A stretch of 64,000 nucleotides of DNA from Beijerinckiaceae bacterium (GTDB taxonomy: Bacteria; Bacteroidota; Bacteroidia; Chitinophagales; Chitinophagaceae), in contig CAJCIQ010000046.1 in assembly GCA_903970475.1 (NCBI GenBank), forward strand, positions 1-64,000, in the 5' to 3' direction. This document shows, in pieces, positions 1 to 64,000 of the stretch. A program made the position numbers and the translations under genes. The notes beneath the pieces are model-generated. The model saw nothing but the letters and a program-made list of their open reading frames with translations, was not told where the DNA came from and did no database searches. Position 1 is the stretch's first letter; every line of letters starts with the position of its first letter.

Positions 1-379
1 CTTGCGCGGCCGGCCTGGCTAGCGCGGCGGGGGCGCTGTTTTGCCCTACGGCGGAGGGTTCGGAACCAGTTGGAACCAAAAAGGACTGTTTCCTCCCCCT
101 CCATAACCATAGTAGTGAGATGACCGTCAGGGCAAAAGCCAGATACATATGCTGATGAACCAATGTCGAATCATAATCTCCGCTGAGCGACAACAGATAA
201 CCCGTCAGGCAGCTGAATGCCGCAGACAGCACGCCTAATAATAGCGTCAGTAAGAAAGCCTTGTGCAAAACGGGATGGGGTTGCCTGCCCAAAAGCCATT
301 GCAGAACGATGGCTATCATTAAAATACCAATGGGCAGGTGAACCAATACAGGATGAAAATGACCTATCCACTCAAGCAT
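1..379 (-). CDS. DUF2231-like membrane protein, 3' end off the left edge
   Basis: The reading frame is open from an ATG at 379 to the window edge, 126 codons, and the gene continues outside. Residues 1-100 hold three hydrophobic segments, the first after the motif HPVLVHLPIG, the usual opening of DUF2231-type membrane domains. After about residue 103 an Ala/Pro-rich stretch begins. In Bacteroidota and Planctomycetota such an N-terminus is often fused to a planctomycete-type cytochrome c domain; that part is not visible, so the fusion is inference. The start overlaps the stop of the upstream isomerase gene by 8 bases (ATGCTTGA), so translation is probably coupled and this is the fourth gene of the cassette. 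Function is unknown; a membrane-bound redox role is suggested by the neighbours. Confidence 0.7.
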   Translation of the reverse strand, partial: MLEWIGHFHPVLVHLPIGILMIAIVLQWLLGRQPHPVLHKAFLLTLLLGVLSAAFSCLTGYLLSLSGDYDSTLVHQHMYLAFALTVISLLWLWRGRKQSFLVPTGSEPSAVGQNSAPAALARPAAQ

Positions 380-1298
380 ATCTCTTCCTTAGGGTTTGCA
401 TCATGTATTCATTAATGGCCCATTGATCGGCCAAGGGTTCCCTGGTATAGGGAAGCGTAGGCATATAATCCGGAGGCCCGAACTCAGTGAGAATGGTCAT
501 CAACTCCCCATTTTGTCTTTTACGGGCAATGACTTTATCCCACCAGGCAAAATGCGCCTTAACGGCATTATCCCATTCGGGGGCACGTGGATCATTGACC
601 TGAGGCCCTTCGGGGTGTCCAATGCGGGCGTGTATATGGTCTACCCTGCTTAAGGCAAGCTCCAGGTTTTCAGGTTGATCCGATAGCAAGCTTTCGCTTA
701 CGTTGCACCAATGAGATACATCAAAGGTCAGCCTCAGATCCGGCACGCTTTCTATATAATGCCTGGCAACGGGGGCAGCAAACAGCATCCTGGACCGATG
801 CGTCTCATGCATGATCCGTATACCCGTTTGTTTACCCACTTCGAGGGTATAGTCAATAAAGGATTTGTTTTGTTCAAAAGAAAAATAATCCCTGCCCGAG
901 TGACAATTAATGTATAAAGGTCTTTGATGGGTATTATGCGCTGCGCCATCGACCATTTGTTTAAACGTACTGAGGTGGGCTACTGGATCGCTTTGGTATC
1001 CCCCACAAAGAAATCCAAGGTCCAATCCATAATGCCGGACCGCCTGAAATATTTCTGTTTGCTTCTGAGGATCCAGGGACCACCAGATTTCTATGCCATC
1101 ATAGCCTGCTTTTTTAGCCTTGGCACAGTATTCATCCAGACTGCCTTCAAAGCCCCAATCGGTGGCCATTATTTTGAGTTGAAATCCAGGTTTCGCCTGC
1201 GTTTTGGCAGGATTCTCAGACCAGGCCTCCAGGGAGGAAAATAATAATCCTGTTGCAGCCAGGGTAGCTGTTCCCATAAATTGTTTGCGGTTCATCAT
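372..1298 (-). CDS. Sugar phosphate isomerase/epimerase, exported TIM-barrel protein
   Basis: This is a xylose-isomerase-like TIM barrel (AP endonuclease family 2 fold). It starts with a Tat-like or Sec signal (MNRKQFMG followed by a hydrophobic run to about residue 25). The barrel shows the typical motifs GYDGIEIWW in strand one, HETHRSR in the middle, and DVSHW and DHIHARIGH for metal-binding positions in later strands. The frame is open back to a TTG at 1322, but I place the start at the ATG at 1298, because only from there does a normal signal peptide result, and the extra residues come from a 17-bp duplication. It lies third in the PSD1-DUF1501 cassette. The substrate is unknown; periplasmic members near DUF1501 genes are thought to act on sugars. 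Confidence 0.85.
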   Translation of the reverse strand: MMNRKQFMGTATLAATGLLFSSLEAWSENPAKTQAKPGFQLKIMATDWGFEGSLDEYCAKAKKAGYDGIEIWWSLDPQKQTEIFQAVRHYGLDLGFLCGGYQSDPVAHLSTFKQMVDGAAHNTHQRPLYINCHSGRDYFSFEQNKSFIDYTLEVGKQTGIRIMHETHRSRMLFAAPVARHYIESVPDLRLTFDVSHWCNVSESLLSDQPENLELALSRVDHIHARIGHPEGPQVNDPRAPEWDNAVKAHFAWWDKVIARKRQNGELMTILTEFGPPDYMPTLPYTREPLADQWAINEYMMQTLRKRYA

Positions 1299-1320
1299 TA
1301 AGCGCGGTTCATCATTAAGC
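1287..1320. repeat. 17-bp perfect tandem duplication at a gene junction
   Basis: Two exact copies of a 17-bp unit lie at 1287-1303 and 1304-1320. On the minus strand each unit carries TAATGATGAACCGC, that is, the stop of the DUF1501 gene and the start of the isomerase gene. The first copy now encodes only a five-residue mini-ORF (MMNRA) whose TAA overlaps the ATG of the second copy. Confidence 0.95.
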
Positions 1321-2817
1321 AATAACCTCTTTGATCACCTGTCCTTTCACATCGGTCAGGCGGAAGGGCCTGCCTTGGAAGTCATAGGTGAATTGGGTAT
1401 GATCAAATCCTAGTTGGTTAAGTATGGTTGCCTGCACGTCAAAGGTGTCTACCTTTCCCTGCACGGCGCTGTATCCAATTTCATCGGTCTCTCCATGTAC
1501 GTGCCCCTTTTTGATACCCCCTCCGGCCATCCAGATCGAAAAAGCATCCGTATGATGATCACGCCCTTTGAAAGGATTTTGTTTCCCTTCCCGGTTTTCC
1601 ATCATGGGGGTACGTCCAAATTCCCCACCCCAGACGACTAAGGTTTCATCCAGCAGTCCCCTTTGTTTGAGGTCCAGGATAAGGGCCGTCATGGCTTTAT
1701 CCACCTGCCGGCATTTATTGATGAATCCTACGTCAATGGCCAGGCTGGCATCCGTGCCATGGCTATCCCAGCCCCAATCGAAAATTTGCACGAAACGCAC
1801 CCCTTTTTCAACCAGCTTTCTGGCCAGCAGTATATTGTTGGCCAGGCTACCCTTTGAGGGATTACTCCCGTACATATCGTGGATATATTGCGGCTCGTCA
1901 GCGATATTCATCACTTCAGGAACGGAGATCTGCATGCGGTAAGCCATCTCGTATTGGGAAATCCGGGACAAAATTTCCGGATCGTTGACGTCTGCGTATT
2001 CCTGGGCATTGACCTGATTGATGGCGTCGATAGAAGCCTTTCTTAAGTCCCTGTCCATACCGTTCGGGTCTTTTAAAAACAGCACGGGGTCTCCTTCACT
2101 GCGACACTGCACCCCCTGATAAACGGAGGGCAGAAAACCGGAACCCCAAACGCTTTTACCCGCATCCGGATTCTTTCCCCCACTCGTCAGGACTACGAAC
2201 CCTGGCAAATTCTGGTTCTCCGTGCCTAGTCCATAAGTCACCCAACTACCCATAGAGGGCCTTCCCAAACGGGGAGAACCCGTATGGACCAGCAACTGCG
2301 CGGGGGCATGGTTGAACTGGTCCGTGGTAACAGCTTTAAGAAAGCTGACTTCATCCACGATGGTGGAAAAATGCGGAAGGTGCTCACTGACCCAGGCCCT
2401 ACTGTCCCCATATTGGGCAAACTTAGCTTGGGGTCCCAGCATTTTGGGAACGCCCCTGATGAATGCGAATCGCTTTCCTGCCAGCAAGGAGGGAGGGCAG
2501 TCCTGCCCATCCATTTTCATAAGCTCTGGTTTATAATCAAATAACTCCAACTGGGAAGGCGCGCCTGCCATGTGTAGGTAGATGACGCTTTTGGCTTTGC
2601 CTGGAAACGGGGGTAATTTCGGTTCCAGGGGGTGAGCCGGGTCGAAAACAATGGGTGTAGTCTTCGGACGGCTATGACAGCCCATCATGGCCGCCAGGGC
2701 CAGTCCACCCAACCCCATAGCACTTTCCCTTAAGAAGTGGCGCCTGGAGTAATACCCAAGGGTTCTCATTTCCGCTTCTTTCAACAATCGTTGGTTATGT
2801 AGTTCCTGTTGGGTCAT
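1315..2817 (-). CDS. DUF1501 domain protein with Tat signal
   Basis: A 500-residue DUF1501 protein, a sulfatase-like alkaline-phosphatase fold typical of Planctomycetota and some Bacteroidota. A twin-arginine signal (SRRHFLRES plus a hydrophobic stretch) lies at residues 24-46, ending in GCHS, so it may also be a lipoprotein. Family motifs visible include VIYLHMAGAPSQLE, HAPAQLLVHTG, GWDSHG and GGEFGRTP, with the His and Asp residues expected of the metal site. It starts 3 bases after the stop of the PSD1 gene. These two proteins almost always occur as a pair; their biochemical task is not established, although links to sulfated glycan breakdown are proposed. The length is normal for the family. 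Confidence 0.92.
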   Translation of the reverse strand: MTQQELHNQRLLKEAEMRTLGYYSRRHFLRESAMGLGGLALAAMMGCHSRPKTTPIVFDPAHPLEPKLPPFPGKAKSVIYLHMAGAPSQLELFDYKPELMKMDGQDCPPSLLAGKRFAFIRGVPKMLGPQAKFAQYGDSRAWVSEHLPHFSTIVDEVSFLKAVTTDQFNHAPAQLLVHTGSPRLGRPSMGSWVTYGLGTENQNLPGFVVLTSGGKNPDAGKSVWGSGFLPSVYQGVQCRSEGDPVLFLKDPNGMDRDLRKASIDAINQVNAQEYADVNDPEILSRISQYEMAYRMQISVPEVMNIADEPQYIHDMYGSNPSKGSLANNILLARKLVEKGVRFVQIFDWGWDSHGTDASLAIDVGFINKCRQVDKAMTALILDLKQRGLLDETLVVWGGEFGRTPMMENREGKQNPFKGRDHHTDAFSIWMAGGGIKKGHVHGETDEIGYSAVQGKVDTFDVQATILNQLGFDHTQFTYDFQGRPFRLTDVKGQVIKEVIA

Positions 2818-2820
2818 GTC

Positions 2821-5622
2821 CTAATTTTTGGTGACGATTTCGTCCAGGTTAAGCAGGGCGTTAGCCACGACAGTCAATGCCGCCTCGTCGGCGCTGGGCG
2901 GCGCGGTGGTAGTTTTCGCAGCAGTGGTTTTCGTGACGGCGGTTCTCGCGGCCGCGGTCGGCGAGGCGGTCGTGCTATCAATCCCCAATATGCCCGCGAC
3001 CTTCTCCGGATGCGCTTTGAAATCACCTAATGCCTGTTGATATAGCTGAAGCAATACCTGCAATTTTTCAGGGGCGATGGGTTTAAACAACATAAGCTTG
3101 TAGCCTGTGGCGATTTGGGCCGAAGGATTGCCGGGTTGAAGGCTTTCCATGCGCAGGGCAAACTGATGGGCCAGATCCAGGTAAGCAGAATCGTTGAGGG
3201 TAACCAGGGCCTGTAAGGGCGTGTTGGTGCGGATGCGCCTGGCCGTGCATACTTCCCTGGACGTCGCGTCAAAGGTGAGCATGGAGGGATAGGAGGCGGT
3301 GCGCTTCCAATAGGTATACAATGCCCTCCTGTATTGCTCTTGTCCCTGAGACATGACCCATTGTGCGCCGTTCCAGGGAGAGAGCCAAATGCCTTTGGGT
3401 TGATAAGGGAATACACTGGGCCCATACATTTCAGGACTCATTTTTTGGCTGATGCACAGGGCCTGATCGCGCAGTTGTTCGGCACTCAACCGAACCCTGG
3501 CTCCACGGGAATATAGTTTATCAAAGGGATCTCCCTTCAGCGAAGCAGGACTGACTTTGGCGTCTTCCTGATACGTGGCACTGGTCACGATTTCCCTCAA
3601 TAATTTCTTGACGCTCCATTGGTCGGTAACCATAAAGGTGTAGGCCAGATAGTCCAAGAGTTCCCTGTGCGTGGGAGGACTACCCTGTGTGCCCAGGTCC
3701 TCTAAAGTTTCTACCAGACCCGATCCAAACAACTGCTCCCAAAGCCGGTTGACCATGGTGCGGGAAACCAGGGGATTTTTAGGATTGGTCATCCACATGG
3801 CCAGACCCAACCGATTGGCTGGTGCATCCCTGGGCATACAGGCACTGAGGGAGGCGGGTACAGCGGGTGTAACGACTTCCCCTTTTACCAACCAATTACC
3901 CCTTTCAAATACATTGGAAGCCCGGTGCATATCCGAAGGATTGTCCATCATCACCGGGGTAGCCGCTACATTAAGGGTGAGTAGTTTCCAATAGCGGTTA
4001 TACATGGCCGTATAGTCTGGGCTTCCCTTTCCCGGGAATTGATGGGTGAAGCAAAACCAGTCGTATAGGATGCCGTTCTGATCGGGCTTCTTTAAGGCGG
4101 GATTGGTATAGGTCAGGTATAGATCATGGACGCCCGCTACTGGCGGAAGTGCTATTTTTTCTATCGTCCAGTCTTTGGTGGCAGAGGCTTTCACCGTAGC
4201 AATGACGCTTCCCTTCACGCTGTCCAGGTGTATCAACCAGGTTCCTCCTTTGGATAAATTGGTATATCGATAGATGAGCTCATCCTTGTCTTGCAAGTCT
4301 ACAGCTTTAAGGCGGGCGGAACCGTTTTGGCGGAAGGCCAGCCATTTGGTATCGTTGAGTTCCCCATTGATAAAATGATCGGCCGTCAGGGAGTTAATGG
4401 AGGGCTCCCAGGTTTTAATCAACAGGTTCACACTTCTGGCCCTGGCATCTCCGGCCTGGGTCCTTACCCAATCCGTCACTGTTTTCAATTCTGTGCGGGA
4501 GGAATCATTAAAGTCCCTGAGCAAAGGATAATCGGCCTGAGAATCCTCATCCCTGGTATCATTGAAATAAGCCATGAACTTATAGTACTCCTCATGGTGA
4601 AAGGGATCATAGGGATGACTATGGCATTGCACACAAGCGAAGGTAGTACCCATTAACGCTTCCCAGGTAGTATTTACCCTATCCAGCACGGCGGCCGTCC
4701 TGAACTCTTCATTATCCGTTCCGCCTTCATCATTAGTCATGGTATTGCGGTGAAAAGCAGTGGCGATATAATCGGCATCCGTCGGATCGGGCAACAGGTC
4801 TCCCGCTATCTGTTCTGTCAGGAACTGATTATAAGGCATGTCTGCATTGAAAGCCTTGATCAACCAATCTCTGTATTTCCAGATATTCCTGGCGTCGTCT
4901 CTTTCATAACCCTTGGTATCTGCATACCTGGCCAGGTCCAACCACATACTGGCCCACTTTTCGCCGAACTGAGGTGTAGCCAGTAAGGAATCCACTAACA
5001 CATCGTAAGCATGGGGATCTGTGCTATGAAGGTATTGCTGGGCTAGATTATCAGAGGGATACATCCCAATCAGGTCCAGACTGACCCGGCGCAACAAGGT
5101 GGGTTTGTCTGCCAGGGCTTCTGGTTGAAGGTGTTCCTTTTGAAGACGCTGTAGGATGTAGTGGTCAATGTTGTTTTTTATCCAGGAATCCGTATTGTCC
5201 GGCACAGCGGGAGCTGCCACCGGAATATAGGCCCAGTGTTGGCCCCAGGGAGCCCCTTCCTTTACCCACTCGCGAAGGATGTTGATTTCCTCAGCGCTGA
5301 GGGGCTCGTGCTTAAAGGGCATGCGTTCTTCAGGATCTTTGGCCGTCAGGCGTTTAATCATTTCACTATGGTCAGGATCACCCGGAATGATGGCAGGCTT
5401 ACCCGATTCGGTGGGTGCAAAGGCTTCTTCTTTGAATAGCAGACTGAATCCTCCTTTGGCTCTTACGCCTCCATGACAGGAAATACATTTTCTGTTAATG
5501 ATGGGTTTAACCTGGGTATTAAAATCTACTTTATCAGCATGCAACAAGCAAGCGCCCGCACCCATAAGTGTGGAAAGGACAAGTAAAGTCCATAGATGTT
5601 TTTTTTGAAACGGAACAGTCAT
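2821..5622 (-). CDS. PSD1/DUF1549/DUF1553 planctomycete-type cytochrome c protein
   Basis: Domains in order: signal or anchor segment (residues about 8-28), a PSCyt1 heme domain with the CISCHGG motif near residue 46, DUF1549 (PSCyt2) at about 140-340 ending in a second CxxCH motif (CVQCHSHPYDPF), and the DUF1553 (PSD1) domain at about 600-850. The frame extends to a TTG at 5634, but the ATG at 5622 is the more natural start. The final 60 residues carry a Thr/Ala-rich insertion encoded by very GC-rich DNA (about 2880-2985) just before the usual terminal motif LLNLDEIVTKN. First gene of the cassette. An exported heme protein working with DUF1501 is well supported as family knowledge; the substrate is not. 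Confidence 0.92.
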   Translation of the reverse strand: MTVPFQKKHLWTLLVLSTLMGAGACLLHADKVDFNTQVKPIINRKCISCHGGVRAKGGFSLLFKEEAFAPTESGKPAIIPGDPDHSEMIKRLTAKDPEERMPFKHEPLSAEEINILREWVKEGAPWGQHWAYIPVAAPAVPDNTDSWIKNNIDHYILQRLQKEHLQPEALADKPTLLRRVSLDLIGMYPSDNLAQQYLHSTDPHAYDVLVDSLLATPQFGEKWASMWLDLARYADTKGYERDDARNIWKYRDWLIKAFNADMPYNQFLTEQIAGDLLPDPTDADYIATAFHRNTMTNDEGGTDNEEFRTAAVLDRVNTTWEALMGTTFACVQCHSHPYDPFHHEEYYKFMAYFNDTRDEDSQADYPLLRDFNDSSRTELKTVTDWVRTQAGDARARSVNLLIKTWEPSINSLTADHFINGELNDTKWLAFRQNGSARLKAVDLQDKDELIYRYTNLSKGGTWLIHLDSVKGSVIATVKASATKDWTIEKIALPPVAGVHDLYLTYTNPALKKPDQNGILYDWFCFTHQFPGKGSPDYTAMYNRYWKLLTLNVAATPVMMDNPSDMHRASNVFERGNWLVKGEVVTPAVPASLSACMPRDAPANRLGLAMWMTNPKNPLVSRTMVNRLWEQLFGSGLVETLEDLGTQGSPPTHRELLDYLAYTFMVTDQWSVKKLLREIVTSATYQEDAKVSPASLKGDPFDKLYSRGARVRLSAEQLRDQALCISQKMSPEMYGPSVFPYQPKGIWLSPWNGAQWVMSQGQEQYRRALYTYWKRTASYPSMLTFDATSREVCTARRIRTNTPLQALVTLNDSAYLDLAHQFALRMESLQPGNPSAQIATGYKLMLFKPIAPEKLQVLLQLYQQALGDFKAHPEKVAGILGIDSTTASPTAAARTAVTKTTAAKTTTAPPSADEAALTVVANALLNLDEIVTKN

Positions 5623-5634
5623 ATGACAACGCAA

Positions 5635-6503
5635 TCTCCAGGCTCAGTTTCTAGTCCAACAGCCGGCGCTGAGGCGACGGCAATTATAGGCTCACTGGCC
5701 ATTTGAGATAAATGTACGAACATAGTTCGGAAGATCCGTGGTCAACCGGTTGCGCAATTTGAACAACGGCAGGAGGCGCGGAGGCGTGGTTTTCCAGAAG
5801 TGGTGGCACGGGCAACGAGGGCGCGGTGGCACGGGCAACGAGGGCGCGGTAGCGTGGGGCAAAAAAAGGGTGCCCGGCGGCCCCCTATGGGTTGAAAACG
5901 AGGCGCCCCAGCAGGGCCCTACTTTAGGATATGCCTGTCATTTATTATAAATACCCTGGCTTTGTTTGGTGACAATAGCCGCCGAAGCACCAAAGTTGGT
6001 GGGGTTTTCACGGTGAGTAACTGGTAGTTAACCCGCAAGACGAACAAAAATGTAGTAGCACGTTACCTCAAAAAGACAGTACTTTACCGATAAGAAGCGT
6101 AATAATTATTAGACCATAGGGGGAGCGAGGCCTGAAGTGGCCATCAGCGTCAGGTGCTGAACCTCGAAGAGGCCTGTGGTAAATTGAATCCGGTGAAAGT
6201 CCAATGGTGTCAGGATGATACCCAGATCAGGGATTACGGCATCCTTAGCCATTTGGAAATCACCAATAGCGCAATGTCCATCTTGCTCCAGGTAGGCGCC
6301 ATCTGGTGTGAGACGGGATGCCCCGGCAGATGTGATTGAGTCAAGAGATGTTCCTGCATATGCAGAAACGAAGTGTATAACTCCTGAAACGGTTGCGGAG
6401 GAAAACGAAGATGGAGCCTGGGTAGGAAACAACTTGATGGGGACTAAAATGGCTTTTTTGAATAATGGCAACCATGTTGTATTTTTTTGATGAACATTGA
6501 TCT
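5635..6503. other. Intergenic region, no convincing gene
   Basis: About 870 bases separate the divergent PSD1 cassette and the GH106-like gene. The left half is a GC-rich patch (5760-5910) with a 23-bp tandem repeat; the right half is of ordinary composition. A minus-strand open frame at 6109-6471 encodes 120 residues that I do not recognise and that lack a signal or clear motif. Promoters for both flanking units must lie here, but no clean TAnnTTTG box was seen. Confidence 0.6.
5803..5848. repeat. 23-bp perfect tandem duplication in a GC-rich patch
   Basis: Two identical 23-bp units (5803-5825, 5826-5848), each containing GGCACGGGCAACGAGGGC, lie between genes in DNA clearly more GC-rich than its surroundings. 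Confidence 0.93.
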
Positions 6504-9410
6504 ATGAATAGGAGATATTTTATAAAGATGGGTAGTCTGGCCGGTGCGGCACTCCCTTTGGGTTCCTGGTTGAAAGCAGGGGCCCTGAACAGGACTCACG
6601 GAATGGCTGGCTCACACGGTATGAACGAAGTCGTTGATCCAGATAACCTCTATGAACTTTTTGCTGCCCCACCCTCCCATTACAGGCCCTATGTACGCTG
6701 GTGGTGGAATGGAGATAGGGTTACCCAACAAGAGGTACTCCGCGAACTGGATATCCTTCAGGATGCCGGCATAGGCGGCGTGGAGATCAATCCGATTAAA
6801 TGGAACGATAATGCCAACCCCATAGACATTCCTCAATTACAATGGGGCACGGAGCCCTGGCTGGAGGTGGTAGAAACAGCGGTAAAGGGCGCTAAGGAAA
6901 GGGGTATGGTCTGCGATATGATCGTTGGTTCCGGCTGGCCTTATGGAGGAGAATTTGTACCCATGGAAGAAAGGTCTCAGATCATAGTCCTGGGTACCAA
7001 AAACCTGGATCCTCATCAGAACTATTCCTTTACACGCAAAGAACTGGAAGACAGTGTTACGCCTCCTTCCAATTTCAAGGATAAACAAAGTGAATTATTT
7101 CTCCTGAGGTTAGCGCCCACTCAAATGGACAGCTTTACTGCGGGGACCGACTTGAATGTTCTGGAACAGATCCACGTGAAAACCGGTGACCAACCCCAGG
7201 TGCTGTACTACCTGGTGAAAGTGACCGGTTTTCAATCGGTCATCCAGGGAGCCTGGGGAGCGGGCGGCCCCGTCATCAACCACTACCAGAAAGAAGCCGT
7301 CCAGCACTACCTGGACCATTTTGGCGGAATTCTTACGAGCCGGCTGGGATCTTTGAATCAGTACTTCCGGGCTTTTTTTACCGATAGTATAGAACTGGAA
7401 GGCGCCAATTGGTGCGCTGACATGTTCGAGCAATTCCAAAGCAGGCATCACTATGACCTAAAACCTTATTTCCCCTATATCCTCCATAAGGTAGGGGAAA
7501 TGGGCAATACCGTAAACGAAGCCTATGGATCTCAGTTTTCCCCTGAGGTTGTAGAGGTACTCAATCAGGTCCGTTTTGATTTTGAAACCACCAGAACCGA
7601 ACTGTTTCAGGAACGCTTCATTGGTACGTTCACGGCCTGGTGCAAGGCGCAGGGCGTCCAATCACGTATGCAGGCATATGGGATGGATTGCCATCCCCTG
7701 GAAGCGTCCATGCTCTTAGATATTCCAGAATGCGAAACCTGGATCTGGGTACCGGAGGTGGAGGAATTTGATGATAAGCGAAGCGAATTCGGGGGCAGGA
7801 ATTATACCAACGTCAACAAGTTTATTTCCTCAGCAGCTCACCTTAATGGGAAACAGCTCATCAGCTGTGAGGAGATGACCAACACAGGTCAGATTTTCAA
7901 TACGACCCTGGAAAGAATAAAAGTTACCGGGGACCAGAGCAATCTGTCTGGTGTCACGCACTCCATTCTGCATGGTTTCAATTACAGCCCTATTGAAGCG
8001 CCTTTTCCGGGATGGATCCGTTATGGCACTTACTTCAACGAACGCAATACCTGGTGGCCCTATATGCGGCTCTGGACGGATTATAAGGCAAGGCTATCCT
8101 ACCTTTTCCAGCAAGGAGACATGCAGGCAGATATTGCGGTCTTACACCCCCTGGCCGACCTGGCTTCCAAATTCGGATACCAAAGAGATCCGTTTCCTAA
8201 AATCACGTATCCGACTTACGTCCATTACGTTTGGGAAGCCATCCACCAAAATGGGAATGGATGCGATTATCTCTCCGAGCACCTGATTCAGCAAAGTACC
8301 ATCAGTAACGGACAGTTTCACTTCCATAATCGTTCCTATAAAGCCCTTGTGCTCATTGAAGTAGAATCTATGGACCTGGCAACGGCAAAAGCCATCAAGC
8401 GTTTTGCCGATAGCGGGGGTAAAGTCATCTTTATTGGGAAAGCACCTCACCTTTCGCCTGGTTTGTTGGATCACCAACACCTCAGCCACGCTGTCGCCCA
8501 TACGATGGCGCCGGTGGTCAAGCGTTTTGGTATTGTTCCTGCCCCCGGAGCGGATGCCCTGGCCTGGTTTAAGGATATACAACAGCAGTATGGCTTAACG
8601 CCTTATGTGCACATGGACGTCCTTGCTTATCATATCAGCCAACTGCATTATAAGGTAGGTAGCAGCGCTGTTTTTTTCTTTGTCAACTACAGCGCCGCAA
8701 AAGAACATCGTTTTCAGGCTCAGTTTAACGTCAAAGGGACACCCTTTGTGTGGGACCCGGAAACGGGCAAGCGTTTCCGTTTGACGCCCGGATCTGATGG
8801 GACTTTATCTATACATCTTGGGCCCGCTGCCACCCAACTGATTATTTTTGAACCCGACCCGGCCAGCGGCGCGTCTGAGACGCCAACCAAAGGCATATCT
8901 GAGACTGCGGGTCCGTCGGATATTCCAGTTTATGTCTCACCCCCTACCAGTCAGCCAGCACAGTGGGTTTCACCGGCAGGTCCATGGACGGTGGAGCTTG
9001 CCCATGTCAATGGTACTTCCAGAACCATTCAGTTAACAGAACTAACAGACCTGAAGTCCAGGCCAGACACGAAGGATTTTGCGGGAACCCTCCTCTATCA
9101 AACGGCAAGCCCTATAAGTGTAAAGGGCTCCAGGGTATTCCTGGATCTGGGTCATATCAATGACATCTCTGTACTGGAAATCAATGGCATGCCCTTGGGT
9201 ACGCATTGGTATGGAAGGCATTTATACGACATCACGCCCGCCCTCAGAGCAGATGCAGCACCCAATTACATCAGTATCAAAGTGGTAACTACCCTGGGGG
9301 CTTACACCAAATCTTTGACGGGTAACAAAGCGGCCCAGGAATGGAGTGATGGGAAGCTTTTTGGGCCAACAGGTTTGGTCGGCCCTGTCAAAATCTTTGC
9401 GGAGAGCTGA
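6504..9410 (+). CDS. Glycosyl hydrolase, GH106-like (alpha-L-rhamnosidase type)
   Basis: A 968-residue exported enzyme. Residues 1-25 form a Tat/Sec-like signal (NRRYFIKMGSLAG). The N-terminal region carries VRWWWNGDRVTQQEVLREL and GIGGVEINPI, typical of GH106-type (alpha/beta)8 barrels. A long catalytic region follows to about residue 620, then a beta-rich middle domain, and near the C-terminus a galactose-binding-like jelly roll (LDLGHINDISVLEINGMPLGT, then YDITPALR). Between the barrel part and the jelly roll lies a Pro/Ser/Thr-rich linker at about residues 785-815. Family members release rhamnose from plant polysaccharides. No transporter genes are adjacent, so it looks like a stand-alone enzyme. 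Substrate specificity is inferred only. Confidence 0.85.
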   Translation: MNRRYFIKMGSLAGAALPLGSWLKAGALNRTHGMAGSHGMNEVVDPDNLYELFAAPPSHYRPYVRWWWNGDRVTQQEVLRELDILQDAGIGGVEINPIKWNDNANPIDIPQLQWGTEPWLEVVETAVKGAKERGMVCDMIVGSGWPYGGEFVPMEERSQIIVLGTKNLDPHQNYSFTRKELEDSVTPPSNFKDKQSELFLLRLAPTQMDSFTAGTDLNVLEQIHVKTGDQPQVLYYLVKVTGFQSVIQGAWGAGGPVINHYQKEAVQHYLDHFGGILTSRLGSLNQYFRAFFTDSIELEGANWCADMFEQFQSRHHYDLKPYFPYILHKVGEMGNTVNEAYGSQFSPEVVEVLNQVRFDFETTRTELFQERFIGTFTAWCKAQGVQSRMQAYGMDCHPLEASMLLDIPECETWIWVPEVEEFDDKRSEFGGRNYTNVNKFISSAAHLNGKQLISCEEMTNTGQIFNTTLERIKVTGDQSNLSGVTHSILHGFNYSPIEAPFPGWIRYGTYFNERNTWWPYMRLWTDYKARLSYLFQQGDMQADIAVLHPLADLASKFGYQRDPFPKITYPTYVHYVWEAIHQNGNGCDYLSEHLIQQSTISNGQFHFHNRSYKALVLIEVESMDLATAKAIKRFADSGGKVIFIGKAPHLSPGLLDHQHLSHAVAHTMAPVVKRFGIVPAPGADALAWFKDIQQQYGLTPYVHMDVLAYHISQLHYKVGSSAVFFFVNYSAAKEHRFQAQFNVKGTPFVWDPETGKRFRLTPGSDGTLSIHLGPAATQLIIFEPDPASGASETPTKGISETAGPSDIPVYVSPPTSQPAQWVSPAGPWTVELAHVNGTSRTIQLTELTDLKSRPDTKDFAGTLLYQTASPISVKGSRVFLDLGHINDISVLEINGMPLGTHWYGRHLYDITPALRADAAPNYISIKVVTTLGAYTKSLTGNKAAQEWSDGKLFGPTGLVGPVKIFAES

Positions 9411-9460
9411 GGCGGCGGACGGCTGGCGGTGGACGGCTGGCGGCGGACGGCTGGCGGCGA
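9411..9460. repeat. 14-bp GC-rich tandem repeat directly after the GH106 stop
   Basis: Three units GGCGGYGGACGGCT (9411-9424, 9425-9438, 9439-9452), the middle one with a single T for C change, then a partial fourth. The array begins at the first base after the TGA stop. Confidence 0.93.
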
Positions 9461-9548
9461 CCCGATATTTACGCTGGCGATACTTTTACTGTCGTGAATA
9501 CACCTAAAATTGGCATGATTATACATCAATAACCATAGCTTGGTTCTT

Positions 9549-9556
9549 TAGCTTTG
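9549..9556 (+). promoter_or_regulatory. Candidate Bacteroidota -7 promoter box
   Basis: TAGCTTTG matches the TAnnTTTG consensus and lies 30 bases before the ATG of the VOC gene. No clear -33 TTTG was seen at the right distance. Confidence 0.5.
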
Positions 9557-9585
9557 CAGCATTATTCATCACAAACGATTCTACT

Positions 9586-10026
9586 ATGAAATTGATTAAC
9601 CCCTATCTTATTTTTCCAGGCAACGCCGAAGATGCCTTCAATTTTTACAAATCTGTCTTCGGTGGTGAGTTCGCCATCGTCTCCCGGTTCAAGGAAATAC
9701 CTCCCCAACCCAATGTTCCTCCACCCGGCCCGGATCTTGAAAATAAGATCATGCACATGTCGCTTCCGCTGAAGAACGGGCAAGTACTTATGGCATCTGA
9801 TGCCTGCGATGGCTATGGTCCCCCCGTTACCATAGGCAATAACATAGCTATTTGCGTACATACAGAAAGTGAAGCAGAAGGAAAGGACTTATTTGACAAA
9901 CTATCGGTGGGTGGCAAGGTGGGCGTTCCCTATGACAAGATGTTCTGGGGTGATCACTTCGGTCAATTTACGGATAAGTACGAGATAAACTGGCAGATTA
10001 ATTATAGCGAAAGAGGAGGTCATTAA
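9586..10026 (+). CDS. VOC family (PhnB-like glyoxalase fold) protein
   Basis: A 146-residue cytosolic protein with the PhnB/3-demethylubiquinone-methyltransferase-like VOC fold. The opening INPYLIFPGNAEDAFNFYKS, then FGGEF, the middle HMSLPL and the closing WGDHFGQFTDKYEINW are typical of this subfamily. Length is normal. The following SRPBCC gene starts 5 bases after its stop, so the two are one transcript. The function of PhnB-like proteins is mostly unknown despite the name; some are thought to bind small molecules or metals. Confidence 0.9.
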   Translation: MKLINPYLIFPGNAEDAFNFYKSVFGGEFAIVSRFKEIPPQPNVPPPGPDLENKIMHMSLPLKNGQVLMASDACDGYGPPVTIGNNIAICVHTESEAEGKDLFDKLSVGGKVGVPYDKMFWGDHFGQFTDKYEINWQINYSERGGH

Positions 10027-10031
10027 AACAC

Positions 10032-10520
10032 ATGTCTACACATACCATTGCCCAGTTCCAACTGATTCCAGGATCCCTGGAAGAGATCTGGGCCTTTTTT
10101 AGTGATCCCTCCAATCTGGCGGTCATTACGCCAACTTACCTGGACTTTAAGGTAAGGACACGTCCTGGCCCTGATGGGCTATCTGGATCCGCTACCGGAG
10201 CTAAAATTTACGATGGCCAGATCATCGAATACACCATCAAACCCCTGTTGGGTATCCCCTTATATTGGATGACAGAAATCACCCATATCCAGGAGGGAAG
10301 CCATTTTATCGATGAGCAACGTTTTGGGCCCTACCAGCTCTGGCACCACGAACATCATTTCAAAACCGTAGCCGGCGGTGTGGAAATGAGGGACATGGTA
10401 TACTACCGGCTGCCCCTATGGTGGTTAGGAGACCTGGCACATGCTTTATTTGTACGCAGACAACTGGAGGGAATATTCCAATTTAGGAAGGAAAAAATAG
10501 AAAAGCTGTTCCCAGGGTAG
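10032..10520 (+). CDS. SRPBCC family (START-like) ligand-binding protein
   Basis: A 162-residue protein of the SRPBCC superfamily, resembling a CoxG or cell-division-inhibitor-like SRPBCC domain: an opening TIAQFQLIPGSLEEIWAFF with SDPSNLAVITP, and a central PYQLWHHEHHFKTVAGGVEM. No signal peptide. It is the second gene after the VOC protein with a 5-base gap. It converges on msrA with 30 bases between the stop codons. It probably binds a hydrophobic small molecule; nothing in the sequence identifies the ligand. Confidence 0.85.
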   Translation: MSTHTIAQFQLIPGSLEEIWAFFSDPSNLAVITPTYLDFKVRTRPGPDGLSGSATGAKIYDGQIIEYTIKPLLGIPLYWMTEITHIQEGSHFIDEQRFGPYQLWHHEHHFKTVAGGVEMRDMVYYRLPLWWLGDLAHALFVRRQLEGIFQFRKEKIEKLFPG

Positions 10521-10550
10521 GCGCACGGCCCAAGGTTGTGCAGCCTGCGT

Positions 10551-11039
10551 CTACAATTTCCAGTCTGGTCTAACCCAATGACAGGTATATCCGTTTGGAT
10601 GCTTCTGCAAGTAATCCTGGTGATATTCCTCGGCTATCCAGAAATCAGTAGCGGGCGCCACTTGAGTTACAATTGGTGCGGGCCATTTATGGGAAGCATT
10701 CATTTCCGCGATCAGCTTATCGGCCGTTTCCTTTTGCTCGGAACTATTATAGAAGATGGCAGACCTATAGGAAGTACCTATATCATTACCCTGACGGTTA
10801 CGGGTAGTCGGATCATGGATCTGAAAAAAGAATTCCAATAAGGCCCTATAGGAAAGTATGCTGGGATCGAACGCAATTTCTATGGCTTCTGCATGGGTGC
10901 CATGGTTTTGGTAGGTGGCATTGCGCACATCCCCCCCTGTATAACCAACGGTTGTATGCAGCACGCCTGGCTGGGCTCTGATCAGTTCTTCGACGCCCCA
11001 GAAACATCCACCTGCGAGTATGGCTTTTTCACTTGACAT
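10551..11039 (-). CDS. msrA: Peptide-methionine (S)-S-oxide reductase
   Basis: MsrA reduces the S epimer of methionine sulfoxide in proteins. The catalytic motif GCFWG (residues 11-15) and the family signatures [26 protein letters not shown] and [13 protein letters not shown] are all present. The length (162) is that of the one-domain, Msr-B-less form. No export signal is seen, so it acts in the cytosol. Its start overlaps the end of the upstream membrane-sensor gene by 11 bases, suggesting co-transcription. Confidence 0.96.
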
Positions 11040-12321
11040 GAAGGTAAGGTTTCAGCAAAGGTACCTCTTTGCGGCGGATGAGCAATGCAGCCATCAAGGG
11101 TATGAATACTGCATACGCAAACTGAGTCCTGGACACCCCGACCCCAAACGGGAACCAGATACCAGGAATACCAATTGCGGATAATGGTGCAGCAAACAGC
11201 CCTGTGCATAACAATATGAGCGCTATTACAGCGGCAAGCGATTTCCAGCCAAAACGGATGATACCCTGTATGGTCCACCATAGGATGAGGGCCAAGAAGC
11301 CAAATCTGTAGAGATCGCCCTCCGCACCCGGGCCATCGGTCGTATAACGCTCGGCTCCCATGAAGCAAAGGAACACCACACTCATCATCCAAAATATAAC
11401 GGCAGTATAGGGCCTTTTTTTACCCGATCCGTACATAAACCAGTCGAACCAGGCAAATACCCAAGCCATCAATTCCAGGGGTCTCAGGACAATATCCTTC
11501 CACAGATAATATCCATGCAGGCTCTCCCAGGGTGTCCAGTAATAAAGTACTTGTTGAACCCTGACCAGGGCCGTAAGCAAACAGGCAACAGCCATCCAAC
11601 GCGTAGCCGGCCCTTTATAAAAAGCCAGTATGGACAGACCCAAAAAAAGCAATGGTTCCAGGGCGTCTGCCATATAGCCCCAAATGGTTTGTTTCCATTC
11701 AAATTGATTCCGCCGGGCTACTCCTCCTGCATTGCCTATCCATGGCGCAATGTGAATACCTCCCGCACTCGGGTCTTCGGCAACTGTCCTTCGGCTGACC
11801 CAGACACGGAATGCTATACGTACGCTTATGTTGCCCGAGGAATCGGTCCCTAACAATGCAGGGGGTACTTTATACAATGCAGGCCTTATAGCATATTCGG
11901 CAGGGATTGTACCCGAGAAATCGCCTATGCCCCCCAGATACGCCTGATTAACATAGACCTGATAAATGTCATCCACCGAAGCAGGGCCGGTAATCACGAG
12001 GTCCTTTGCCTGGGCAGGCATTAAGACCAAAGACAGTCTATACCATGCCTACCCTGAATAAGGTCCGTGCAGGAAATCGCCCCACCCGGGAACATAGCCC
12101 AATAGGCCCACATCTCCATCCCTGGCGCCTGGTGCAGGGGTTAAATCAACCTTTCTCCAGGCGGCGTCCTCAAAGCTGGGTCTGATCCAACTCCGGGAAT
12201 CCCCTATATGAAATTTCCAGGGTCCGTTCAGGGGCATGGCCCAGGGGGTGGTGTCGGCGGGAAGGGCTTCTACTTGAGTAGTTATCAAGATAACTATAAA
12301 AACGACAAGCCATTTGAGCAT
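11029..12321 (-). pseudogene. 7TM-type sensor protein interrupted by one in-frame amber codon
   Basis: Two consecutive open stretches (12321-12052 and 12048-11029) are in the same frame, separated only by a TAG at 12051-12049. Reading through gives about 430 residues: a signal peptide (1-19), a jelly-roll sugar-binding-like domain (WKFHIGDSRSW, DAAWRKVDLTP, VNQAYLGGIGDFSG) and then six or seven hydrophobic segments. The junction reads GPYSG-stop-AWYRLSL, where related domains usually have Tyr, so a Tyr codon probably became TAG. This layout resembles 7TMR-DISM receptors, but no kinase, cyclase or phosphatase output follows. A read of the downstream part alone from 12030 lacks a signal. Mutation, sequencing error and suppression cannot be told apart here. 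Confidence 0.8.
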
Positions 12322-12410
12322 GGAAGACCCTTTGGGTTATGAATGGTGAAAGTACCAAAATAGGTGTTTTAACGGTTGCAAGGGAATGACTTGAAGGATA
12401 ACTTTCTTAA

Positions 12411-14432
12411 ATGAAAAAATACTACCTCTTAACCACATTAACGGTACTTATCGGTACGTCAACTTTTGCGCAGGATATCCATAATGTTTATAAGGATGCG
12501 CTGGCCTTATCCAAAAATGTGAAAAACGGCACTACCTTGGATACAACCACCAAAAGCTGGTGGATCGCTTTACTGAAGGGATATATCGCTGACACTAATG
12601 CGGCAAATAAGTTAAAAACCTATGATGCTTTTGTGCAGTATTTTAATGGCAATCCATACCTTAATTTTCTACTACATCCATCCGAAAAAAGTTTACTGGT
12701 GAAGGCTGGTGCAGAGCCACGATTTGCCGTCTATGATAATATTAGCCTCACCGGGATCTCCCCCATAAGCGCCCAGACCACCGACAACAATTTCAGCGCG
12801 CCGGCCATCGCCTCTGCCCTAGCCAATGTGGTCATTGAAAGGGCCAAACAAGAATTGACGGTTACCTTTTTTGACAGGTTTAAGGCAGACCTGCTTAAAT
12901 ACCCATACCTGGATACCTTGTTTCCGAAGACGACTGCTTTTATTATGAATATAGAATCTTATTTGTATGCAGGCTCACTCAATACGTTAAGACAAGCTTT
13001 TGCCGCAGATCTAAGCAACCTCCCGGCCCAGATTCCCGCAGCCATCAATACCCCCGATTTCCAGTCAGCCATTGAAAAATACAAGGTATCTAACAATGTA
13101 TACCTTGCTTTGCCAGCCATCAATATGATAGGCGCCCTATTGAAGGGACAATCCACGGCCAATGTGGTAAGGTCATTATATCCTTCGGATTTGGTAAAAC
13201 CAGCAAGCCCAAACTTCTATGCCGTTTTGCAATCCCTGGTCCTTCTTTCAGAAAGCGTAAGAGATTCTTCGGGAAAAACATATGCTAATTGGGTATCCGG
13301 TGTGGTGCTCCAGGACCAGGTCTTGAATAATAAAGTGACTAAGGAGATATTCATGGGACTACTATACGAAGAGTTCAAAGGGGTGACCTATCAGGATGCA
13401 AAGAATAACCCCATTAATGCCACCACCTTACTTGATCCCGATAAGATCTCCGCACTCATTGCGTCTATCACCACCGCCTGGAATGCGCTTGATGCCGATC
13501 TTAAAAACGTAAATAATCCGGCCAACAAATCCAAGCAGTTTGACCTGATCATGGCTACGATTAACGATGTATCTACCCCCTTTCAAACGGCCATTGACAA
13601 TACATTGGTACTGTTCAATAATAATGTCACCGTAACAACGGAGGTCAACCAATGCTTCAACCTGGTTCCTTCCATGACGACCATCGTAGAGAATGTGCAC
13701 GATACCCAATATTCGGCGGCTGTTTTCAACTCCATAATTCTGCTCAACAAATTACTCCAGAACGACCAGGATGCAACCATACAGAATATCCTGAAGTACG
13801 CATCTTTCATGGCTTCCATTGCAGAAGCCAAAACGTCAACGGATATTTCCAACGCCATAGACGCCGCCATTCTTCCCGTGGGTAGTTCATCGATTAAAGC
13901 CAATACCCGTTTCAGTATATCCATCAATTCCTATATCGGGGCTGGCGTGTATTATGAAAAATATAACAATGGCAATGCACCTACCGGCAAATTTACGTTG
14001 CCCACTGCCGGCGTGAGCCTTCCCATTGGCGTGGCCTTTAACTGGGGTACGGGAAGATGGGGAGGAAAGTACCTTGGCGCCATCTCCGCCTTTGCCTCTA
14101 TTATCGATATAGGCGCCATTGCCAGTTTCAACCTCAGTAGCCCGGATAATGTGAGCACACAAAGCCTACCCCAATTCACTTGGCAAAACCTGCTGGCGCC
14201 TGGAGCATATGTTGTCTTCGGAAGACTACTGAATAGCCCACTATCATTAGGTCTGGGCATACAAAAAGGTCCCCAACTCAGAGATTTCACTTATACGCCT
14301 ACAGGGGGAACCACTGTAGACCTAACCCAGAATGCCTCTTTCCGGTATGGGCTTTTCCTAAGTATCGATATACCTTTCTTTAACCTGCATTCGGTCGCAT
14401 ATGATCCTCCGCTTTCGCAATCAAAAAAGTAG
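12411..14432 (+). CDS. Exported protein of unknown function with barrel-like C-terminus
   Basis: I do not recognise this 673-residue protein. It has a clear signal peptide (residues 1-20, cleavage after TFA). The region to about residue 500 looks mainly helical and soluble. The last 175 residues consist of alternating Gly/aromatic-rich segments (SINSYIGAGVYYEKY, GVSLPIGVAFNWG, YRFGLFLSIDIPFF-like pattern) like strands of an outer-membrane barrel or a beta sandwich. It converges on the PI-PLC-like gene with one base between the two stop codons. Together with that gene and the FadL-like gene it forms a cluster of exported proteins, but a shared task is only a guess. Confidence 0.8.
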   Translation: MKKYYLLTTLTVLIGTSTFAQDIHNVYKDALALSKNVKNGTTLDTTTKSWWIALLKGYIADTNAANKLKTYDAFVQYFNGNPYLNFLLHPSEKSLLVKAGAEPRFAVYDNISLTGISPISAQTTDNNFSAPAIASALANVVIERAKQELTVTFFDRFKADLLKYPYLDTLFPKTTAFIMNIESYLYAGSLNTLRQAFAADLSNLPAQIPAAINTPDFQSAIEKYKVSNNVYLALPAINMIGALLKGQSTANVVRSLYPSDLVKPASPNFYAVLQSLVLLSESVRDSSGKTYANWVSGVVLQDQVLNNKVTKEIFMGLLYEEFKGVTYQDAKNNPINATTLLDPDKISALIASITTAWNALDADLKNVNNPANKSKQFDLIMATINDVSTPFQTAIDNTLVLFNNNVTVTTEVNQCFNLVPSMTTIVENVHDTQYSAAVFNSIILLNKLLQNDQDATIQNILKYASFMASIAEAKTSTDISNAIDAAILPVGSSSIKANTRFSISINSYIGAGVYYEKYNNGNAPTGKFTLPTAGVSLPIGVAFNWGTGRWGGKYLGAISAFASIIDIGAIASFNLSSPDNVSTQSLPQFTWQNLLAPGAYVVFGRLLNSPLSLGLGIQKGPQLRDFTYTPTGGTTVDLTQNASFRYGLFLSIDIPFFNLHSVAYDPPLSQSKK

Positions 14433-14433
14433 G

Positions 14434-16554
14434 CTAAGGATTGTTTTCGTGGAGGGCAGACCCATATAGGTTTCCCAGATTCAAACCCACACAATAATCC
14501 GTTATCCACCGACCCGCCACATCCACATAGAGGATATTGGGTTTGTTGTGTTGGTTAATAAGTCCGCTGTTGATCCAGGTTTGTAACTGCTGAGGCAAAT
14601 ACTTGTTGCCACTAGCAGCCAAGTCTATAATACGTTTGTGTTTCCTAAGGACATTGGTCAGGGACATGGCGCCGTTGATCAGGGGATTGACGTTCTCATT
14701 CTGGAAATCATTACAGATCATGGCCGCCTCGTCGGGACTTTGGGTGAGTTGCCAGTCCAGGCGAACCAGGTCGTTGGAAGCGGGTCGCCCACTCCCGGCG
14801 GGTTGGGTTGTTCCGGCGGGGTCGGTGTTGCTCCCCGACAGCCCCCGGAAAAAAGATTCCTGACGTCCCAGTAGTTTATCCAGCTCATCGGTGGCCGCAT
14901 ACTCCCTGCGGAAATTAATAAAAGCCCCACTCCGAGCTGCTATGGTGCAGGAATCTATGCCCAGGGAGGCGTCTTCAAAGTGTTCAAAAGTAACCAACAC
15001 CTTTCCAGCCAGTTGCTTTAAAGGGATCTTGCCGATAGGCCGGCCTGAAGACCTGAATACGTAAGCAACCCCAAGTGTCGTGGTGATCGAATCCGCTAAA
15101 GCCCGCACCGGGGTTTCCTGTTCACAAAAATGAGAAAAACTAAGTAGGATAACTTCCCCGTGGTGCGAATCCAAAAAATCATGAATGGCCTGTAGTACAT
15201 CGCAGAGCCGTTCCCCATATCCGCCCCCTATCGCATCAGCCATGCAATCGGAGGAAGCATGTTTGGTATACAATACCCCGTTATAATTGCCTACCCTCAG
15301 ATCAAACATGCGCAATCCTTCCTGAAGCTGGGTTTTAATGGGTATGGCCTGAGTGAGGGTATTACATGGGTTGATCGTACCACTCTGGGTTCCCCCTACC
15401 CCACTCAATACCGACATACCCGCATCATGACTTCCGGGAATAACGATGTCCTTCAGGGTTAAGGTACTGGTACTTGAATGCAGGATAGATTCCATCCACT
15501 TCGATGGGTCATAATTGAAAAAAGCACTGGCGTATATATGATTATCCTTGCCTGTAAAAGCCAATATACATTTCCCGGCTCCCGCATCGCACATGGCAAC
15601 CGGCCAATCCGTAGCATAAACCGAAGGCAGGCTGCTTCCCTCAAATGGTAAAGATTCAGGCGCTGCGGTGGCATAGTGAAGCCCAGGGTCAGTCCCTATT
15701 GACCTCCAGACATAAAACATACGTTGGGTGCCAAAGACTTCAAAGATCGCCGGAGCCTTGCCCGTTTGAATCGCCCCACCGGTCGATGCGGCAGCGGAGC
15801 CCGAGGCCGTTACGGCGGCGGAGCCCAGCGCGACCGGGGATGACCATTTACCGGTGGACGGTGTATAGTCTGCACTGTATACTTGATTATCGCGACCACC
15901 CCTCCATGCAAAGCGCACGGCTCCTCCTGGTAATGAAGCAACAAACGGATAATCCATGGAGCCTTTACCTGGGATGGACGAAAGGGTCAATGGCTGAAGT
16001 AATCCATCTGAACCCGGCTGGGTAACGCCGAAGAGGATTGCCTCTTTGGAGGCGCCATGAACGGCAATAACAATCGACCCGGGCACAGGCCCGTCAGACG
16101 CGGTCCCGGCGAGTGCCGCGCTGATCCCCTTGCTTACCCTGACTCCATCAGGTAGCCCCAGGTGATGAATATGCGTCGTATCCATAGCCGTATCGGAAGC
16201 ACTCATCAGGTAATCTATACCTCCGGCTTCGGTTATCCATAATAGGTAGAGCCGGGAACCCAACCAACGCCATACGGGACCGAAAGCAGTAACGGAAGAG
16301 GGAACAAACAGGGGCTGATGTTCAATACCTGTATCATAGCCCTGACCCAGGTAGGCGAAGCCAACGGTCCCGACTATGCCCCTGTTCTTCCAGGTGAGAA
16401 AGAAACCTTGTTTGAACCGGGTAATATCTACCGCCTGATCGCTGTGGACTTGCGGAAGTAATACTTGGGGAGCAGTAAAGCTAAGGCTCTGAGCCTTTAA
16501 CCCAACCATTGGGAAAACCAGGCAAAGGAATAGTGACCATTGAAGTGCTTTCAT
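14434..16554 (-). CDS. Secreted PI-PLC X-domain protein with N-terminal propeller-like region
   Basis: I place the start at the ATG at 16554 because it opens a standard signal peptide (MKALQWSLFLCLVFPMVGLKA); the frame extends further upstream, without merit. About 706 residues. Residues 25-365 contain repeated W/F-rich blades (FLTWKNRG, LYLLWITEAGG, VRFAWRGGRDNQVYSA, MFYVWRS, CILAFTGKDNHIYA) like a beta propeller. From about 370 comes a PI-specific phospholipase C X domain: PGSHDAG with the first catalytic His, DLRVG with the Asp and Arg, and YTKHASSD with the second His. Two GC-rich, Ala/Ser/Gly-rich low-complexity inserts are present (15775-15840 and 14785-14850). The likely substrate is a phosphoinositide or glycosyl-PI lipid. 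Confidence 0.85.
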   Translation of the reverse strand: MKALQWSLFLCLVFPMVGLKAQSLSFTAPQVLLPQVHSDQAVDITRFKQGFFLTWKNRGIVGTVGFAYLGQGYDTGIEHQPLFVPSSVTAFGPVWRWLGSRLYLLWITEAGGIDYLMSASDTAMDTTHIHHLGLPDGVRVSKGISAALAGTASDGPVPGSIVIAVHGASKEAILFGVTQPGSDGLLQPLTLSSIPGKGSMDYPFVASLPGGAVRFAWRGGRDNQVYSADYTPSTGKWSSPVALGSAAVTASGSAAASTGGAIQTGKAPAIFEVFGTQRMFYVWRSIGTDPGLHYATAAPESLPFEGSSLPSVYATDWPVAMCDAGAGKCILAFTGKDNHIYASAFFNYDPSKWMESILHSSTSTLTLKDIVIPGSHDAGMSVLSGVGGTQSGTINPCNTLTQAIPIKTQLQEGLRMFDLRVGNYNGVLYTKHASSDCMADAIGGGYGERLCDVLQAIHDFLDSHHGEVILLSFSHFCEQETPVRALADSITTTLGVAYVFRSSGRPIGKIPLKQLAGKVLVTFEHFEDASLGIDSCTIAARSGAFINFRREYAATDELDKLLGRQESFFRGLSGSNTDPAGTTQPAGSGRPASNDLVRLDWQLTQSPDEAAMICNDFQNENVNPLINGAMSLTNVLRKHKRIIDLAASGNKYLPQQLQTWINSGLINQHNKPNILYVDVAGRWITDYCVGLNLGNLYGSALHENNP

Positions 16555-16609
16555 GCCCGATAAGTTAAGGAAAAACATTATATTGTCAGCGTACCAACCT
16601 ATATTCCTG

Positions 16610-18094
16610 ATGATACACCTTAACACACGTAAACTGCTTAATAGAAGGCGCTTATCCTTTTTTACATTGGCTGCCGCCTTAATTTTGGCAAATTTTTCCA
16701 CAAAAACCTTTGCCCAGGATGCCAACTATTGGACCCAGGAATTCGGCCCTGGAGGCTTTCTAAACCCAGGTGCGGTGATCGCTTATAATAACGATAGTGG
16801 CGTAGTATTCTACAATCCAGCCTTACTGGCTTATACCCATAAAAGTACAGCCAGCATCACGGGAAATGTTTATCAATTGGAATCCATACGGTTTAAGAAT
16901 GGGGCGGGCACAGGCCTTGACCTGAGCTACCTGAATGGATCGATCATTCCACTTATCGGCTCAGGCACAATAGCCATGAAGGGTAAACATCCTTTTGCCC
17001 TTGGCTATGCCTTGATCAGAAACCCCATCACTTCCTTTTCCGCTACCCAAAGAAGGGATGCAGACATAGACGTATTGAGTGACACTTACAGCCCCGGTGA
17101 TGAAAACTTTATAGGGCAGATCTCTGAAAATAATTCCATCTCAGAAACCTCCGCCATCCTTAGTGGGGGTGTGGAACTCAATGAACATTGGGCGGCGGGC
17201 ATATGGCTGGAAGGTTTGTTCAGAAAGCAAAGCTACATCCAGAATATTTCTTCCCAGGCTTTATACAATGTAACGGGAAGCGATACTATTTTCCCGCCCA
17301 TAGCCAGTTCCCAATCCAATTATCAGTTTAACGCAAGTGCTATCGGAATGCGCTTTAAACTGGGCCTGAGTTATAACCAGGGCATACACCACCTGGGCTT
17401 ACTCCTGAGTAGCCCCATGGTGCACGTATGGGGTAACAGCACCATTTATGCTAATGCTGAAGTCAATGATCTCGTCGTTGGAGGCATTAATTACAATTTT
17501 CTGGCCAATTCCCGTCAAACCGGATTGGGCGTCAACTACAAGGAACCCTATAGCATAGGACTGGGCTATGCCATCGACTATAGTGAAAAAGGACAGATCT
17601 ATGTGAGCGCCGAATACTTTGGGGCCTTAGGTGAATACAATGTCATTACCCCTAAAAACAAATACTTTATCCGGCCCGATACGGGCATTAATAACAGCAG
17701 TACCTCATATTTGCTCAAGGTGGTGGATCAGCACGATGCCGTAATGAATGTGAGCGTTGGGATTAGCTTCCCTTTGCAAAAGGAGGTGCTGGGCTATGTA
17801 TCCTTCAGGACTGACTTTACCTACGCCAATGATTCCCTGATGAGTGAAGGCAATCATACACCAAATCTATCCAACTGGAACCTATGGCATCTGGCCCTGG
17901 GTGCCAATATCAAAAAACGCAAGTTCAACCTGAGGCCAGGGCTGCTACTTTCATACGGAAGTACCAATAAATCCATGCAACCCATTAATTTCGATGACCC
18001 TCATGAAAGTAATTACCTTCAAGGAACTACGCATCTTGTGACGGCCAGCCGGTGGTCAGTGGGTTTGATGTTCTCCTATATTCACAACCTCTAA
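16610..18094 (+). CDS. FadL/OmpP1-like outer membrane protein
   Basis: The first good start is the ATG at 16610 (MIHLNTRKLLN), giving a signal peptide that ends near residue 36 (TFAQD). The mature protein opens with NPGAVIAYNNDSGVVFYNPALLAY, the part resembling the hatch region of FadL-type barrels, and continues as about 14 amphipathic strands. It ends in MFSYIHNL rather than in an aromatic terminal residue. It is divergent from the PI-PLC-like gene, with about 55 bases between the starts, so the two share a promoter region. FadL relatives import hydrophobic compounds; pairing with a lipase-like protein suggests uptake of released lipid, which is inference. Confidence 0.75.
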   Translation: MIHLNTRKLLNRRRLSFFTLAAALILANFSTKTFAQDANYWTQEFGPGGFLNPGAVIAYNNDSGVVFYNPALLAYTHKSTASITGNVYQLESIRFKNGAGTGLDLSYLNGSIIPLIGSGTIAMKGKHPFALGYALIRNPITSFSATQRRDADIDVLSDTYSPGDENFIGQISENNSISETSAILSGGVELNEHWAAGIWLEGLFRKQSYIQNISSQALYNVTGSDTIFPPIASSQSNYQFNASAIGMRFKLGLSYNQGIHHLGLLLSSPMVHVWGNSTIYANAEVNDLVVGGINYNFLANSRQTGLGVNYKEPYSIGLGYAIDYSEKGQIYVSAEYFGALGEYNVITPKNKYFIRPDTGINNSSTSYLLKVVDQHDAVMNVSVGISFPLQKEVLGYVSFRTDFTYANDSLMSEGNHTPNLSNWNLWHLALGANIKKRKFNLRPGLLLSYGSTNKSMQPINFDDPHESNYLQGTTHLVTASRWSVGLMFSYIHNL

Positions 18095-18459
18095 GTTTAA
18101 GTTAAAAGGGATAAACGCCTGGCTGCCGGTGTCATTTATTTCTACATTTGTTTAGGTTAGATGCTAACCTGTAAACACCTATATCGTATTTGGACCCTAC
18201 GGGTGTTCAGAGTGGTCATTGGCCTGGCACTGATGACATCTGAATGCTCCTATAAGATTTACCGATTCTCTTCCTTCCTACCCTGCAATATTGCCCAAAA
18301 GCAGGCTAAAATCAACAAGCAAATTCATGACAGTAAAGTGGTCCGCCCATCATGATCTAAACGCGGCGTTACATCGAAATGCGGCGCTCATAGAAACGCA
18401 GCGCAAATTCAATGATCGATTGAGCGAATCAAATTCGCAATGCTATCATCTCCAATTAA
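18095..18459. other. Gap with a promoter-like box and a degenerate short repeat
   Basis: A TACATTTG box (18143-18150) fits the Bacteroidota -7 consensus and may drive the small zinc-ribbon gene downstream. At 18359-18410 three degenerate 17-18 bp units of the form AAAYGCRGCG follow one another. Short frames at 18161-18355 and 18291-18500 have no recognisable features and I do not call them. Confidence 0.5.
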
Positions 18460-18705
18460 ATGATCTTGAAGAAAATAAACGATATCATCAACAGACCTGA
18501 ATACTTCTGTCCCATCTGCGGAGAGAAACGCTATATCACTGACCAGAGTATCCACGAGTTAACCCTGCACTGTTCCTCACCGGCAGCCCAATTCTGGAAG
18601 TTCGGGCAGGGAACCCTGGCCCAGATCCTGGCTAAAAAACATTGGGACCAATCCAGACAGGAAGTCTTCCTTAATCTGGATGGAGCGCTCAGCACACTGA
18701 AATAG
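18460..18705 (+). CDS. Small zinc-ribbon-like protein, 81 residues
   Basis: A short cytosolic protein with a probable zinc-binding core: CPIC at residues 17-20 and HELTLHCSS at 32-40, which supply Cys17, Cys20 and one or both of His37 and Cys38. The segment HCSSPAAQFWKFG looks conserved in character. It stands alone between the FadL-like gene and the end of the IPT/NHL gene, which it faces. I know no function; zinc-ribbon microproteins often bind nucleic acid or other proteins. The start is uncertain by a few codons. Confidence 0.6.
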   Translation: MILKKINDIINRPEYFCPICGEKRYITDQSIHELTLHCSSPAAQFWKFGQGTLAQILAKKHWDQSRQEVFLNLDGALSTLK

Positions 18706-18743
18706 GGATGGCGGCGCATAAGCGCACTACCAGCCTGCGCACT

Positions 18744-18777
18744 ATAAAAAGGCCGCTCCCGGAAGGGAGACGGCCTC
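18744..18777 (-). terminator. Rho-independent terminator of the FAS1/TBDT operon
   Basis: On the minus strand a GC-rich hairpin (AGGCCG-CTCCC arm, GGAA/TTCC loop, one bulged base) is followed directly by TTTTTATA. It lies 43 bases after the stop of the IPT/NHL gene, the last gene of the operon. Confidence 0.9.
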
Positions 18778-18819
18778 TGGTTGTGGGAACCAACCATCAC
18801 TACTGCTATGAGAAGATTG

Positions 18820-20967
18820 CTAATGGGTATATACTTTCCGTATCCGGCTGATGGCCGGGTTGGAATTGATCTGCTCGGTGATATAATAAGCGCCCTGTGG
18901 ATCCACCGCCAGCACTTGCATATTGGAAAACTGTGCCTGAGACAGATTACCGTCCTGATATCCACTGCCAGCCTGCATTAAGATCGTCTGGGCGTGCGTA
19001 TTCTTATCGAACATGGTCAGGGTAAGGTTACCCCCATCCGTGCATACCACATTCCCGCTTATAGGATCTGTAGCAACGCTGGTTACGTTGTTGAAGTTGA
19101 ACCAGCGCTCGACCTGTGCTGGATTAGGCAGCCCGGAATATTCGACCACCTGGTTGTTTCCGTACTGATTATTGAAATAGATATTCCCATTTGCATCCAG
19201 GGCTAATGACGTAGGATTGTCGTTACCTGAGTTAGGGAAGGCACTGCCATAGGTATTGGTGGAGAAATTATATACATCGACCCCTCCGCCGCTGATACCA
19301 AAGATCAATTGACCATTGCTGATACAAAATCCATCGGCGTATTGCATATTGGTTATCAGGGTACTTACCATACCCGACGCGCTGATCTCCCTTACGTTCT
19401 GATTGCCCGCATCATAGACATACATATTCCCCTGGGCATCCATATTGATCTGTTCCATGTAGTTGCTGAACAATGCCCCACTGACGGGTCCATCAGACGC
19501 AGAGCCACCGGATTGATTAGGATTACCTACAAAGATGCTGACGACGCCGGATGGGGTAATTTTCTGAATACTACTGTTGCCAAATAAAGTGAAATACAGG
19601 TTTCCAGCCGCGTCGAAAGTCATACCATTGACCGATTGACCAGTGGGGACGTTATAATAAGTCATCACACCTGCTCTGGAGAATACCGGGCCGGTGGCAT
19701 TAAGACCGCCTGCACTGATGGTCACATTCCCGGTGCTTACGCCAACCGGAACCGTTACGGTAAGTTGGGTATCCAAAGCGGAGACTACGGTGGCAGCAAC
19801 CCCATTGAACAATACCTTATTGGCCGTGGCCGTGGTAGAGAAGCCATTGCCGCTGATGAGCACTGTGGTGCCTGCCAGCCCATTGTTGGGGGTCAGGGCA
19901 GTGATATTGAGGACCTGGACGGTAAAGACGGGACCTGTTACGGATTGCCCATTGACATTTACCACCAGGGGACCGGTGCTGATGCCTGATGGCAAAGTCA
20001 GTGTCAATTGGGTGGTAGTCGACTGCTGTACGGTTAGCACAACTCCGTTGAGGGTCACCAGATTTTGTGCGGGAACAGCACTGAAGCTGGACCCTACGAT
20101 GACTACCCTAGCTCCTGGAAGTCCGCTGCTGGGAGTGACAGAGGTAATGGTGGGGGGAGGCACTACCGTAAATACAGGACCTACTGTTTTTTGTTGATTA
20201 GTCGTCACCGATACGGGGCCGGTTTTAACATTTTTGGGGGCCGTTACCGTGATCATCGTATCGACCACGCTTCCGACACTGGCAATCGTACCATTGAAAT
20301 CCACACTCACCAGGCTGGCATTAGTACCAAAGCCCTGTCCATGGATGCTTACTGTGGTACCCGCACCTCCGGTAAGCGGATCAATCAGGGAGATATGCTG
20401 ATAAGTAAATACGGGTCCTGTAGCGGATTGCCCGTTAGCCTGGACGGTGATGAGTCCTGTACCGGCGCTGTCAGGAACGGAAACGGACAGAATGGTGTCT
20501 GAAGCGTTGCTGATCGTACCTGCCCTACCGTTAAAGTTGACTACTGGCAATCCTGATCCCGAAACAAATCCCGCTCCGGTAATGATAACATTGGTACCGG
20601 CTGGGCCGTTCAGGGGGGATGCGGCATGGATACTCAGTAGCTGATAGGTATAGGTACCGGCGCTTACCTTGGCTCCGCCCACACTCACTTCCACCTGCCC
20701 CGTAGTCCCGCCTGTTGGCGCGATGACGACCAGGCTGGTATCCGTTATCTGAAATATGGACGTCTTAGTTCCATTAAAGGTGACGATATTGGAAAGGGTA
20801 TCGGGCCCGAATCCCCTTCCGTTGATGGTAACCAGCGTACCAGCCAAACCACTGCTCGGAAGGAGGGCGCTGATGGCAAGCGGTTGCCTGGCGTTGTGGT
20901 CGCTTTTTTTGCAGGCTCCCAGCACCAGAGTGATACTCAATAAGGCATATAATAATGGCTTCATCAT
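18820..20967 (-). CDS. IPT/TIG-repeat and NHL-repeat lipoprotein
   Basis: A 715-residue surface lipoprotein. The signal ends in a lipobox (LVLGACKKS). Residues 28-430 hold five IPT/TIG immunoglobulin-like repeats, each starting like ISALLPSSGLAGTLVTINGRGF. From about 440 an NHL-type propeller follows (MTFDAAGNLYFTLFGNSSIQKI, INMDAQGNMYVYDAGNQNVREIS, LALDANGNIYFNNQYGNNQVVEY, LAVDPQGAYYITEQ). It follows the Oar-like TBDT by 14 bases and closes the operon. IPT-NHL lipoproteins accompany TonB receptors in many Bacteroidota and are thought to bind glycans or proteins at the surface. Confidence 0.92.
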   Translation of the reverse strand: MMKPLLYALLSITLVLGACKKSDHNARQPLAISALLPSSGLAGTLVTINGRGFGPDTLSNIVTFNGTKTSIFQITDTSLVVIAPTGGTTGQVEVSVGGAKVSAGTYTYQLLSIHAASPLNGPAGTNVIITGAGFVSGSGLPVVNFNGRAGTISNASDTILSVSVPDSAGTGLITVQANGQSATGPVFTYQHISLIDPLTGGAGTTVSIHGQGFGTNASLVSVDFNGTIASVGSVVDTMITVTAPKNVKTGPVSVTTNQQKTVGPVFTVVPPPTITSVTPSSGLPGARVVIVGSSFSAVPAQNLVTLNGVVLTVQQSTTTQLTLTLPSGISTGPLVVNVNGQSVTGPVFTVQVLNITALTPNNGLAGTTVLISGNGFSTTATANKVLFNGVAATVVSALDTQLTVTVPVGVSTGNVTISAGGLNATGPVFSRAGVMTYYNVPTGQSVNGMTFDAAGNLYFTLFGNSSIQKITPSGVVSIFVGNPNQSGGSASDGPVSGALFSNYMEQINMDAQGNMYVYDAGNQNVREISASGMVSTLITNMQYADGFCISNGQLIFGISGGGVDVYNFSTNTYGSAFPNSGNDNPTSLALDANGNIYFNNQYGNNQVVEYSGLPNPAQVERWFNFNNVTSVATDPISGNVVCTDGGNLTLTMFDKNTHAQTILMQAGSGYQDGNLSQAQFSNMQVLAVDPQGAYYITEQINSNPAISRIRKVYTH

Positions 20968-20981
20968 GCGTATGATTTACA

Positions 20982-23900
20982 TTAGAAGGAATACCTCAGA
21001 CCTACCTGCATTTGGTAGCGGGAGTTGAAATAATCTACGGAATAGGGCTTGCCCGGGTTGATAAAAGTGTACACCGGATATCCATTCGCATTTTGCTGGG
21101 CCGGGAATAAAGTAGGCATCAAACCAACACTGGCCGTTTGATTATAGGTATCCGGCACGAAATACAGTTGTCCCCAGTTCTTATCCAGCAGACTGGTCAG
21201 GTTAATCACATCAATCGAAAGCGTGATATACTGACTGTTGGGATGCTTTCCAAAGTGGTATTCCTGGGCAAAGCGGAAATCAGCCTGGGTATTCCATGGT
21301 GTATGCGCCGCATTCCTTTGGGTAAACTGTCCCCTGCGGCTGCTCAGGTATTTATTGCCATCTATATAAGCATTGAAGGCAGCGGCCTGGGAAGCAGCGG
21401 TCACAGTCTGTCCGGAAGCATCGGTATAATCCTGGAAGAACCCAACGGCCTCGGCTACCTTGGGAATATACGCCAGGCTCACCTGTTGCCCCGTTCCCTG
21501 TATACTCTGGTTGACAAATCCATAGGTAAAGGGAGCGCCGGACTGGGCATTCACAAATAAGCTGAAGGTGCTCACCCAATGATTCGTCCAGACCTTCCGG
21601 TAATGGATATTGGAAATGATACGGTGCCGTATATCAAAGTTGGATAATGCCAGTCCGGGATTATTGGGATTGAGGGCTTGGTTCAACTGCCAGTTGCTTT
21701 CCATCGAGTTGCGGATCCCATTGGATACGTCTTCACTCCTTCCATAGGTATAGGCAATCATAAACCCAAAACCGGAAGTAAAATCTTTGGAGACAGATCC
21801 AGTAATGTTATAGCGGTATCCCAAATGGGTATTACTCATTTCATAGGCATTGGTAAAATGCGGATCTACACCCGCACTGGGGAAGATGGGTTGTACATGG
21901 TTCACATCATAGGGATAATACCGGGGATTGTCCTGGGTATTGACCTGTTGGAAGGTAATATCCTCCAGGGTTTTGGTATAAATTCCCTCCAAGGAATATT
22001 TAAACCCGTGGTTATCCGTATAATCCAGGGCCGCACTCGTCCTCCAGATCTTTGGCATTACCAGATGGTTATTTACCGCATCCACCTGCGTAGGACCTGC
22101 ATTCACCTTATCCACAACGCCTCCGTTGGCGGCTATGAAACTGGAAATGCCATTGGGATTGTACACCATAGGATCTGTGCCTGGCAGAAAGGCTTTGTTG
22201 CTGGCTTTCTGGTCAAAGGCTCCATAAGTCTGTCCGTTGTTATAAAAGGAATAACCCAGCCACGCAAAGGGGATACGACCAGTGAACAATCCGGTACCAC
22301 CTCTGAGTACCAGTTTTCGATCTCCACTCAACCCTGCAAAGTCATAACGAAAACCAATCCTGGGAGCAAACTGGGGCGTAGCAAAGTAATCATTGCGGAT
22401 TTGGTTCAAGGGTGTATACGTGTAGGTATTACCGAAATATGGATCGGTATAAGCATTCTCTGTTTTGGGACTCAGGATCTGTTTCTGAGGCACGATGGTT
22501 TCATCCACCCTGATTCCGGGGGTTAATTTAAACCGGTCGTTAACCCGGATCTCATCTTCGGCGTAAACGCTGTAAAGGTCAACGTTAAATTCCGCAGAAG
22601 GATGAGCCATGATGTAAGCACGGCTATCGTCCGTATAGTTATATGCACCTCTTACGCGGTAAGGCTCGCTGGCCAGGTAATCGCCTATGCTATTGTAATC
22701 CACACGTCCATTCCAGGAATTGACGAAGTTGTACAGGATATGATACAGCTCGTTATGCGTCCCAAAGGTGAGCCGGTTTTTTCCCAGGTTGAGGACCAGG
22801 TTATCGGTGATCTCCACGCTGTTTTGCTTCATATCGAAGATGGCCGCTTCCCGGTCTGTACCCAAATAAATGGTGGTGCCAGGGGTATTACCCAGGATCT
22901 GCACCTGGGGATGAATAGAATCGCTGGGATTGCGGTAATCATGTATAGCCGTATAACCGGCAATAAGGCTATTGGACCAACGGCTGTTGAACTGGGTTTT
23001 TAGTTCGGCTACCGTGCTGCTTTGGTTGTTTACCTGCTCGTAAGCAATGTCCCCAAACCGGAAATCCTGCTGGTCCCGCTCCAGGTTAATGGCCTGGGAA
23101 CTGATGGTATTGTTGCGGACAGATAATTGGTTATGGTCGTTGATGTTCCAGTCCAGGCGGTTGAAATATTTGTTGGAATTGGCGTTGACGTTATAGGTCC
23201 CATAAGTACCGGGGTCCCATCCGTAATGTTGAATCGTATACTGGCGCAGGTTTTGCGCGTCGCTCAAACTAAGTATGCCATTAGACTCTGCGCTTCCTGC
23301 ATTTTGTTGTATGGGATCCTGACGCCTGGCCAGTTCTTCATTGGTAAAGAAAAACAGTTTGTTCTTTATCAGCGGGAACCCGATCCGGAAACCCGTCTGG
23401 AAATCGTGAAAGGCACTCGGCTCCTTACCCTCATCTCCAATCCGGTCACTACCCGTCAGGGTTGCATTGCGTCCATAGGCATAAATAGAACCGGTCACCG
23501 TATTGGTTCCGGAACGCGTAACCGCATTAACGCTACCCCCGGTAAACCCACCTAATTTCACATCATAGGGCGAGACATACGCTTGCATGTCCTCAATGGC
23601 ATCCATGGAAATGGGATTGGAGCGGGTACTGCTCCCAGGCATACCGGAAGTCCCGGTAATCCCTCCCAGGGAGGGGCTGAAGCCAATGGCGTCATTGTTG
23701 ATCGCTCCGTCCACGGTTACATTATTGTAGCGGAAATTGGTGCCGGCAAAGGAGTTGTCCTTGGAAGCCTGGGGTACCATACGGGTCATGTCGGTGATGC
23801 TCCTGGACAAGGTAGGCATATTGCGGATATTGTCCCGGCTGATATTGGTGCCTGAACCAAAAGCATTGGCCTGGGCACTCGTACGGGAGGCTTTCACTAC

Positions 23901-24266
23901 GACAGCATGTAATTCCTGGACCTGAGCCACCAGTAAAAAATTCTGGGTCTGCGCGTCCCCAAGGGTCACCGTAACTGCATCCTTTACCTGGGTCTCCATA
24001 CCGGCATAAGTCACTTCTATATGGTAGGGACCGCCTATTCGCAGGTTGGGAATCGTATAAAAGCCACTACCAGTCACTGTGGTGGTGTACCTGGTACCGG
24101 AGGGCTGGTGCACGGCCGTCACGGTGGCCCCATTCATGGGATGTCCGCTGGAATCCTGCACCCTTCCGGTCAGGGAACCGCTGGTTTCCTGGGCCATCAG
24201 GGCAGGCGCAGTCAATACCCCCAGCAGAATCCCCAACAAACACAGCATATGTGTAATCTTTGTCAT
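20982..24266 (-). CDS. Oar-like TonB-dependent receptor
   Basis: A 1094-residue outer membrane receptor. Signal peptide 1-25, a carboxypeptidase-regulatory-like domain at about 30-115 (GSLTGRVQDSSGHPMNGATV), a plug domain at about 125-245 and a 22-strand barrel ending in QVGLRYSF with a terminal Phe. The plug region MPTLSRSITDMTRMVPQ and the Y-D-V-K-LGGFTGGSVNAVTRSGTN stretch are typical of Oar-type receptors, which are linked to adhesion and secretion as well as import. It has no STN domain, so it does not itself signal to the FecR protein of this locus. It follows the third FAS1 gene by 20 bases. Confidence 0.95.
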   Translation of the reverse strand: MTKITHMLCLLGILLGVLTAPALMAQETSGSLTGRVQDSSGHPMNGATVTAVHQPSGTRYTTTVTGSGFYTIPNLRIGGPYHIEVTYAGMETQVKDAVTVTLGDAQTQNFLLVAQVQELHAVVVKASRTSAQANAFGSGTNISRDNIRNMPTLSRSITDMTRMVPQASKDNSFAGTNFRYNNVTVDGAINNDAIGFSPSLGGITGTSGMPGSSTRSNPISMDAIEDMQAYVSPYDVKLGGFTGGSVNAVTRSGTNTVTGSIYAYGRNATLTGSDRIGDEGKEPSAFHDFQTGFRIGFPLIKNKLFFFTNEELARRQDPIQQNAGSAESNGILSLSDAQNLRQYTIQHYGWDPGTYGTYNVNANSNKYFNRLDWNINDHNQLSVRNNTISSQAINLERDQQDFRFGDIAYEQVNNQSSTVAELKTQFNSRWSNSLIAGYTAIHDYRNPSDSIHPQVQILGNTPGTTIYLGTDREAAIFDMKQNSVEITDNLVLNLGKNRLTFGTHNELYHILYNFVNSWNGRVDYNSIGDYLASEPYRVRGAYNYTDDSRAYIMAHPSAEFNVDLYSVYAEDEIRVNDRFKLTPGIRVDETIVPQKQILSPKTENAYTDPYFGNTYTYTPLNQIRNDYFATPQFAPRIGFRYDFAGLSGDRKLVLRGGTGLFTGRIPFAWLGYSFYNNGQTYGAFDQKASNKAFLPGTDPMVYNPNGISSFIAANGGVVDKVNAGPTQVDAVNNHLVMPKIWRTSAALDYTDNHGFKYSLEGIYTKTLEDITFQQVNTQDNPRYYPYDVNHVQPIFPSAGVDPHFTNAYEMSNTHLGYRYNITGSVSKDFTSGFGFMIAYTYGRSEDVSNGIRNSMESNWQLNQALNPNNPGLALSNFDIRHRIISNIHYRKVWTNHWVSTFSLFVNAQSGAPFTYGFVNQSIQGTGQQVSLAYIPKVAEAVGFFQDYTDASGQTVTAASQAAAFNAYIDGNKYLSSRRGQFTQRNAAHTPWNTQADFRFAQEYHFGKHPNSQYITLSIDVINLTSLLDKNWGQLYFVPDTYNQTASVGLMPTLFPAQQNANGYPVYTFINPGKPYSVDYFNSRYQMQVGLRYSF

Positions 24267-24286
24267 CAGTCAGTAGAATTAGTGGG

Positions 24287-25267
24287 TTAATAGGTCGATT
24301 TCAATACCTGATTAATTTCATGCACGACGCCGTTTCCCGCGAGGATATTGGACTTCGCCAAAGAGGCGGCGCTGCTGTTCCCGGGTCCTTGCAGGGTAAT
24401 GCCTGAATAGGTCCCAGGCCCTGAAGAAACCAGGGTTACAGTGACACTGTTTCCATCCAGCATCGTTTCTGAGCCCACGCCGCTGGGCCCGATAGACAAC
24501 ACATAGTCGTAGATAAAGCGACGTCCGCTGAGGATCTGGTAATCCAATATGCTCGAAAGCACAGCAGGAGACGTAGCCAGAACGCTGTCTTCCGTCATGA
24601 TACCTAAAGCCCTGAAAGCACTGTTGGTCGGAGCAAAAACGGTGTACGCCCCATTAGAGCCGGCGATAGAATCATTAAGTCCAGTCACATTCATGGCTTC
24701 ATTAAAAAAGGTGAGGGCCGTATCTCCTTCCAATGCCTGGTGAATCGTCTGATAGATGGGGGGATTCAACACGGCGTTGATCACCTGGATAAGCCCATTG
24801 GCTGTAACAATATTGGAGGTGGTGACCTGGGTACCATTGATGGTAATCACCGTATCCCCATTCAATATCCAATGGGTCACATACATCTTGTCACCATGAA
24901 GCGTACGCACTTCCTGATTGAAGGCAAAGGGCAGCTCATTGAAGTAATAGGTGCCCCCCAGGATATGGTAAGCGATAATCTGGGTCATCAGGGCATTACT
25001 CGTGCCCTCAACGGCCACTACACCCGAATATCCGGAGGAACTAAAGGCGTTGTTATCGGGAACCAGGACCGTATATGGCCCAGGTTGCAGCAGGGTATCG
25101 CCCAGGTGGGTATAGGTCAAGGCCGTGCTGAACAGGCTCAGGTCGTCATTGTCCTGGATGACATAGGTCAACTGGTTGCCTGCCTTCTGGGAAGAAGAAC
25201 TGCTACTCTTCTTACAGGATACCAGACCCAGGACCAGAACCATGAGGCATATATTGATTCGTTGCAT
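24287..25267 (-). CDS. FAS1 (fasciclin) lipoprotein, third of three
   Basis: A 326-residue lipoprotein: lipobox LGLVSCKKS at about residues 12-20, a poly-Ser spacer, then two FAS1 domains (about 35-175 and 180-325). FAS1 motifs are clear: YTVLVPDNNAF and YTVFAPTNSAF (H1 box), TANGLIQVINAVL and AGNGVVHEINQVL (H2 box). FAS1 domains act in adhesion and in binding polysaccharides or proteins. It lies 24 bases after the second FAS1 gene. Confidence 0.93.
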   Translation of the reverse strand: MQRINICLMVLVLGLVSCKKSSSSSSQKAGNQLTYVIQDNDDLSLFSTALTYTHLGDTLLQPGPYTVLVPDNNAFSSSGYSGVVAVEGTSNALMTQIIAYHILGGTYYFNELPFAFNQEVRTLHGDKMYVTHWILNGDTVITINGTQVTTSNIVTANGLIQVINAVLNPPIYQTIHQALEGDTALTFFNEAMNVTGLNDSIAGSNGAYTVFAPTNSAFRALGIMTEDSVLATSPAVLSSILDYQILSGRRFIYDYVLSIGPSGVGSETMLDGNSVTVTLVSSGPGTYSGITLQGPGNSSAASLAKSNILAGNGVVHEINQVLKSTY

Positions 25268-25291
25268 AGACTTTTAGGAATATGGTTAAGG

Positions 25292-26527
25292 TTAGGGAAG
25301 CAGTAGGTTATCCACGGAATGCACGACCCCGTTGAGGGTAGTAATATCGTGGGGCGAAACGATGGTAGCAGCCTGGCCGGTGGGATTGTCCTGCCGGTGT
25401 AATACCACCTGCCCATTCTGGTTCGAGAACAGCAGGTTCAGGAATATAGCAGACTGTCCGCTCTGTCCACCACCGGAAGGTTTTTCCACGTAGATGTTCA
25501 GGGAAGGATTACTCAGCATGTCCTGGGTATAGAACACTCCCGTGCTTTGGTTATACAGCAGTATGGAATCCATATTGGTGCTCATGACATTGTAATACTG
25601 GTTATAGAAGTTCCCCGAAATCACCACCACCGAGTTCTGGATATAATTGTCTATATCATTGTAGCTGAAAAAACCTGCCTTACGGAAGGCATTGTTGGTC
25701 GGAATAAAATAAGTCCTGGGTGCAACACCCTGGATCATCTGTAAGGCGACAGTATCCGGAGAGGAAGTATACACAATTGTATTAAAGGACACATAATTGG
25801 CGCTGTATACAGAATCGCTGATGTAGCAGGCGGCCATATACAGGCTATAGGCGGTATCCTGTGCAATGACAGCGTATGCTTCCTGCGTGGGTTTACTGAT
25901 CACAGTGTCGTTCATCCATAATACACCGTCTGTGGCCGCTATGGCAGAAGCACCTGAAGAGGTTACAGGAACCCCGTTCAGCAGCAGCGCTCCATTGGTC
26001 CAACCAACTGTGAGGTAGTAGCTGTAAGGATTCTGCTGGTTGTATCCATTCCCTGGTTGCCAGGGCTCCCCAGGATAGGAACTGGCAATGCTGGTGACCT
26101 GTAGCAGGGTATTCACCGGCTCGTAACCCTGAAGGTTGCTTAGTCCTTCGGAGGTATAAGGACCACTGGTGGCCAGGTAAAAAACGATACTGTCCAGGGC
26201 AGCCGGCGTATAGCTTGCTACCTGGGAAAGGCCGATACCAAATCTTTGAAAGGCGGAATCGGTGGGCGCAAACAGGGTAAACATGGAGGCAGCGCCGGCA
26301 GCGCGCAGGCTGTCCAGGTAGTGCCCCAGATCAGAATGGTGATAGATCGAATCGTAAATACGCAGATCCGGTATAGAATCGATCAGTTCCACCAGGCTCC
26401 GGTTGGTCAACTGGGTATAAGGAATAGGCTGACCTACCGTTTTGGGCGGTTCCTCGTTTTTGGAACAGGAAGCCGCCAACCAGCAAAGCGGAAGGATCCA
26501 ACTGAGTGTTTTTATGGAAAGTTTCAT
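25292..26527 (-). CDS. FAS1 (fasciclin) lipoprotein, second of three
   Basis: A 411-residue lipoprotein with lipobox LAASCSKN and two FAS1-like domains. The first shows MFTLFAPTDSAFQRFG; the second shows YFIPTNNAFRKAG and ends in TTLNGVVHSVDNLLLP. The stretch between the domains is longer than in the other two and rich in Tyr, Asn and Ser. The gene starts 20 bases after the first FAS1 gene. Despite similar architecture the three proteins differ strongly in sequence, so this is not a recent tandem duplication. Confidence 0.92.
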   Translation of the reverse strand: MKLSIKTLSWILPLCWLAASCSKNEEPPKTVGQPIPYTQLTNRSLVELIDSIPDLRIYDSIYHHSDLGHYLDSLRAAGAASMFTLFAPTDSAFQRFGIGLSQVASYTPAALDSIVFYLATSGPYTSEGLSNLQGYEPVNTLLQVTSIASSYPGEPWQPGNGYNQQNPYSYYLTVGWTNGALLLNGVPVTSSGASAIAATDGVLWMNDTVISKPTQEAYAVIAQDTAYSLYMAACYISDSVYSANYVSFNTIVYTSSPDTVALQMIQGVAPRTYFIPTNNAFRKAGFFSYNDIDNYIQNSVVVISGNFYNQYYNVMSTNMDSILLYNQSTGVFYTQDMLSNPSLNIYVEKPSGGGQSGQSAIFLNLLFSNQNGQVVLHRQDNPTGQAATIVSPHDITTLNGVVHSVDNLLLP

Positions 26528-26547
26528 ATGCGATTCATTATCTCGTT

Positions 26548-27621
26548 TTAGTTGTGGACCTTATTGGGTAATACTACCAGGTCAGATAAAATGTGGACTA
26601 CCCCATTGGAGCAGGCGTAGTTGGTCCCATTGGGGACATATGGCGTAGTCTCGGGGTAGCCGTAGGGGCTGAATATGGGTCCTACATAATTCCCCGAAGG
26701 ATCCAGCAGGTAGCATCCATATCCGTAGTAAACCCCTGTCATATTGAAACTATAACCGCCCGCAGAAGGGAAAACAGCGTTGGCTCCACTGTTGGCGTAA
26801 AGGCCTATCATCATCAGGTCCTCCGTGAACAGATGGTGGGGGTACTGAACATAGCCGGAAAACAAAATGGGATTATACAAGGTAGGGTCCAGGTTATTGA
26901 CACTATCTGCTGTCAGTCCCCTAGACTCCATCCCACTGTTACTGACCGCATATAGCGTAAGTGGATTAGCTGTTCTCAGGCTATCCCAAAGCCCAAAGCG
27001 CTTCAGGGCAGCGGCAAAATCACTCAAATCCGGGCGGGCTGCCACAAAATCCTGAACGGTGCACGCGTTGACATTGATCACAGAGTCCATGACGTGGATC
27101 ACCGCATTGGCTTCGGTCACGTCGTAAGTGGTGGCATTCCCAGCAGCATTTTCAAATCCCGCTACCTGCACGCCTTCGATAGTGAAGGCGCCCTGGTATT
27201 GGCCCTGATAAGGGGAAAAATACAGGTTCACCCCATTGAGGTTGGGATAAAGGTTATCCAGATTAGAGGGGATACCGCTGAAAAATATTTTCGTTGGCAG
27301 TATATAGGAGCGCACCATGTACCTGAGCGTGTCGATAGGGAACTTATCGAAATCTGTGGGGGACAGGATGCTGTCCGCATTGAAAGCCTCATTGGTAGGG
27401 ACCAATACCGTATAACTGGCGCCCGGATTATTGAGGGTATCAAAAAGGCCGGCCTTTTTGACAGCAGCGGCAAACAGGGTAAAGTCAAAATTATTGTTGA
27501 TATAATCGCCAGCGTTCTGAACGGTAGACGAGGCCTGTTCCTGACTTTGGTAATTGGGCTTTTTGCAGCCCAGCCCCCCAATGAATAGCAACAGAACAAG
27601 GTATTTATATGTATGTAGCAT
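26548..27621 (-). CDS. FAS1 (fasciclin) lipoprotein, first of three
   Basis: A 357-residue lipoprotein; lipobox GGLGCKKP at about residues 14-21. Two FAS1-like domains: the first has YTVLVPTNEAFNADS and EANAVIHVMDSVI; the second has LYAVSNSGM in place of the usual H1 box and ends in CSNGVVHILSDLVVLP. The second H1 box is thus degenerate. The gene is 21 bases after the DUF4397-like gene 27643-28845. Confidence 0.92.
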   Translation of the reverse strand: MLHTYKYLVLLLFIGGLGCKKPNYQSQEQASSTVQNAGDYINNNFDFTLFAAAVKKAGLFDTLNNPGASYTVLVPTNEAFNADSILSPTDFDKFPIDTLRYMVRSYILPTKIFFSGIPSNLDNLYPNLNGVNLYFSPYQGQYQGAFTIEGVQVAGFENAAGNATTYDVTEANAVIHVMDSVINVNACTVQDFVAARPDLSDFAAALKRFGLWDSLRTANPLTLYAVSNSGMESRGLTADSVNNLDPTLYNPILFSGYVQYPHHLFTEDLMMIGLYANSGANAVFPSAGGYSFNMTGVYYGYGCYLLDPSGNYVGPIFSPYGYPETTPYVPNGTNYACSNGVVHILSDLVVLPNKVHN

Positions 27622-27642
27622 ATCAGATCGGTATTGAATGAA

Positions 27643-28845
27643 TTAATACGACTCCACGGGTGGTGCATACTGCCGCTGTACACTCATCACGTAGGCATGT
27701 CCATTGATCATTTCCACAGAAGAGATGCTGGAATATGAGCGGGCGCTATAGGTACCCGATGGAATGGTAATAATGAGGTTGGGGGACCAGTAGGCATCGT
27801 TATGGGGAGGACCTACGAATGTCTGCTTGGTATAGTACTCCGCCGTACAGGCCAGCACCGCATAATCTCCCTGGCTATTGCTATAGGAGGGGAAGTTACC
27901 TGCTGAAGGATTGTAATCCGGAGAGAGAAACATAAACTCCTCCCATATTTTACTATGGATGTCCGTGCTGTCCGATCCCTGGTAGGAAGGAAATATGGGG
28001 AAGGATGTGTAAGGAGCCACCCCGGAAGCGTAGGAACGGATAACAGAAGTCAAAGGCACATACTGATACCCGGGCACTACGTTACTTCCTGGTCCGGCCA
28101 CGCTGTCCGGGAAATACAGCGTCAGGAATACGTTCATGGTATCCCTGATGGAGGAACCTCCACCGGCTGTTCCCAGGGCCGCCACTGCCTGGGCGCTAAA
28201 TCCAGCCGCGCTCAGGTTGTAGAAATTCACGTAACACAAGGAGTCATCAAAGGGCAGTTTGGTGAACTGCTCATGGCGCATGTAAAAACTGATGGGTATG
28301 GGTGAGCTATACACATCCTTTTGCAGGAGTTCCATGGTATACACCTCCCCTTCTGCCAAGTCAACCGTAGTGTCTGCAAAGGCAAATTTACGTTGAGCAG
28401 CCGCCAGTTGGAAAAAGGGGGTCTGGGAAACCGGGCGGCTGTAGAATACGAAGCGGTGCTTTCCGGAAGTGATCTGAGCCCAACTCGATAAATCAAATCC
28501 ATTCAGGATAGGGCCGACGAGTACCTTTTCGGAACCGGGGTATTCATAATTGTCTGAGGAGGTATTCCCCGCATTAGCGGGGTATGGGGGTGCATAAGCC
28601 AAACGCTGGTCCAGGAAATCGCCCAGCACAGCTCCCCCATTGACGACTCCGTTGGCATCGAAGGTGGGGTCAACCACCATGGCCAGGTAAGGTTGGGGTT
28701 CGTCTTTGGTGGCGGGGGTGATGCTGTAGTTAAGGCTATTGAAGAACCTGAAGTAGGCAGGATTACTGATGGTATTATAAGTTACCTTCCGGCAGCCGCA
28801 GAGCAGTAAAACGGCCAACAATCCAGTATATGTTATCATTCTCAT
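27643..28845 (-). CDS. DUF4397-like lipoprotein, 400 residues
   Basis: A lipoprotein with lipobox VLLLCGCRK at about residues 11-19. The body is beta-rich and resembles DUF4397 (YFRFFNSLNYS at the start, CYVNFYNLSAAGF in the middle, RVRF-like repeats of short strands), and it ends in VQRQYAPPVESY. Its ATG overlaps the stop of the preceding DUF4397 gene in ATGA, so the two are translationally coupled. Binding partners are unknown; it probably sits on the outer membrane with the receptor encoded upstream. Confidence 0.8.
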   Translation of the reverse strand: MRMITYTGLLAVLLLCGCRKVTYNTISNPAYFRFFNSLNYSITPATKDEPQPYLAMVVDPTFDANGVVNGGAVLGDFLDQRLAYAPPYPANAGNTSSDNYEYPGSEKVLVGPILNGFDLSSWAQITSGKHRFVFYSRPVSQTPFFQLAAAQRKFAFADTTVDLAEGEVYTMELLQKDVYSSPIPISFYMRHEQFTKLPFDDSLCYVNFYNLSAAGFSAQAVAALGTAGGGSSIRDTMNVFLTLYFPDSVAGPGSNVVPGYQYVPLTSVIRSYASGVAPYTSFPIFPSYQGSDSTDIHSKIWEEFMFLSPDYNPSAGNFPSYSNSQGDYAVLACTAEYYTKQTFVGPPHNDAYWSPNLIITIPSGTYSARSYSSISSVEMINGHAYVMSVQRQYAPPVESY

Positions 28846-30581
28846 TGGTTATGTTTTACGATGATCATTTGGGCGCCCGTTCCACCGCTTCCATATCTGC
28901 CCACCAGGGCAACGGTATACACACCAGGCTCTCCGTTTACCGGGAGACCATAAGGATAAATAAGCGTAGAACCTGAAGAGAAATCCCCCGCCACCAAAGC
29001 GGGAATATCACTCAACCAATCTCCAGGCAGGATCAGGGGTTGAGATTGATAAGCCTCTATCTGATCAGGCATGGTGTATCCCACCCCTGAGACATACTGG
29101 AAGTAGGTATCGGGCAAGCCGCCTGGGGTCAGGTTTTGGGCAGCCAGTGCGGAAGTAGCATAGGTTGGGTTATCCAACCACATGTAGCCGTTACCTTGGG
29201 TGAAAGTCACGTAAGGCAGATCAGGGCAAAGGTTTAAAAAACGGATCCAGAAGGGGCAATTGATGTGGAACTGGCTGGTAGAAGCATCAGAACCATCACC
29301 TGTACCTCCGTTATAATAGTTACCGCTAAGGTTGTTTTGCACAAACACGATGGAATCCGAACCGCTGGGGGATGGATATACCCAGGCCGTAATATTGTCC
29401 CCGCCATTAAGGGACAGGGTCTTTGACACCAGCACCTTTCCGCTCTGATCGCTCACCTGAACCTGATGGGTACCATTGACCAATACCTGGTAGGCACCTG
29501 CTCCGGGATAATTGACCGCATCCGGCCAGGACTGTCCGTCAACGCTCACATTAAGGGAGATCCCAGGAATCGCATTGGCCACTTGCACACGCCCATAGGT
29601 CACATTAGCCTGAGGCGTAATGTCCGTAATGATCCAAAAGGAATTGGAAGCGGAAGGAAGGGCCTGGTTGCCGTATGGCACCTGGAAATCATTATTGGTA
29701 TTGACAACGATCGTATACACACCTCCGGGCTGATAGGTCACCAAGGGGGCATAAGTCAACGGAGAACCATTAACGGTCCCCATTGACTCGGTAATGGTCA
29801 ATCCCGCACTATTGGATACCACATCCTGCTGGGCGCTGGGCACCTGCACATTATTTGCCGTCAGCACCTTAAACTGATAGGTACCGTAGGGTATTTCTAT
29901 GTAACCGGAATAATTACCGGGGGATGTCAGGCTATCTGCTGCGCCCGTAGCCACATGGCTTCCGTTGGCATAGGCCAGGCGCATGCCCCCCACCAGGTTA
30001 GCGGCATCAGGGCTGGAACTAAGATTGAGCAAACGTACCAGGGCATGCGTTGGATTGGCCGCCGGAGAGATGGGCCTCGGAATCACAAACACCGAATCGC
30101 TATACACCTGGATGTTCGCCTCCGACTGAGTGACCCCCTTGCGGTAGGGTACATCGTAGTAGTCAAAAGGACTGGAATAGTTATCCGTAACCGTAAAACG
30201 GCGACTCAGGGTATCGATAGGGGTGGAAACAGCATAACCTTCCAACAAAGCCACATTGGCTGTATGCTGTGCGTTAAAGAATTGTTCGGGGACATTATAG
30301 GTCTGTCCCAGCTTCCCTGTTGTGGGGAACCAGGCCGTAGGAGTGGGATTAATGATTTCTCCCGGAGCCTGGGGAAACAACATGTCCGTCAGGGGCGTTC
30401 CATTCACTATCAAATCCGTGTACCCGTATAAATTGACAATACGGGCGGAAGAAGAAGTGATCTGGTTCGTGCTCACCTGGTTTCCGGAAGTGGAAAAATT
30501 GGGTTTGGTTTTGGCGCAGCTTCCCCACATAAAGGCCACTATCAGCAGCATGGGCGCAGCGCTTATATTCAATCGGTACAT
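28842..30581 (-). CDS. DUF4397 domain lipoprotein, 579 residues
   Basis: A lipoprotein with the signal ending VAFMWGSCAKT. At least three DUF4397/Ig-like modules follow: SSARIVNLYGYTDLIVNGT, then HALVRLLNLSSSPDAANLVG with YGTYQFKVL, then GRVQVANAIPGISLNVSVDG. Each is the 'N-NAxP..V-V..DG' strand pattern of DUF4397. The C-terminal part is Tyr/Asn/Gly-rich. It starts 16 bases after the STN-type receptor gene. The family is exported in Bacteroidota and often found beside FAS1 lipoproteins; its function is unknown. Confidence 0.88.
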   Translation of the reverse strand: MYRLNISAAPMLLIVAFMWGSCAKTKPNFSTSGNQVSTNQITSSSARIVNLYGYTDLIVNGTPLTDMLFPQAPGEIINPTPTAWFPTTGKLGQTYNVPEQFFNAQHTANVALLEGYAVSTPIDTLSRRFTVTDNYSSPFDYYDVPYRKGVTQSEANIQVYSDSVFVIPRPISPAANPTHALVRLLNLSSSPDAANLVGGMRLAYANGSHVATGAADSLTSPGNYSGYIEIPYGTYQFKVLTANNVQVPSAQQDVVSNSAGLTITESMGTVNGSPLTYAPLVTYQPGGVYTIVVNTNNDFQVPYGNQALPSASNSFWIITDITPQANVTYGRVQVANAIPGISLNVSVDGQSWPDAVNYPGAGAYQVLVNGTHQVQVSDQSGKVLVSKTLSLNGGDNITAWVYPSPSGSDSIVFVQNNLSGNYYNGGTGDGSDASTSQFHINCPFWIRFLNLCPDLPYVTFTQGNGYMWLDNPTYATSALAAQNLTPGGLPDTYFQYVSGVGYTMPDQIEAYQSQPLILPGDWLSDIPALVAGDFSSGSTLIYPYGLPVNGEPGVYTVALVGRYGSGGTGAQMIIVKHNQ

Positions 30582-30597
30582 AGTAAAGGTTTTGGCA

Positions 30598-33500
30598 TCA
30601 GAACAAATGATAAGTCAGCCCGAGCATGATCTCCGCACCCTTTTGGTAGCTCCTGCGTATGTAGGTATTTCCGTAGTATTTGCCTCCGTTACCCGGATTG
30701 GCATATACCTCCTCGAAGGGATGATTCAGGACATTCTTTGCATAGCCCTTGAATTGGAGGCGTTTGGTGATCATCTGGCTGAACACCAGATCGAGTATGG
30801 GCGTGGGAAGGCTATATAAATCGGGCGTGCCATCCAGGTTGACCTGTATTAGCCGCTCTCCTACTTCATTGAAGGTAGCCGTCAAGTCTGTTCCCCATTT
30901 GGGATTGTTATAATTGATATAGGCATTGAGTGAATAGGGTGCCTGCTCAAACAATGGGCTTTTATCCGGGGCGTTCCGGTCCATGATGCGGTCTGCATTC
31001 AACCGTTGGGCATTCTTTTCCACCTCACTGCTGGCAAACATGAGGTTAGATCCTAAAAAGAAATGCTTCGCCGGTGTCCAGGCTTTACCCAGGTCTTTGA
31101 CCACTTCCAGTTCTACCCCTTCCACATGACCGGTATTGGGATCATTTTGAAATTCAATGGCTGGAAATTCCGGGTAGGTAGCGCTTAAGCCTTCTGTATT
31201 GAGGATAAACACTTTTTCCAACTGGTTATGGATTTCTTTGTAAAAAACGCTGGCTGAAATGACCTCCCCGGTTTTGGGAAACCATTCCCACCTGAAGTCA
31301 TAACTATCGGTTTCCTGGTTGGTCAGGCCTGGATTGCCGACCACCAGGGCCTGTTGGTACGGATCATATTCATATACATTGGTCAATTCCCGGATTTCAG
31401 GCCTGGCCAGGGTAGAGCTGTAGGCCAGGCGGAAATTCATCTGATCGCTGAGGGTATAAGTAAGGTTGCCGGAATAATAAGGTTTGTAATTGGTTTTGTA
31501 AGCTGAGTTGGGATTGGTATAGACCAGGTTCACATCTCCATCTTTGAGGGAAGGGCTGATATAAACATTGGAAGTATCCACGGCGCTTTCGATATTGGTT
31601 TTCTCGAAGCGCACCCCGCCTGTCAGTCTCAGGTTCTTACGGAGCTTCAGGTCCAGCATACCATAGAAGGCATTCGTTTCATAATAACCCTGGTAGTTAT
31701 TGGGGGACTTCTGGGAGTTGTACAGGAATCCACCGATCTGTGGAGACCCTTCGCCCGTAGGAGAAGTGACCTGATGGATACCTATGATTTTAGGCCCTAC
31801 CAATTCATTGAGGTTTCCGTTGACCTCGTACAAGGGATATGAACCCGAGACCGTCGATCCCAGGTCAGTGAAATTGGATCCCGGAAGGGACAACACGTGT
31901 TCGGTAAAATCCCTGTCCCTATGCAGGTAATTGAAACCAGCCTTGAACATCTGGTTCAGTCCCAACAGGGGAAAAGGAACTGTCAGGTCTACTTTATGGT
32001 TGTAATTGGTCTCGACCATGTTGCGGTAACGGCGCCCGTTAGGGTCTACCTGAATCTTACCATAAGGACCGTAACCATTTACATATCCGGAAAGCAGGGA
32101 ATAGATATCAGGGGTGGTCAGTGTAGCGCCTCCTGTACCAGGCACCGTAGGAGGAGCCGCATAAGATGCGCCTCCATCAGGGCGGTAGTCAATCAGGTTG
32201 ACAAAGCGGTAGTCAGGATCGTTTTCTGTAGCCCTGGATGTAGCCAGGTTATAGCTCAGCCTGGGGGCGAATTTCCCTTTACCGATTTTATGCTCCCCCT
32301 GGAAGTTGTAAGTATTGAGTGTTCTAAAGGTCTCTTTGAGTGAATAAGCTGTATTGTATACAGGTCCTGAAAGATTATAGGTATAATCGTATTGGCCGGC
32401 GAGATAACTGGCCTGGGTTTCTCCACCCTGGGAGCCCAGGTACTGGAAACTGACCTGGTTATTCTGATTAAACCTATAGGCCAGGCCACCTAGAATACCA
32501 TAATTCAGGGACTCTGTACCGGTGTATTCTTTTTGTCCCACATATTTACCCAGTACCAGGGTATTGGGGGTGATGTAGTTGGGTATGATACGGGGGCTGT
32601 TGTCGTCAATAGCAGGATTACCGGTGAGTATACCCTGGTACAGGCTGTACTGATTCAGGGTTCCACCGGCAATATCCGTGCTGCGGTGATAATAGCTCCC
32701 ACCCAGGATCAGACCCAGTTGATGTCCGCCCAAGACCTTAAAAGTATTTCCATACGTCATGGAGTAAATACCGTTCAAACTAGCCTTTTTATATTGGGTA
32801 GTCAGCACCGGATCAAACTCCCCCTGCATCATGCGGTTAATGCTGTTCACTTCATTGGTGGCTGCCGTACTGTTACTGGCGCCGGCGATCATTTCCTGAA
32901 TCTGGGAAAGTCCTCCGGGATACTGGGTACTGAGATTCAAAAAGTCGGAATGCAAATCGTGATTCGCAATCTTCTGACCCAGAAATCCCATGTTGCTGTT
33001 ATAGTAGCTGTTCACCTGTCCTCCAATCCCGATATTGCTGTTCCACCCAGTTTCCACGGTGAAGTCCAGGGTGCGGCCGTTTGGGATGGACTTGGTCTTC
33101 AATTCCACAATCCCACCGGAAGCATCTGCCGGATGATCCGGGGTCATCGTCTTGTACACTTCAATATTGTCCAGTAAATTGGCAGGAATCAAATCCAGTG
33201 GAATGGAACTCCTGTCTGGATCCGCAGACGACATGCGCACCCCGTTCATTTCGGCAATCACACTCCTGTCTCCCAAGCCCCGCACGGCCACATATTTGTC
33301 ATCGGTGATCGTCACACCCGATACCCTTTGTAAAGCCTGGGTAGTCGTGATGCTCGCTGTTTTTTCTATATTCTGGGCGGAGATACCGTCCATCACGATG
33401 GAAGCGTGCTGACGCTCATTGAGCAGGGCAGCCTCTGTGTTGACTTTCTTATAGGCCTGCACCGTAATGGTTCCCAGGGACCTGACGTCAGGCACCAGGG

Positions 33501-34098
33501 TTACATCCACCACTGAGACATAGGCTACAGGTACGGAATGCTCATCGTAGCCAACTGATGAGATGACAATCACCGAAGCAGAATCGCTCACCTGTAGTGA
33601 CCAGTTCCCCTTTGCGTCCGAGATGGTAGAAGCGTGCGTACCTACTTCCTGTATGCTGGCTCCGGAAACCGGTGCTCCCGTGCTTTTATCGGTCACCTTA
33701 CCCAATACCAGGTGGGTATGTTTCCCGCTATTAAAATGCGGATTACGGGTAACCGCTATGGTATTGCCGTTGACCAGAAAGGACAACCCATAATATTCCT
33801 GTAGGTACTTCAAAACCGCACTTAACGGAACACCCTGAAAATTCAGGTCATGGAGGGGAAGGTTACCCAGATCGGATTTGTCGAAATAATAAGAAAAACT
33901 GGTTTGCTTTTGCAGCACTTCCATAAAGGAGGCTGCGCTGGTTTGTTTAGCCGTAAAATTAATCCTGGCAGTAAGGGAGCCGGATTTTTCCTGCCCCCAG
34001 GCTTTCTGATGTAATGCCAATCCGCTCCAAAGAAACAGGCATAATAGCCAGGGAATGGACATAACTCTTCCATCAGCCGAACGTCTGATAAACAGCAT
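30598..34098 (-). CDS. TonB-dependent receptor with STN signalling domain
   Basis: A 1166-residue receptor. After the signal peptide (to about residue 36, ending AWGQ) comes an STN domain at about 45-118 (MEVLQKQTSFSYYFDKSDL, VPLSAVLKYLQEYYGLSF), a carboxypeptidase-like domain at about 128-210 (VLGKVTDKSTGAPVSGASI), the plug at 220-345 (RVSGVTITDDKYVAVRGLGDRS) and a barrel ending in IMLGLTYHLF. The STN domain is the part that contacts an anti-sigma factor such as the FecR protein encoded 66 bases upstream. The ligand is unknown. Confidence 0.95.
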   Translation of the reverse strand: MLFIRRSADGRVMSIPWLLCLFLWSGLALHQKAWGQEKSGSLTARINFTAKQTSAASFMEVLQKQTSFSYYFDKSDLGNLPLHDLNFQGVPLSAVLKYLQEYYGLSFLVNGNTIAVTRNPHFNSGKHTHLVLGKVTDKSTGAPVSGASIQEVGTHASTISDAKGNWSLQVSDSASVIVISSVGYDEHSVPVAYVSVVDVTLVPDVRSLGTITVQAYKKVNTEAALLNERQHASIVMDGISAQNIEKTASITTTQALQRVSGVTITDDKYVAVRGLGDRSVIAEMNGVRMSSADPDRSSIPLDLIPANLLDNIEVYKTMTPDHPADASGGIVELKTKSIPNGRTLDFTVETGWNSNIGIGGQVNSYYNSNMGFLGQKIANHDLHSDFLNLSTQYPGGLSQIQEMIAGASNSTAATNEVNSINRMMQGEFDPVLTTQYKKASLNGIYSMTYGNTFKVLGGHQLGLILGGSYYHRSTDIAGGTLNQYSLYQGILTGNPAIDDNSPRIIPNYITPNTLVLGKYVGQKEYTGTESLNYGILGGLAYRFNQNNQVSFQYLGSQGGETQASYLAGQYDYTYNLSGPVYNTAYSLKETFRTLNTYNFQGEHKIGKGKFAPRLSYNLATSRATENDPDYRFVNLIDYRPDGGASYAAPPTVPGTGGATLTTPDIYSLLSGYVNGYGPYGKIQVDPNGRRYRNMVETNYNHKVDLTVPFPLLGLNQMFKAGFNYLHRDRDFTEHVLSLPGSNFTDLGSTVSGSYPLYEVNGNLNELVGPKIIGIHQVTSPTGEGSPQIGGFLYNSQKSPNNYQGYYETNAFYGMLDLKLRKNLRLTGGVRFEKTNIESAVDTSNVYISPSLKDGDVNLVYTNPNSAYKTNYKPYYSGNLTYTLSDQMNFRLAYSSTLARPEIRELTNVYEYDPYQQALVVGNPGLTNQETDSYDFRWEWFPKTGEVISASVFYKEIHNQLEKVFILNTEGLSATYPEFPAIEFQNDPNTGHVEGVELEVVKDLGKAWTPAKHFFLGSNLMFASSEVEKNAQRLNADRIMDRNAPDKSPLFEQAPYSLNAYINYNNPKWGTDLTATFNEVGERLIQVNLDGTPDLYSLPTPILDLVFSQMITKRLQFKGYAKNVLNHPFEEVYANPGNGGKYYGNTYIRRSYQKGAEIMLGLTYHLF

Positions 34099-34164
34099 AG
34101 TTTTGTTTGCTTTTTTAAAAATGAATGATCCTACGCGAGGCCTACTCCAAAGGAGTGCACAGCC

Positions 34165-35172
34165 TCATCCATGTCCGGGGAATACGTGCAGTGTATCCCC
34201 TTGAATCTTGTATTTATACCTGGATATGAATAGTATGATGTCCAACGTTTGACGCAAAGGAGCCTGTTTAAATACACCGGATACGTGCCTACCCTCCAGG
34301 TCCTTTGGCGCTTTGATGTCCAGGTGCATGCCAAATTGACCGGAGATTCGCTCCAGTGCTGCCCGGACAGGAATATCATTAAATATGGTATACCCATTTT
34401 CCCAATCCCTGATGGTGTTTACCTTGAGGATATCTACCAGCATTTTATCGGAGCGTTTGTCAAAGGTCAGGCACTGGCCCGCATTCAACAGTTTAGCGTC
34501 ACCTCCCTGGGCTGTATCGTTCACCGAAACCCTACCCTTCACCAAGGATACCTTTACCAGGTTTTCTGAGGGATAGGCTTCCAGATTAAAGGCAGTTCCC
34601 AGTACCCTAACCTTCACACGCCCTCCTTGCACTTCAAACGGATGCATTTGATCTGATACCACCTCGAAAAAAGCTTCTCCCACCAGAAGTATAGCCCGGT
34701 GTGTAGAAAAGTCCGAGGCATAGGTAAGGGTGCTGTTGGGGCTGAGGTAGGCCTGGGTACCATCCGGCAGGATAGCCAGGCGAGTGCGTATATCCGGATT
34801 GCTTAAGGTTTTCCAAACGGCAACCGGCTTCAAAGCAGCAGACCGGTTCTTATGGTATAGGAATGTGCCTATGGCGCCTAACAATAAAATACTGGCGGCC
34901 ACCGCCCAGGTGATATACCTGATCTGTATCCCGCGGGAAGGGGAAGGCTGTGTGAGACCCGGATATAGCTTAGACCTTAAATCGATCAACAATGGATCTT
35001 TCAAACCGGAACCTGATTCATGTATCACCTCCGGGATCTCTACTTCCTGCATGTAGGCATGCAGCGATTGGCTATCCGCGTCTTCGGAGGCCAGGTAGTC
35101 CATGACTATCCTGGCTTCTTCTTGCGTAGCCTGTCCCTGGAAGTATTTTTGAATCAAAAGTTTGTCCGGCAT
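34165..35172 (-). CDS. FecR-family anti-sigma factor
   Basis: A 335-residue single-pass inner-membrane protein. Residues 1-80 form the cytoplasmic sigma-binding part (LIQKYFQGQATQEEARIVMDYL), one membrane segment lies at about 82-103, the FecR domain at about 118-225 (LAILPDGTQAYLSPNSTLTY, REVLLVGEAFFEV-like, VRVLGTAFNLEAY) and a DUF4974 domain at the end (VRAALERISGQFGMHLDIK). It is first in the long minus-strand operon and should transmit the state of the STN receptor to the sigma factor encoded divergently. Confidence 0.94.
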   Translation of the reverse strand: MPDKLLIQKYFQGQATQEEARIVMDYLASEDADSQSLHAYMQEVEIPEVIHESGSGLKDPLLIDLRSKLYPGLTQPSPSRGIQIRYITWAVAASILLLGAIGTFLYHKNRSAALKPVAVWKTLSNPDIRTRLAILPDGTQAYLSPNSTLTYASDFSTHRAILLVGEAFFEVVSDQMHPFEVQGGRVKVRVLGTAFNLEAYPSENLVKVSLVKGRVSVNDTAQGGDAKLLNAGQCLTFDKRSDKMLVDILKVNTIRDWENGYTIFNDIPVRAALERISGQFGMHLDIKAPKDLEGRHVSGVFKQAPLRQTLDIILFISRYKYKIQGDTLHVFPGHG

Positions 35173-35218
35173 ATAAAAAACACAATGCCGGAGAGAAAAT
35201 GGGTAGGTCTGATCTTCG

Positions 35219-35232
35219 ACTTAATATTAAGT
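35219..35232. promoter_or_regulatory. 14-bp perfect palindrome between fecR-type and sigma genes
   Basis: ACTTAATATTAAGT is a perfect palindrome 47 bases before the FecR start and 105 bases before the sigma start. It may be an operator, but AT-rich palindromes also arise by chance. Confidence 0.35.
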
Positions 35233-35306
35233 TAACATCAGCCACCATTCATGTATAAATTAATTATTAATTCGCCCGCTGCAACGTGTGCAAATGGCAG
35301 AGCCCC

Positions 35307-35314
35307 TAGCTTTG
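35307..35314 (+). promoter_or_regulatory. Candidate -7 promoter box of the ECF sigma gene
   Basis: TAGCTTTG fits TAnnTTTG and ends 22 bases before the ATG at 35337. Confidence 0.5.
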
Positions 35315-35336
35315 TACTCCTATTATAAAGGACTGC

Positions 35337-35906
35337 ATGTCGATCATTACCTCACTTCACGGTCATAAACGCCAGGAAGCCCAGCGATTCGAAAGAATAT
35401 ACGGGGCTACCTTTTCCAGGCTGGAGTACTTCGTGAGGAATTTCATTAAAAGGGAGGAATCCGTATATGATGTCTTGCAGGAGACCTATATAAAGTTATG
35501 GGAACATCTTCCCCAACTAAGTGATGATGAAGCCCTGCTTCCATTGCTCAGGACCTATGCCACCAACATCATGATCAACGCGCTGAAGAAATCCGCCAGA
35601 GAACTGCAAAGGGCGGAATTATTCTACAGCACCCAGGCACTCATCTGTTCCTCTGTGGATGATCTGGATCTGAAAGAGCATATGCAGGCCTACCAACAAG
35701 CAGTAGCCGCATTGCCACCCAAACGCCGCCAGATCTACCAGATGATACACGAAGAAGAGCTATCCTATAAGGAGATTGCTGAAAAGCTCCAGATCAGCCC
35801 CAATACCATCAAATATCACCTGGTAGAAGCCCGTCGGGCGCTTCAAAAGGAATTTTCCGCCGATAAGCTGATGATGGCGGTTTTATTGGCAGCCTTGTTC
35901 AAATAA
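35337..35906 (+). CDS. ECF RNA polymerase sigma factor (FecI-like)
   Basis: A 189-residue sigma-70 family protein. Region 2 lies at about residues 18-90 (FERIYGATFSRLEYFVRNFI, VYDVLQETYIKLWEHL) and region 4 at about 120-172 (ALPPKRRQIYQMIHEEELSYKEIAEKLQISPNTIKYH). The C-terminal tail has a short hydrophobic end (MMAVLLAALFK) common in Bacteroidota members. In most loci of this type the sigma gene lies directly upstream of fecR on the same strand; here it is divergent, with 164 bases between the starts. It is expected to direct transcription of the FecR/TBDT/FAS1 operon, by analogy. Confidence 0.94.
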   Translation: MSIITSLHGHKRQEAQRFERIYGATFSRLEYFVRNFIKREESVYDVLQETYIKLWEHLPQLSDDEALLPLLRTYATNIMINALKKSARELQRAELFYSTQALICSSVDDLDLKEHMQAYQQAVAALPPKRRQIYQMIHEEELSYKEIAEKLQISPNTIKYHLVEARRALQKEFSADKLMMAVLLAALFK

Positions 35907-35984
35907 GTGGGGCCCCGTGAAGGCCCCGCTCGGCGTCGCGGGCATAGGCGGCGCCAGCACCGTTTATTCGGGGCCTAGCGAACG
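35907..35984. other. GC-rich hairpin patch between convergent genes
   Basis: The space between the sigma stop and the MDR stop is very GC-rich. It contains an 8-bp stem (GTGGGGCC/GGCCCCGC) and a 6-bp inverted repeat (CTAGCG/CGCTAG). A segment containing GCCAGCACCG at 35952-35961 nearly repeats the 3' end of the MDR gene (CACCAGCACCG), as if that end had been partly copied. There is no T-run, so a classical terminator is not supported. Confidence 0.55.
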
Positions 35985-36977
35985 CTAGGGCACCAGCACC
36001 GCTTTCTCTCCGGCTTTGCCTTTATATAGCAACGCCTCGTTGATTTGCTCAAAGGAAAATTCCTTCCCAACGATGGTTTTAAAATGGGGCATATGTATCA
36101 TTTTAGCCAGCTCCCCGAAGGCCTGTTCGAGCAAATCAGGATCGCTTACTGTTTTGGACTTGAAGTTGGAGAAGCCCTGAAGGGTAATTCCCCTCATTAA
36201 AGCCCTTGTATGGATGCTAAAAGGTTCAGGTTCACCCAAAAACCCATAGCAGTAAACGCTGGTTCCCGGAAGTAAGGAGTCTGTCATGCTGGTGAGCAAC
36301 CGGCCTCCTACCCCATCAAAAACGGCAGTGGCATGAAGCTCTGCGACCAGCTTAGTCAACTGGCCCTGAAATTCAGGATCGGAAGACACCAGGACGTGTT
36401 CCGCACCCAAAGCCTCCAGTTCTGCTTTGGAGGACGTGGTTCTCACAATGGAGATTAACGGAAACTTATAATTGGCACAAATCCCTATCAGGTTCACCCC
36501 GGTGGCCGAATTACCAGCCGTACTTACAATACCTTTATGCCCTTCCGACTGAATTTGTTTGAGGAAGGCGTAAGCCGTGATCACATTGACCAGGGAACCG
36601 GAATAGGCTCTTTCGTCCACTTCATCGGGTAGGATCAGGCAAGAGCGGTAAGGCAGGTGCGCATACTGGCTCCAGGTACCGATAATCTTATCCCCAAACT
36701 GAAGGGACCTGTAGATCGTCACCTTTTTATTTCTGTAGGTCTCTGGTACGCCTTCCCCCAGGTCCAGCACCTGCCCTACTCCGGACACCCCCAGGATATG
36801 ATATTGGCTTTCGGGCAGAGATCCAGGAGCAAATTTTCCCTCTATAAAGGCTGCATCTCCGGGGTTAATCCCGGAAGCGCTCATGCGGATCCATACATAT
36901 CCGGGTTCAGGATTATCTAGGGAGGGAATGTCTGTAAGGATTATGTTTTTCTCCGGCGTTAAACTAATTGCTTTCAT
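35985..36977 (-). CDS. Zinc-independent MDR-family NAD(P)H oxidoreductase
   Basis: A 330-residue quinone-oxidoreductase-like member of the medium-chain dehydrogenase/reductase superfamily. Visible are the GroES-like N-domain (VWIRMSASGINPGDAAFIEG, ILGVSGVGQVLDLG) and the Rossmann part (GIVSTAGNSATGVNLIGICANY, LGAEHVLVSSD, AVFDGVGG). The catalytic zinc ligands of alcohol dehydrogenases are not evident. It is divergent from an HxlR-type regulator, with 76 bases between starts. Such pairs usually respond to electrophiles or quinones, and the regulator likely controls this gene. Confidence 0.9.
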   Translation of the reverse strand: MKAISLTPEKNIILTDIPSLDNPEPGYVWIRMSASGINPGDAAFIEGKFAPGSLPESQYHILGVSGVGQVLDLGEGVPETYRNKKVTIYRSLQFGDKIIGTWSQYAHLPYRSCLILPDEVDERAYSGSLVNVITAYAFLKQIQSEGHKGIVSTAGNSATGVNLIGICANYKFPLISIVRTTSSKAELEALGAEHVLVSSDPEFQGQLTKLVAELHATAVFDGVGGRLLTSMTDSLLPGTSVYCYGFLGEPEPFSIHTRALMRGITLQGFSNFKSKTVSDPDLLEQAFGELAKMIHMPHFKTIVGKEFSFEQINEALLYKGKAGEKAVLVP

Positions 36978-37005
36978 TTTTATGATTGATTTGAGGAGGC
37001 AAAAT

Positions 37006-37013
37006 TACTTTTG
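37006..37013 (+). promoter_or_regulatory. Candidate -7 promoter box of the HxlR gene
   Basis: TACTTTTG fits TAnnTTTG, 40 bases before the ATG at 37054, in the space between the divergent regulator and oxidoreductase genes. Confidence 0.45.
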
Positions 37014-37053
37014 CAGAGAACCTCCAGCAATAACGAACCCTAAAGTACGTGGT

Positions 37054-37416
37054 ATGACCAGAATCAAAGCAACCTCTTCCAATCAATTCAATAAAAAAAT
37101 AATCACCACCAAATGCCCGGTAACATTCACTTTACTCAAAATGGGAGGAAGATGGAAGCCCCTGATCATTAATCGATTGCTGCAAGCAGACAAGCGATAT
37201 GGGGATCTGAAAAAATCCATCCCGGGTATATCTGAAAAAATGCTCACCCAGTCCCTAAAAGAACTGGAAACGGATGGTCTCATTGCGCGACACGCCCATC
37301 CTGGTGCCCGCCTTCACGTGACCTATACCCTCACGGAAAAAGGAAGGGATCTTCATCCAATCTTGACAACCATGGTAGATTGGGCCGGCAAGTATAATGT
37401 AGAACCGTCTATGTAA
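37054..37416 (+). CDS. HxlR-family winged-helix regulator
   Basis: I place the start at the ATG at 37054; the frame is open further upstream, but that part overlaps the divergent oxidoreductase gene. The protein is about 120 residues with the HxlR/DUF24 core: CPVTFTLLKMGGRWKPLII with the N-terminal Cys, LLQADKRYGDLKKSIPGISEKMLTQSL as the recognition region, and the wing RLHVTYTLTEKGRDL. Members sense electrophiles or oxidants through the conserved Cys. The target is probably the divergent MDR gene. Confidence 0.92.
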   Translation: MTRIKATSSNQFNKKIITTKCPVTFTLLKMGGRWKPLIINRLLQADKRYGDLKKSIPGISEKMLTQSLKELETDGLIARHAHPGARLHVTYTLTEKGRDLHPILTTMVDWAGKYNVEPSM

Positions 37417-37454
37417 GAATTTATAGGCAAATCCACATTTAGGTATTTTGGCAC

Positions 37455-38339
37455 ATGAAATCCCAGAGTCTTGCCGTTTTACTTATTATATGCCTGACGG
37501 CACCTGCGGCAAATGCCCAGAAGCTTCGACCATTGATCAACTTTGATTCTACCTGGGTCAAGGATTTCACGCCTTTCCGCATTGCAGGGAATCTATATTA
37601 TGTAGGCACCGAGGATCTGGCCTGCTATTTAATCCATACGCCCAAGGGGCTAATGCTCATTAATACGGGGCTACCAGGTTCCGATACCATGATCAAGCGA
37701 CATGTGGAGATGCTGGGTTTCCAGTACAAGGATATTCGAATCATACTTACTTCCCATGCGCATTTCGATCATGCAGGGGGTATTGCCGCTGTGCAGAGGG
37801 CTACAGGGGCCAAAGTGATGATTGAATGGAGAGATGCGCTGGTACTGGCAGATGGAGGTAATTCAGACTTCGATTTTGGGGGAAAAGGATACCTGTTTGC
37901 GCCGGTTAAAGCAGATCGTTGGTTAAAAGATCATGATACCATCCGCTTTGGAGGTATGCAAATCCTGGTGCTGGCCCACCCTGGGCATACCAAAGGGTCG
38001 TGCAGCTTCCTGTTTACGGTGAAGGATTCGGCCAGGTCCTACAGGGTAGCCATCGTCAACATCCCTTCCATCCTTTCGGAAACCCAGTTTCCCAGTATGC
38101 CCACCTACCAGGATGTCGCCAAGGATTATGCGTACACCTTAAAGACCATGAAAACACTTCACTTCGATATATGGTTGGCATCCCACGCCAGCCAGTTTGA
38201 CCTGGAAGATAAATGGAAGCCCGGAGATGGATACCATCCCCAGGCTTTTGTTGATCAGGCAGGATACGATGCCATTCTAAAGGATAAACAAGCACAATAC
38301 AATAAGAAGATGGCTCCTTACATGTCTTCGACCTTGTAA
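37455..38339 (+). CDS. Subclass B3-like metallo-beta-lactamase
   Basis: A 294-residue exported hydrolase (signal peptide ending at AANAQ). The zinc ligands follow the B3 pattern: HAHFDH at about residues 101-106, HPGHTKG near 175 and the final SHASQF near 243. The tail KPGDGYHPQAFVDQAGY is also typical for B3 enzymes. It may hydrolyse beta-lactams in the periplasm; related environmental proteins vary in activity, so resistance is not proven. It sits 39 bases after the HxlR gene. Its 3' end overlaps the end of the convergent 309-residue gene by 22 bases. Confidence 0.9.
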   Translation: MKSQSLAVLLIICLTAPAANAQKLRPLINFDSTWVKDFTPFRIAGNLYYVGTEDLACYLIHTPKGLMLINTGLPGSDTMIKRHVEMLGFQYKDIRIILTSHAHFDHAGGIAAVQRATGAKVMIEWRDALVLADGGNSDFDFGGKGYLFAPVKADRWLKDHDTIRFGGMQILVLAHPGHTKGSCSFLFTVKDSARSYRVAIVNIPSILSETQFPSMPTYQDVAKDYAYTLKTMKTLHFDIWLASHASQFDLEDKWKPGDGYHPQAFVDQAGYDAILKDKQAQYNKKMAPYMSSTL

Positions 38340-39247
38340 TAAGGTTTGTAGGCTAAGAGCCTTTTCATCAGGTCGGCTCCGTCTTTACGGTATTTGGCTG
38401 CTTCCGATTCTATGGCGGGGACGATGATATAACCCTCAAAAGCCTTTTCCTTGCCACCCAATACGACCACCTGGGCATTGATCAACTGTGGGAAGGGGAT
38501 GGAATCGGTGCCCACATCCTCTTTGCTGAGGTAAGGGGCATAAAACATATAGTGCGGCATGCTCACGGTCATGACCGTTTTATCAGTGGGATCACCAATA
38601 TACACCCGCATCAGCGGAGCCAGCATATAGGACATGCCTGGGCGCCCAGGCCCTTTATAATACCCCGCTTTGATTCTGGCAATCATGGTATCCTTAATGG
38701 CTGATGCTGTATACTTACCGGAAGCCCTCAGGGCCGCCACGTCCAGGTATAATGGAAGAATGGTACGGACGCCTTCGGGGTCGTAGCTCATGGCAGTACC
38801 CATATCACTGCGGAACTCACCCCATTCCCAATTGGTCCTACAGACAAATGTGGCAAAGCCATTGCTCCCCTGCCGGGCGATATAATATCCTTTAGCAGGG
38901 TCCAACAGGTAAACCGTAGCGCCGGCTCTCAGGTGGGGAGGAAGAGCGCTCAAGGCATAATCGGTTTCCAGGTCTACGGGCATTTTCTCCAGGCCAGGAT
39001 CGCCGTTGGGCGCTATTGGCTTACCAATGCCAGGATCTCCGTTGGTGGTTATGGACCCGTGGTTACGTGCTTTGCCCTTGCCGGCAACTTTCGCGTATGG
39101 CTGGGTGGTGCAGGCAATAGCCACGGGACGCTTTGGCGCCAACGTCCGTATTCCAAGACCGGAGCTACTTACAACCAGTAAGCCCAACAGCAATCCCAGG
39201 CTGCCCAATAATAAGATTTTCAACATAGACAGTAGTTTAGCTAACAT
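38318..39247 (-). CDS. Membrane-anchored or exported protein of unknown function
   Basis: I do not recognise this 309-residue protein. Residues 8-30 form a signal or anchor. Residues 30-85 are low-complexity with a duplicated NGDPG motif (NGDPGIGKPIAP, NGDPGLEKMPVD). The rest looks like one soluble domain with conserved-looking segments TNWEWGEFRSDMG, AIKDTMIARIKAGYYKGP and PHYMFYAPYLSKEDVG. It resembles proteins of unknown function found singly in soil bacteria. The gene overlaps the beta-lactamase gene tail to tail. Confidence 0.75.
   Translation of the reverse strand: MLAKLLSMLKILLLGSLGLLLGLLVVSSSGLGIRTLAPKRPVAIACTTQPYAKVAGKGKARNHGSITTNGDPGIGKPIAPNGDPGLEKMPVDLETDYALSALPPHLRAGATVYLLDPAKGYYIARQGSNGFATFVCRTNWEWGEFRSDMGTAMSYDPEGVRTILPLYLDVAALRASGKYTASAIKDTMIARIKAGYYKGPGRPGMSYMLAPLMRVYIGDPTDKTVMTVSMPHYMFYAPYLSKEDVGTDSIPFPQLINAQVVVLGGKEKAFEGYIIVPAIESEAAKYRKDGADLMKRLLAYKPYYKVEDM
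38994..39045. repeat. 36-bp spaced direct repeat inside the 309-residue gene
   Basis: CCAGGATCGCCGTTGG (38994-39009) recurs as CCAGGATCTCCGTTGG (39030-39045), exactly 36 bases on and in frame, giving the two NGDPG motifs. It looks like a decayed 12-codon duplication. Confidence 0.75.
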
Positions 39248-39504
39248 AAAGCTACTGGACGGACTCCAAGGTTTATAGGGGCGAACGCGACATAGGTAGG
39301 GGGAGGTGGGCCGCTACTGGCTCAAAGCAGGATCGCCAGCGAAAAATGCTTGTCGAAAACCGCTCACTATGTGTATTAATTCCGAACGACTTACATCGGG
39401 ACCTCGCTGCTGATGCCACCATCAGCTCCCAGACCTTGAAAGCCGCCTGGGCAAATCCTACGGATAGCTTGAAAGAGAAGTGAAGTCCGTAACTTTAGGT
39501 GGCT

Positions 39505-40398
39505 ATGTACAGCATTTCCACCGATACGGTCATTCCTAAAATTGCCATGGAGCCAGATCCGGCGACCGGCAATGCTATTTTCCGCATCCGGAAAAACGAG
39601 TCCGCTGCCTATTACCTGAAATCGGATTTCCTCCAGCCCCATAGAAAAGACTATTATTTTTTAGCTTATGTAATCAAAGGGGGAAGCAGGGTTTGGGTGG
39701 ACATGACACCTTATGTCCTTAAACCGCAGACGGTTTATTTCACCAACCCTCAACAGGTAAACCTCAAAGAAGAGGTGATTCCCATGTCGGGTTATACGAT
39801 TGCCTTCACACAGGAATTTTTAGCCCTGGACGATTCGGGCTTCCTCAAAGGCCTGCCCATCCTACGCAATCACCATAATGGACATGAGCTGAACCTGGGT
39901 GCGGAAGACATTGTATTCGTGGAAGGGATGTTGGAAAGGATTTCTGCCGAGTATGCCGTGCAAAGCCCCTGGCAGCACCAGATGCTGCTGGCCTATATGA
40001 AAATATTGCTCATTTATCTGAGCCGCCTTTACACAGACCAATTTGATGCAAAAGCCGGATCTCCGGATCGGCTATTACTCAAACGGTTCATTTCACAAAT
40101 AGATGAATCTTTCCGCAGCCTGCATGAGGTAGCCGATTATGCAGCCTTACTTCACATCTCTGCCGGACACCTGGGGGATGTAGTCAAAGCCCAGAGCGGG
40201 AAACCCGCCATTGTCCATGTGCACGAGCGACTGCTACTGGAAGCCCGGAGAAGTTTGGTCCATACAGAACTTGCTGTCAAAGAAATCGCCTATGAACTGG
40301 GGTTTGAAGACGCTTCCTACTTCAACCGGTTTTTCAAACGCATGAGCGGCCAAACGCCCGTGGAGTACAGGACCCAGGTTCGCAAAATGTACCAGTGA
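39505..40398 (+). CDS. AraC-family transcriptional regulator
   Basis: About 298 residues. A GTG at 39499 is also possible, but the ATG at 39505 is preferred. The N-terminal 150 residues resemble a cupin-like sensor (YYFLAYVIKGGSRVWVDMTPYVLKPQTVYFTNP). The C-terminal 100 residues are the double helix-turn-helix of AraC/XylS proteins (LLLEARRSLVHTELAVKEIAYELGFEDASYFNRFFKRMSGQTPVEYR). It is convergent with the GH92 gene (29 bases between stops), so it is not its operon partner. The target is unknown. Confidence 0.93.
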   Translation: MYSISTDTVIPKIAMEPDPATGNAIFRIRKNESAAYYLKSDFLQPHRKDYYFLAYVIKGGSRVWVDMTPYVLKPQTVYFTNPQQVNLKEEVIPMSGYTIAFTQEFLALDDSGFLKGLPILRNHHNGHELNLGAEDIVFVEGMLERISAEYAVQSPWQHQMLLAYMKILLIYLSRLYTDQFDAKAGSPDRLLLKRFISQIDESFRSLHEVADYAALLHISAGHLGDVVKAQSGKPAIVHVHERLLLEARRSLVHTELAVKEIAYELGFEDASYFNRFFKRMSGQTPVEYRTQVRKMYQ

Positions 40399-40427
40399 AG
40401 CTGATTGGTGGTCCAGAGATGGCTTCA

Positions 40428-42620
40428 TTACTGTGTACGGATCACCATCGGCAGACCCGCTTTTATAGCGCTGTCTTCCAGCATATAATCGCCGATTTTC
40501 TTTCCACCCACGGTAATATCTACGATCTTTTTTCCCGTGCCTTTCCTTATGATGGTGAATGGTTTACCGTTACCAGCCTGGAAAGTGATTTTCTGAAATA
40601 AGGGCACGGAGACGATATACTTAGGGTCAGCCGGAGAGAAGGTATAAAAACCAATGGCGTTAAACACATACCAGGATGACATTTCCCCTGCATCATCCAT
40701 ACCGGCATAAGCCAGGTGCTCCTTACCCATTCCATAAAAATGATGGAGGATACTGTCCAAGATGACCTGGGCTTTTTCCTGCTTGCCTGCGAAATAGTAC
40801 ATGAATGGAACACTGTGGTCCGGCTGATTACCTTGGCAGTACTGACCGATGAAACCGGAGATGTTGTATGCCTCCACCCCATCCCAGGGAAGGGTAAACA
40901 AGGAATCAAGTTTGTTCTCCAGCCCTTCTTTACCTCCATAAAGCGCCACCAGCCCCTGCACATCCTGAGGAGCGAAAAAGGAAGATTGCCAGGCGTTGGC
41001 TTCCCGGTACATGTATTCATAGTAGGGATACTCCGGATCGAAGTGCCCCACCCAATCCCCATTAGCCAAACGGCCCCGCATAAACCGGGTAGTTGGGTCA
41101 AACACATTTTTATAGTTCCCCGTACGCCCCATCAGCATCCTATAGTTGGCGGTGTCGCCCAAAGCTTTGGCCAATTGGGCAACGGCATAATCATCATAGG
41201 CATATTCCAGGGTTTTGGTGACACCTGCTTTGGCTTTTGTCTCTATGACGGGATGGGCAATATCCGGAGTGGATACATATCCTTTATCATTGTATTCAGA
41301 AATATACGGCCTGGTCCCCCCCTCCACGGTCGCATTTCTCAGCAGCAACCTGTAGGCTTCCTTCACGTCATAATCCTTTAGTCCCCGGCTGTAGGCACCG
41401 GCAATAAATGCCGAAGCATGGTCTCCGTGGAAAAAGGTCGGCATAAATCCGGTCACCTGTCCTTTGTCTATCAGGGAGCGGATAACATCCGTCGTGACCT
41501 TAGGCGATAGCAATCCTAATAATTCGAGTTTGTTCCGGTAGTCATCCCATAACGATGGTTCGGTATAATAATTAAATCCTTTATTGACCACTTTACCCCC
41601 TAAGTCTGTAAAATCCCCGTTCACGTCACTTCTGAGCGCAGGCCAAAGAAAAGAACGATACAGACAGGAGTAAAAGATCCGCCTGTCCCGATCCGTTCCA
41701 CCTGTCACTTGCACTTTAGACAACAGTTGATTCCAGGTATTGGTGGCCGCCGCTCTGGTCTGGGAGAAGGTCTTGGACAGCATTTCGGCCTTCAGGTTAT
41801 TTTTTGCATTTTCTATACTCACAAAGGAAAACCCGATCTTCAACTCCAATGGACCTGCGGCATCCGCAAAATGAAGTATGGGTACAATTTTACCATCTCC
41901 CGTCAGAGAATCAATGGAGACGATTGACCGGTTGGACACCGCGTAGAAATAGATCTTTTCTCCCGCCTGCTGGAAACCGGTAAAAGAATGGCCCGATTCC
42001 CGCTGAATACTCCAGGACCTAACGCGTTCATTAGACTGGGCGAGATCAGCAACCAGTTCGGCAGCGTCGCCATTCTTAAAGGTATACCGGTGGTAGGCGC
42101 AACGTAAGGTAGAGGTCAGTTCGGCATTGATGCCGTAACGATCCAGGTAAACCTGATAATACCCTGGATGGGCAGTTTCCCGCTCGTGGTGGTATCTGGA
42201 AGCATAGTCGGTTGCAGAGACCTGACCCGTCACGGGCATAAAAGGTACATAGCCCAGGTTCCAATGTCCTTTGCTGGTATGTATAAAGCCATGGATCAGG
42301 GTGTCTTCATACTGATAACCTGAACCGCTGTGAAATTGGGTGACAGGGCTTAACTGGACCATAGCATTGGGCACCGAAGATCCGGGAAATACCTCGGCCC
42401 CCCAGGTTCTGTGCGTTGGCTTATAGCCAATATCTGCACTATCCCATAAGGTGGCGGTCCCCAGGAGGGGATTAACCCAATCTGTGGGGCGCAGCGCGCG
42501 CGTTGCGGAGCCCGTGGCAGGTTGTGATGGCTGGATGGCGGAACGAAACCCAGGCTGTGATGGCTGGGCCAGGGCACTGACATTCAGTGATAGAAGCAGA
42601 ACAATCAGGGGGCTTTTCAT
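40428..42620 (-). CDS. GH92-family alpha-1,2-mannosidase-like enzyme
   Basis: A 730-residue exported glycosidase (signal to about residue 19, SALAQ). GH92 motifs are present: VNPLLGTA and GNTYPGA-like opening (GAEVFPGSSVPNAMVQLSP), GYQYEDTLIHGFIHTSKGHW, the (alpha/alpha)6 barrel segments WDDYRNKLELLGLLSP and FHGDHASAFIAGAY, and the C-terminal GNQPDHSVPFMYYFAG with GMDDAGEMSSWYVFNAIGFY. GH92 enzymes are calcium-dependent exo-alpha-mannosidases that act on N-glycans or fungal mannans. Between the signal and the domain lies a Pro/Gln/Ala-rich linker made by a duplicated segment. No SusC/D pair is adjacent. Confidence 0.93.
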   Translation of the reverse strand: MKSPLIVLLLSLNVSALAQPSQPGFRSAIQPSQPATGSATRALRPTDWVNPLLGTATLWDSADIGYKPTHRTWGAEVFPGSSVPNAMVQLSPVTQFHSGSGYQYEDTLIHGFIHTSKGHWNLGYVPFMPVTGQVSATDYASRYHHERETAHPGYYQVYLDRYGINAELTSTLRCAYHRYTFKNGDAAELVADLAQSNERVRSWSIQRESGHSFTGFQQAGEKIYFYAVSNRSIVSIDSLTGDGKIVPILHFADAAGPLELKIGFSFVSIENAKNNLKAEMLSKTFSQTRAAATNTWNQLLSKVQVTGGTDRDRRIFYSCLYRSFLWPALRSDVNGDFTDLGGKVVNKGFNYYTEPSLWDDYRNKLELLGLLSPKVTTDVIRSLIDKGQVTGFMPTFFHGDHASAFIAGAYSRGLKDYDVKEAYRLLLRNATVEGGTRPYISEYNDKGYVSTPDIAHPVIETKAKAGVTKTLEYAYDDYAVAQLAKALGDTANYRMLMGRTGNYKNVFDPTTRFMRGRLANGDWVGHFDPEYPYYEYMYREANAWQSSFFAPQDVQGLVALYGGKEGLENKLDSLFTLPWDGVEAYNISGFIGQYCQGNQPDHSVPFMYYFAGKQEKAQVILDSILHHFYGMGKEHLAYAGMDDAGEMSSWYVFNAIGFYTFSPADPKYIVSVPLFQKITFQAGNGKPFTIIRKGTGKKIVDITVGGKKIGDYMLEDSAIKAGLPMVIRTQ
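42518..42567. repeat. 33-bp spaced direct repeat in the GH92 linker
   Basis: CAGGTTGTGATGGCTGG (42518-42534) recurs as CAGGCTGTGATGGCTGG (42551-42567), 33 bases apart and in frame, encoding the two QPSQP motifs after the signal peptide. Confidence 0.75.
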
Positions 42621-42748
42621 TAAAGTGCTAAATGGTTTAAGTAAATTTAACCGGTTTTGGATATTTCGGTATTACCACTCCTAACAATGTCCGGAAAATG
42701 TACCATTGAATCCGGTCAATGGTCTACGGCTGCCCCATCCTTTGAGGG

Positions 42749-42756
42749 TAGCTTTG
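42749..42756 (+). promoter_or_regulatory. Candidate -7 promoter box of the first SDR gene
   Basis: TAGCTTTG fits TAnnTTTG and ends 18 bases before the ATG at 42775. It supports that start over the upstream extension of the frame to 42706. Confidence 0.55.
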
Positions 42757-42774
42757 TCTCATAAAGCATTATAC

Positions 42775-43506
42775 ATGAAAACAGTATTAATTACAGGAGC
42801 TAATAAAAGCATAGGTTATGAAACAGCAGCTCAGTTGGCTGGGCAGGGATATCGTATTTTCTTAGGCGCAAGGGACCTGAAAAAAGGCGAGGAAGCAGTA
42901 GCCCAACTCAAAGCCAAGGGGCTCACTCAGGTAGAGGCCATTCAGATTGATGTGACCGATAAAGCCTCCATTGAAGCGGCAAGGGACCTTATTGCTCAGA
43001 AGGTGTCGAGTCTGGATGTTCTGATCAATAATGCGGGTATCAGCGGAGGCATGCCCCAAAATCCCATTGATGTTCCAATTGAAACCGTGAAGAAGGTATA
43101 TGATACCAACGTGTTCGGCGCCATCATGGTGACCCAGGCTTTTTATCCCCTCCTGGAAAAATCCCCTGAGCCCAGGATCGTCATGGTTACTTCCGGGTTA
43201 GGATCCCTGACTGCCCATAGTGATCCCAATTCCCGGTTCTACACCTTCAACCCAGGCGCTTATGGGCCTTCCAAAACAGCCCTCAACGCTTATACTGTGG
43301 CTTTGGCTCATACCCTTCGGGACCCTTTTAAGGTAAACGCCGTATGCCCTGGATATACCAAAACAGACTTTAACCAACACCAGGGTCCAGGGTCAGTGGA
43401 GGATGCGGCTAAGATCATAGTAAAGTATGCGACCATTGGCGTTGATGGACCCACGGGCAAGTATTTCAGTAATGATTTGAACCCAGGGGGCGAGGCGCCC
43501 TGGTAA
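42775..43506 (+). CDS. SDR-family NAD(P)-dependent oxidoreductase
   Basis: A 243-residue classical short-chain dehydrogenase. The cofactor motif TGANKSIGYE is at residues 7-16 and NNAGISGG near 83; the catalytic Ser is in VMVTSGLGSL and the Tyr-x-x-x-Lys in YGPSKTALN. The start at 42775 is chosen because it puts the Rossmann motif at the usual distance and a promoter box just upstream. Relatives reduce small carbonyl compounds and often carry the C-terminal GEAPW-type end seen here. A strong terminator follows, so the gene is a single transcription unit. Confidence 0.93.
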   Translation: MKTVLITGANKSIGYETAAQLAGQGYRIFLGARDLKKGEEAVAQLKAKGLTQVEAIQIDVTDKASIEAARDLIAQKVSSLDVLINNAGISGGMPQNPIDVPIETVKKVYDTNVFGAIMVTQAFYPLLEKSPEPRIVMVTSGLGSLTAHSDPNSRFYTFNPGAYGPSKTALNAYTVALAHTLRDPFKVNAVCPGYTKTDFNQHQGPGSVEDAAKIIVKYATIGVDGPTGKYFSNDLNPGGEAPW

Positions 43507-43581
43507 AACCTGCGGCTCGAAAACCTTGGGGCGCGCCCCGCTCCACGAGATTACGGTAAGGTTCGGCTCCGCGCGTTTTTG

Positions 43582-43609
43582 ATCCCGGCAAGACCCTGCC
43601 GGGATTTTT
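43582..43609 (+). terminator. Rho-independent terminator after the first SDR gene
   Basis: Nine-bp arms ATCCCGGCA/TGCCGGGAT around a six-base loop, followed by TTTTTG. Confidence 0.92.
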
Positions 43610-43989
43610 GTTTACTATCTGTAAACATTTACGGCTGCGCAATCGTATGCACTGCGTACTATGTATGCACATACACTTCAACCTGGTTAACAATTCCTTC
43701 ATTATTGCGTAATAATATCCAATAAAATTGTATAGATATATTATACTATCTTTATTTAGGATAACATACTTTATTTCCTATTATCACCCGTATCCGACTT
43801 TAATCTTACTTGTTTAGACGTCTGCTCGTCCAAGAAGCAGTTCCTATTCTCTATTGCAAGGCTCCCCATAAAAAAACCGGTACGATACCCGGACGGACAC
43901 GCTATTGTTCTGTCTTAAGGGTTTCCGCGACCGGAGGGGGCATGCTATTGCCTTTTATTTTTCATTTATAAACCAAAATCAAAAAAGGT
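43610..43989. other. AT-rich upstream region of the GH30 gene
   Basis: About 380 bases without a convincing gene. The middle (43690-43800) is AT-rich and should hold the GH30 promoter. The last 60 bases before the ATG give a leader ending in AAAAAAGGT, a plausible weak ribosome-binding region. No exact TAnnTTTG was seen. Confidence 0.5.
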
Positions 43990-45462
43990 ATGAGAACGAC
44001 AGTAAGAATCTCGTCGCTAATCCTGTTAGTAGCTCTGGCCAGTTGCTCCAAAAACAGCGTGGCCCCAAATCGGTTAAATGCATCAGGCAATTCCCTGGCT
44101 ACCTCACCCACAGTCGTGACCTTGACCTGGGGCACCACTTACCAAACCGTTACCGGATTCGGTTGTTTTGCAGGAAGGGATACACAGTGGTTTACTTCCC
44201 CCTACAGGGATACCCTCTTAAGCAATCTTTTCGGCAACAGTGGCCTTGGCCTCAACATCATTCGTGGGGAACTGGAATACACGTATCCCTACACCGCTTC
44301 TTCGGTCACCATCCTGCCTACAGGAACCAGTGCCGGCACCAGCCCTACCAGCAATACCTGGGAAGGTTTAACCCTGCACCAGAAACAGAACCTCAGCGTT
44401 TACTGGCTCCTAAGCCAGGCCACCAGCCTCTACCATGTTCCTTACGTGATCGGCAGTGCCTGGTCACCTCCCTTGGCTATGCGGGTTAATCCCAGCGATA
44501 GCACGCCTGGATTCCTGGGCTATAATACCCTGAACTTTAATACCTCTTCCTCCAGCTATGCCAATTACCTGGCAGGTATCGTTTCTTCTTTTAAAAGCGC
44601 AGGCGTAAACTTCTATGGCATCAGTCCCGCCAACGAGCCCGAGAACATTGTAGCGACCTGGACCAATTGCCCCTGGAGCGCTTCACACTTGGGCCAGTTT
44701 ATCACCAACAACCTCAGGCCCGCCCTCAACAGCGCAGGATTAAACACCGTGAAGATCCTCTCCCCCGAAAATGCAGCCTGGACAACCACCAATTCCTATC
44801 TGGGTAGTATGGATTGCAGCAATGTAGACATAATCGCCAGCCATGGATATGTCAATCCTGTGAGTGCCGCATTAGGCAGCAGCGGATTTGACCTTAGCCC
44901 CACTGCACCCAGCGTGACCAGCAAACCGGTATGGATGACAGAAGCCTGCGACGATGCAGGTACCGCTGATGCTACCATGACGGAAGGCATAAAACTCGCC
45001 ACCAGTATTTCTAATACACTAACTACCTGCAATGCCAATTCCTATGTTTTTTGGTTAGGCATGCTAAACTACAGCAACAACGAAGGCATGCTCTGGGCCC
45101 CTGCCAGCGGTCCCATCACCTACACGAAGGATTATGATGTAATGGGCAACTTCTCCCGTTTTATCCCTAATGGATACGTCCGCTTTGCAGCCGCCCAAAG
45201 TGGTGCTGACCTCTACATTTCTGCCTTTAAGCATCCCAGCAACGGCAAGTTCACCATAGTAGCCGTCAACGCTTCCACTTCAGCTCAAAGCTGCACCTTC
45301 AATCTGTCCGGGTTTGGAGCCACCAGCCTGACCGCTTACCTGACCAGCGATGCCAGCAGCGCCCATTGGGCCTCTTCTTCCGTTGCGGCCAACTCCGATG
45401 GGACCTTTAGCGTGACTTTGCCCGCTTCCAGCGTGGTGACGTATACTGGGGTGAATCAATAG
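43990..45462 (+). CDS. GH30-family glycosidase lipoprotein
   Basis: A 490-residue lipoprotein (lipobox LVALASCSKN at about residues 11-20). The (beta/alpha)8 catalytic domain opens with VTGFGCFAGRDTQWF. The acid/base Glu is in ISPANEPE and the nucleophile Glu in WMTEACDD. A small beta domain closes the protein (DLYISAFKHPSNGKFTIVAVN to SVVTYTG). GH30 includes glucuronoxylanases, beta-1,6-glucanases and glucosylceramidases; the sequence alone does not settle which. The codon usage is strikingly rich in C-ending Ser and Thr codons compared with neighbours, fitting high expression or acquisition. It stands alone between terminators. Confidence 0.9.
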   Translation: MRTTVRISSLILLVALASCSKNSVAPNRLNASGNSLATSPTVVTLTWGTTYQTVTGFGCFAGRDTQWFTSPYRDTLLSNLFGNSGLGLNIIRGELEYTYPYTASSVTILPTGTSAGTSPTSNTWEGLTLHQKQNLSVYWLLSQATSLYHVPYVIGSAWSPPLAMRVNPSDSTPGFLGYNTLNFNTSSSSYANYLAGIVSSFKSAGVNFYGISPANEPENIVATWTNCPWSASHLGQFITNNLRPALNSAGLNTVKILSPENAAWTTTNSYLGSMDCSNVDIIASHGYVNPVSAALGSSGFDLSPTAPSVTSKPVWMTEACDDAGTADATMTEGIKLATSISNTLTTCNANSYVFWLGMLNYSNNEGMLWAPASGPITYTKDYDVMGNFSRFIPNGYVRFAAAQSGADLYISAFKHPSNGKFTIVAVNASTSAQSCTFNLSGFGATSLTAYLTSDASSAHWASSSVAANSDGTFSVTLPASSVVTYTGVNQ

Positions 45463-45498
45463 ATGACTGCTAGTGGCATTTATGCATTGAATGTAAGG

Positions 45499-45521
45499 GC
45501 GCTCCGATGGAGCGTCTTTTT
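45499..45521 (+). terminator. Rho-independent terminator after the GH30 gene
   Basis: A 7-bp stem GCGCTCC/GGAGCGT with a three-base loop, followed by CTTTTTC, 37 bases after the stop. Confidence 0.85.
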
Positions 45522-45559
45522 CATTGATAACCATACTAAAGACATTATAAATATCTTCC

Positions 45560-45732
45560 TCACTGATGATCGTAGCTAATTTCCCTGGTAGTCTGCCAAC
45601 TATCGCCCTTTTGTTGCCAAAGCGCTACGAATTAAGTCCTACATCCGTTTGAGCATAGGTATTCAAGTGAAAAATGGTCAGACAAAACAAGGTCGTAACC
45701 AAATGAAGAGGTTTCATGGCTGTTCGTTTCAT
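45560..45732 (-). pseudogene. Remnant of an exported SnoaL/DUF4440-like protein
   Basis: On the minus strand an ATG at 45732 opens a perfect signal peptide (MKPLHLVTTLFCLTIF, then HLNTYAQ) and the frame stops seven residues later at 45627-45625. Directly after this, a different frame reads FVALWQQKGDSWQTTREISY-DHQ and stops at 45562-45560, which looks like the end of a DUF4440/SnoaL-like protein (ALW..KG..W..TR.ISYDH). Most of the domain is missing, so this is a gene collapsed by an internal deletion. Confidence 0.6.
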
Positions 45733-45904
45733 AAGAAGGCCCACAAAAGATGCCAACAATTAACACACTAACCATCAAACATTTACAGGAATAATGGTTT
45801 ACATACTGTACGATTCTGGCTCAATAGGTGATCGGTTTTCCAACATTGATTGATTTTCGCAAAAAGCAGATTGAATCCTTCAAACAAATCCCTTCAACTC
45901 AATC

Positions 45905-45912
45905 TACCTTTG
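45905..45912 (+). promoter_or_regulatory. Candidate -7 promoter box of the second SDR gene
   Basis: TACCTTTG fits TAnnTTTG, 17 bases before the ATG at 45930. Confidence 0.55.
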
Positions 45913-45929
45913 CTTAAAAATAATGCACC

Positions 45930-46694
45930 ATGAAACAGCAAAGTAAAATAGCACTGGTAACCGGCGGTAGCCGGGGATTAGGCAGAGAAGCAGCACTCCG
46001 GTTAGCCGATAAGGGGTTGGACGTGATCATTACCTACAACAGCGCAGCCGACCGGGCAAAAGAGGTTGTAGCGCTAATTGAAGCCAATGGACAAAATGCA
46101 GCCGCATTGCAATTGAACACGGGTGTATTGGGCACTTTTCCAGCCTTTGTAGATCAACTAAAAGAATTACTGGATAAACATTTCAATACCACCCATTTCG
46201 ACTTCTTAATCAATAACGCTGGTCAAGGGGGATATAAGCCCATAGGGGAAGTAACCGAAGCCTTTTTTGATGACTTACTCAACGTACATTTCAAAGGTGT
46301 TTTCTTTCTGACCCAAGCACTCCTTCCGTTAATCAATGACGGGGGCGGGATCGTAAATATCTCTTCCGGATTGACCCGTGTTTCTGTACCCGGCTCTTCG
46401 GTCTACGCCTCTTTGAAAAGCTCCGTAGAAACTTTCACTCGCTATCTGGCTAAAGAGTTGGGAACCAGAGGTATCAGGGCAAATGTAGTGGCCCCGGGGG
46501 CTGTATTAACCGATTTCGGAGGTGGACACCTTAGGAATAATGAAGATTTACAGAAAATGGTTAGCAATATCACTGCGCTGGGTCGGCCAGGGGTGGCGGA
46601 AGACATAGGCGGGGTAGTTGCTACGCTTTGTACAGATGATACCCGCTGGGTAAATGGGCAACGCATCGAGGCCTCGGGCGGCATGCAGGTATAA
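45930..46694 (+). CDS. SDR-family oxidoreductase
   Basis: A 254-residue classical SDR. Cofactor motif TGGSRGLGRE at residues 11-20, NNAGQGGY near 94, catalytic Ser in VNISSGLTRVS and Tyr-x-x-x-Lys in YASLKSSVE. The end DDTRWVNGQRIEASGGMQV is typical of FabG-like reductases, but this is outside any fatty-acid operon, so the substrate is likely another small carbonyl. An AraC-type regulator follows 86 bases later on the same strand with its own promoter-like box. Confidence 0.93.
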   Translation: MKQQSKIALVTGGSRGLGREAALRLADKGLDVIITYNSAADRAKEVVALIEANGQNAAALQLNTGVLGTFPAFVDQLKELLDKHFNTTHFDFLINNAGQGGYKPIGEVTEAFFDDLLNVHFKGVFFLTQALLPLINDGGGIVNISSGLTRVSVPGSSVYASLKSSVETFTRYLAKELGTRGIRANVVAPGAVLTDFGGGHLRNNEDLQKMVSNITALGRPGVAEDIGGVVATLCTDDTRWVNGQRIEASGGMQV

Positions 46695-46758
46695 GGGGCG
46701 CCCGGTATATACGACCGGCGTAGTCGCTCGGCATAGGCGAGGTTTGTCGGCCAAGCCT

Positions 46759-46766
46759 TACCTTTG
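46759..46766 (+). promoter_or_regulatory. Candidate -7 promoter box of the second AraC gene
   Basis: TACCTTTG fits TAnnTTTG, 14 bases before the ATG at 46781. It lies at the end of a GC-rich patch (46685-46755). Confidence 0.5.
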
Positions 46767-46780
46767 ATCTATATAAAAAC

Positions 46781-47689
46781 ATGATCCCACACACTACATT
46801 AGCAGACTTCTACCAACGCAATTCGGCACCCTTACCAGAAGGCATAGCCCATGAAATTGGTCACTTCAATGTATTTGAAACGGAAAAGCTTTTTGACAAG
46901 GCCACCGGAAAAAGGATCATGCCTTATAGCCGAAGGGCTTATTATAAAATTAGCTGGCTCAGGGGCAGGAGTCGGGCAGAATATGCAGACAAGGTTGTAG
47001 ATATAGAGAAAAACGCACTCTTATACGCCACGCCTAAGATTCCTTATCACTGGATCCCAACCGATGCTGATCAAACGGGCATGTTCTGCATATTCACCTC
47101 AGAATTTTTAAATCAGCGTAAGTCTGGAGTCGTCTTGGATGACCTGCCCATTTTCCAGCCAGGGCAGTATCCCATTTTTCAACTTTCTGAGGAAGAAAGA
47201 AGTGAGGTGGAATACCTTTTCAGGAAAATGCGCAAGGAGCTGGAATCGGATTACAAATTCAAGTACGACCTACTGAGGAATTTAGTACTGGAACTCATTC
47301 ATTACGGGCAGAAGCTACAACCCATGTCCGCACTGAGTAGCACCCGAAATGCGGCGCAACGTATTTCCGCTTTGTTTTCAGAGTTACTGGAACGTCAGTT
47401 CCCCTTAGAATCACCCAACCAGAGACTGGCGCTGCGCACACCCAAAGAATACGCGGATCAATTAGCGGTACACGTCAACCACCTCAATAAGGTACTAAAG
47501 GAAGTCAGCGGTAATACCACCTCAGAACTCATCAGTAAGCGGGTAATAGAAGAAGCGAAGATCCTGCTCAAACAAACCGGCTGGAGCGTGGCCGAAGTGG
47601 CTTACACACTCGGCTTTGACGAAGTAGCCCACTTCTCCAATTATTTCAAAAAGCTGGTAGGAGACTCGCCTTTAGGGTTTAGGGGCTGA
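46781..47689 (+). CDS. AraC-family transcriptional regulator
   Basis: A 302-residue AraC/XylS regulator. The N-terminal half resembles a cupin-like sensor (FNVFETEKLF, YYKISWLRGRSRAEYADKVVDI). The C-terminal half carries both helix-turn-helix units (EYADQLAVHVNHLNKVLKEV and KQTGWSVAEVAYTLGFDEVA-HFSNYFKKLVG). Location 86 bases after an SDR gene suggests that it controls that gene, as in many AraC/SDR pairs. Its 3' end overlaps the convergent 107-residue gene by 18 bases. Confidence 0.93.
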   Translation: MIPHTTLADFYQRNSAPLPEGIAHEIGHFNVFETEKLFDKATGKRIMPYSRRAYYKISWLRGRSRAEYADKVVDIEKNALLYATPKIPYHWIPTDADQTGMFCIFTSEFLNQRKSGVVLDDLPIFQPGQYPIFQLSEEERSEVEYLFRKMRKELESDYKFKYDLLRNLVLELIHYGQKLQPMSALSSTRNAAQRISALFSELLERQFPLESPNQRLALRTPKEYADQLAVHVNHLNKVLKEVSGNTTSELISKRVIEEAKILLKQTGWSVAEVAYTLGFDEVAHFSNYFKKLVGDSPLGFRG

Positions 47690-47995
47690 AGGGTCTGCTT
47701 TCGGGGTGACAAAAGCCGATGGCATCAACTCTATATTGTACTTACTGGCCACCTTGATGAGGATGGGCATCACAATGGAAGCCCCTGGCAGGAGTACAAA
47801 AGGAATTCCAATACCTACTATTTTCAGAGAGTCCACCATCTGCGTCTTCACGATATGATATTCCTCTTCGGTGATATGACCATGTTGCATATACTTTATA
47901 ATAAGTACACCCGCCTCCTTTTCGCCTTGAGCCTCGGTTTTGACGTCTTTTAGAAAATGATGGGCATGCTCTTCGATGATGGCTAGAATCTCCAT
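47672..47995 (-). CDS. Small membrane-associated protein, LETM1-like tail
   Basis: A 107-residue protein with a helical acidic N-terminal half and one hydrophobic stretch at about residues 57-82 (IVGIGIPFVLLPGASIVMPI). The run IPFVLLPG-x-MPIL-x-LMPSAF recalls the membrane segment of LETM1-like proteins of Bacteroidota, but it is far shorter than those, so this is only a weak resemblance. It converges with and overlaps the AraC gene. Otherwise unknown. Confidence 0.65.
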   Translation of the reverse strand: MEILAIIEEHAHHFLKDVKTEAQGEKEAGVLIIKYMQHGHITEEEYHIVKTQMVDSLKIVGIGIPFVLLPGASIVMPILIKVASKYNIELMPSAFVTPKADPSAPKP

Positions 47996-48114
47996 GGTAT
48001 TAGTGTTGATACAGCAAATATAAGTGGAAACGACCTACTAATTCCCGCTTCCGGTGAAAGGGGTGGTACCGTTTACACTACCCTCTTGGGCCCATCCTTC
48101 AGTCATTGCTGGTC

Positions 48115-48122
48115 TAAATTTG
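48115..48122 (+). promoter_or_regulatory. Candidate -7 promoter box of the AsmA-like gene
   Basis: TAAATTTG fits TAnnTTTG, 76 bases before the ATG at 48199, which would leave a leader of about 70 bases. Confidence 0.4.
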
Positions 48123-48198
48123 CAGGTCATATGGTGCCGCTGGTGGTTACCGCTATCCTAAGTGATTAACTTATTGTATATTAGGGTCAGCTAATACT

Positions 48199-51100
48199 AT
48201 GAAAAAGATCATTTTTAAGGCACTCAAAATTACCGGCATTGTTATAGGGAGCCTCTTAGTCCTGATGTTCCTATTGCCTATCCTGTTCCCTGGCTTCGTA
48301 TCCACCAAAATCAAAGCCTGGGCTTCCCATGCCATTGTTGGGGAACTCAATTTCTCTAAGGCGAGGTTATCCTTTTTCAATCACTTCCCCTCCCTTACCC
48401 TGACCTTGTATGACTTCTCCCTGAAAGGATCGGCTCCTTTTGCTGGTGACACCCTGGTGGCGGCTAGTGAAGTAGCGCTGGGGGTGAATTTAGCCTCTAT
48501 TTTTTCCAAAAGCATAGACATCAACGAAATTTACCTGACCAAAGGAAATATTCATGTCCTCGTCGATGAGAAGGGTAATGCCAATTATAACGTCTACAAG
48601 TCCGATACCAGCGCCAAAAAGACCCCGGACACGGATACCAGTGGGGCTTCGTTGAAGATCCAACGCATTCAGATTGATGGGTCTAATCTAGTCTATGATG
48701 ATCATTCCATCCCCATGCTGATTACTTGCAACAACCTGAGTTACCTGGGAAAAGGAAACCTGGCTCAGGACGTATTCGATCTGCAATCCCATATACAGGT
48801 GGACACCTTCGACTTCGATTATAATAAGCAGCATTATATTGGTTCTAAAAGGCTGGCCGCAGATCTGGTAACGCGCATCAATACCCGAAGCCTGTCTTTT
48901 ATGTTTGAAAAAAACGATCTCAAACTGAACAGTCTCCCCGTGCGGTTCAAAGGTCGCTTCGATTTCCTAAAGGAGGGATACAGCATGGACTTCGAACTCA
49001 ACTCAGACGCCACTACCCTTCACGATTTATTTACGGCCCTTCCTCCTGAATATGCAGGCTGGATGGATAGTACAGAGCTGAAGGGAGACGCTTCGGTGGG
49101 AGCCTCCCTCAAAGGGACCTATAATTCCAAAACCGGAGCAATGCCCGACCTGGATTTTCATATGACGGTAAGAAATGGGTATGTCAACAATCAAAAGGCC
49201 CCCAAGCCGGTGGAGAACCTCTTCTTAAACCTCGACTCCAGGCTGCCCAAGCTCAATCCAGACAGTTTTTTTATACACGTGGATTCCTTGTATTTCACCT
49301 TAGGCAAGGGGTATTTTTCATCTTTGGTGCGCCTAACGGGTTTGAATACCCCCAATATTTTTGCGCATGTGCGTTCCGTCATGGACCTGGGCGACTGGGA
49401 CCGGGCGGTAGGCCTGACGCCCTACGATCTCAAAGGCCAGTTGACCCTGGCTTTGGACGCCGATGGACTTTATGCCACCAAGGTTGTTCGCAAGGGACTG
49501 CGTACACTGGATACCGCGATCGCCAGCATCCCGTCCTTTAAGGTTAAAGCTGATTTGGATAATGGCTTCTTCAAATATGCACGCCTCCCTAAAGGCGTAG
49601 AAGGAATTTCGATGCGCCTGACGGCCGATTGCCCAACCCATAATTACAGGGACATACACCTGGACTTGGATAGCCTGCATGCCCAGGTATTGAGTAGTGT
49701 ACTCAATGGCCGTTTAAAGGCAAACGACGTATCCGGCGATCCCAACCTGGATGGGGAGTTACACACGGTCCTTCATTTGGCGGATGTACCTCAGTTCTAT
49801 CCCCTGGACAGCATTGAACTGGCGGGCAATATCAAAACAGACGTATCTGTAAAAGGGGTCTACGCCCCTGAACACAGGCGATTCCCTGTGACGACCGCCC
49901 AACTGGATCTGGCGGATGGCAGGGTCAAGACGAAGTACTACCCGGACCCCATTGAGCATATTCAGGTAAGCGCCACCGTTACCAATACGGCGGGGACCAT
50001 GAAATCCCTTCAGGTCAAGCTGACGCCGGTTGCTTTTCAGTTCGAAGGCCAACCCTTTACCATGAAAGCAGACCTGAATAATTTTGACAACCTTCACTAC
50101 GCCATTCAATCAAAAGGCGTCATTAACCTGGGTAAGGTGTATCAGGTGTTCGCCCGACCAGGTATGAACGTGAATGGACTGATCCGCACCAACCTCTCCC
50201 TGAGTGGGCTTCAAAGCGACGCCAGCACCGGGCATTATGACCGGCTTCATAACGCGGGGACCATGGAATTGGATCAGGTAGCCTTCACCTCGGATATGTT
50301 TCCAAAGCCCTTGAATATTCAAAGTGGGCTTTTTCGGTTCGACCAGGAAAAGATGTGGTTTGATAAATTCAATGCTTCCTACGGAAGCACCCATTTCACC
50401 TTGAAAGGATACCTAAACAATATGGTAGCCTATGCTACCCAGCCCAATGCACCCTTAAGCGGGCATTTTGACTTGAAGAGTCCCCTGGTGGTGGTGGATG
50501 AGTTGATGGCATTCAATGGGGCGCCCCCGGCGGCGGCGCCAGCGGGTGTCAGCGGGGCGGCAGCTCCGGCAGGCACCAAAGGCGTGATCCTGGTTCCGGA
50601 CAACCTGTCCTTTGTGTTCACAGCCCACGTGGGTCAAGTCAAATATAACGGCCTGACCCTGGACAGCACCAACGGAGCGGTGCAGATAGACAGTGGGAAA
50701 ATCAATCTACAGCAACTGGCTTTTACCCTTATCGGCGCTCCGGTGAAAATGGATGCCACCTATGGTAGTAAGTCCCCCACCAGGGCTTATTTCACCTATC
50801 ATATCAACGCCCAGAACTTCGATGTACACCGAGCTTACAATGAGATAAAATTATTCCACGATTTGGCGACTTCCGCAGGCAAGGCCCAGGGTATTGTCAG
50901 CCTGGATTACCAGATCGGCGGCGACCTGGATGCCAACATGAAGCCCATCATGCCCTCCCTTGCCGGAGGGGGTGTCGTCGGCCTGACCGATATTAAAGTG
51001 AAAGGCCTGAAGATATTCGGAGCCATCAGCCAATCTACCGGAAAAGACAGCGTAAACAACCCCCACCTGAGCGGAGTCGTCATCAAATCAAAAATCGCCC

Positions 51101-51339
51101 ACAACATCATCACCATAGAGCGGACCAAAATGAAAGTGATGGGCTTCCGCCCCCGCTTCGAAGGTCAGGTTAGTTTCAACGGGGATTTGAATCTCCAGGT
51201 CCGCCTGGGCCTTCCGCCCTTCGGCATCATTGGGATTCCCATGACCATTACCGGAACGGAGGACAATCCGAAAGTACATCTGCGTAGGGAGAAAAAGGAG
51301 GATGAGCTCAAAGAAGCCGACGATGATGATTCCAAGTAA
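48199..51339 (+). CDS. AsmA-family membrane-anchored protein
   Basis: A 1046-residue protein anchored by one N-terminal membrane segment (residues 8-31), with the rest in the periplasm. The beginning matches the AsmA N-domain (GELNFSKARLSFFNHFPSLTLTLYDFSLKGSAPF, then VNLASIFSKSIDINEIYL), and the C-terminus the AsmA_2 part (GVVGLTDIKVKGLKIFGAIS, LNLQVRLGLPPFGIIGIPMTITGT). Such proteins belong to the group of bridge-like lipid-transfer proteins (AsmA, TamB, YhdP). A GC-rich Ala/Pro/Gly linker at about residues 773-795 (50518-50580) is probably a late insertion. The C-terminus is a charged tail. The gene is monocistronic or first before a small membrane protein 66 bases on. Confidence 0.88.
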   Translation: MKKIIFKALKITGIVIGSLLVLMFLLPILFPGFVSTKIKAWASHAIVGELNFSKARLSFFNHFPSLTLTLYDFSLKGSAPFAGDTLVAASEVALGVNLASIFSKSIDINEIYLTKGNIHVLVDEKGNANYNVYKSDTSAKKTPDTDTSGASLKIQRIQIDGSNLVYDDHSIPMLITCNNLSYLGKGNLAQDVFDLQSHIQVDTFDFDYNKQHYIGSKRLAADLVTRINTRSLSFMFEKNDLKLNSLPVRFKGRFDFLKEGYSMDFELNSDATTLHDLFTALPPEYAGWMDSTELKGDASVGASLKGTYNSKTGAMPDLDFHMTVRNGYVNNQKAPKPVENLFLNLDSRLPKLNPDSFFIHVDSLYFTLGKGYFSSLVRLTGLNTPNIFAHVRSVMDLGDWDRAVGLTPYDLKGQLTLALDADGLYATKVVRKGLRTLDTAIASIPSFKVKADLDNGFFKYARLPKGVEGISMRLTADCPTHNYRDIHLDLDSLHAQVLSSVLNGRLKANDVSGDPNLDGELHTVLHLADVPQFYPLDSIELAGNIKTDVSVKGVYAPEHRRFPVTTAQLDLADGRVKTKYYPDPIEHIQVSATVTNTAGTMKSLQVKLTPVAFQFEGQPFTMKADLNNFDNLHYAIQSKGVINLGKVYQVFARPGMNVNGLIRTNLSLSGLQSDASTGHYDRLHNAGTMELDQVAFTSDMFPKPLNIQSGLFRFDQEKMWFDKFNASYGSTHFTLKGYLNNMVAYATQPNAPLSGHFDLKSPLVVVDELMAFNGAPPAAAPAGVSGAAAPAGTKGVILVPDNLSFVFTAHVGQVKYNGLTLDSTNGAVQIDSGKINLQQLAFTLIGAPVKMDATYGSKSPTRAYFTYHINAQNFDVHRAYNEIKLFHDLATSAGKAQGIVSLDYQIGGDLDANMKPIMPSLAGGGVVGLTDIKVKGLKIFGAISQSTGKDSVNNPHLSGVVIKSKIAHNIITIERTKMKVMGFRPRFEGQVSFNGDLNLQVRLGLPPFGIIGIPMTITGTEDNPKVHLRREKKEDELKEADDDDSK

Positions 51340-51405
51340 TTCAGGTGTTTTCACGCTTGCACCTGGAAACGGATAGGTTTACCTTAAACTGGATAAACCC
51401 TTTCC

Positions 51406-52041
51406 ATGACACCACTTTTCGCGTTCGTCTTATGGAGCCCCCTTTCAGTTGTCATCCTGGTCCTGATTCCAGGAATTATACTGCTTATCGCGCCATCGTT
51501 CAGAAGGCATTACAAGTTAAAAACGGTATTGGAAGATCTCCGTAGGAATGTATCCTGGTCCCTTAAAACAATCTGGACTTTCTTTCCTTCCATATTGTTT
51601 CTCTTATTAACCATTAATGCCTTCTGGGGGCTGGGGCAAGGAAGATACATCATCATAGCCATCACCGAAAAAAACGCAAATTCCCACTATACCTCAAGCC
51701 TCACCCGCATTTATTTTCTGCCGGCCGTTTCCTTTTGGGTATATATCACCTGGTATTCCTCCAGGATTATTGCCTACGTCAATGACAGGCGGTTAGCCAA
51801 CTATATAAATGATTTGCAACATATCTATGGTTACAGCGCCGATGACAGCCTTATCACCTTATACAAAGACCCGGCTGAATGGGCGATGGATTCATTGCAC
51901 TTGCAGGCTCATCTAAAAAATGAACCGCCCTATTCCATGAACTGGTTCATGTCCGACACGACCCGAAACCGGATTATCGACCGTCTGAATCATAAACCTA
52001 TGGTGGAACATTTAATAAGCCATATGCAGCGTTATCCATGA
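51406..52041 (+). CDS. Three-pass membrane protein of unknown function
   Basis: A 211-residue protein with hydrophobic segments at about residues 5-27, 54-77 and 105-123 and a soluble C-terminal part (ADDSLITLYKDPAEW to LISHMQRYP). No motif is recognised. It follows the AsmA-like gene by 66 bases and may be co-transcribed. The following frameshifted gene begins 13 bases after its stop. Confidence 0.7.
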   Translation: MTPLFAFVLWSPLSVVILVLIPGIILLIAPSFRRHYKLKTVLEDLRRNVSWSLKTIWTFFPSILFLLLTINAFWGLGQGRYIIIAITEKNANSHYTSSLTRIYFLPAVSFWVYITWYSSRIIAYVNDRRLANYINDLQHIYGYSADDSLITLYKDPAEWAMDSLHLQAHLKNEPPYSMNWFMSDTTRNRIIDRLNHKPMVEHLISHMQRYP

Positions 52042-52054
52042 AAAAGTCCCCTGT

Positions 52055-52590
52055 ATGCTAAAGACGCTTAAGCTTCGTACGCTTAGTATACCCGGAGTTA
52101 TACTGGTGATACTCTTTGCCGCAGGTTTTAAGCAGGTAAAAAAATCATACCTCCATTTTCCGAAAGATACCCCTATCGATGAACACGTCAACCTGATGAA
52201 ACCCTGCACCTATTTTGATGCAGCATATGTTCGAAAAGAGAGCCAGGGCCGTTACAATGTCCACGGATACTTCCATACCTTTTTCCCATGGATCTGGTGT
52301 TTATACCTGCCTATAGCTTCCTGATGATTTGTATTGTTTCATTGTCAGACAACCGGATATGGGGACGAGTCCTGCTTTGCACCATCATCCTGGGAGCGCT
52401 GTTTGACTATCTGGAAGACTTTTCCTTTGCCCGATACCTGATTATATACAACGACCACCTTCCCTATGTTACGGCATGTTCAACAACATTGAAATGCCGG
52501 TTACTGGCCTTTAATGGAATAGCTTGTTTATGGATGCTTATCCAAGGGGGAATAAAGGAAACAAGGGCTTACACAAACAAGTCAGGATAA
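52055..52590 (+). pseudogene. Membrane protein gene with a single-base frameshift
   Basis: The first frame (52055-52324) reads to HGYFHTFFPWIWCLYLP and stops; a second frame (52288-52590) begins as MDLVFIPAYSFLMICIVSL. If one G is restored in TGG-ATCTGG near 52290 the two join as HTFFPWDLVFIPAYSFLM, a natural membrane-protein sequence with no gap. The repaired protein would have about 179 residues and four hydrophobic segments. The evidence for a one-base loss is strong, but a base-calling error cannot be excluded. The family is not recognised. Confidence 0.7.
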
Positions 52591-52650
52591 GGCCGCAACC
52601 TGAATTTTGGAAATTACGGAAAAGGTCCTATTTTGCATCCTCGTTGCAAC

Positions 52651-53001
52651 ATGCTGCGCAATCAAATCATACGAACTGCTGGGGGCATCCTTCTACTGCT
52701 GACTTTTACGTTAAGCATTACGCCTAAGAATGTGCTGCATCATTTTTTTGCACACCACCAGGATAGTTCATTTGACTGGAAGAGGCAGACGGATCAATTA
52801 ACGAAAGCGGGATACCATTGTGATTGCGAAAGTCAGGTGGTCGCAGTCCCTTATCTGGATTTACCTTCCTATTTCCCACCCGAAGTATCGCAACGAGACC
52901 TCCCATCCTTATCTCCCGCAAAAAGGGCAGATCAGATTTTCCCCATTAGCCATTTTATCTTTGGACTTCGTGGTCCTCCAGCTCATAGTGCCCTGATGTA
53001 A
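52651..53001 (+). CDS. Small exported Cys/His protein with LRGPP tail (copy A)
   Basis: The ATG at 52651 (MLRNQIIRTAGG) gives a normal signal; the upstream ATG at 52633 is less likely. About 116 residues: signal or anchor at 6-28, LHHFFAHHQD, a HCDCES motif near residue 56, and a C-terminal half rich in Pro ending FGLRGPPAHSALM. The motifs match those of the next small gene, although the overall identity is low. Proteins of this shape are often found upstream of TonB receptors in Bacteroidota; a role in metal handling is suggested by the Cys and His residues but not established. Confidence 0.6.
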   Translation: MLRNQIIRTAGGILLLLTFTLSITPKNVLHHFFAHHQDSSFDWKRQTDQLTKAGYHCDCESQVVAVPYLDLPSYFPPEVSQRDLPSLSPAKRADQIFPISHFIFGLRGPPAHSALM

Positions 53002-53110
53002 CTATCTCTGAAGGAGGCCGTAGACTTTTCATTCCTGGCTTTCCGTACGGGCTTTGCTTATGATCTGACCCTTCAACAGCGTCCTGTTCTTCAATTATTA
53101 TATAGACCAC

Positions 53111-53437
53111 ATGCGTAAAGCTAATTTACGGGTGATCTCTTGCGTGCTCATCCTGATTTTCACACAGAAATTAGGATTGGGCATATGGCTGCACGACTGG
53201 GTGCACGAGCCATGTAGAAATCATTCATCATCCGGGCAAAAGGGTAAGTCGAATGTTGAGGTTCAGTCTTCAAGATGCGGCTGCATTGACGATGCCCTGA
53301 TGCCCTTAATTACGTCATCCCCGCTTACCTGCCAGAGGCCGCAGCAATACCTTGTAGCGATCTCGTTCATCATACGTTCCCTCATTGTCTCCCATGATGA
53401 AATTATCCCTGCACTACGCGGCCCTCCTGCTGCTTAG
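53111..53437 (+). CDS. Small exported Cys/His protein with LRGPP tail (copy B)
   Basis: A 108-residue protein with signal segment 6-26, then WLHDWVHEPCRNH, a CGCIDD motif near residue 57, and the C-terminal end PALRGPPAA. It shares the plan His-rich box, C-x-C box, LRGPP tail with the preceding gene, so the two look like diverged paralogues. It sits 110 bases after copy A and 117 bases before the lipoprotein gene. Confidence 0.6.
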   Translation: MRKANLRVISCVLILIFTQKLGLGIWLHDWVHEPCRNHSSSGQKGKSNVEVQSSRCGCIDDALMPLITSSPLTCQRPQQYLVAISFIIRSLIVSHDEIIPALRGPPAA

Positions 53438-53554
53438 GCATATATACAAGCCATTACACCAATGACTCAGGGTTTTAATGTTTTCAGTTTCATGAGATTG
53501 AATTGACCGTTCCGTCTTGTGCTGGGATCCTATTGTATTTACAAATTTCGAAAA

Positions 53555-54295
53555 ATGATATACATGCAAAATTTATTATCGACCGGAAGAAAATTCCTTC
53601 CTGGCGCCGTCATCCTTCTTTTACTGGTTGTTTCAGCCTGCAACAAAGCCGCTCAAACGGTTACCCCTTCCCTTCCCGGAAATGAATTTTTAACCACTGT
53701 GGAGTTGCGGCTCACCAACACAGCCAACCCTTCAGACGTACAACTGGCCATTTCCACGCAAATGAGCCCTTATACCCATACCTACCAGGTTGATTCGATT
53801 TATAACAATCTTGCATTTTTGAGACTTAAAGCGAACAGTACCTACAGCGGGCAAGTGATCATTCTCGATGAAACGCAAACACCGGTGGATACCGTCAGTC
53901 TTGAAATCCTGGCCAGGGAAAATTATCACTTATTCTTCTTTCAGCCATCCCCGGTCCTGAGCTCAAATTTTGATGTCAGCACTACGACCACTTATATTCC
54001 ACAGGCAGACTGGTTGACCAATGTACCGGCTTCCGATACCACTGCGTTCGGAATCCCGGAGAATGAATATATGACCAACGCAACAGACTCGGCCCTTAAT
54101 CTCGTGGTGAATCGTACGGATTTGGATGCCAACAGCCCCCCCATGCAAATCGGATTGAAGGATAATTTCCTAACGGGCGCTGCCAGCACTGGCACACTCC
54201 GGGTAGTATTGCGCCACCAACCCAATGCAAAGAACGGAACCTACCCTCCTGGCTCCACAGATCTGGATGTCACCTATGCAGTTACCATTTACTAA
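53555..54295 (+). CDS. Lipoprotein of the TonB-receptor-associated beta-sandwich type
   Basis: Start at the ATG at 53555 or 53564; the frame extends to a GTG at 53519, which is unlikely. The lipobox LVVSACNK lies at about residues 19-26 from the later start. The mature part begins GNEFLTTVELRLTNTANPSD, with LKANSTYSGQVIILDETQTPVDTV in the middle and GTLRVVLRHQPNAKNGTYPP near the end. This plan is that of small Bacteroidota lipoproteins (often labelled type 1 periplasmic-binding fold) that accompany a TonB receptor. It probably presents or binds the receptor's ligand at the surface. Confidence 0.75.
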   Translation: MIYMQNLLSTGRKFLPGAVILLLLVVSACNKAAQTVTPSLPGNEFLTTVELRLTNTANPSDVQLAISTQMSPYTHTYQVDSIYNNLAFLRLKANSTYSGQVIILDETQTPVDTVSLEILARENYHLFFFQPSPVLSSNFDVSTTTTYIPQADWLTNVPASDTTAFGIPENEYMTNATDSALNLVVNRTDLDANSPPMQIGLKDNFLTGAASTGTLRVVLRHQPNAKNGTYPPGSTDLDVTYAVTIY

Positions 54296-54312
54296 CCCCA
54301 AAAATACTTTTC

Positions 54313-55074
54313 ATGAACTCAAGCAAAATAATCCTGTTGGTTACCGCGCTATGCATATCCGCACCTGTTTTTTCCCAGACAAAACCAGCCTCTTTCCTTG
54401 AAGTGGACGGGGGCGCTTCGCTTCCCTTGGGCAATTTTGGCGCTACGGCTACCGCCTCTTCTCTAATGAGCATTCAAGGAACCGTGAACGATGTGCACGG
54501 CTGGGCAAATATTGGGGCTTTTGGATCCCTGGACGGAGCCTGGTTCTTTTCCAAACACTTCGGGGTCGGTGGAATGTTCAAATATGGTACTTATGGCCTC
54601 AAAAAGGTTGACTCCCTGTCTCAGGGGTATGAGGAATCATTCGATGTGGATACGACCAGAACCACTCCTTCGCATTATACTTTATGGAGTATTATGCCCG
54701 GCCTATACTATAATCTTGATATCACAAAAAGGCTCTCATTTTCCGCGAGAGCATTGGTGGGTATCACCCATGCTTCAACCCCTAAGATCACCTGTACCAT
54801 AGAAGACGGAGGTGTTTTTGATGCGCCCATTGTACAGTACTCCGCTTCAAAAACAGCAGTGGCGGCTGACCTTGGAGCAGGGTTGAATTACAGCCTCAGC
54901 AAGAGCCTTGCGTTGGCACTAAGGACTGATTATTTCTATACCAAGCCCGATTTTAGCATCGTCAATGCGCCAAGGCTGAACAATGCTGGAAGAGAGATAT
55001 ACCAATATGACCAACCGCTTGAGTCCATCAATTTTTCGCTGGGAATAGCTTACCGGTTTGCAAAGAAAAAATAA
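54313..55074 (+). CDS. Small outer membrane beta-barrel protein
   Basis: A 253-residue protein with signal peptide 1-20 (APVFSQ) and a pattern of about eight to ten amphipathic strands (EVDGGASLPLGNFG, GMFKYGTYGLKK, MPGLYYNLDITKRLSFSARALVG, AADLGAGLNYSLSKSLALALRTDYFY), ending LGIAYRFAKKK. It matches generic OmpA/OprF-type or PorT-like barrels. It starts 17 bases after the lipoprotein gene and precedes the TonB receptor by 61 bases, so these form one unit. Confidence 0.82.
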   Translation: MNSSKIILLVTALCISAPVFSQTKPASFLEVDGGASLPLGNFGATATASSLMSIQGTVNDVHGWANIGAFGSLDGAWFFSKHFGVGGMFKYGTYGLKKVDSLSQGYEESFDVDTTRTTPSHYTLWSIMPGLYYNLDITKRLSFSARALVGITHASTPKITCTIEDGGVFDAPIVQYSASKTAVAADLGAGLNYSLSKSLALALRTDYFYTKPDFSIVNAPRLNNAGREIYQYDQPLESINFSLGIAYRFAKKK

Positions 55075-55135
55075 TACACATTTCGATCATAGCCCGTTCG
55101 GCAGACATACTGCTGGACGGGCATAATTCAACTTT

Positions 55136-57529
55136 ATGCGGTTTAAGCTCCTCTTATCCTTCATTGCATGCCTTCCCGGTTTGGGCGCCAGTCTCTACGC
55201 ACAACATGCTGAGTGCGACCTGACCATAAGCGGGCATGTTTATATAAGTGATACCACACAGTTAAACGCCCGCAGCGCTTCCATAAGATTTCCCACGCTC
55301 AAAAAAGGAGGGGTGACAGATAATGATGGAAATTTCAACTTCAAGGGCATATGCCCGGGTAAAAACCGAATAATCATTTCCTATGCCGGTTATAAAACGT
55401 TGGATACTGTATTGAATATGTCCCAAAATCTCATCCTCAACTTCTTGTTATTTAACAATGCTCAGGAATTAGGCAGTGTAGTGGTGGTCGGCGAGGTTAT
55501 AAAAAGGGATCAGATCACTACGGCTATAAAATCCGTTTTATCGGGGGCAGCCCTGGAAGCCACCAGGGGATTATCTTTGGGAGAATCCCTGAAAAGTATT
55601 GCTGGGGTTAACAGCCTCCAAAGTGGACCAAGCATCTCCAAACCGGTTATCCATGGCGTATACAGCAACCGCGTCCTCATCATGAACAATGGCGTGCGTC
55701 AGGAAGGGCAGAATTGGGGGAATGACCATGCCCCGGAAATAGATCCTTTTATTGCCACCAAAATAACGGTCATAAAAGGAGCAGCCAGCATCAGGTATGG
55801 GTCTGATGCCATAGGTGGTGTGATATTACTGGACCCTAAAGCGCTGGCCACCGCTCCGGGAATGGATGGGGAGCTAAACCTGGTAGGGATGACCAATGGC
55901 AGAGTCGGCGTTGGTTCGGCAGTGCTGGAAGGTGCCGGTGGTGGAAAATGGGATGGCCTCTCCTGGCGGCTACAGGGCACCATTAAAAAGGCAGGCAACT
56001 CACAGACTGCCAATTACTATCTGATGAACACCGGCTTTGATGAAAACGATTACTCGGCTACCCTACAATACAACAAAGCGCATTACGGAGGTACACTATA
56101 CTTTAGTCAGTTTAATACAAAGATTGGGATTGCGCAGGCCTCTGTAGCAGATAATGAGTCGGATCTGGAGCAAGATATAGCGAGGGGGCGACCCCTGGAC
56201 GATGGCTTCTTCCGATATGTTTTTGGCCGGCCAGACCAGACAGTGAATCATATGTTAGCTAAGGCAAGCGGATTTGTAGACTTGTCAAATAAGGGCAGCC
56301 GATTGGAAGCGGTGTATGCCTACCAAAGGGATACACGCAAAGAATACGATGCAAACCCTTCTGACAACAGCGACACCTCACTCAACACCAATGGCATCCC
56401 CGATCTGAATTTTCAACTCAACACGTCAACCTTAGACTTGATATGGGAACATGCTCCGATTAAGCATAAGATCACAGGCAGCATAGGCCTAAACTTCATT
56501 ACCCATGAAAATATCCAACAGGGCACGGCTTACCAGGAACTCATACCCAATTTTGTCGATTATGGTGGAGGAGTCTTTGGCATTGAAAAATATGCGGTCC
56601 GCCGATGGATCCTCGAAGCGGGCATCCGGTATGATTACCGTTGGTTACAGGCCTATGCATACAACCCTACCAGCGTTGTCGAAGATAGACCCACCTACAC
56701 CTGGCAAGAACCAACCATCAATATCGGCGCCTCCTACAAATTCAACGATCATTTTTCCGGGGATTATAATTTCGGAACAGCCTGGCGCCCCCCGCAAGTG
56801 ATCGAACTGTTTGCTAACGGCGTACATCAAAGCGCGGCTGCTTGGGAATTCGGTGATTCTTCGTTGACGTTGGAACAAGCCTATAACAATAATCTCTCTT
56901 TTACCTACCACGACCAGAAGCTGATCGTACAGGCTGGTGGCTATGTAAATTACTTCCATCACTATATATATGCCAAACCAGACCTCAACTACATTACGAC
57001 CATTGAAGGAACCTTCCCTGCTTTTTCCTATACCCAGGTTAATGCCCTTTTTACAGGCGCAGACCTGAGCCTCACCTATACTTTTGCCCGAAACTTTACG
57101 CTCATTTCCAAAACAAGTATTGTCCGGGCACGGAATCTGGCCATACACGACTGGTTGATCGGTGTACCCGCCGACCGTTTTGACAATTCCATCCGCTATG
57201 AATGGCCCGCGATAGGAAAATGGAAGCATATATTCTTTGAAGCAAACAACCTTGTCGTAGCCAAACAATCAAGGGTGCCACCGAATAGCGACTTTGCCGC
57301 ACCCCCACCAGGCTACATGCTATGGGGCGCATCATCCGGTTTTTCCGCCCCGCTTGCAGGCAGGGAACTAAAAGTAAGCTTATCGGTAACCAACCTTACC
57401 AATATCGATTACCGGGATTACATGGACCGCTTCCGGTATTATTTTGCTGATCTGGGAAGAAATATCGCATTGCGGTTGCTGATTCCATTTGGAACAAAAG
57501 TTCCATCAGGTATAAATACAGGGGGTTAG
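55136..57529 (+). CDS. TonB-dependent receptor, 797 residues
   Basis: Signal peptide (to about residue 22), carboxypeptidase-like domain at about 27-110 (LTISGHVYISDTTQLNARSA, GGVTDNDGNFNFKGICPGKN), a plug domain at 115-245 (SLGESLKSIAGVNSLQSGPS, NGVRQEGQNWGNDHAPEIDP, GAASIRYGSDAIGGVI) and a barrel. The size and plug are like metal or siderophore receptors. The barrel would normally end at LLIPF (57482-57490), but 12 further residues follow, so the stop seems to have moved. Together with the upstream lipoprotein, barrel and LRGPP proteins this is likely an uptake locus for a metal or small molecule; the ligand is unknown. Confidence 0.93.
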   Translation: MRFKLLLSFIACLPGLGASLYAQHAECDLTISGHVYISDTTQLNARSASIRFPTLKKGGVTDNDGNFNFKGICPGKNRIIISYAGYKTLDTVLNMSQNLILNFLLFNNAQELGSVVVVGEVIKRDQITTAIKSVLSGAALEATRGLSLGESLKSIAGVNSLQSGPSISKPVIHGVYSNRVLIMNNGVRQEGQNWGNDHAPEIDPFIATKITVIKGAASIRYGSDAIGGVILLDPKALATAPGMDGELNLVGMTNGRVGVGSAVLEGAGGGKWDGLSWRLQGTIKKAGNSQTANYYLMNTGFDENDYSATLQYNKAHYGGTLYFSQFNTKIGIAQASVADNESDLEQDIARGRPLDDGFFRYVFGRPDQTVNHMLAKASGFVDLSNKGSRLEAVYAYQRDTRKEYDANPSDNSDTSLNTNGIPDLNFQLNTSTLDLIWEHAPIKHKITGSIGLNFITHENIQQGTAYQELIPNFVDYGGGVFGIEKYAVRRWILEAGIRYDYRWLQAYAYNPTSVVEDRPTYTWQEPTINIGASYKFNDHFSGDYNFGTAWRPPQVIELFANGVHQSAAAWEFGDSSLTLEQAYNNNLSFTYHDQKLIVQAGGYVNYFHHYIYAKPDLNYITTIEGTFPAFSYTQVNALFTGADLSLTYTFARNFTLISKTSIVRARNLAIHDWLIGVPADRFDNSIRYEWPAIGKWKHIFFEANNLVVAKQSRVPPNSDFAAPPPGYMLWGASSGFSAPLAGRELKVSLSVTNLTNIDYRDYMDRFRYYFADLGRNIALRLLIPFGTKVPSGINTGG

Positions 57530-57759
57530 AAGAAACAGCACTAACTGCTGAACGAATGACCAGGTAAACAGCCATTTCCGGCTTTTTTGCCTGGGTTGCG
57601 GCAAAATTATCCACGTGAACAATTTTAAAGTGCCGATCATAGGCGTGCCCTGCGATTTCGAGCCATATTATGTTGATGCCATTGTCAGTGGGACGCAGCT
57701 CACGATTTTCGGGAACAGGGAAAGGGCTGGTACGTGCTGGGAGAAATAGGACTGGAAGC

Positions 57760-57792
57760 AATAAAAAATAAGACCCCTTGACAGAGGTCTTA
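57760..57792 (-). terminator. Hairpin with T-run on the minus strand
   Basis: Arms TAAGACC/GGTCTTA (57769-57775, 57786-57792) with a ten-base loop. Read on the minus strand the stem is followed by TTTTTTAT. No gene ending here on that strand was found. Confidence 0.5.
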
Positions 57793-57969
57793 ACAAATAA
57801 ATCAGAACCATTAATAACTAAACCTTATCCTAAGAAAAACCTTATATAAGTAAAACGCCTGATCATGACATTTGTCACCATCAAAACCAAAAAATCAATG
57901 TTGCTTTATATGCAATGTTAAAAACACAATTCCTTAATGCCTTTATGTACACCTTAACAGACCAGGGTA

Positions 57970-57977
57970 TACCTTTG
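57970..57977 (+). promoter_or_regulatory. Candidate -7 promoter box of a small RNA
   Basis: TACCTTTG fits TAnnTTTG, with a weak TTTATG element about 25 bases upstream. The start of transcription would be near 57984. Confidence 0.45.
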
Positions 57978-57983
57978 CATCAT

Positions 57984-58066
57984 AATAATAAGCAAGCAGT
58001 CAATTTTCTCATAAGCAGTTAGTTTTGGTGAAACGGCCCCTATTTCCATAGGGGTCTTATTTTTTA
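57984..58066 (+). ncRNA. Candidate small RNA of about 80 nt
   Basis: From a consensus-like promoter at 57970-57977 the DNA runs to a strong terminator at 58035-58066, with no start codon followed by a meaningful frame in between. This spacing is that of a free-standing small RNA. There is no family match I can name, so this rests on promoter and terminator alone. Confidence 0.35.
58035..58066 (+). terminator. Strong Rho-independent terminator
   Basis: Nine-bp stem GGCCCCTAT/ATAGGGGTC (one G-T pair) with loop TTCC, followed by TTATTTTTTA. No protein gene ends close by. Confidence 0.85.
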
Positions 58067-58072
58067 ATTTTG
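58065..58072 (+). promoter_or_regulatory. Candidate -7 promoter box of microprotein copy 1
   Basis: TAATTTTG fits TAnnTTTG, overlapping the T-run of the preceding terminator. A transcript from here would have a leader of about 115 bases before the microprotein ATG. Confidence 0.4.
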
Positions 58073-58089
58073 CTACTAAATTATTGAAT

Positions 58090-58114
58090 GTCATTTATTT
58101 ATACAATAAATGAC
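58090..58114. repeat. Perfect 10-bp inverted repeat in the microprotein 1 leader
   Basis: GTCATTTATT and AATAAATGAC separated by five bases. It may be an operator or a leader hairpin. It is absent from the upstream DNA of copy 2. Confidence 0.7.
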
Positions 58115-58139
58115 CAAACAATAGTGTGTTTAAGGGGTT

Positions 58140-58192
58140 TATGCGTTTTATATATAGAAGCGCATTTCATAACCCACGAAAACTAAGCATCT
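58140..58192 (+). promoter_or_regulatory. Conserved leader of microprotein copy 1
   Basis: The stretch TATG-CGTTTTAYWTATAGAA, followed by AT-TCATAACCC, recurs before copy 2 (62381-62433) with nearly the same spacing to the ATG. It is conserved although the flanking DNA is unrelated, so it should be a promoter, a leader RNA or both. Confidence 0.65.
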
Positions 58193-58303
58193 ATGCAAAA
58201 CAGTATTATCCTCGAAGTCTCTGCTGGTATACTCACTTTTCTCAGCATTGTTTCCTTCCTCGCTTACCAAATCATACAATTCAACAAAACACACAAGGGC
58301 TAA
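58193..58303 (+). CDS. 36-residue single-pass membrane microprotein, copy 1
   Basis: A short gene of 36 codons. Residues 4-28 form one hydrophobic segment (EVSAGILTF, SIVSFLAYQII), and the C-terminus is basic and polar (FNKTHKG). A second gene 4.2 kb downstream encodes a protein identical at 24 of 36 residues; in 14 of those 24 the codons differ, which is the mark of selection on the protein. Leader and terminator arrangement are shared as well. I do not recognise the family. Size and shape fit a membrane regulator or a type I toxin-like peptide; neither is shown. A direct repeat of CTATGCAA lies at the start codon and again 22 bases after the stop. Confidence 0.75.
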   Translation: MQNSIILEVSAGILTFLSIVSFLAYQIIQFNKTHKG

Positions 58304-58341
58304 ATATATAGGAACGTTGGCTAACCTATGCAAGCACGAAT

Positions 58342-58368
58342 GGCTGTCTCATTTGAGGCAGCCTTTTT
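58342..58368 (+). terminator. Terminator of microprotein copy 1
   Basis: Nine-bp stem GGCTGTCTC/GAGGCAGCC (one G-T pair), loop ATTT, then TTTTTC; 38 bases after the stop. Confidence 0.9.
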
Positions 58369-58522
58369 CGGAGGATTAATTAGGCACTCACGCTTCAAAA
58401 CGGTGGCCATGAACTTCAGTATACAACCCATTTTGGAAAGCGATCAGGTGAATCTTTATTCTTTACCCACTAATGACCGGGATTCGATCAATTTTTGCCG
58501 TCGTTGAAGATAGCGTTTACCC

Positions 58523-59248
58523 TCATTCCGTTTTGAGACGCTTAACCGGATTTGCGATCGCCGCTTTGATCGCTGCGCCCAAATCTTTTCGGATGCCGAT
58601 CTCTTTTGCCCGCTGCTGCGCGGAATAGGCAGCCAGGCCGAAGATGCCCAGACAGGCAATCAAAATGGCCAGGATAGAAAACAAAAGAAAAATCTCGCCC
58701 CGGCGCTGGTCTTCTTTGCACTGCTTATTAAATTCCTCATCCAGGAAGGAATAATTGAAGGGCTGGGAGGCCGCCATTGATTTACATTGTGTCTTGATTT
58801 CATTCAATAAGCCTGTTATATCGGTACTACTGATGCGTACAGCCATTCCACCATTATCGGGATTGAGGTACAAGACCATAATGGTCACCTGCTCCCGGAG
58901 GGAGTTGCAATTAAAATCCTTAACTATCCCCACTATATGGAAGGCGGTCAATCCATTGGTGGAAAGATTGTCGATCCTGTATAGTTTTTACCCAAGGGAC
59001 TTGGGCTGTCAAAAAGTTTCGCAGCCGCTTCACCCCCCCAGGTTTGCATGAGGGTAAAATTCTTCCCATCAAACTGAGGCACCGTCACGCACCCTTGAGC
59101 ATTCCGGGAGCCCGCAATAAGCATGAAAGGAGAACTCGTTATATCTTGGACCCCTGGCATTTGTAAGAGCTGATTTTTGTATACCCCGGCATTGTCTCCC
59201 AAAGCATCTAAGGCTGCTAAGGGCTGCTTTCAGGTGGTTGATGAGCAT
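58523..59248 (-). pseudogene. Heavily deleted FtsX/MacB-type ABC transporter permease
   Basis: Pieces of an approximately 800-residue permease remain in order. An ATG at 59248 opens MLINHLKAALSSL, the usual N-terminus. The next piece (59217-58948, in another frame) is periplasmic domain (LLQMPGVQDITSSPFMLIAG). A frameshift in the A-run near 58985 leads to RIDNLSTNGLTAFHIVGIVKDF. Then come one membrane segment (ILAILIACLGIFGLAAYSAQQRAKEIGIRKDLGA) joined directly to the terminal AIANPVKRLKTE, so the last two membrane segments are also deleted. At least three deletions and one frameshift are needed, so the gene is dead. Confidence 0.85.
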
Positions 59249-59435
59249 ATGTGCAAGAATTAACCCTTCACTTCAATAAAAGCGCCGTTTAATCAACATA
59301 TTTACAATCAATTAATTATATATTTTTTCAAGAAGAAAACGAACGCTTCCGATACAGCATCCGCCCATTTTCAAAAAAAACCTTTCAGGTTGTGTACGGA
59401 TTTACCTCCGCCGTTTGTCTTATTATAAATCGCTT

Positions 59436-59879
59436 ATGACCTCACACAATGTTTTCACTGACCCCTGGCGCTTGCTGACTTTGACCCTTCTTTGTCTGGT
59501 GCTGGCCCTGACATCGAAGGCCCAAAATGCGGAAACCATCATCAAAACCTACCTTGGTGGGTATGAGAAAAAAGACTGGAACATGACTTCCAGCCAACTG
59601 GCCGATGGTTTTACCTTCACCAGCCCCAACCAAGACGACCATATTCCCATAGTGGTATATAAAGAAAGATGTTGGCCTCAGTCCCAACACTTTAAAAAGC
59701 TCGAATTTTCCCAGATCATTGCTTCCGGAGACTATGCTTTTGCCATTTATACTATCACGACCACAGAAGGTAAGGTCATCCGCAACACGGATTATTATAC
59801 CTTTAGCAATGGCAAAATATTATCCATAGAGTGCTTTTTCGGAGGTACGGGAGCTGGATTTCCAACGAACGCCCAATAG
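59436..59879 (+). CDS. Exported SnoaL/NTF2-like protein
   Basis: The ATG at 59436 (MTSHNVFTDPWRLL) gives a signal peptide ending near residue 29 (TSKAQ); an upstream start at 59415 is possible. The mature part is a small alpha+beta NTF2-like domain of about 115 residues (AETIIKTYLGGYEKKDWNMTSSQLADGFTFTSP, ending in CFFGG). Catalytic function is unknown. It lies 19 bases before the YciI/DGPF gene and is the probable first gene of the ECF42 operon. Confidence 0.82.
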   Translation: MTSHNVFTDPWRLLTLTLLCLVLALTSKAQNAETIIKTYLGGYEKKDWNMTSSQLADGFTFTSPNQDDHIPIVVYKERCWPQSQHFKKLEFSQIIASGDYAFAIYTITTTEGKVIRNTDYYTFSNGKILSIECFFGGTGAGFPTNAQ

Positions 59880-59898
59880 CCCATAAAAAATAAGCCCC

Positions 59899-60288
59899 AT
59901 GCAAAAATTCATGTTCATTATCCGAGAGGACCTGACCAAACTAAAGCAGGCCGGCGAAGCCCAGCGATTTGAGGACATTCTCATTATGGATGAATGGGTA
60001 AAATCATTGGTTAAAAAAGGTAATTATGTAAGGGGAGGAGACGCCCTGGAGGTAAATGGAAGTTATGTAAACAAAGATCAGGTGCTTTCAGATGGCCCAT
60101 TCATTGAATCCAAGGAAGGAATCAGCGGTTTTATCTTCGTGGAAGCCCTTGATCTGGCGGACGCCGTTTCTATTGCCCAAACCTGCACGCATGTACAGAA
60201 CGGGGATATGATCATTGAAGTACGCCCGGTTTTGAACCTCGAGGATGTAAACGATTTAGGCAATGAACAAAGAACGCAAGGCCATTAA
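59899..60288 (+). CDS. YciI/DGPF-domain protein
   Basis: A 129-residue YCII-related protein with the diagnostic DGPFIESKEGISGF motif at about residues 64-77. The beginning MQKFMFIIRED and the closing EVRPVL are typical too. Such DGPF proteins are encoded beside ECF42 sigma factors throughout bacteria, and here too the sigma gene starts within the 3' end of this gene (26-base overlap), so translation is coupled. The molecular role of DGPF proteins is unknown. Confidence 0.93.
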   Translation: MQKFMFIIREDLTKLKQAGEAQRFEDILIMDEWVKSLVKKGNYVRGGDALEVNGSYVNKDQVLSDGPFIESKEGISGFIFVEALDLADAVSIAQTCTHVQNGDMIIEVRPVLNLEDVNDLGNEQRTQGH

Positions 60289-61561
60289 CGAATTGTATAA
60301 AACCCATTTTGGGAAAATGGTTACCGCCATGCTTCAGTTTTCCCGGGATATTGACCTGGAAATGGCTGAGGACCTGGTACAGGATACTTTTTATGCGGCC
60401 CTTTCCACCTGGAAACTTAATGGTATACCTCAAAACCCTGCCGGATGGGCCTATAGCGTCTGCCGCAACAACGCCATCAATGCACTGAAGAAAAAGAAAA
60501 CGTACAGCAATCCGTTTGAAGAAGAAATGGCGATTTCCAAAGCCCTGGAACAGATCTCAGGAGCCCTGGAGGAAATCCCTGGAGCCTTTGATAAAATCCA
60601 TGGTCTTTTGGATCAGGACGATCCATTTTTTGACGATCAGAAGATGCGGTTGCTGTTTGCCTGCGCCCACCCTCATCTGACCTCAAAAATGCAGGTGGTC
60701 ATTACCCTTAAGTATGTGGCCAACCTGAGAGCTGAATCCATAGCCAGGGCCTTGGGCATGACCGTAGATGGCATTGACAAGGTACTCTCCAGGGCGAAGC
60801 AACGGATTAAAATGGAGAATGTTTTTCTAAGTCCCCCAAGCCCCCAACAATTGAAAACGAGGTTACCGGTTGTTCACAAGATCATTTACCTCATATTCAA
60901 CGAAGGGTACAGGGCCGGCAGCGGCAAAGACCTGACCCGTGAGGACTTGTGTGAAGAGAGCCTGATCATGACCAAATGCCTGCTGGACAATCATATCTCC
61001 AACGAGGATACCGTTGCCTTATATGCATTGCTCTTATTTAATGCGGCCAGGATGGAGGCCCGGGTCACGGAAGCCGGAGAATTATCAGACCTGGAAGAAC
61101 AGGACAGGAATACATGGAATAAGGACTTGATTGCCCTGGGCAATTATTACTTGCACCAGTCCCAAACCGATCAAGTCTCCAACTATCATTATGAGGCGGC
61201 CATAGCCTACCTGCACTGCATTGCCGGCAGCTTTGCCCAAACAGACTGGCATACGATCACCCAGATATATGTTCAGCTTTTGCAAAATAACCCCAATCCT
61301 TTTGTCGAACTGAACTATGCCATAGCCCTGTATTATGACAAGCAGACAGCGCAGGCTTTTGAGGTACTCCATAATTTGCAGGGCACCTTCCTGGAGCAAT
61401 ATTACCTGCTTCATGCCACGTTGGGTAAATTATACCTGCTTCAGGGAGATAACCTCAAGGGTGAACAGCACCTGACCAGGGCCGTAACCCTCACGCATTT
61501 CCAGGCAGAAAAAGATTTTGTAAACAAGATACTATCACGAGCAGGACACATCAGAAATTAA
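60263..61561 (+). CDS. ECF42-type RNA polymerase sigma factor with TPR-like extension
   Basis: A 432-residue sigma factor. Region 2 is at about 10-80 (LEMAEDLVQDTFYAALSTWKL, PAGWAYSVCRNNAINALKKKK), region 4 at about 135-185 (LTSKMQVVITLKYVANLRAES). A long helical C-terminal extension follows (DUF6596/TPR-like, VHKIIYLIFNEGYRAGSGKDL, NPFVELNYAIALYYDKQTAQAF). The ECF42 group carries this extension and sits with DGPF genes; it has no anti-sigma gene, and none is present here. Between regions 2 and 4 three 7-residue repeats (ALEQISG, ALEEIPG, AFDKIHG) lengthen the linker. Confidence 0.94.
   Translation: MNKERKAINELYKTHFGKMVTAMLQFSRDIDLEMAEDLVQDTFYAALSTWKLNGIPQNPAGWAYSVCRNNAINALKKKKTYSNPFEEEMAISKALEQISGALEEIPGAFDKIHGLLDQDDPFFDDQKMRLLFACAHPHLTSKMQVVITLKYVANLRAESIARALGMTVDGIDKVLSRAKQRIKMENVFLSPPSPQQLKTRLPVVHKIIYLIFNEGYRAGSGKDLTREDLCEESLIMTKCLLDNHISNEDTVALYALLLFNAARMEARVTEAGELSDLEEQDRNTWNKDLIALGNYYLHQSQTDQVSNYHYEAAIAYLHCIAGSFAQTDWHTITQIYVQLLQNNPNPFVELNYAIALYYDKQTAQAFEVLHNLQGTFLEQYYLLHATLGKLYLLQGDNLKGEQHLTRAVTLTHFQAEKDFVNKILSRAGHIRN
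60542..60604. repeat. 21-bp in-frame tandem repeat, three units
   Basis: Three 21-bp units (60542-60562, 60563-60583, 60584-60604), diverged, encoding ALEQISG, ALEEIPG and AFDKIHG in the linker of the ECF42 sigma factor. Confidence 0.85.
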
Positions 61562-61586
61562 CCAAGCCATGAATTTCAACAAACAA

Positions 61587-61614
61587 GAGCCCGACTTCGG
61601 TCGGGTTCTTTTAT
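61587..61614 (+). terminator. Rho-independent terminator of the ECF42 operon
   Basis: Nine-bp stem GAGCCCGAC/GTCGGGTTC (one G-T pair) with the stable TTCG loop, followed by TTTTATT, 26 bases after the sigma stop. Confidence 0.93.
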
Positions 61615-61800
61615 TAAGCACCTTTACATGAGCCGGCACCAAAGTCGTATTAGACAAGACCACCCTTTTCAGCCAGGCGCCGCCTTTGCTTTGCCGAAGA
61701 GGTGGCTACCACCTTTGTGGACGCCTTGACCGACAGCATCAAAAGCGGAAAACTGGGAATTGGAAAATGATTAACTTAAGGGACATCAAATCCCCATATT
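61615..61800. other. Gap with a possible gene fragment
   Basis: About 185 bases. One frame ends AEEVATTFVDALTDSIKSG-KLGIGK before a TGA at about 61768 and looks protein-like, but upstream it is out of frame and has no start. It may be the last piece of a decayed gene that I cannot name. Confidence 0.35.
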
Positions 61801-62346
61801 ATGCGCAAGTTAATCTACGCCATCAACACCAGTATTGATGGATGTTGTGATCATACCAAGATGATCCCCAGTGAGGATGTATTCGATTTTTTTATACAGC
61901 TCATACGAGGGGCTGATCTGCTCGTTTATGGGCGTATCACCTATGAATTGATGATTCCCTACTGGCCGGACATCGCTAAAAACAACTCCGGAGATTCAAA
62001 TGATAACGCGTTCGCCCATGCATTTGATTCCAAGAAAAAGGTTGTTTTTTCCCGGACATTAGAAAGCGTGGAAGATAAAAATTCGAGGCTCGTTCGTACA
62101 GACCTTCGTACAGAGATATTGAAATTAAAACAAGAAGAGGGGGCCGACCTATTACTCGGAGGCGTAGACCTTCCTTCCCAATTGATAGACCTGATAGATG
62201 AATATTATTTCGTGGTCGCACCTATCATTGTAGGGGAAGGGAGAAGGCTGTTTGAAGGAAGTCATCCGAGGAAGCGACTTGAATTAAAACTCATTGATTA
62301 TCAAGCATATAAGTCTGGAACTGTGGTACAGCATTATAAAATTTAA
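61801..62346 (+). CDS. Dihydrofolate-reductase/RibD-C-like protein
   Basis: A 181-residue protein of the DHFR-like RibD C-terminal domain family. Motifs: MRKLIYAINTSIDGCCDH at the N-terminus, LLVYGRITYELM, KKKVVFSRTL, GADLLLGGVDLPSQLIDLIDEYYFVVAPIIVGEGRRLF. The length is normal for the stand-alone Bacteroidota members. They probably reduce a pteridine or pyrimidine-like compound with NADPH, but their substrate is unknown. Transcribed alone; microprotein copy 2 follows 87 bases later. Confidence 0.92.
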   Translation: MRKLIYAINTSIDGCCDHTKMIPSEDVFDFFIQLIRGADLLVYGRITYELMIPYWPDIAKNNSGDSNDNAFAHAFDSKKKVVFSRTLESVEDKNSRLVRTDLRTEILKLKQEEGADLLLGGVDLPSQLIDLIDEYYFVVAPIIVGEGRRLFEGSHPRKRLELKLIDYQAYKSGTVVQHYKI

Positions 62347-62380
62347 AAATTCTTAAGCGAAGCATGGTGTCTTTTTACCG

Positions 62381-62433
62381 CTATGGCGTTTTACTTATAG
62401 AACCCTATCTCATAACCCCCAAATCGACACCTT
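62381..62433 (+). promoter_or_regulatory. Conserved leader of microprotein copy 2
   Basis: TATGGCGTTTTACTTATAGAA followed by CCCTATCTCATAACCC aligns with 58140-58176 before copy 1. The similarity ends about 15 bases before the ATG. Confidence 0.65.
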
Positions 62434-62544
62434 ATGCAAAGCAATCTAATAATTGAAGTATCTGTAGGCGTAATCACTTTCATCAGTGTAAGTTCGTTTG
62501 TTGCCTATCAGATTATTCATTTTAACAAGACACACAAGGGCTAA
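62434..62544 (+). CDS. 36-residue single-pass membrane microprotein, copy 2
   Basis: The paralogue of the gene at 58193-58303. Residues 4-28 are hydrophobic (IIEVSVGVITFISVSS, FVAYQII) and the C-terminal FNKTHKG is identical to copy 1. Most replacements are Ile/Val/Leu exchanges in the membrane segment. The repeat CTATGCAAACACG (62568-62580) stands 23 bases after the stop, as in copy 1. The gene is flanked by a DHFR-like gene and a phzF remnant, so the two copies have no shared neighbour genes. I do not recognise the family. Confidence 0.75.
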   Translation: MQSNLIIEVSVGVITFISVSSFVAYQIIHFNKTHKG

Positions 62545-62582
62545 AATATATACGGACAACTGCTACCCTATGCAAACACGCT

Positions 62583-62622
62583 GAGGCTGTCTCTTTTCCA
62601 GGAGACAGCCTCTTTCTTCTTC
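62583..62622 (+). terminator. Terminator of microprotein copy 2
   Basis: A perfect 11-bp stem GAGGCTGTCTC/GAGACAGCCTC with an eight-base loop, then TTTCTTCTTC. It shares the GGCTGTCTC arm with the terminator of copy 1. Confidence 0.92.
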
Positions 62623-62624
62623 TA

Positions 62625-63134
62625 TCACGGCGCTATTAACCGGTACTGCCCTGAAGTTACCATTACAACGTCTCCGGTAACGTATACATCCTCGAAGGGA
62701 GCGCTGCTCACCTGTGCGTACAACTTGCTTTCCCTGCCCAGGTTTGTGCCCTGATGTATCAGGATCACCTCATTTGCAGCACAGAGCCCATACTTTACCA
62801 GGTAGGCAGCCGCCGGGCCAGCCAGGCTGCCGGTAGCAATGTCTTCCACGAGGCCTGTATTATCCCAGGTACGGATAGAGCGGGAGGCGATGTCCAGAAT
62901 GCCTACAAATTTTGCCCCGATTGCTTTTAATCACTCACTCAGTCCGGTTACCCGTATACCTGCCTTCCAAAAACCACTTTCCACTGGAATCAAAAGATAG
63001 GGCAACCCCGAAGACACTACCTGCAATGGAAAGTTTTACGCTTGATCTTGTTCACTAAGATTCAAGGCCTGAAGGAACTCCCTGCTTTGGTCCTCCCTAA
63101 GGATACTGCCAAATGTTGCCGCACCCTGGTTCAT
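62625..63134 (-). pseudogene. phzF-like gene remnant with two in-frame stops
   Basis: A single minus-strand frame of 170 codons reads as the C-terminal two thirds of a PhzF-family isomerase: MNQGAATFGSILRED, FPLQVVSSGLPYLLIPVESG, LKAIGAKFVGILDIASRS, EDIATGSLAGPAAAYLVKYG. It is broken by a TAA at 63038-63036 and a TGA at 62933-62931. The N-terminal part with the catalytic Glu is missing. Downstream of 62849 the frame is intact to the natural stop at 62625. No function is expected. Confidence 0.88.
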
Positions 63135-63189
63135 CGTGGCTTCATATCCATAGGCTGTTCGGCATTTGAGCGGGTTCAGAAAAGCGCTG

Positions 63190-63483
63190 GATATAAACCT
63201 TATCCTTACTACCTAATGGGTGGCAACGTCTTTTCCCAAAGGCACTGCCTTTACCGGACCCGAAGGAGGGCTGGTCCTCTGGGTAGAGCTCCCGGCGCAT
63301 ATTGATGCCGCAGCCTTACAGGCCATAGCATTTGAAAATGGCATCGCTGTTGCGCCGGGAGTACTTTTTTCCAATACCCAGGAATACAAAAATTATATAC
63401 GCGTCAGTTACGGTAATGCCTGGAGTAAAAAGGTGGAGAATGAAATGAAAAGGTTGGGGAAGTTGGTGATGGAGTTGGGGTAA
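63190..63483 (+). pseudogene. C-terminal remnant of a MocR-type aminotransferase-like regulator
   Basis: From a GTG at 63220 the frame reads ATSFPKGTAFTGPEGGLVLW, VELPAHIDAAALQAIAF and GIAVAPGVLFSN-x-YKNYIRVSYG, the end of the class I aminotransferase-like domain of GntR/MocR regulators. In the same frame a TAA stands three codons before. The GntR DNA-binding part and most of the large domain are missing. It faces away from the phzF remnant, so both genes lost their 5' parts to what could be one deletion. Confidence 0.85.
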
Positions 63484-63639
63484 AATACGTTCTCTGTCGT
63501 TGCATAATGACACATGCCTAGATGCTCCTATATACTACTACAATTAATTGATTTTCAATTTTTTATGAAAAAACGATTCTACCTTTGAATGGCTGAATGA
63601 TAAAACATTCGTTTAGTTACTTTACTTAACTTTTGCGTT

Positions 63640-63827
63640 ATGTCTGAAAGAGATTTAAAAGAAATGCTCGAAGCCTTAGAGCAATTAAAACCGGAGTTTG
63701 AACGCGACCCCAAAGCTCGTGTTCGATTCCTTATTGACGCCTTGACGCCGGCATCATAACAAAAGAAGGTAAAATGACTGAGCACTACCAGCACTTACCA
63801 TTATGTATTCCACCAGAACTACGCTGA
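63640..63827 (+). pseudogene. Small antitoxin-like gene frameshifted by an 8-bp duplication
   Basis: As it stands the ATG at 63640 encodes 39 residues (MSERDLKEMLEALEQLKPEF, then ERDPKARVRFLIDALTPAS) and stops at 63757-63759. If one of two tandem copies of TTGACGCC is removed the frame continues as FLIDAGIITKEGKMTEHYQH and stops at 63825-63827, giving a 59-60 residue protein with the usual end of small partner proteins encoded upstream of ADP-ribosyltransferase-like genes (a FL-x-AGI-x-TK-x-G-x-LT-x-Y pattern). The repaired frame overlaps the next ATG by 25 bases, the normal layout of such pairs. Its identity as an antitoxin is inference. Confidence 0.6.
63734..63749. repeat. 8-bp perfect tandem duplication causing a frameshift
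   Basis: TTGACGCC occurs at 63734-63741 and 63742-63749. Deleting one copy restores a longer, family-like frame. Confidence 0.9.
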
Positions 63828-64000
63828 CTTATGGCTTTCACGGTTGCGACAAGTCCTTATTAAATCAAATTCTTTTAGGAAAAGAAACACTAAAGCCAAG
63901 CAAGAATCGGTATGATTGGTTAAGCAATGGCATTTACTTCTGGTACAGTAGCCCCTCAAGAGCCCTTGATTATGCAAATATTCTGAAGGCTAATCCTAAA
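63803..64000 (+). CDS. ADP-ribosyltransferase-fold protein, 3' end off the right edge
   Basis: An open frame of 66 codons runs from an ATG at 63803 to the window end. It shows the start of an ART/PARP-like fold: YGFHGCDKSLL with the His of the first motif, then NRYDWLSNGIYFWYSSPSRALDYA with the Tyr of the second motif (the N/G-G-I-Y-F, A-x-x-Y-A pattern of PARP-type proteins). The catalytic Glu region lies outside the window. Proteins of this type with a small upstream partner are found as candidate toxins or defence proteins in many bacteria. Whether it is active, and whether its partner is needed for safety, cannot be seen here. Confidence 0.65.
   Translation, partial: MYSTRTTLTYGFHGCDKSLLNQILLGKETLKPSKNRYDWLSNGIYFWYSSPSRALDYANILKANPK

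Follow-up and report, generated by a model that had tools for sequence, protein, structure and literature searches.

Identity of the Two Microprotein Genes

Two short open reading frames, lying 4 kb apart on the plus strand of the 64,000-nucleotide stretch of DNA analysed here (the window), raise the question of whether such small frames are genes maintained by selection and, if so, what their products could do. Copy 1 (MQNSIILEVSAGILTFLSIVSFLAYQIIQFNKTHKG, 58193..58303) was delimited by codon analysis, family alignment, and an AlphaFold model, and copy 2 (MQSNLIIEVSVGVITFISVSSFVAYQIIHFNKTHKG, 62434..62544) by codon analysis. Both encode peptides of 36 aa with one hydrophobic helix, predicted to cross the membrane once, a size and character also found in type I toxins (<60 aa). 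In the AlphaFold model of copy 1, the helix spans residues 2–35 with a mean pLDDT of 91.7. The coordinates, lengths, and sequences given for both frames in the initial annotation are exact, and a recount returned its figures of 24 identical residues out of 36 and of synonymous differences in 14 of the 24 matching codons.

The two copies differ at 8, 4, and 20 first, second, and third codon positions, respectively. By the Nei–Gojobori count, 19 of ~23 synonymous sites and 13 of ~85 replacement sites differ, corresponding to a saturated pS of 0.83 against a pN of 0.15. Among all ATG-initiated frames of 25–60 aa on both strands of the window (n = 321), this pair reached an E-value of 2e-22, compared with 2e-4 for the runner-up pair, and a lead of 18 orders of magnitude over the other short frames shows that the resemblance is not due to chance.

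The Shared Unit and Its Surroundings

Similarity extends beyond the coding frames, from near 58128/62370 to the terminators near 58370/62616, so that leader, ORF, 3′UTR, and terminator make up a common unit of ~230–250 bp. A conserved leader element (GCGTTTTAYWTATAGAANNNNATYTCATAACCC) at 58143..58175 (+) is identical in 27 of 33 positions to its counterpart at 62386..62418 (+) and may act as a promoter and/or a 5′UTR control element. The 3′UTRs, at 58304..58338 (+, with AACCTATGCAAGCACG) and 62546..62580 (+, with ACCCTATGCAAACACG), share 27 of 35 positions, and folding together with a terminator scan placed intrinsic terminators at 58342..58370 (+; 9-bp stem followed by TTTTT) and 62583..62618 (+; 13-bp stem). 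Comparison of the two copies gave 54 for the upstream 100 nt (shuffle maximum 40) and 66 for the downstream 100 nt (shuffle maximum 34). Thus, the leader and terminator earlier proposed to be shared are indeed common as sequence, and both terminators are strong; however, what the two leaders have in common is sequence rather than a hairpin, since the structure predicted for copy 1 is well folded (z −3.6) but is not preserved in copy 2 (z −1.5).

With up to three mismatches, the leader element occurs only at the two window sites in its own genome and is absent from the genome of a sister species (G001), and searches for the DNA of the whole unit elsewhere gave chance matches only. The UTR blocks of the window pair are 77–82% identical, whereas only ~4 of 23 synonymous sites (about 17%) are unchanged, a difference with a Fisher p of ~1e-5 or less that is optimistic, since the blocks were picked after alignment. 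As the UTR blocks are more conserved than the synonymous sites, both the protein and the UTR elements appear to be under selection. An Rfam search of the region returned chance matches only, none near the gathering score.

The genes that flank the two copies are unrelated, as had been stated before: a TonB receptor and an FtsX remnant accompany copy 1, and a RibD_C-type reductase and a PhzF remnant accompany copy 2. The relatives of the TonB receptor and the reductase in G001 are at the level of paralogues only (29% and 57–58% identity). Upstream of copy 1, a possible sRNA gene was noticed at 57969–58064, with a TAnnTTTGC-like box and, ~60 nt on, a strong terminator (GGCCCCTATTTCCATAGGGGTC TTATTTTTT). 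The FtsX remnant (58523–59202, minus strand) derives from an FtsX/MacB-type ABC transporter permease gene and is split into frames. The PhzF-like gene (62625–63483, minus strand) is also broken, and a short plus-strand frame beside it (63220–63483), unmatched in Pfam, resembles by eye an aminotransferase tail; the window appears degraded in this region. The interval between the microprotein copies holds, at 59899–61561, genes for a YCII-domain protein and, after it, an ECF-type sigma factor extended by DUF6596; the two are a known pairing, and no promoter motif common to these genes and the microproteins was recognised by eye.

A Family of Paralogues and Syntenic Orthologues

At least two further paralogues are present in the same genome outside the window, which makes four paralogues with the window pair. 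One of them (C190) lies downstream of an APC amino-acid permease gene and another (C59) is divergent from truB. In G001, the one other genome of the genus examined, orthologues occupy the same two places, next to truB and the APC permease, and the permease-linked member is found in both species on the same strand as the permease gene, 61–89 bp downstream of it. The truB-linked orthologues are the most conserved pair, sharing 31 of 34 residues, of which 14 are encoded by synonymous codons (pS 0.59, pN 0.05), while the permease-linked orthologues are looser (pS 0.61, pN 0.33); in an independent orthologous pair, the differences by codon position are 5/0/13. The two window proteins are clearly preserved by selection. 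The initial annotation had proposed a real, selected microprotein family, and this proposal is upheld by the four paralogues, the two syntenic orthologues, which provide homologues outside the strain, and a dN that is far below dS, with a ratio well below 1, in both the window pair and the truB-linked pair.

The 3′UTR of the truB-linked members (L004:1384-1464 (−) and L005:1366-1476 (−)) is 80% identical between the two species (44 of 55 columns), with conserved blocks ATCCATATC, AAACCTnTGCAA, and TCCCATATCTTATG, and is more alike than the synonymous sites of the ORF. It likely represents an RNA control element, to judge from this conservation, and its sequence is unlike that of the corresponding elements in the window pair.

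In the family alignment, F30 and N31 are invariant, position 32 is K or R, position 8 is E or D, and residues 23–28 read V/L-A/V-Y/F-Q/N-I/V-I/V. Conservation is concentrated at residues 8–9, 13, and 23–32, the mid-helix stretch 18–21 being variable. The family keeps an acid at residue 8, a transmembrane helix, and, at what is presumed to be the cytoplasmic end, VAYQIIxFN(K/R). The C-terminal FNKTHKG, previously described as invariant, is so between the window copies, whereas only FN(K/R) is invariant across the family. A single conserved face of the helix was sought, and the conservation moment was not significant (p 0.4–0.6).

Profile searches revealed no convincing member outside the genus in 396 genomes of the family (103 genera) and none in 395 genomes of the class (197 genera), although the short query and the first-look filter limit the sensitivity of these searches, distant members may be missed, and the genus is represented by two species only. 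Weak matches in other genera (G288, G062, G015, and others) proved, where inspected, to be fragments of other proteins or to lack a matching ORF. Profile scans of genome and viral contig collections gave 22 and 102 pattern matches, none of them confirmed; phage, viral, and plasmid collections contained no family member, and a search for hidden orthologues around truB and the permease in ~30 relatives found none beyond the genus. The earlier view that the peptides are not assignable to a known family agrees with the lack of matches in Pfam, NCBIfam, and PDB (best hits at chance level, with E-values of 0.02 or worse and scores well short of the cut-offs), in PHROGs (E-values of 0.09 or worse), and in PADLOC. 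The family thus appears to be small, previously unnamed, and found only in the source bacterium and its sister species among the genomes searched. The GMSC catalogue holds 52.5 million genus-specific small-protein families (PMC11364881), which are likewise lineage-restricted and conserved, without functional annotation; the present family is set apart by its documented set of several paralogues, syntenic orthologues, and conserved UTRs.

Possible Functions of the Microproteins

The most likely reading, to which we give about an even chance (roughly 0.5), is that the products are stand-alone membrane microproteins that bind and tune a larger membrane protein. Each copy would be a self-contained mini-gene with a leader element, a 36-codon ORF, a 3′UTR, and a rho-independent terminator, whose product would insert as one continuous hydrophobic helix across the inner membrane. 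Its acidic N-terminal end would probably be outside and its basic C-terminus inside, as the positive-inside rule suggests for a peptide with an acid at position 8 and a basic tail. The conserved VAYQIIxFN(K/R) on the cytoplasmic side could dock on a larger partner in the membrane, for example a transporter or sensor, and thereby tune the activity or stability of this partner, and paralogues that have diverged in mid-helix and tail would act with different partners or under different conditions.

Purifying selection, the syntenic family of four plus two members, the proximity to a permease, and the predicted single helix count in favour of such a membrane partner. So does the distribution of conservation along the peptide, since a sequence-specific motif at the membrane edge fits a defined contact better than it fits indiscriminate damage to the membrane. 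Small single-pass proteins such as KdpF, AcrZ, MgtS, and CydX act as accessory or regulatory membrane proteins of transporters and enzymes, and the family resembles them in size (30–50 aa), in the single transmembrane helix, in the short or absent tails, and perhaps in being often missed by annotation. Nevertheless, the present family shows no Pfam, NCBIfam, or PDB similarity to them and no operon partner common to its four loci, and it has its own terminators and several paralogues in one genome. Against this reading, a common neighbour was sought at the four genomic places and none was found; the permease linkage concerns one of the four paralogues, in both species, whereas nothing adjacent is common to the remaining three. 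The conservation analysis, which brought out no single conserved helix face, and the strong UTR conservation also count against it, the latter because it shows that control or function at the RNA level matters as well.

The main rival, which we regard as unlikely, is a hydrophobic membrane peptide of the type I toxin kind, toxic if overproduced and repressed by an antisense or trans-acting RNA, with the conserved leader and 3′UTR holding the mRNA inert until processing. The small size, single helix, and basic C-terminus would suit a toxin, as would the presence of several paralogues in one genome, the short stand-alone transcripts with strong terminators, and a UTR conservation exceeding that of synonymous sites; Fst/Ldr, TisB, Hok, TimP, and MsoT1 are also small hydrophobic membrane peptides with short mRNAs and several copies. 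However, no antisense antitoxin gene was detected: consensus scans, which are weak proof of absence, found no terminator on the minus strand up to 300 bp from each copy and no conserved Bacteroidota-type promoter in antisense orientation, no long-range 5′–3′ pairing is common to the folds of both units, and the complementarity of the nearest putative sRNA, at 57969–58064, to the microprotein mRNAs does not exceed that of shuffles. Moreover, the truB-linked core is nearly fixed, a tighter constraint than toxicity by itself would seem to demand, and the membrane-edge motif is specific and highly conserved here, in contrast to those toxins.

An equally improbable alternative is a dual-function sRNA, acting as a regulatory RNA through its conserved leader and 3′UTR and also encoding the microprotein, for which SgrS/SgrT is a precedent. 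It would be favoured by UTR conservation only, that is, by the contrast with synonymous sites in the window pair and by the 3′UTR shared between species at the truB locus; yet conservation of a 3′UTR could also reflect processing or stability, and the UTR p-values are optimistic for the reason given above. In view of the Rfam result, this reading would need a new RNA, and the different UTR elements of the window and truB-linked pairs speak against an RNA function common to the whole family. That the copies have no function and arose when a non-coding stretch with a chance open frame was recently duplicated is very improbable even though short ORFs are common in any genome and the family is narrow, given that synonymous sites are saturated with few replacements and that the codon pattern is repeated in an independent orthologous pair.

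Significance for the Family

Before a cyanobacterial case, type I systems were reported only from Proteobacteria, Firmicutes, and Tenericutes (PMC12390103). It is unlikely that Bacteroidota have here a system resembling type I toxins or combining RNA and peptide functions, in which the conserved leader and 3′UTR control the membrane microprotein, and a true type I system would extend this class to a phylum outside that list. The general picture does not change, because microproteins confined to a single genus are already known in great abundance, and the family is real but of an ordinary kind, that of microproteins specific to one lineage and of hypothetical function. It is, by codon-level selection and synteny, a clear coding microprotein family absent from curated family libraries, and experiments in this Bacteroidota genus can start from its defined motif and its paired UTR elements.
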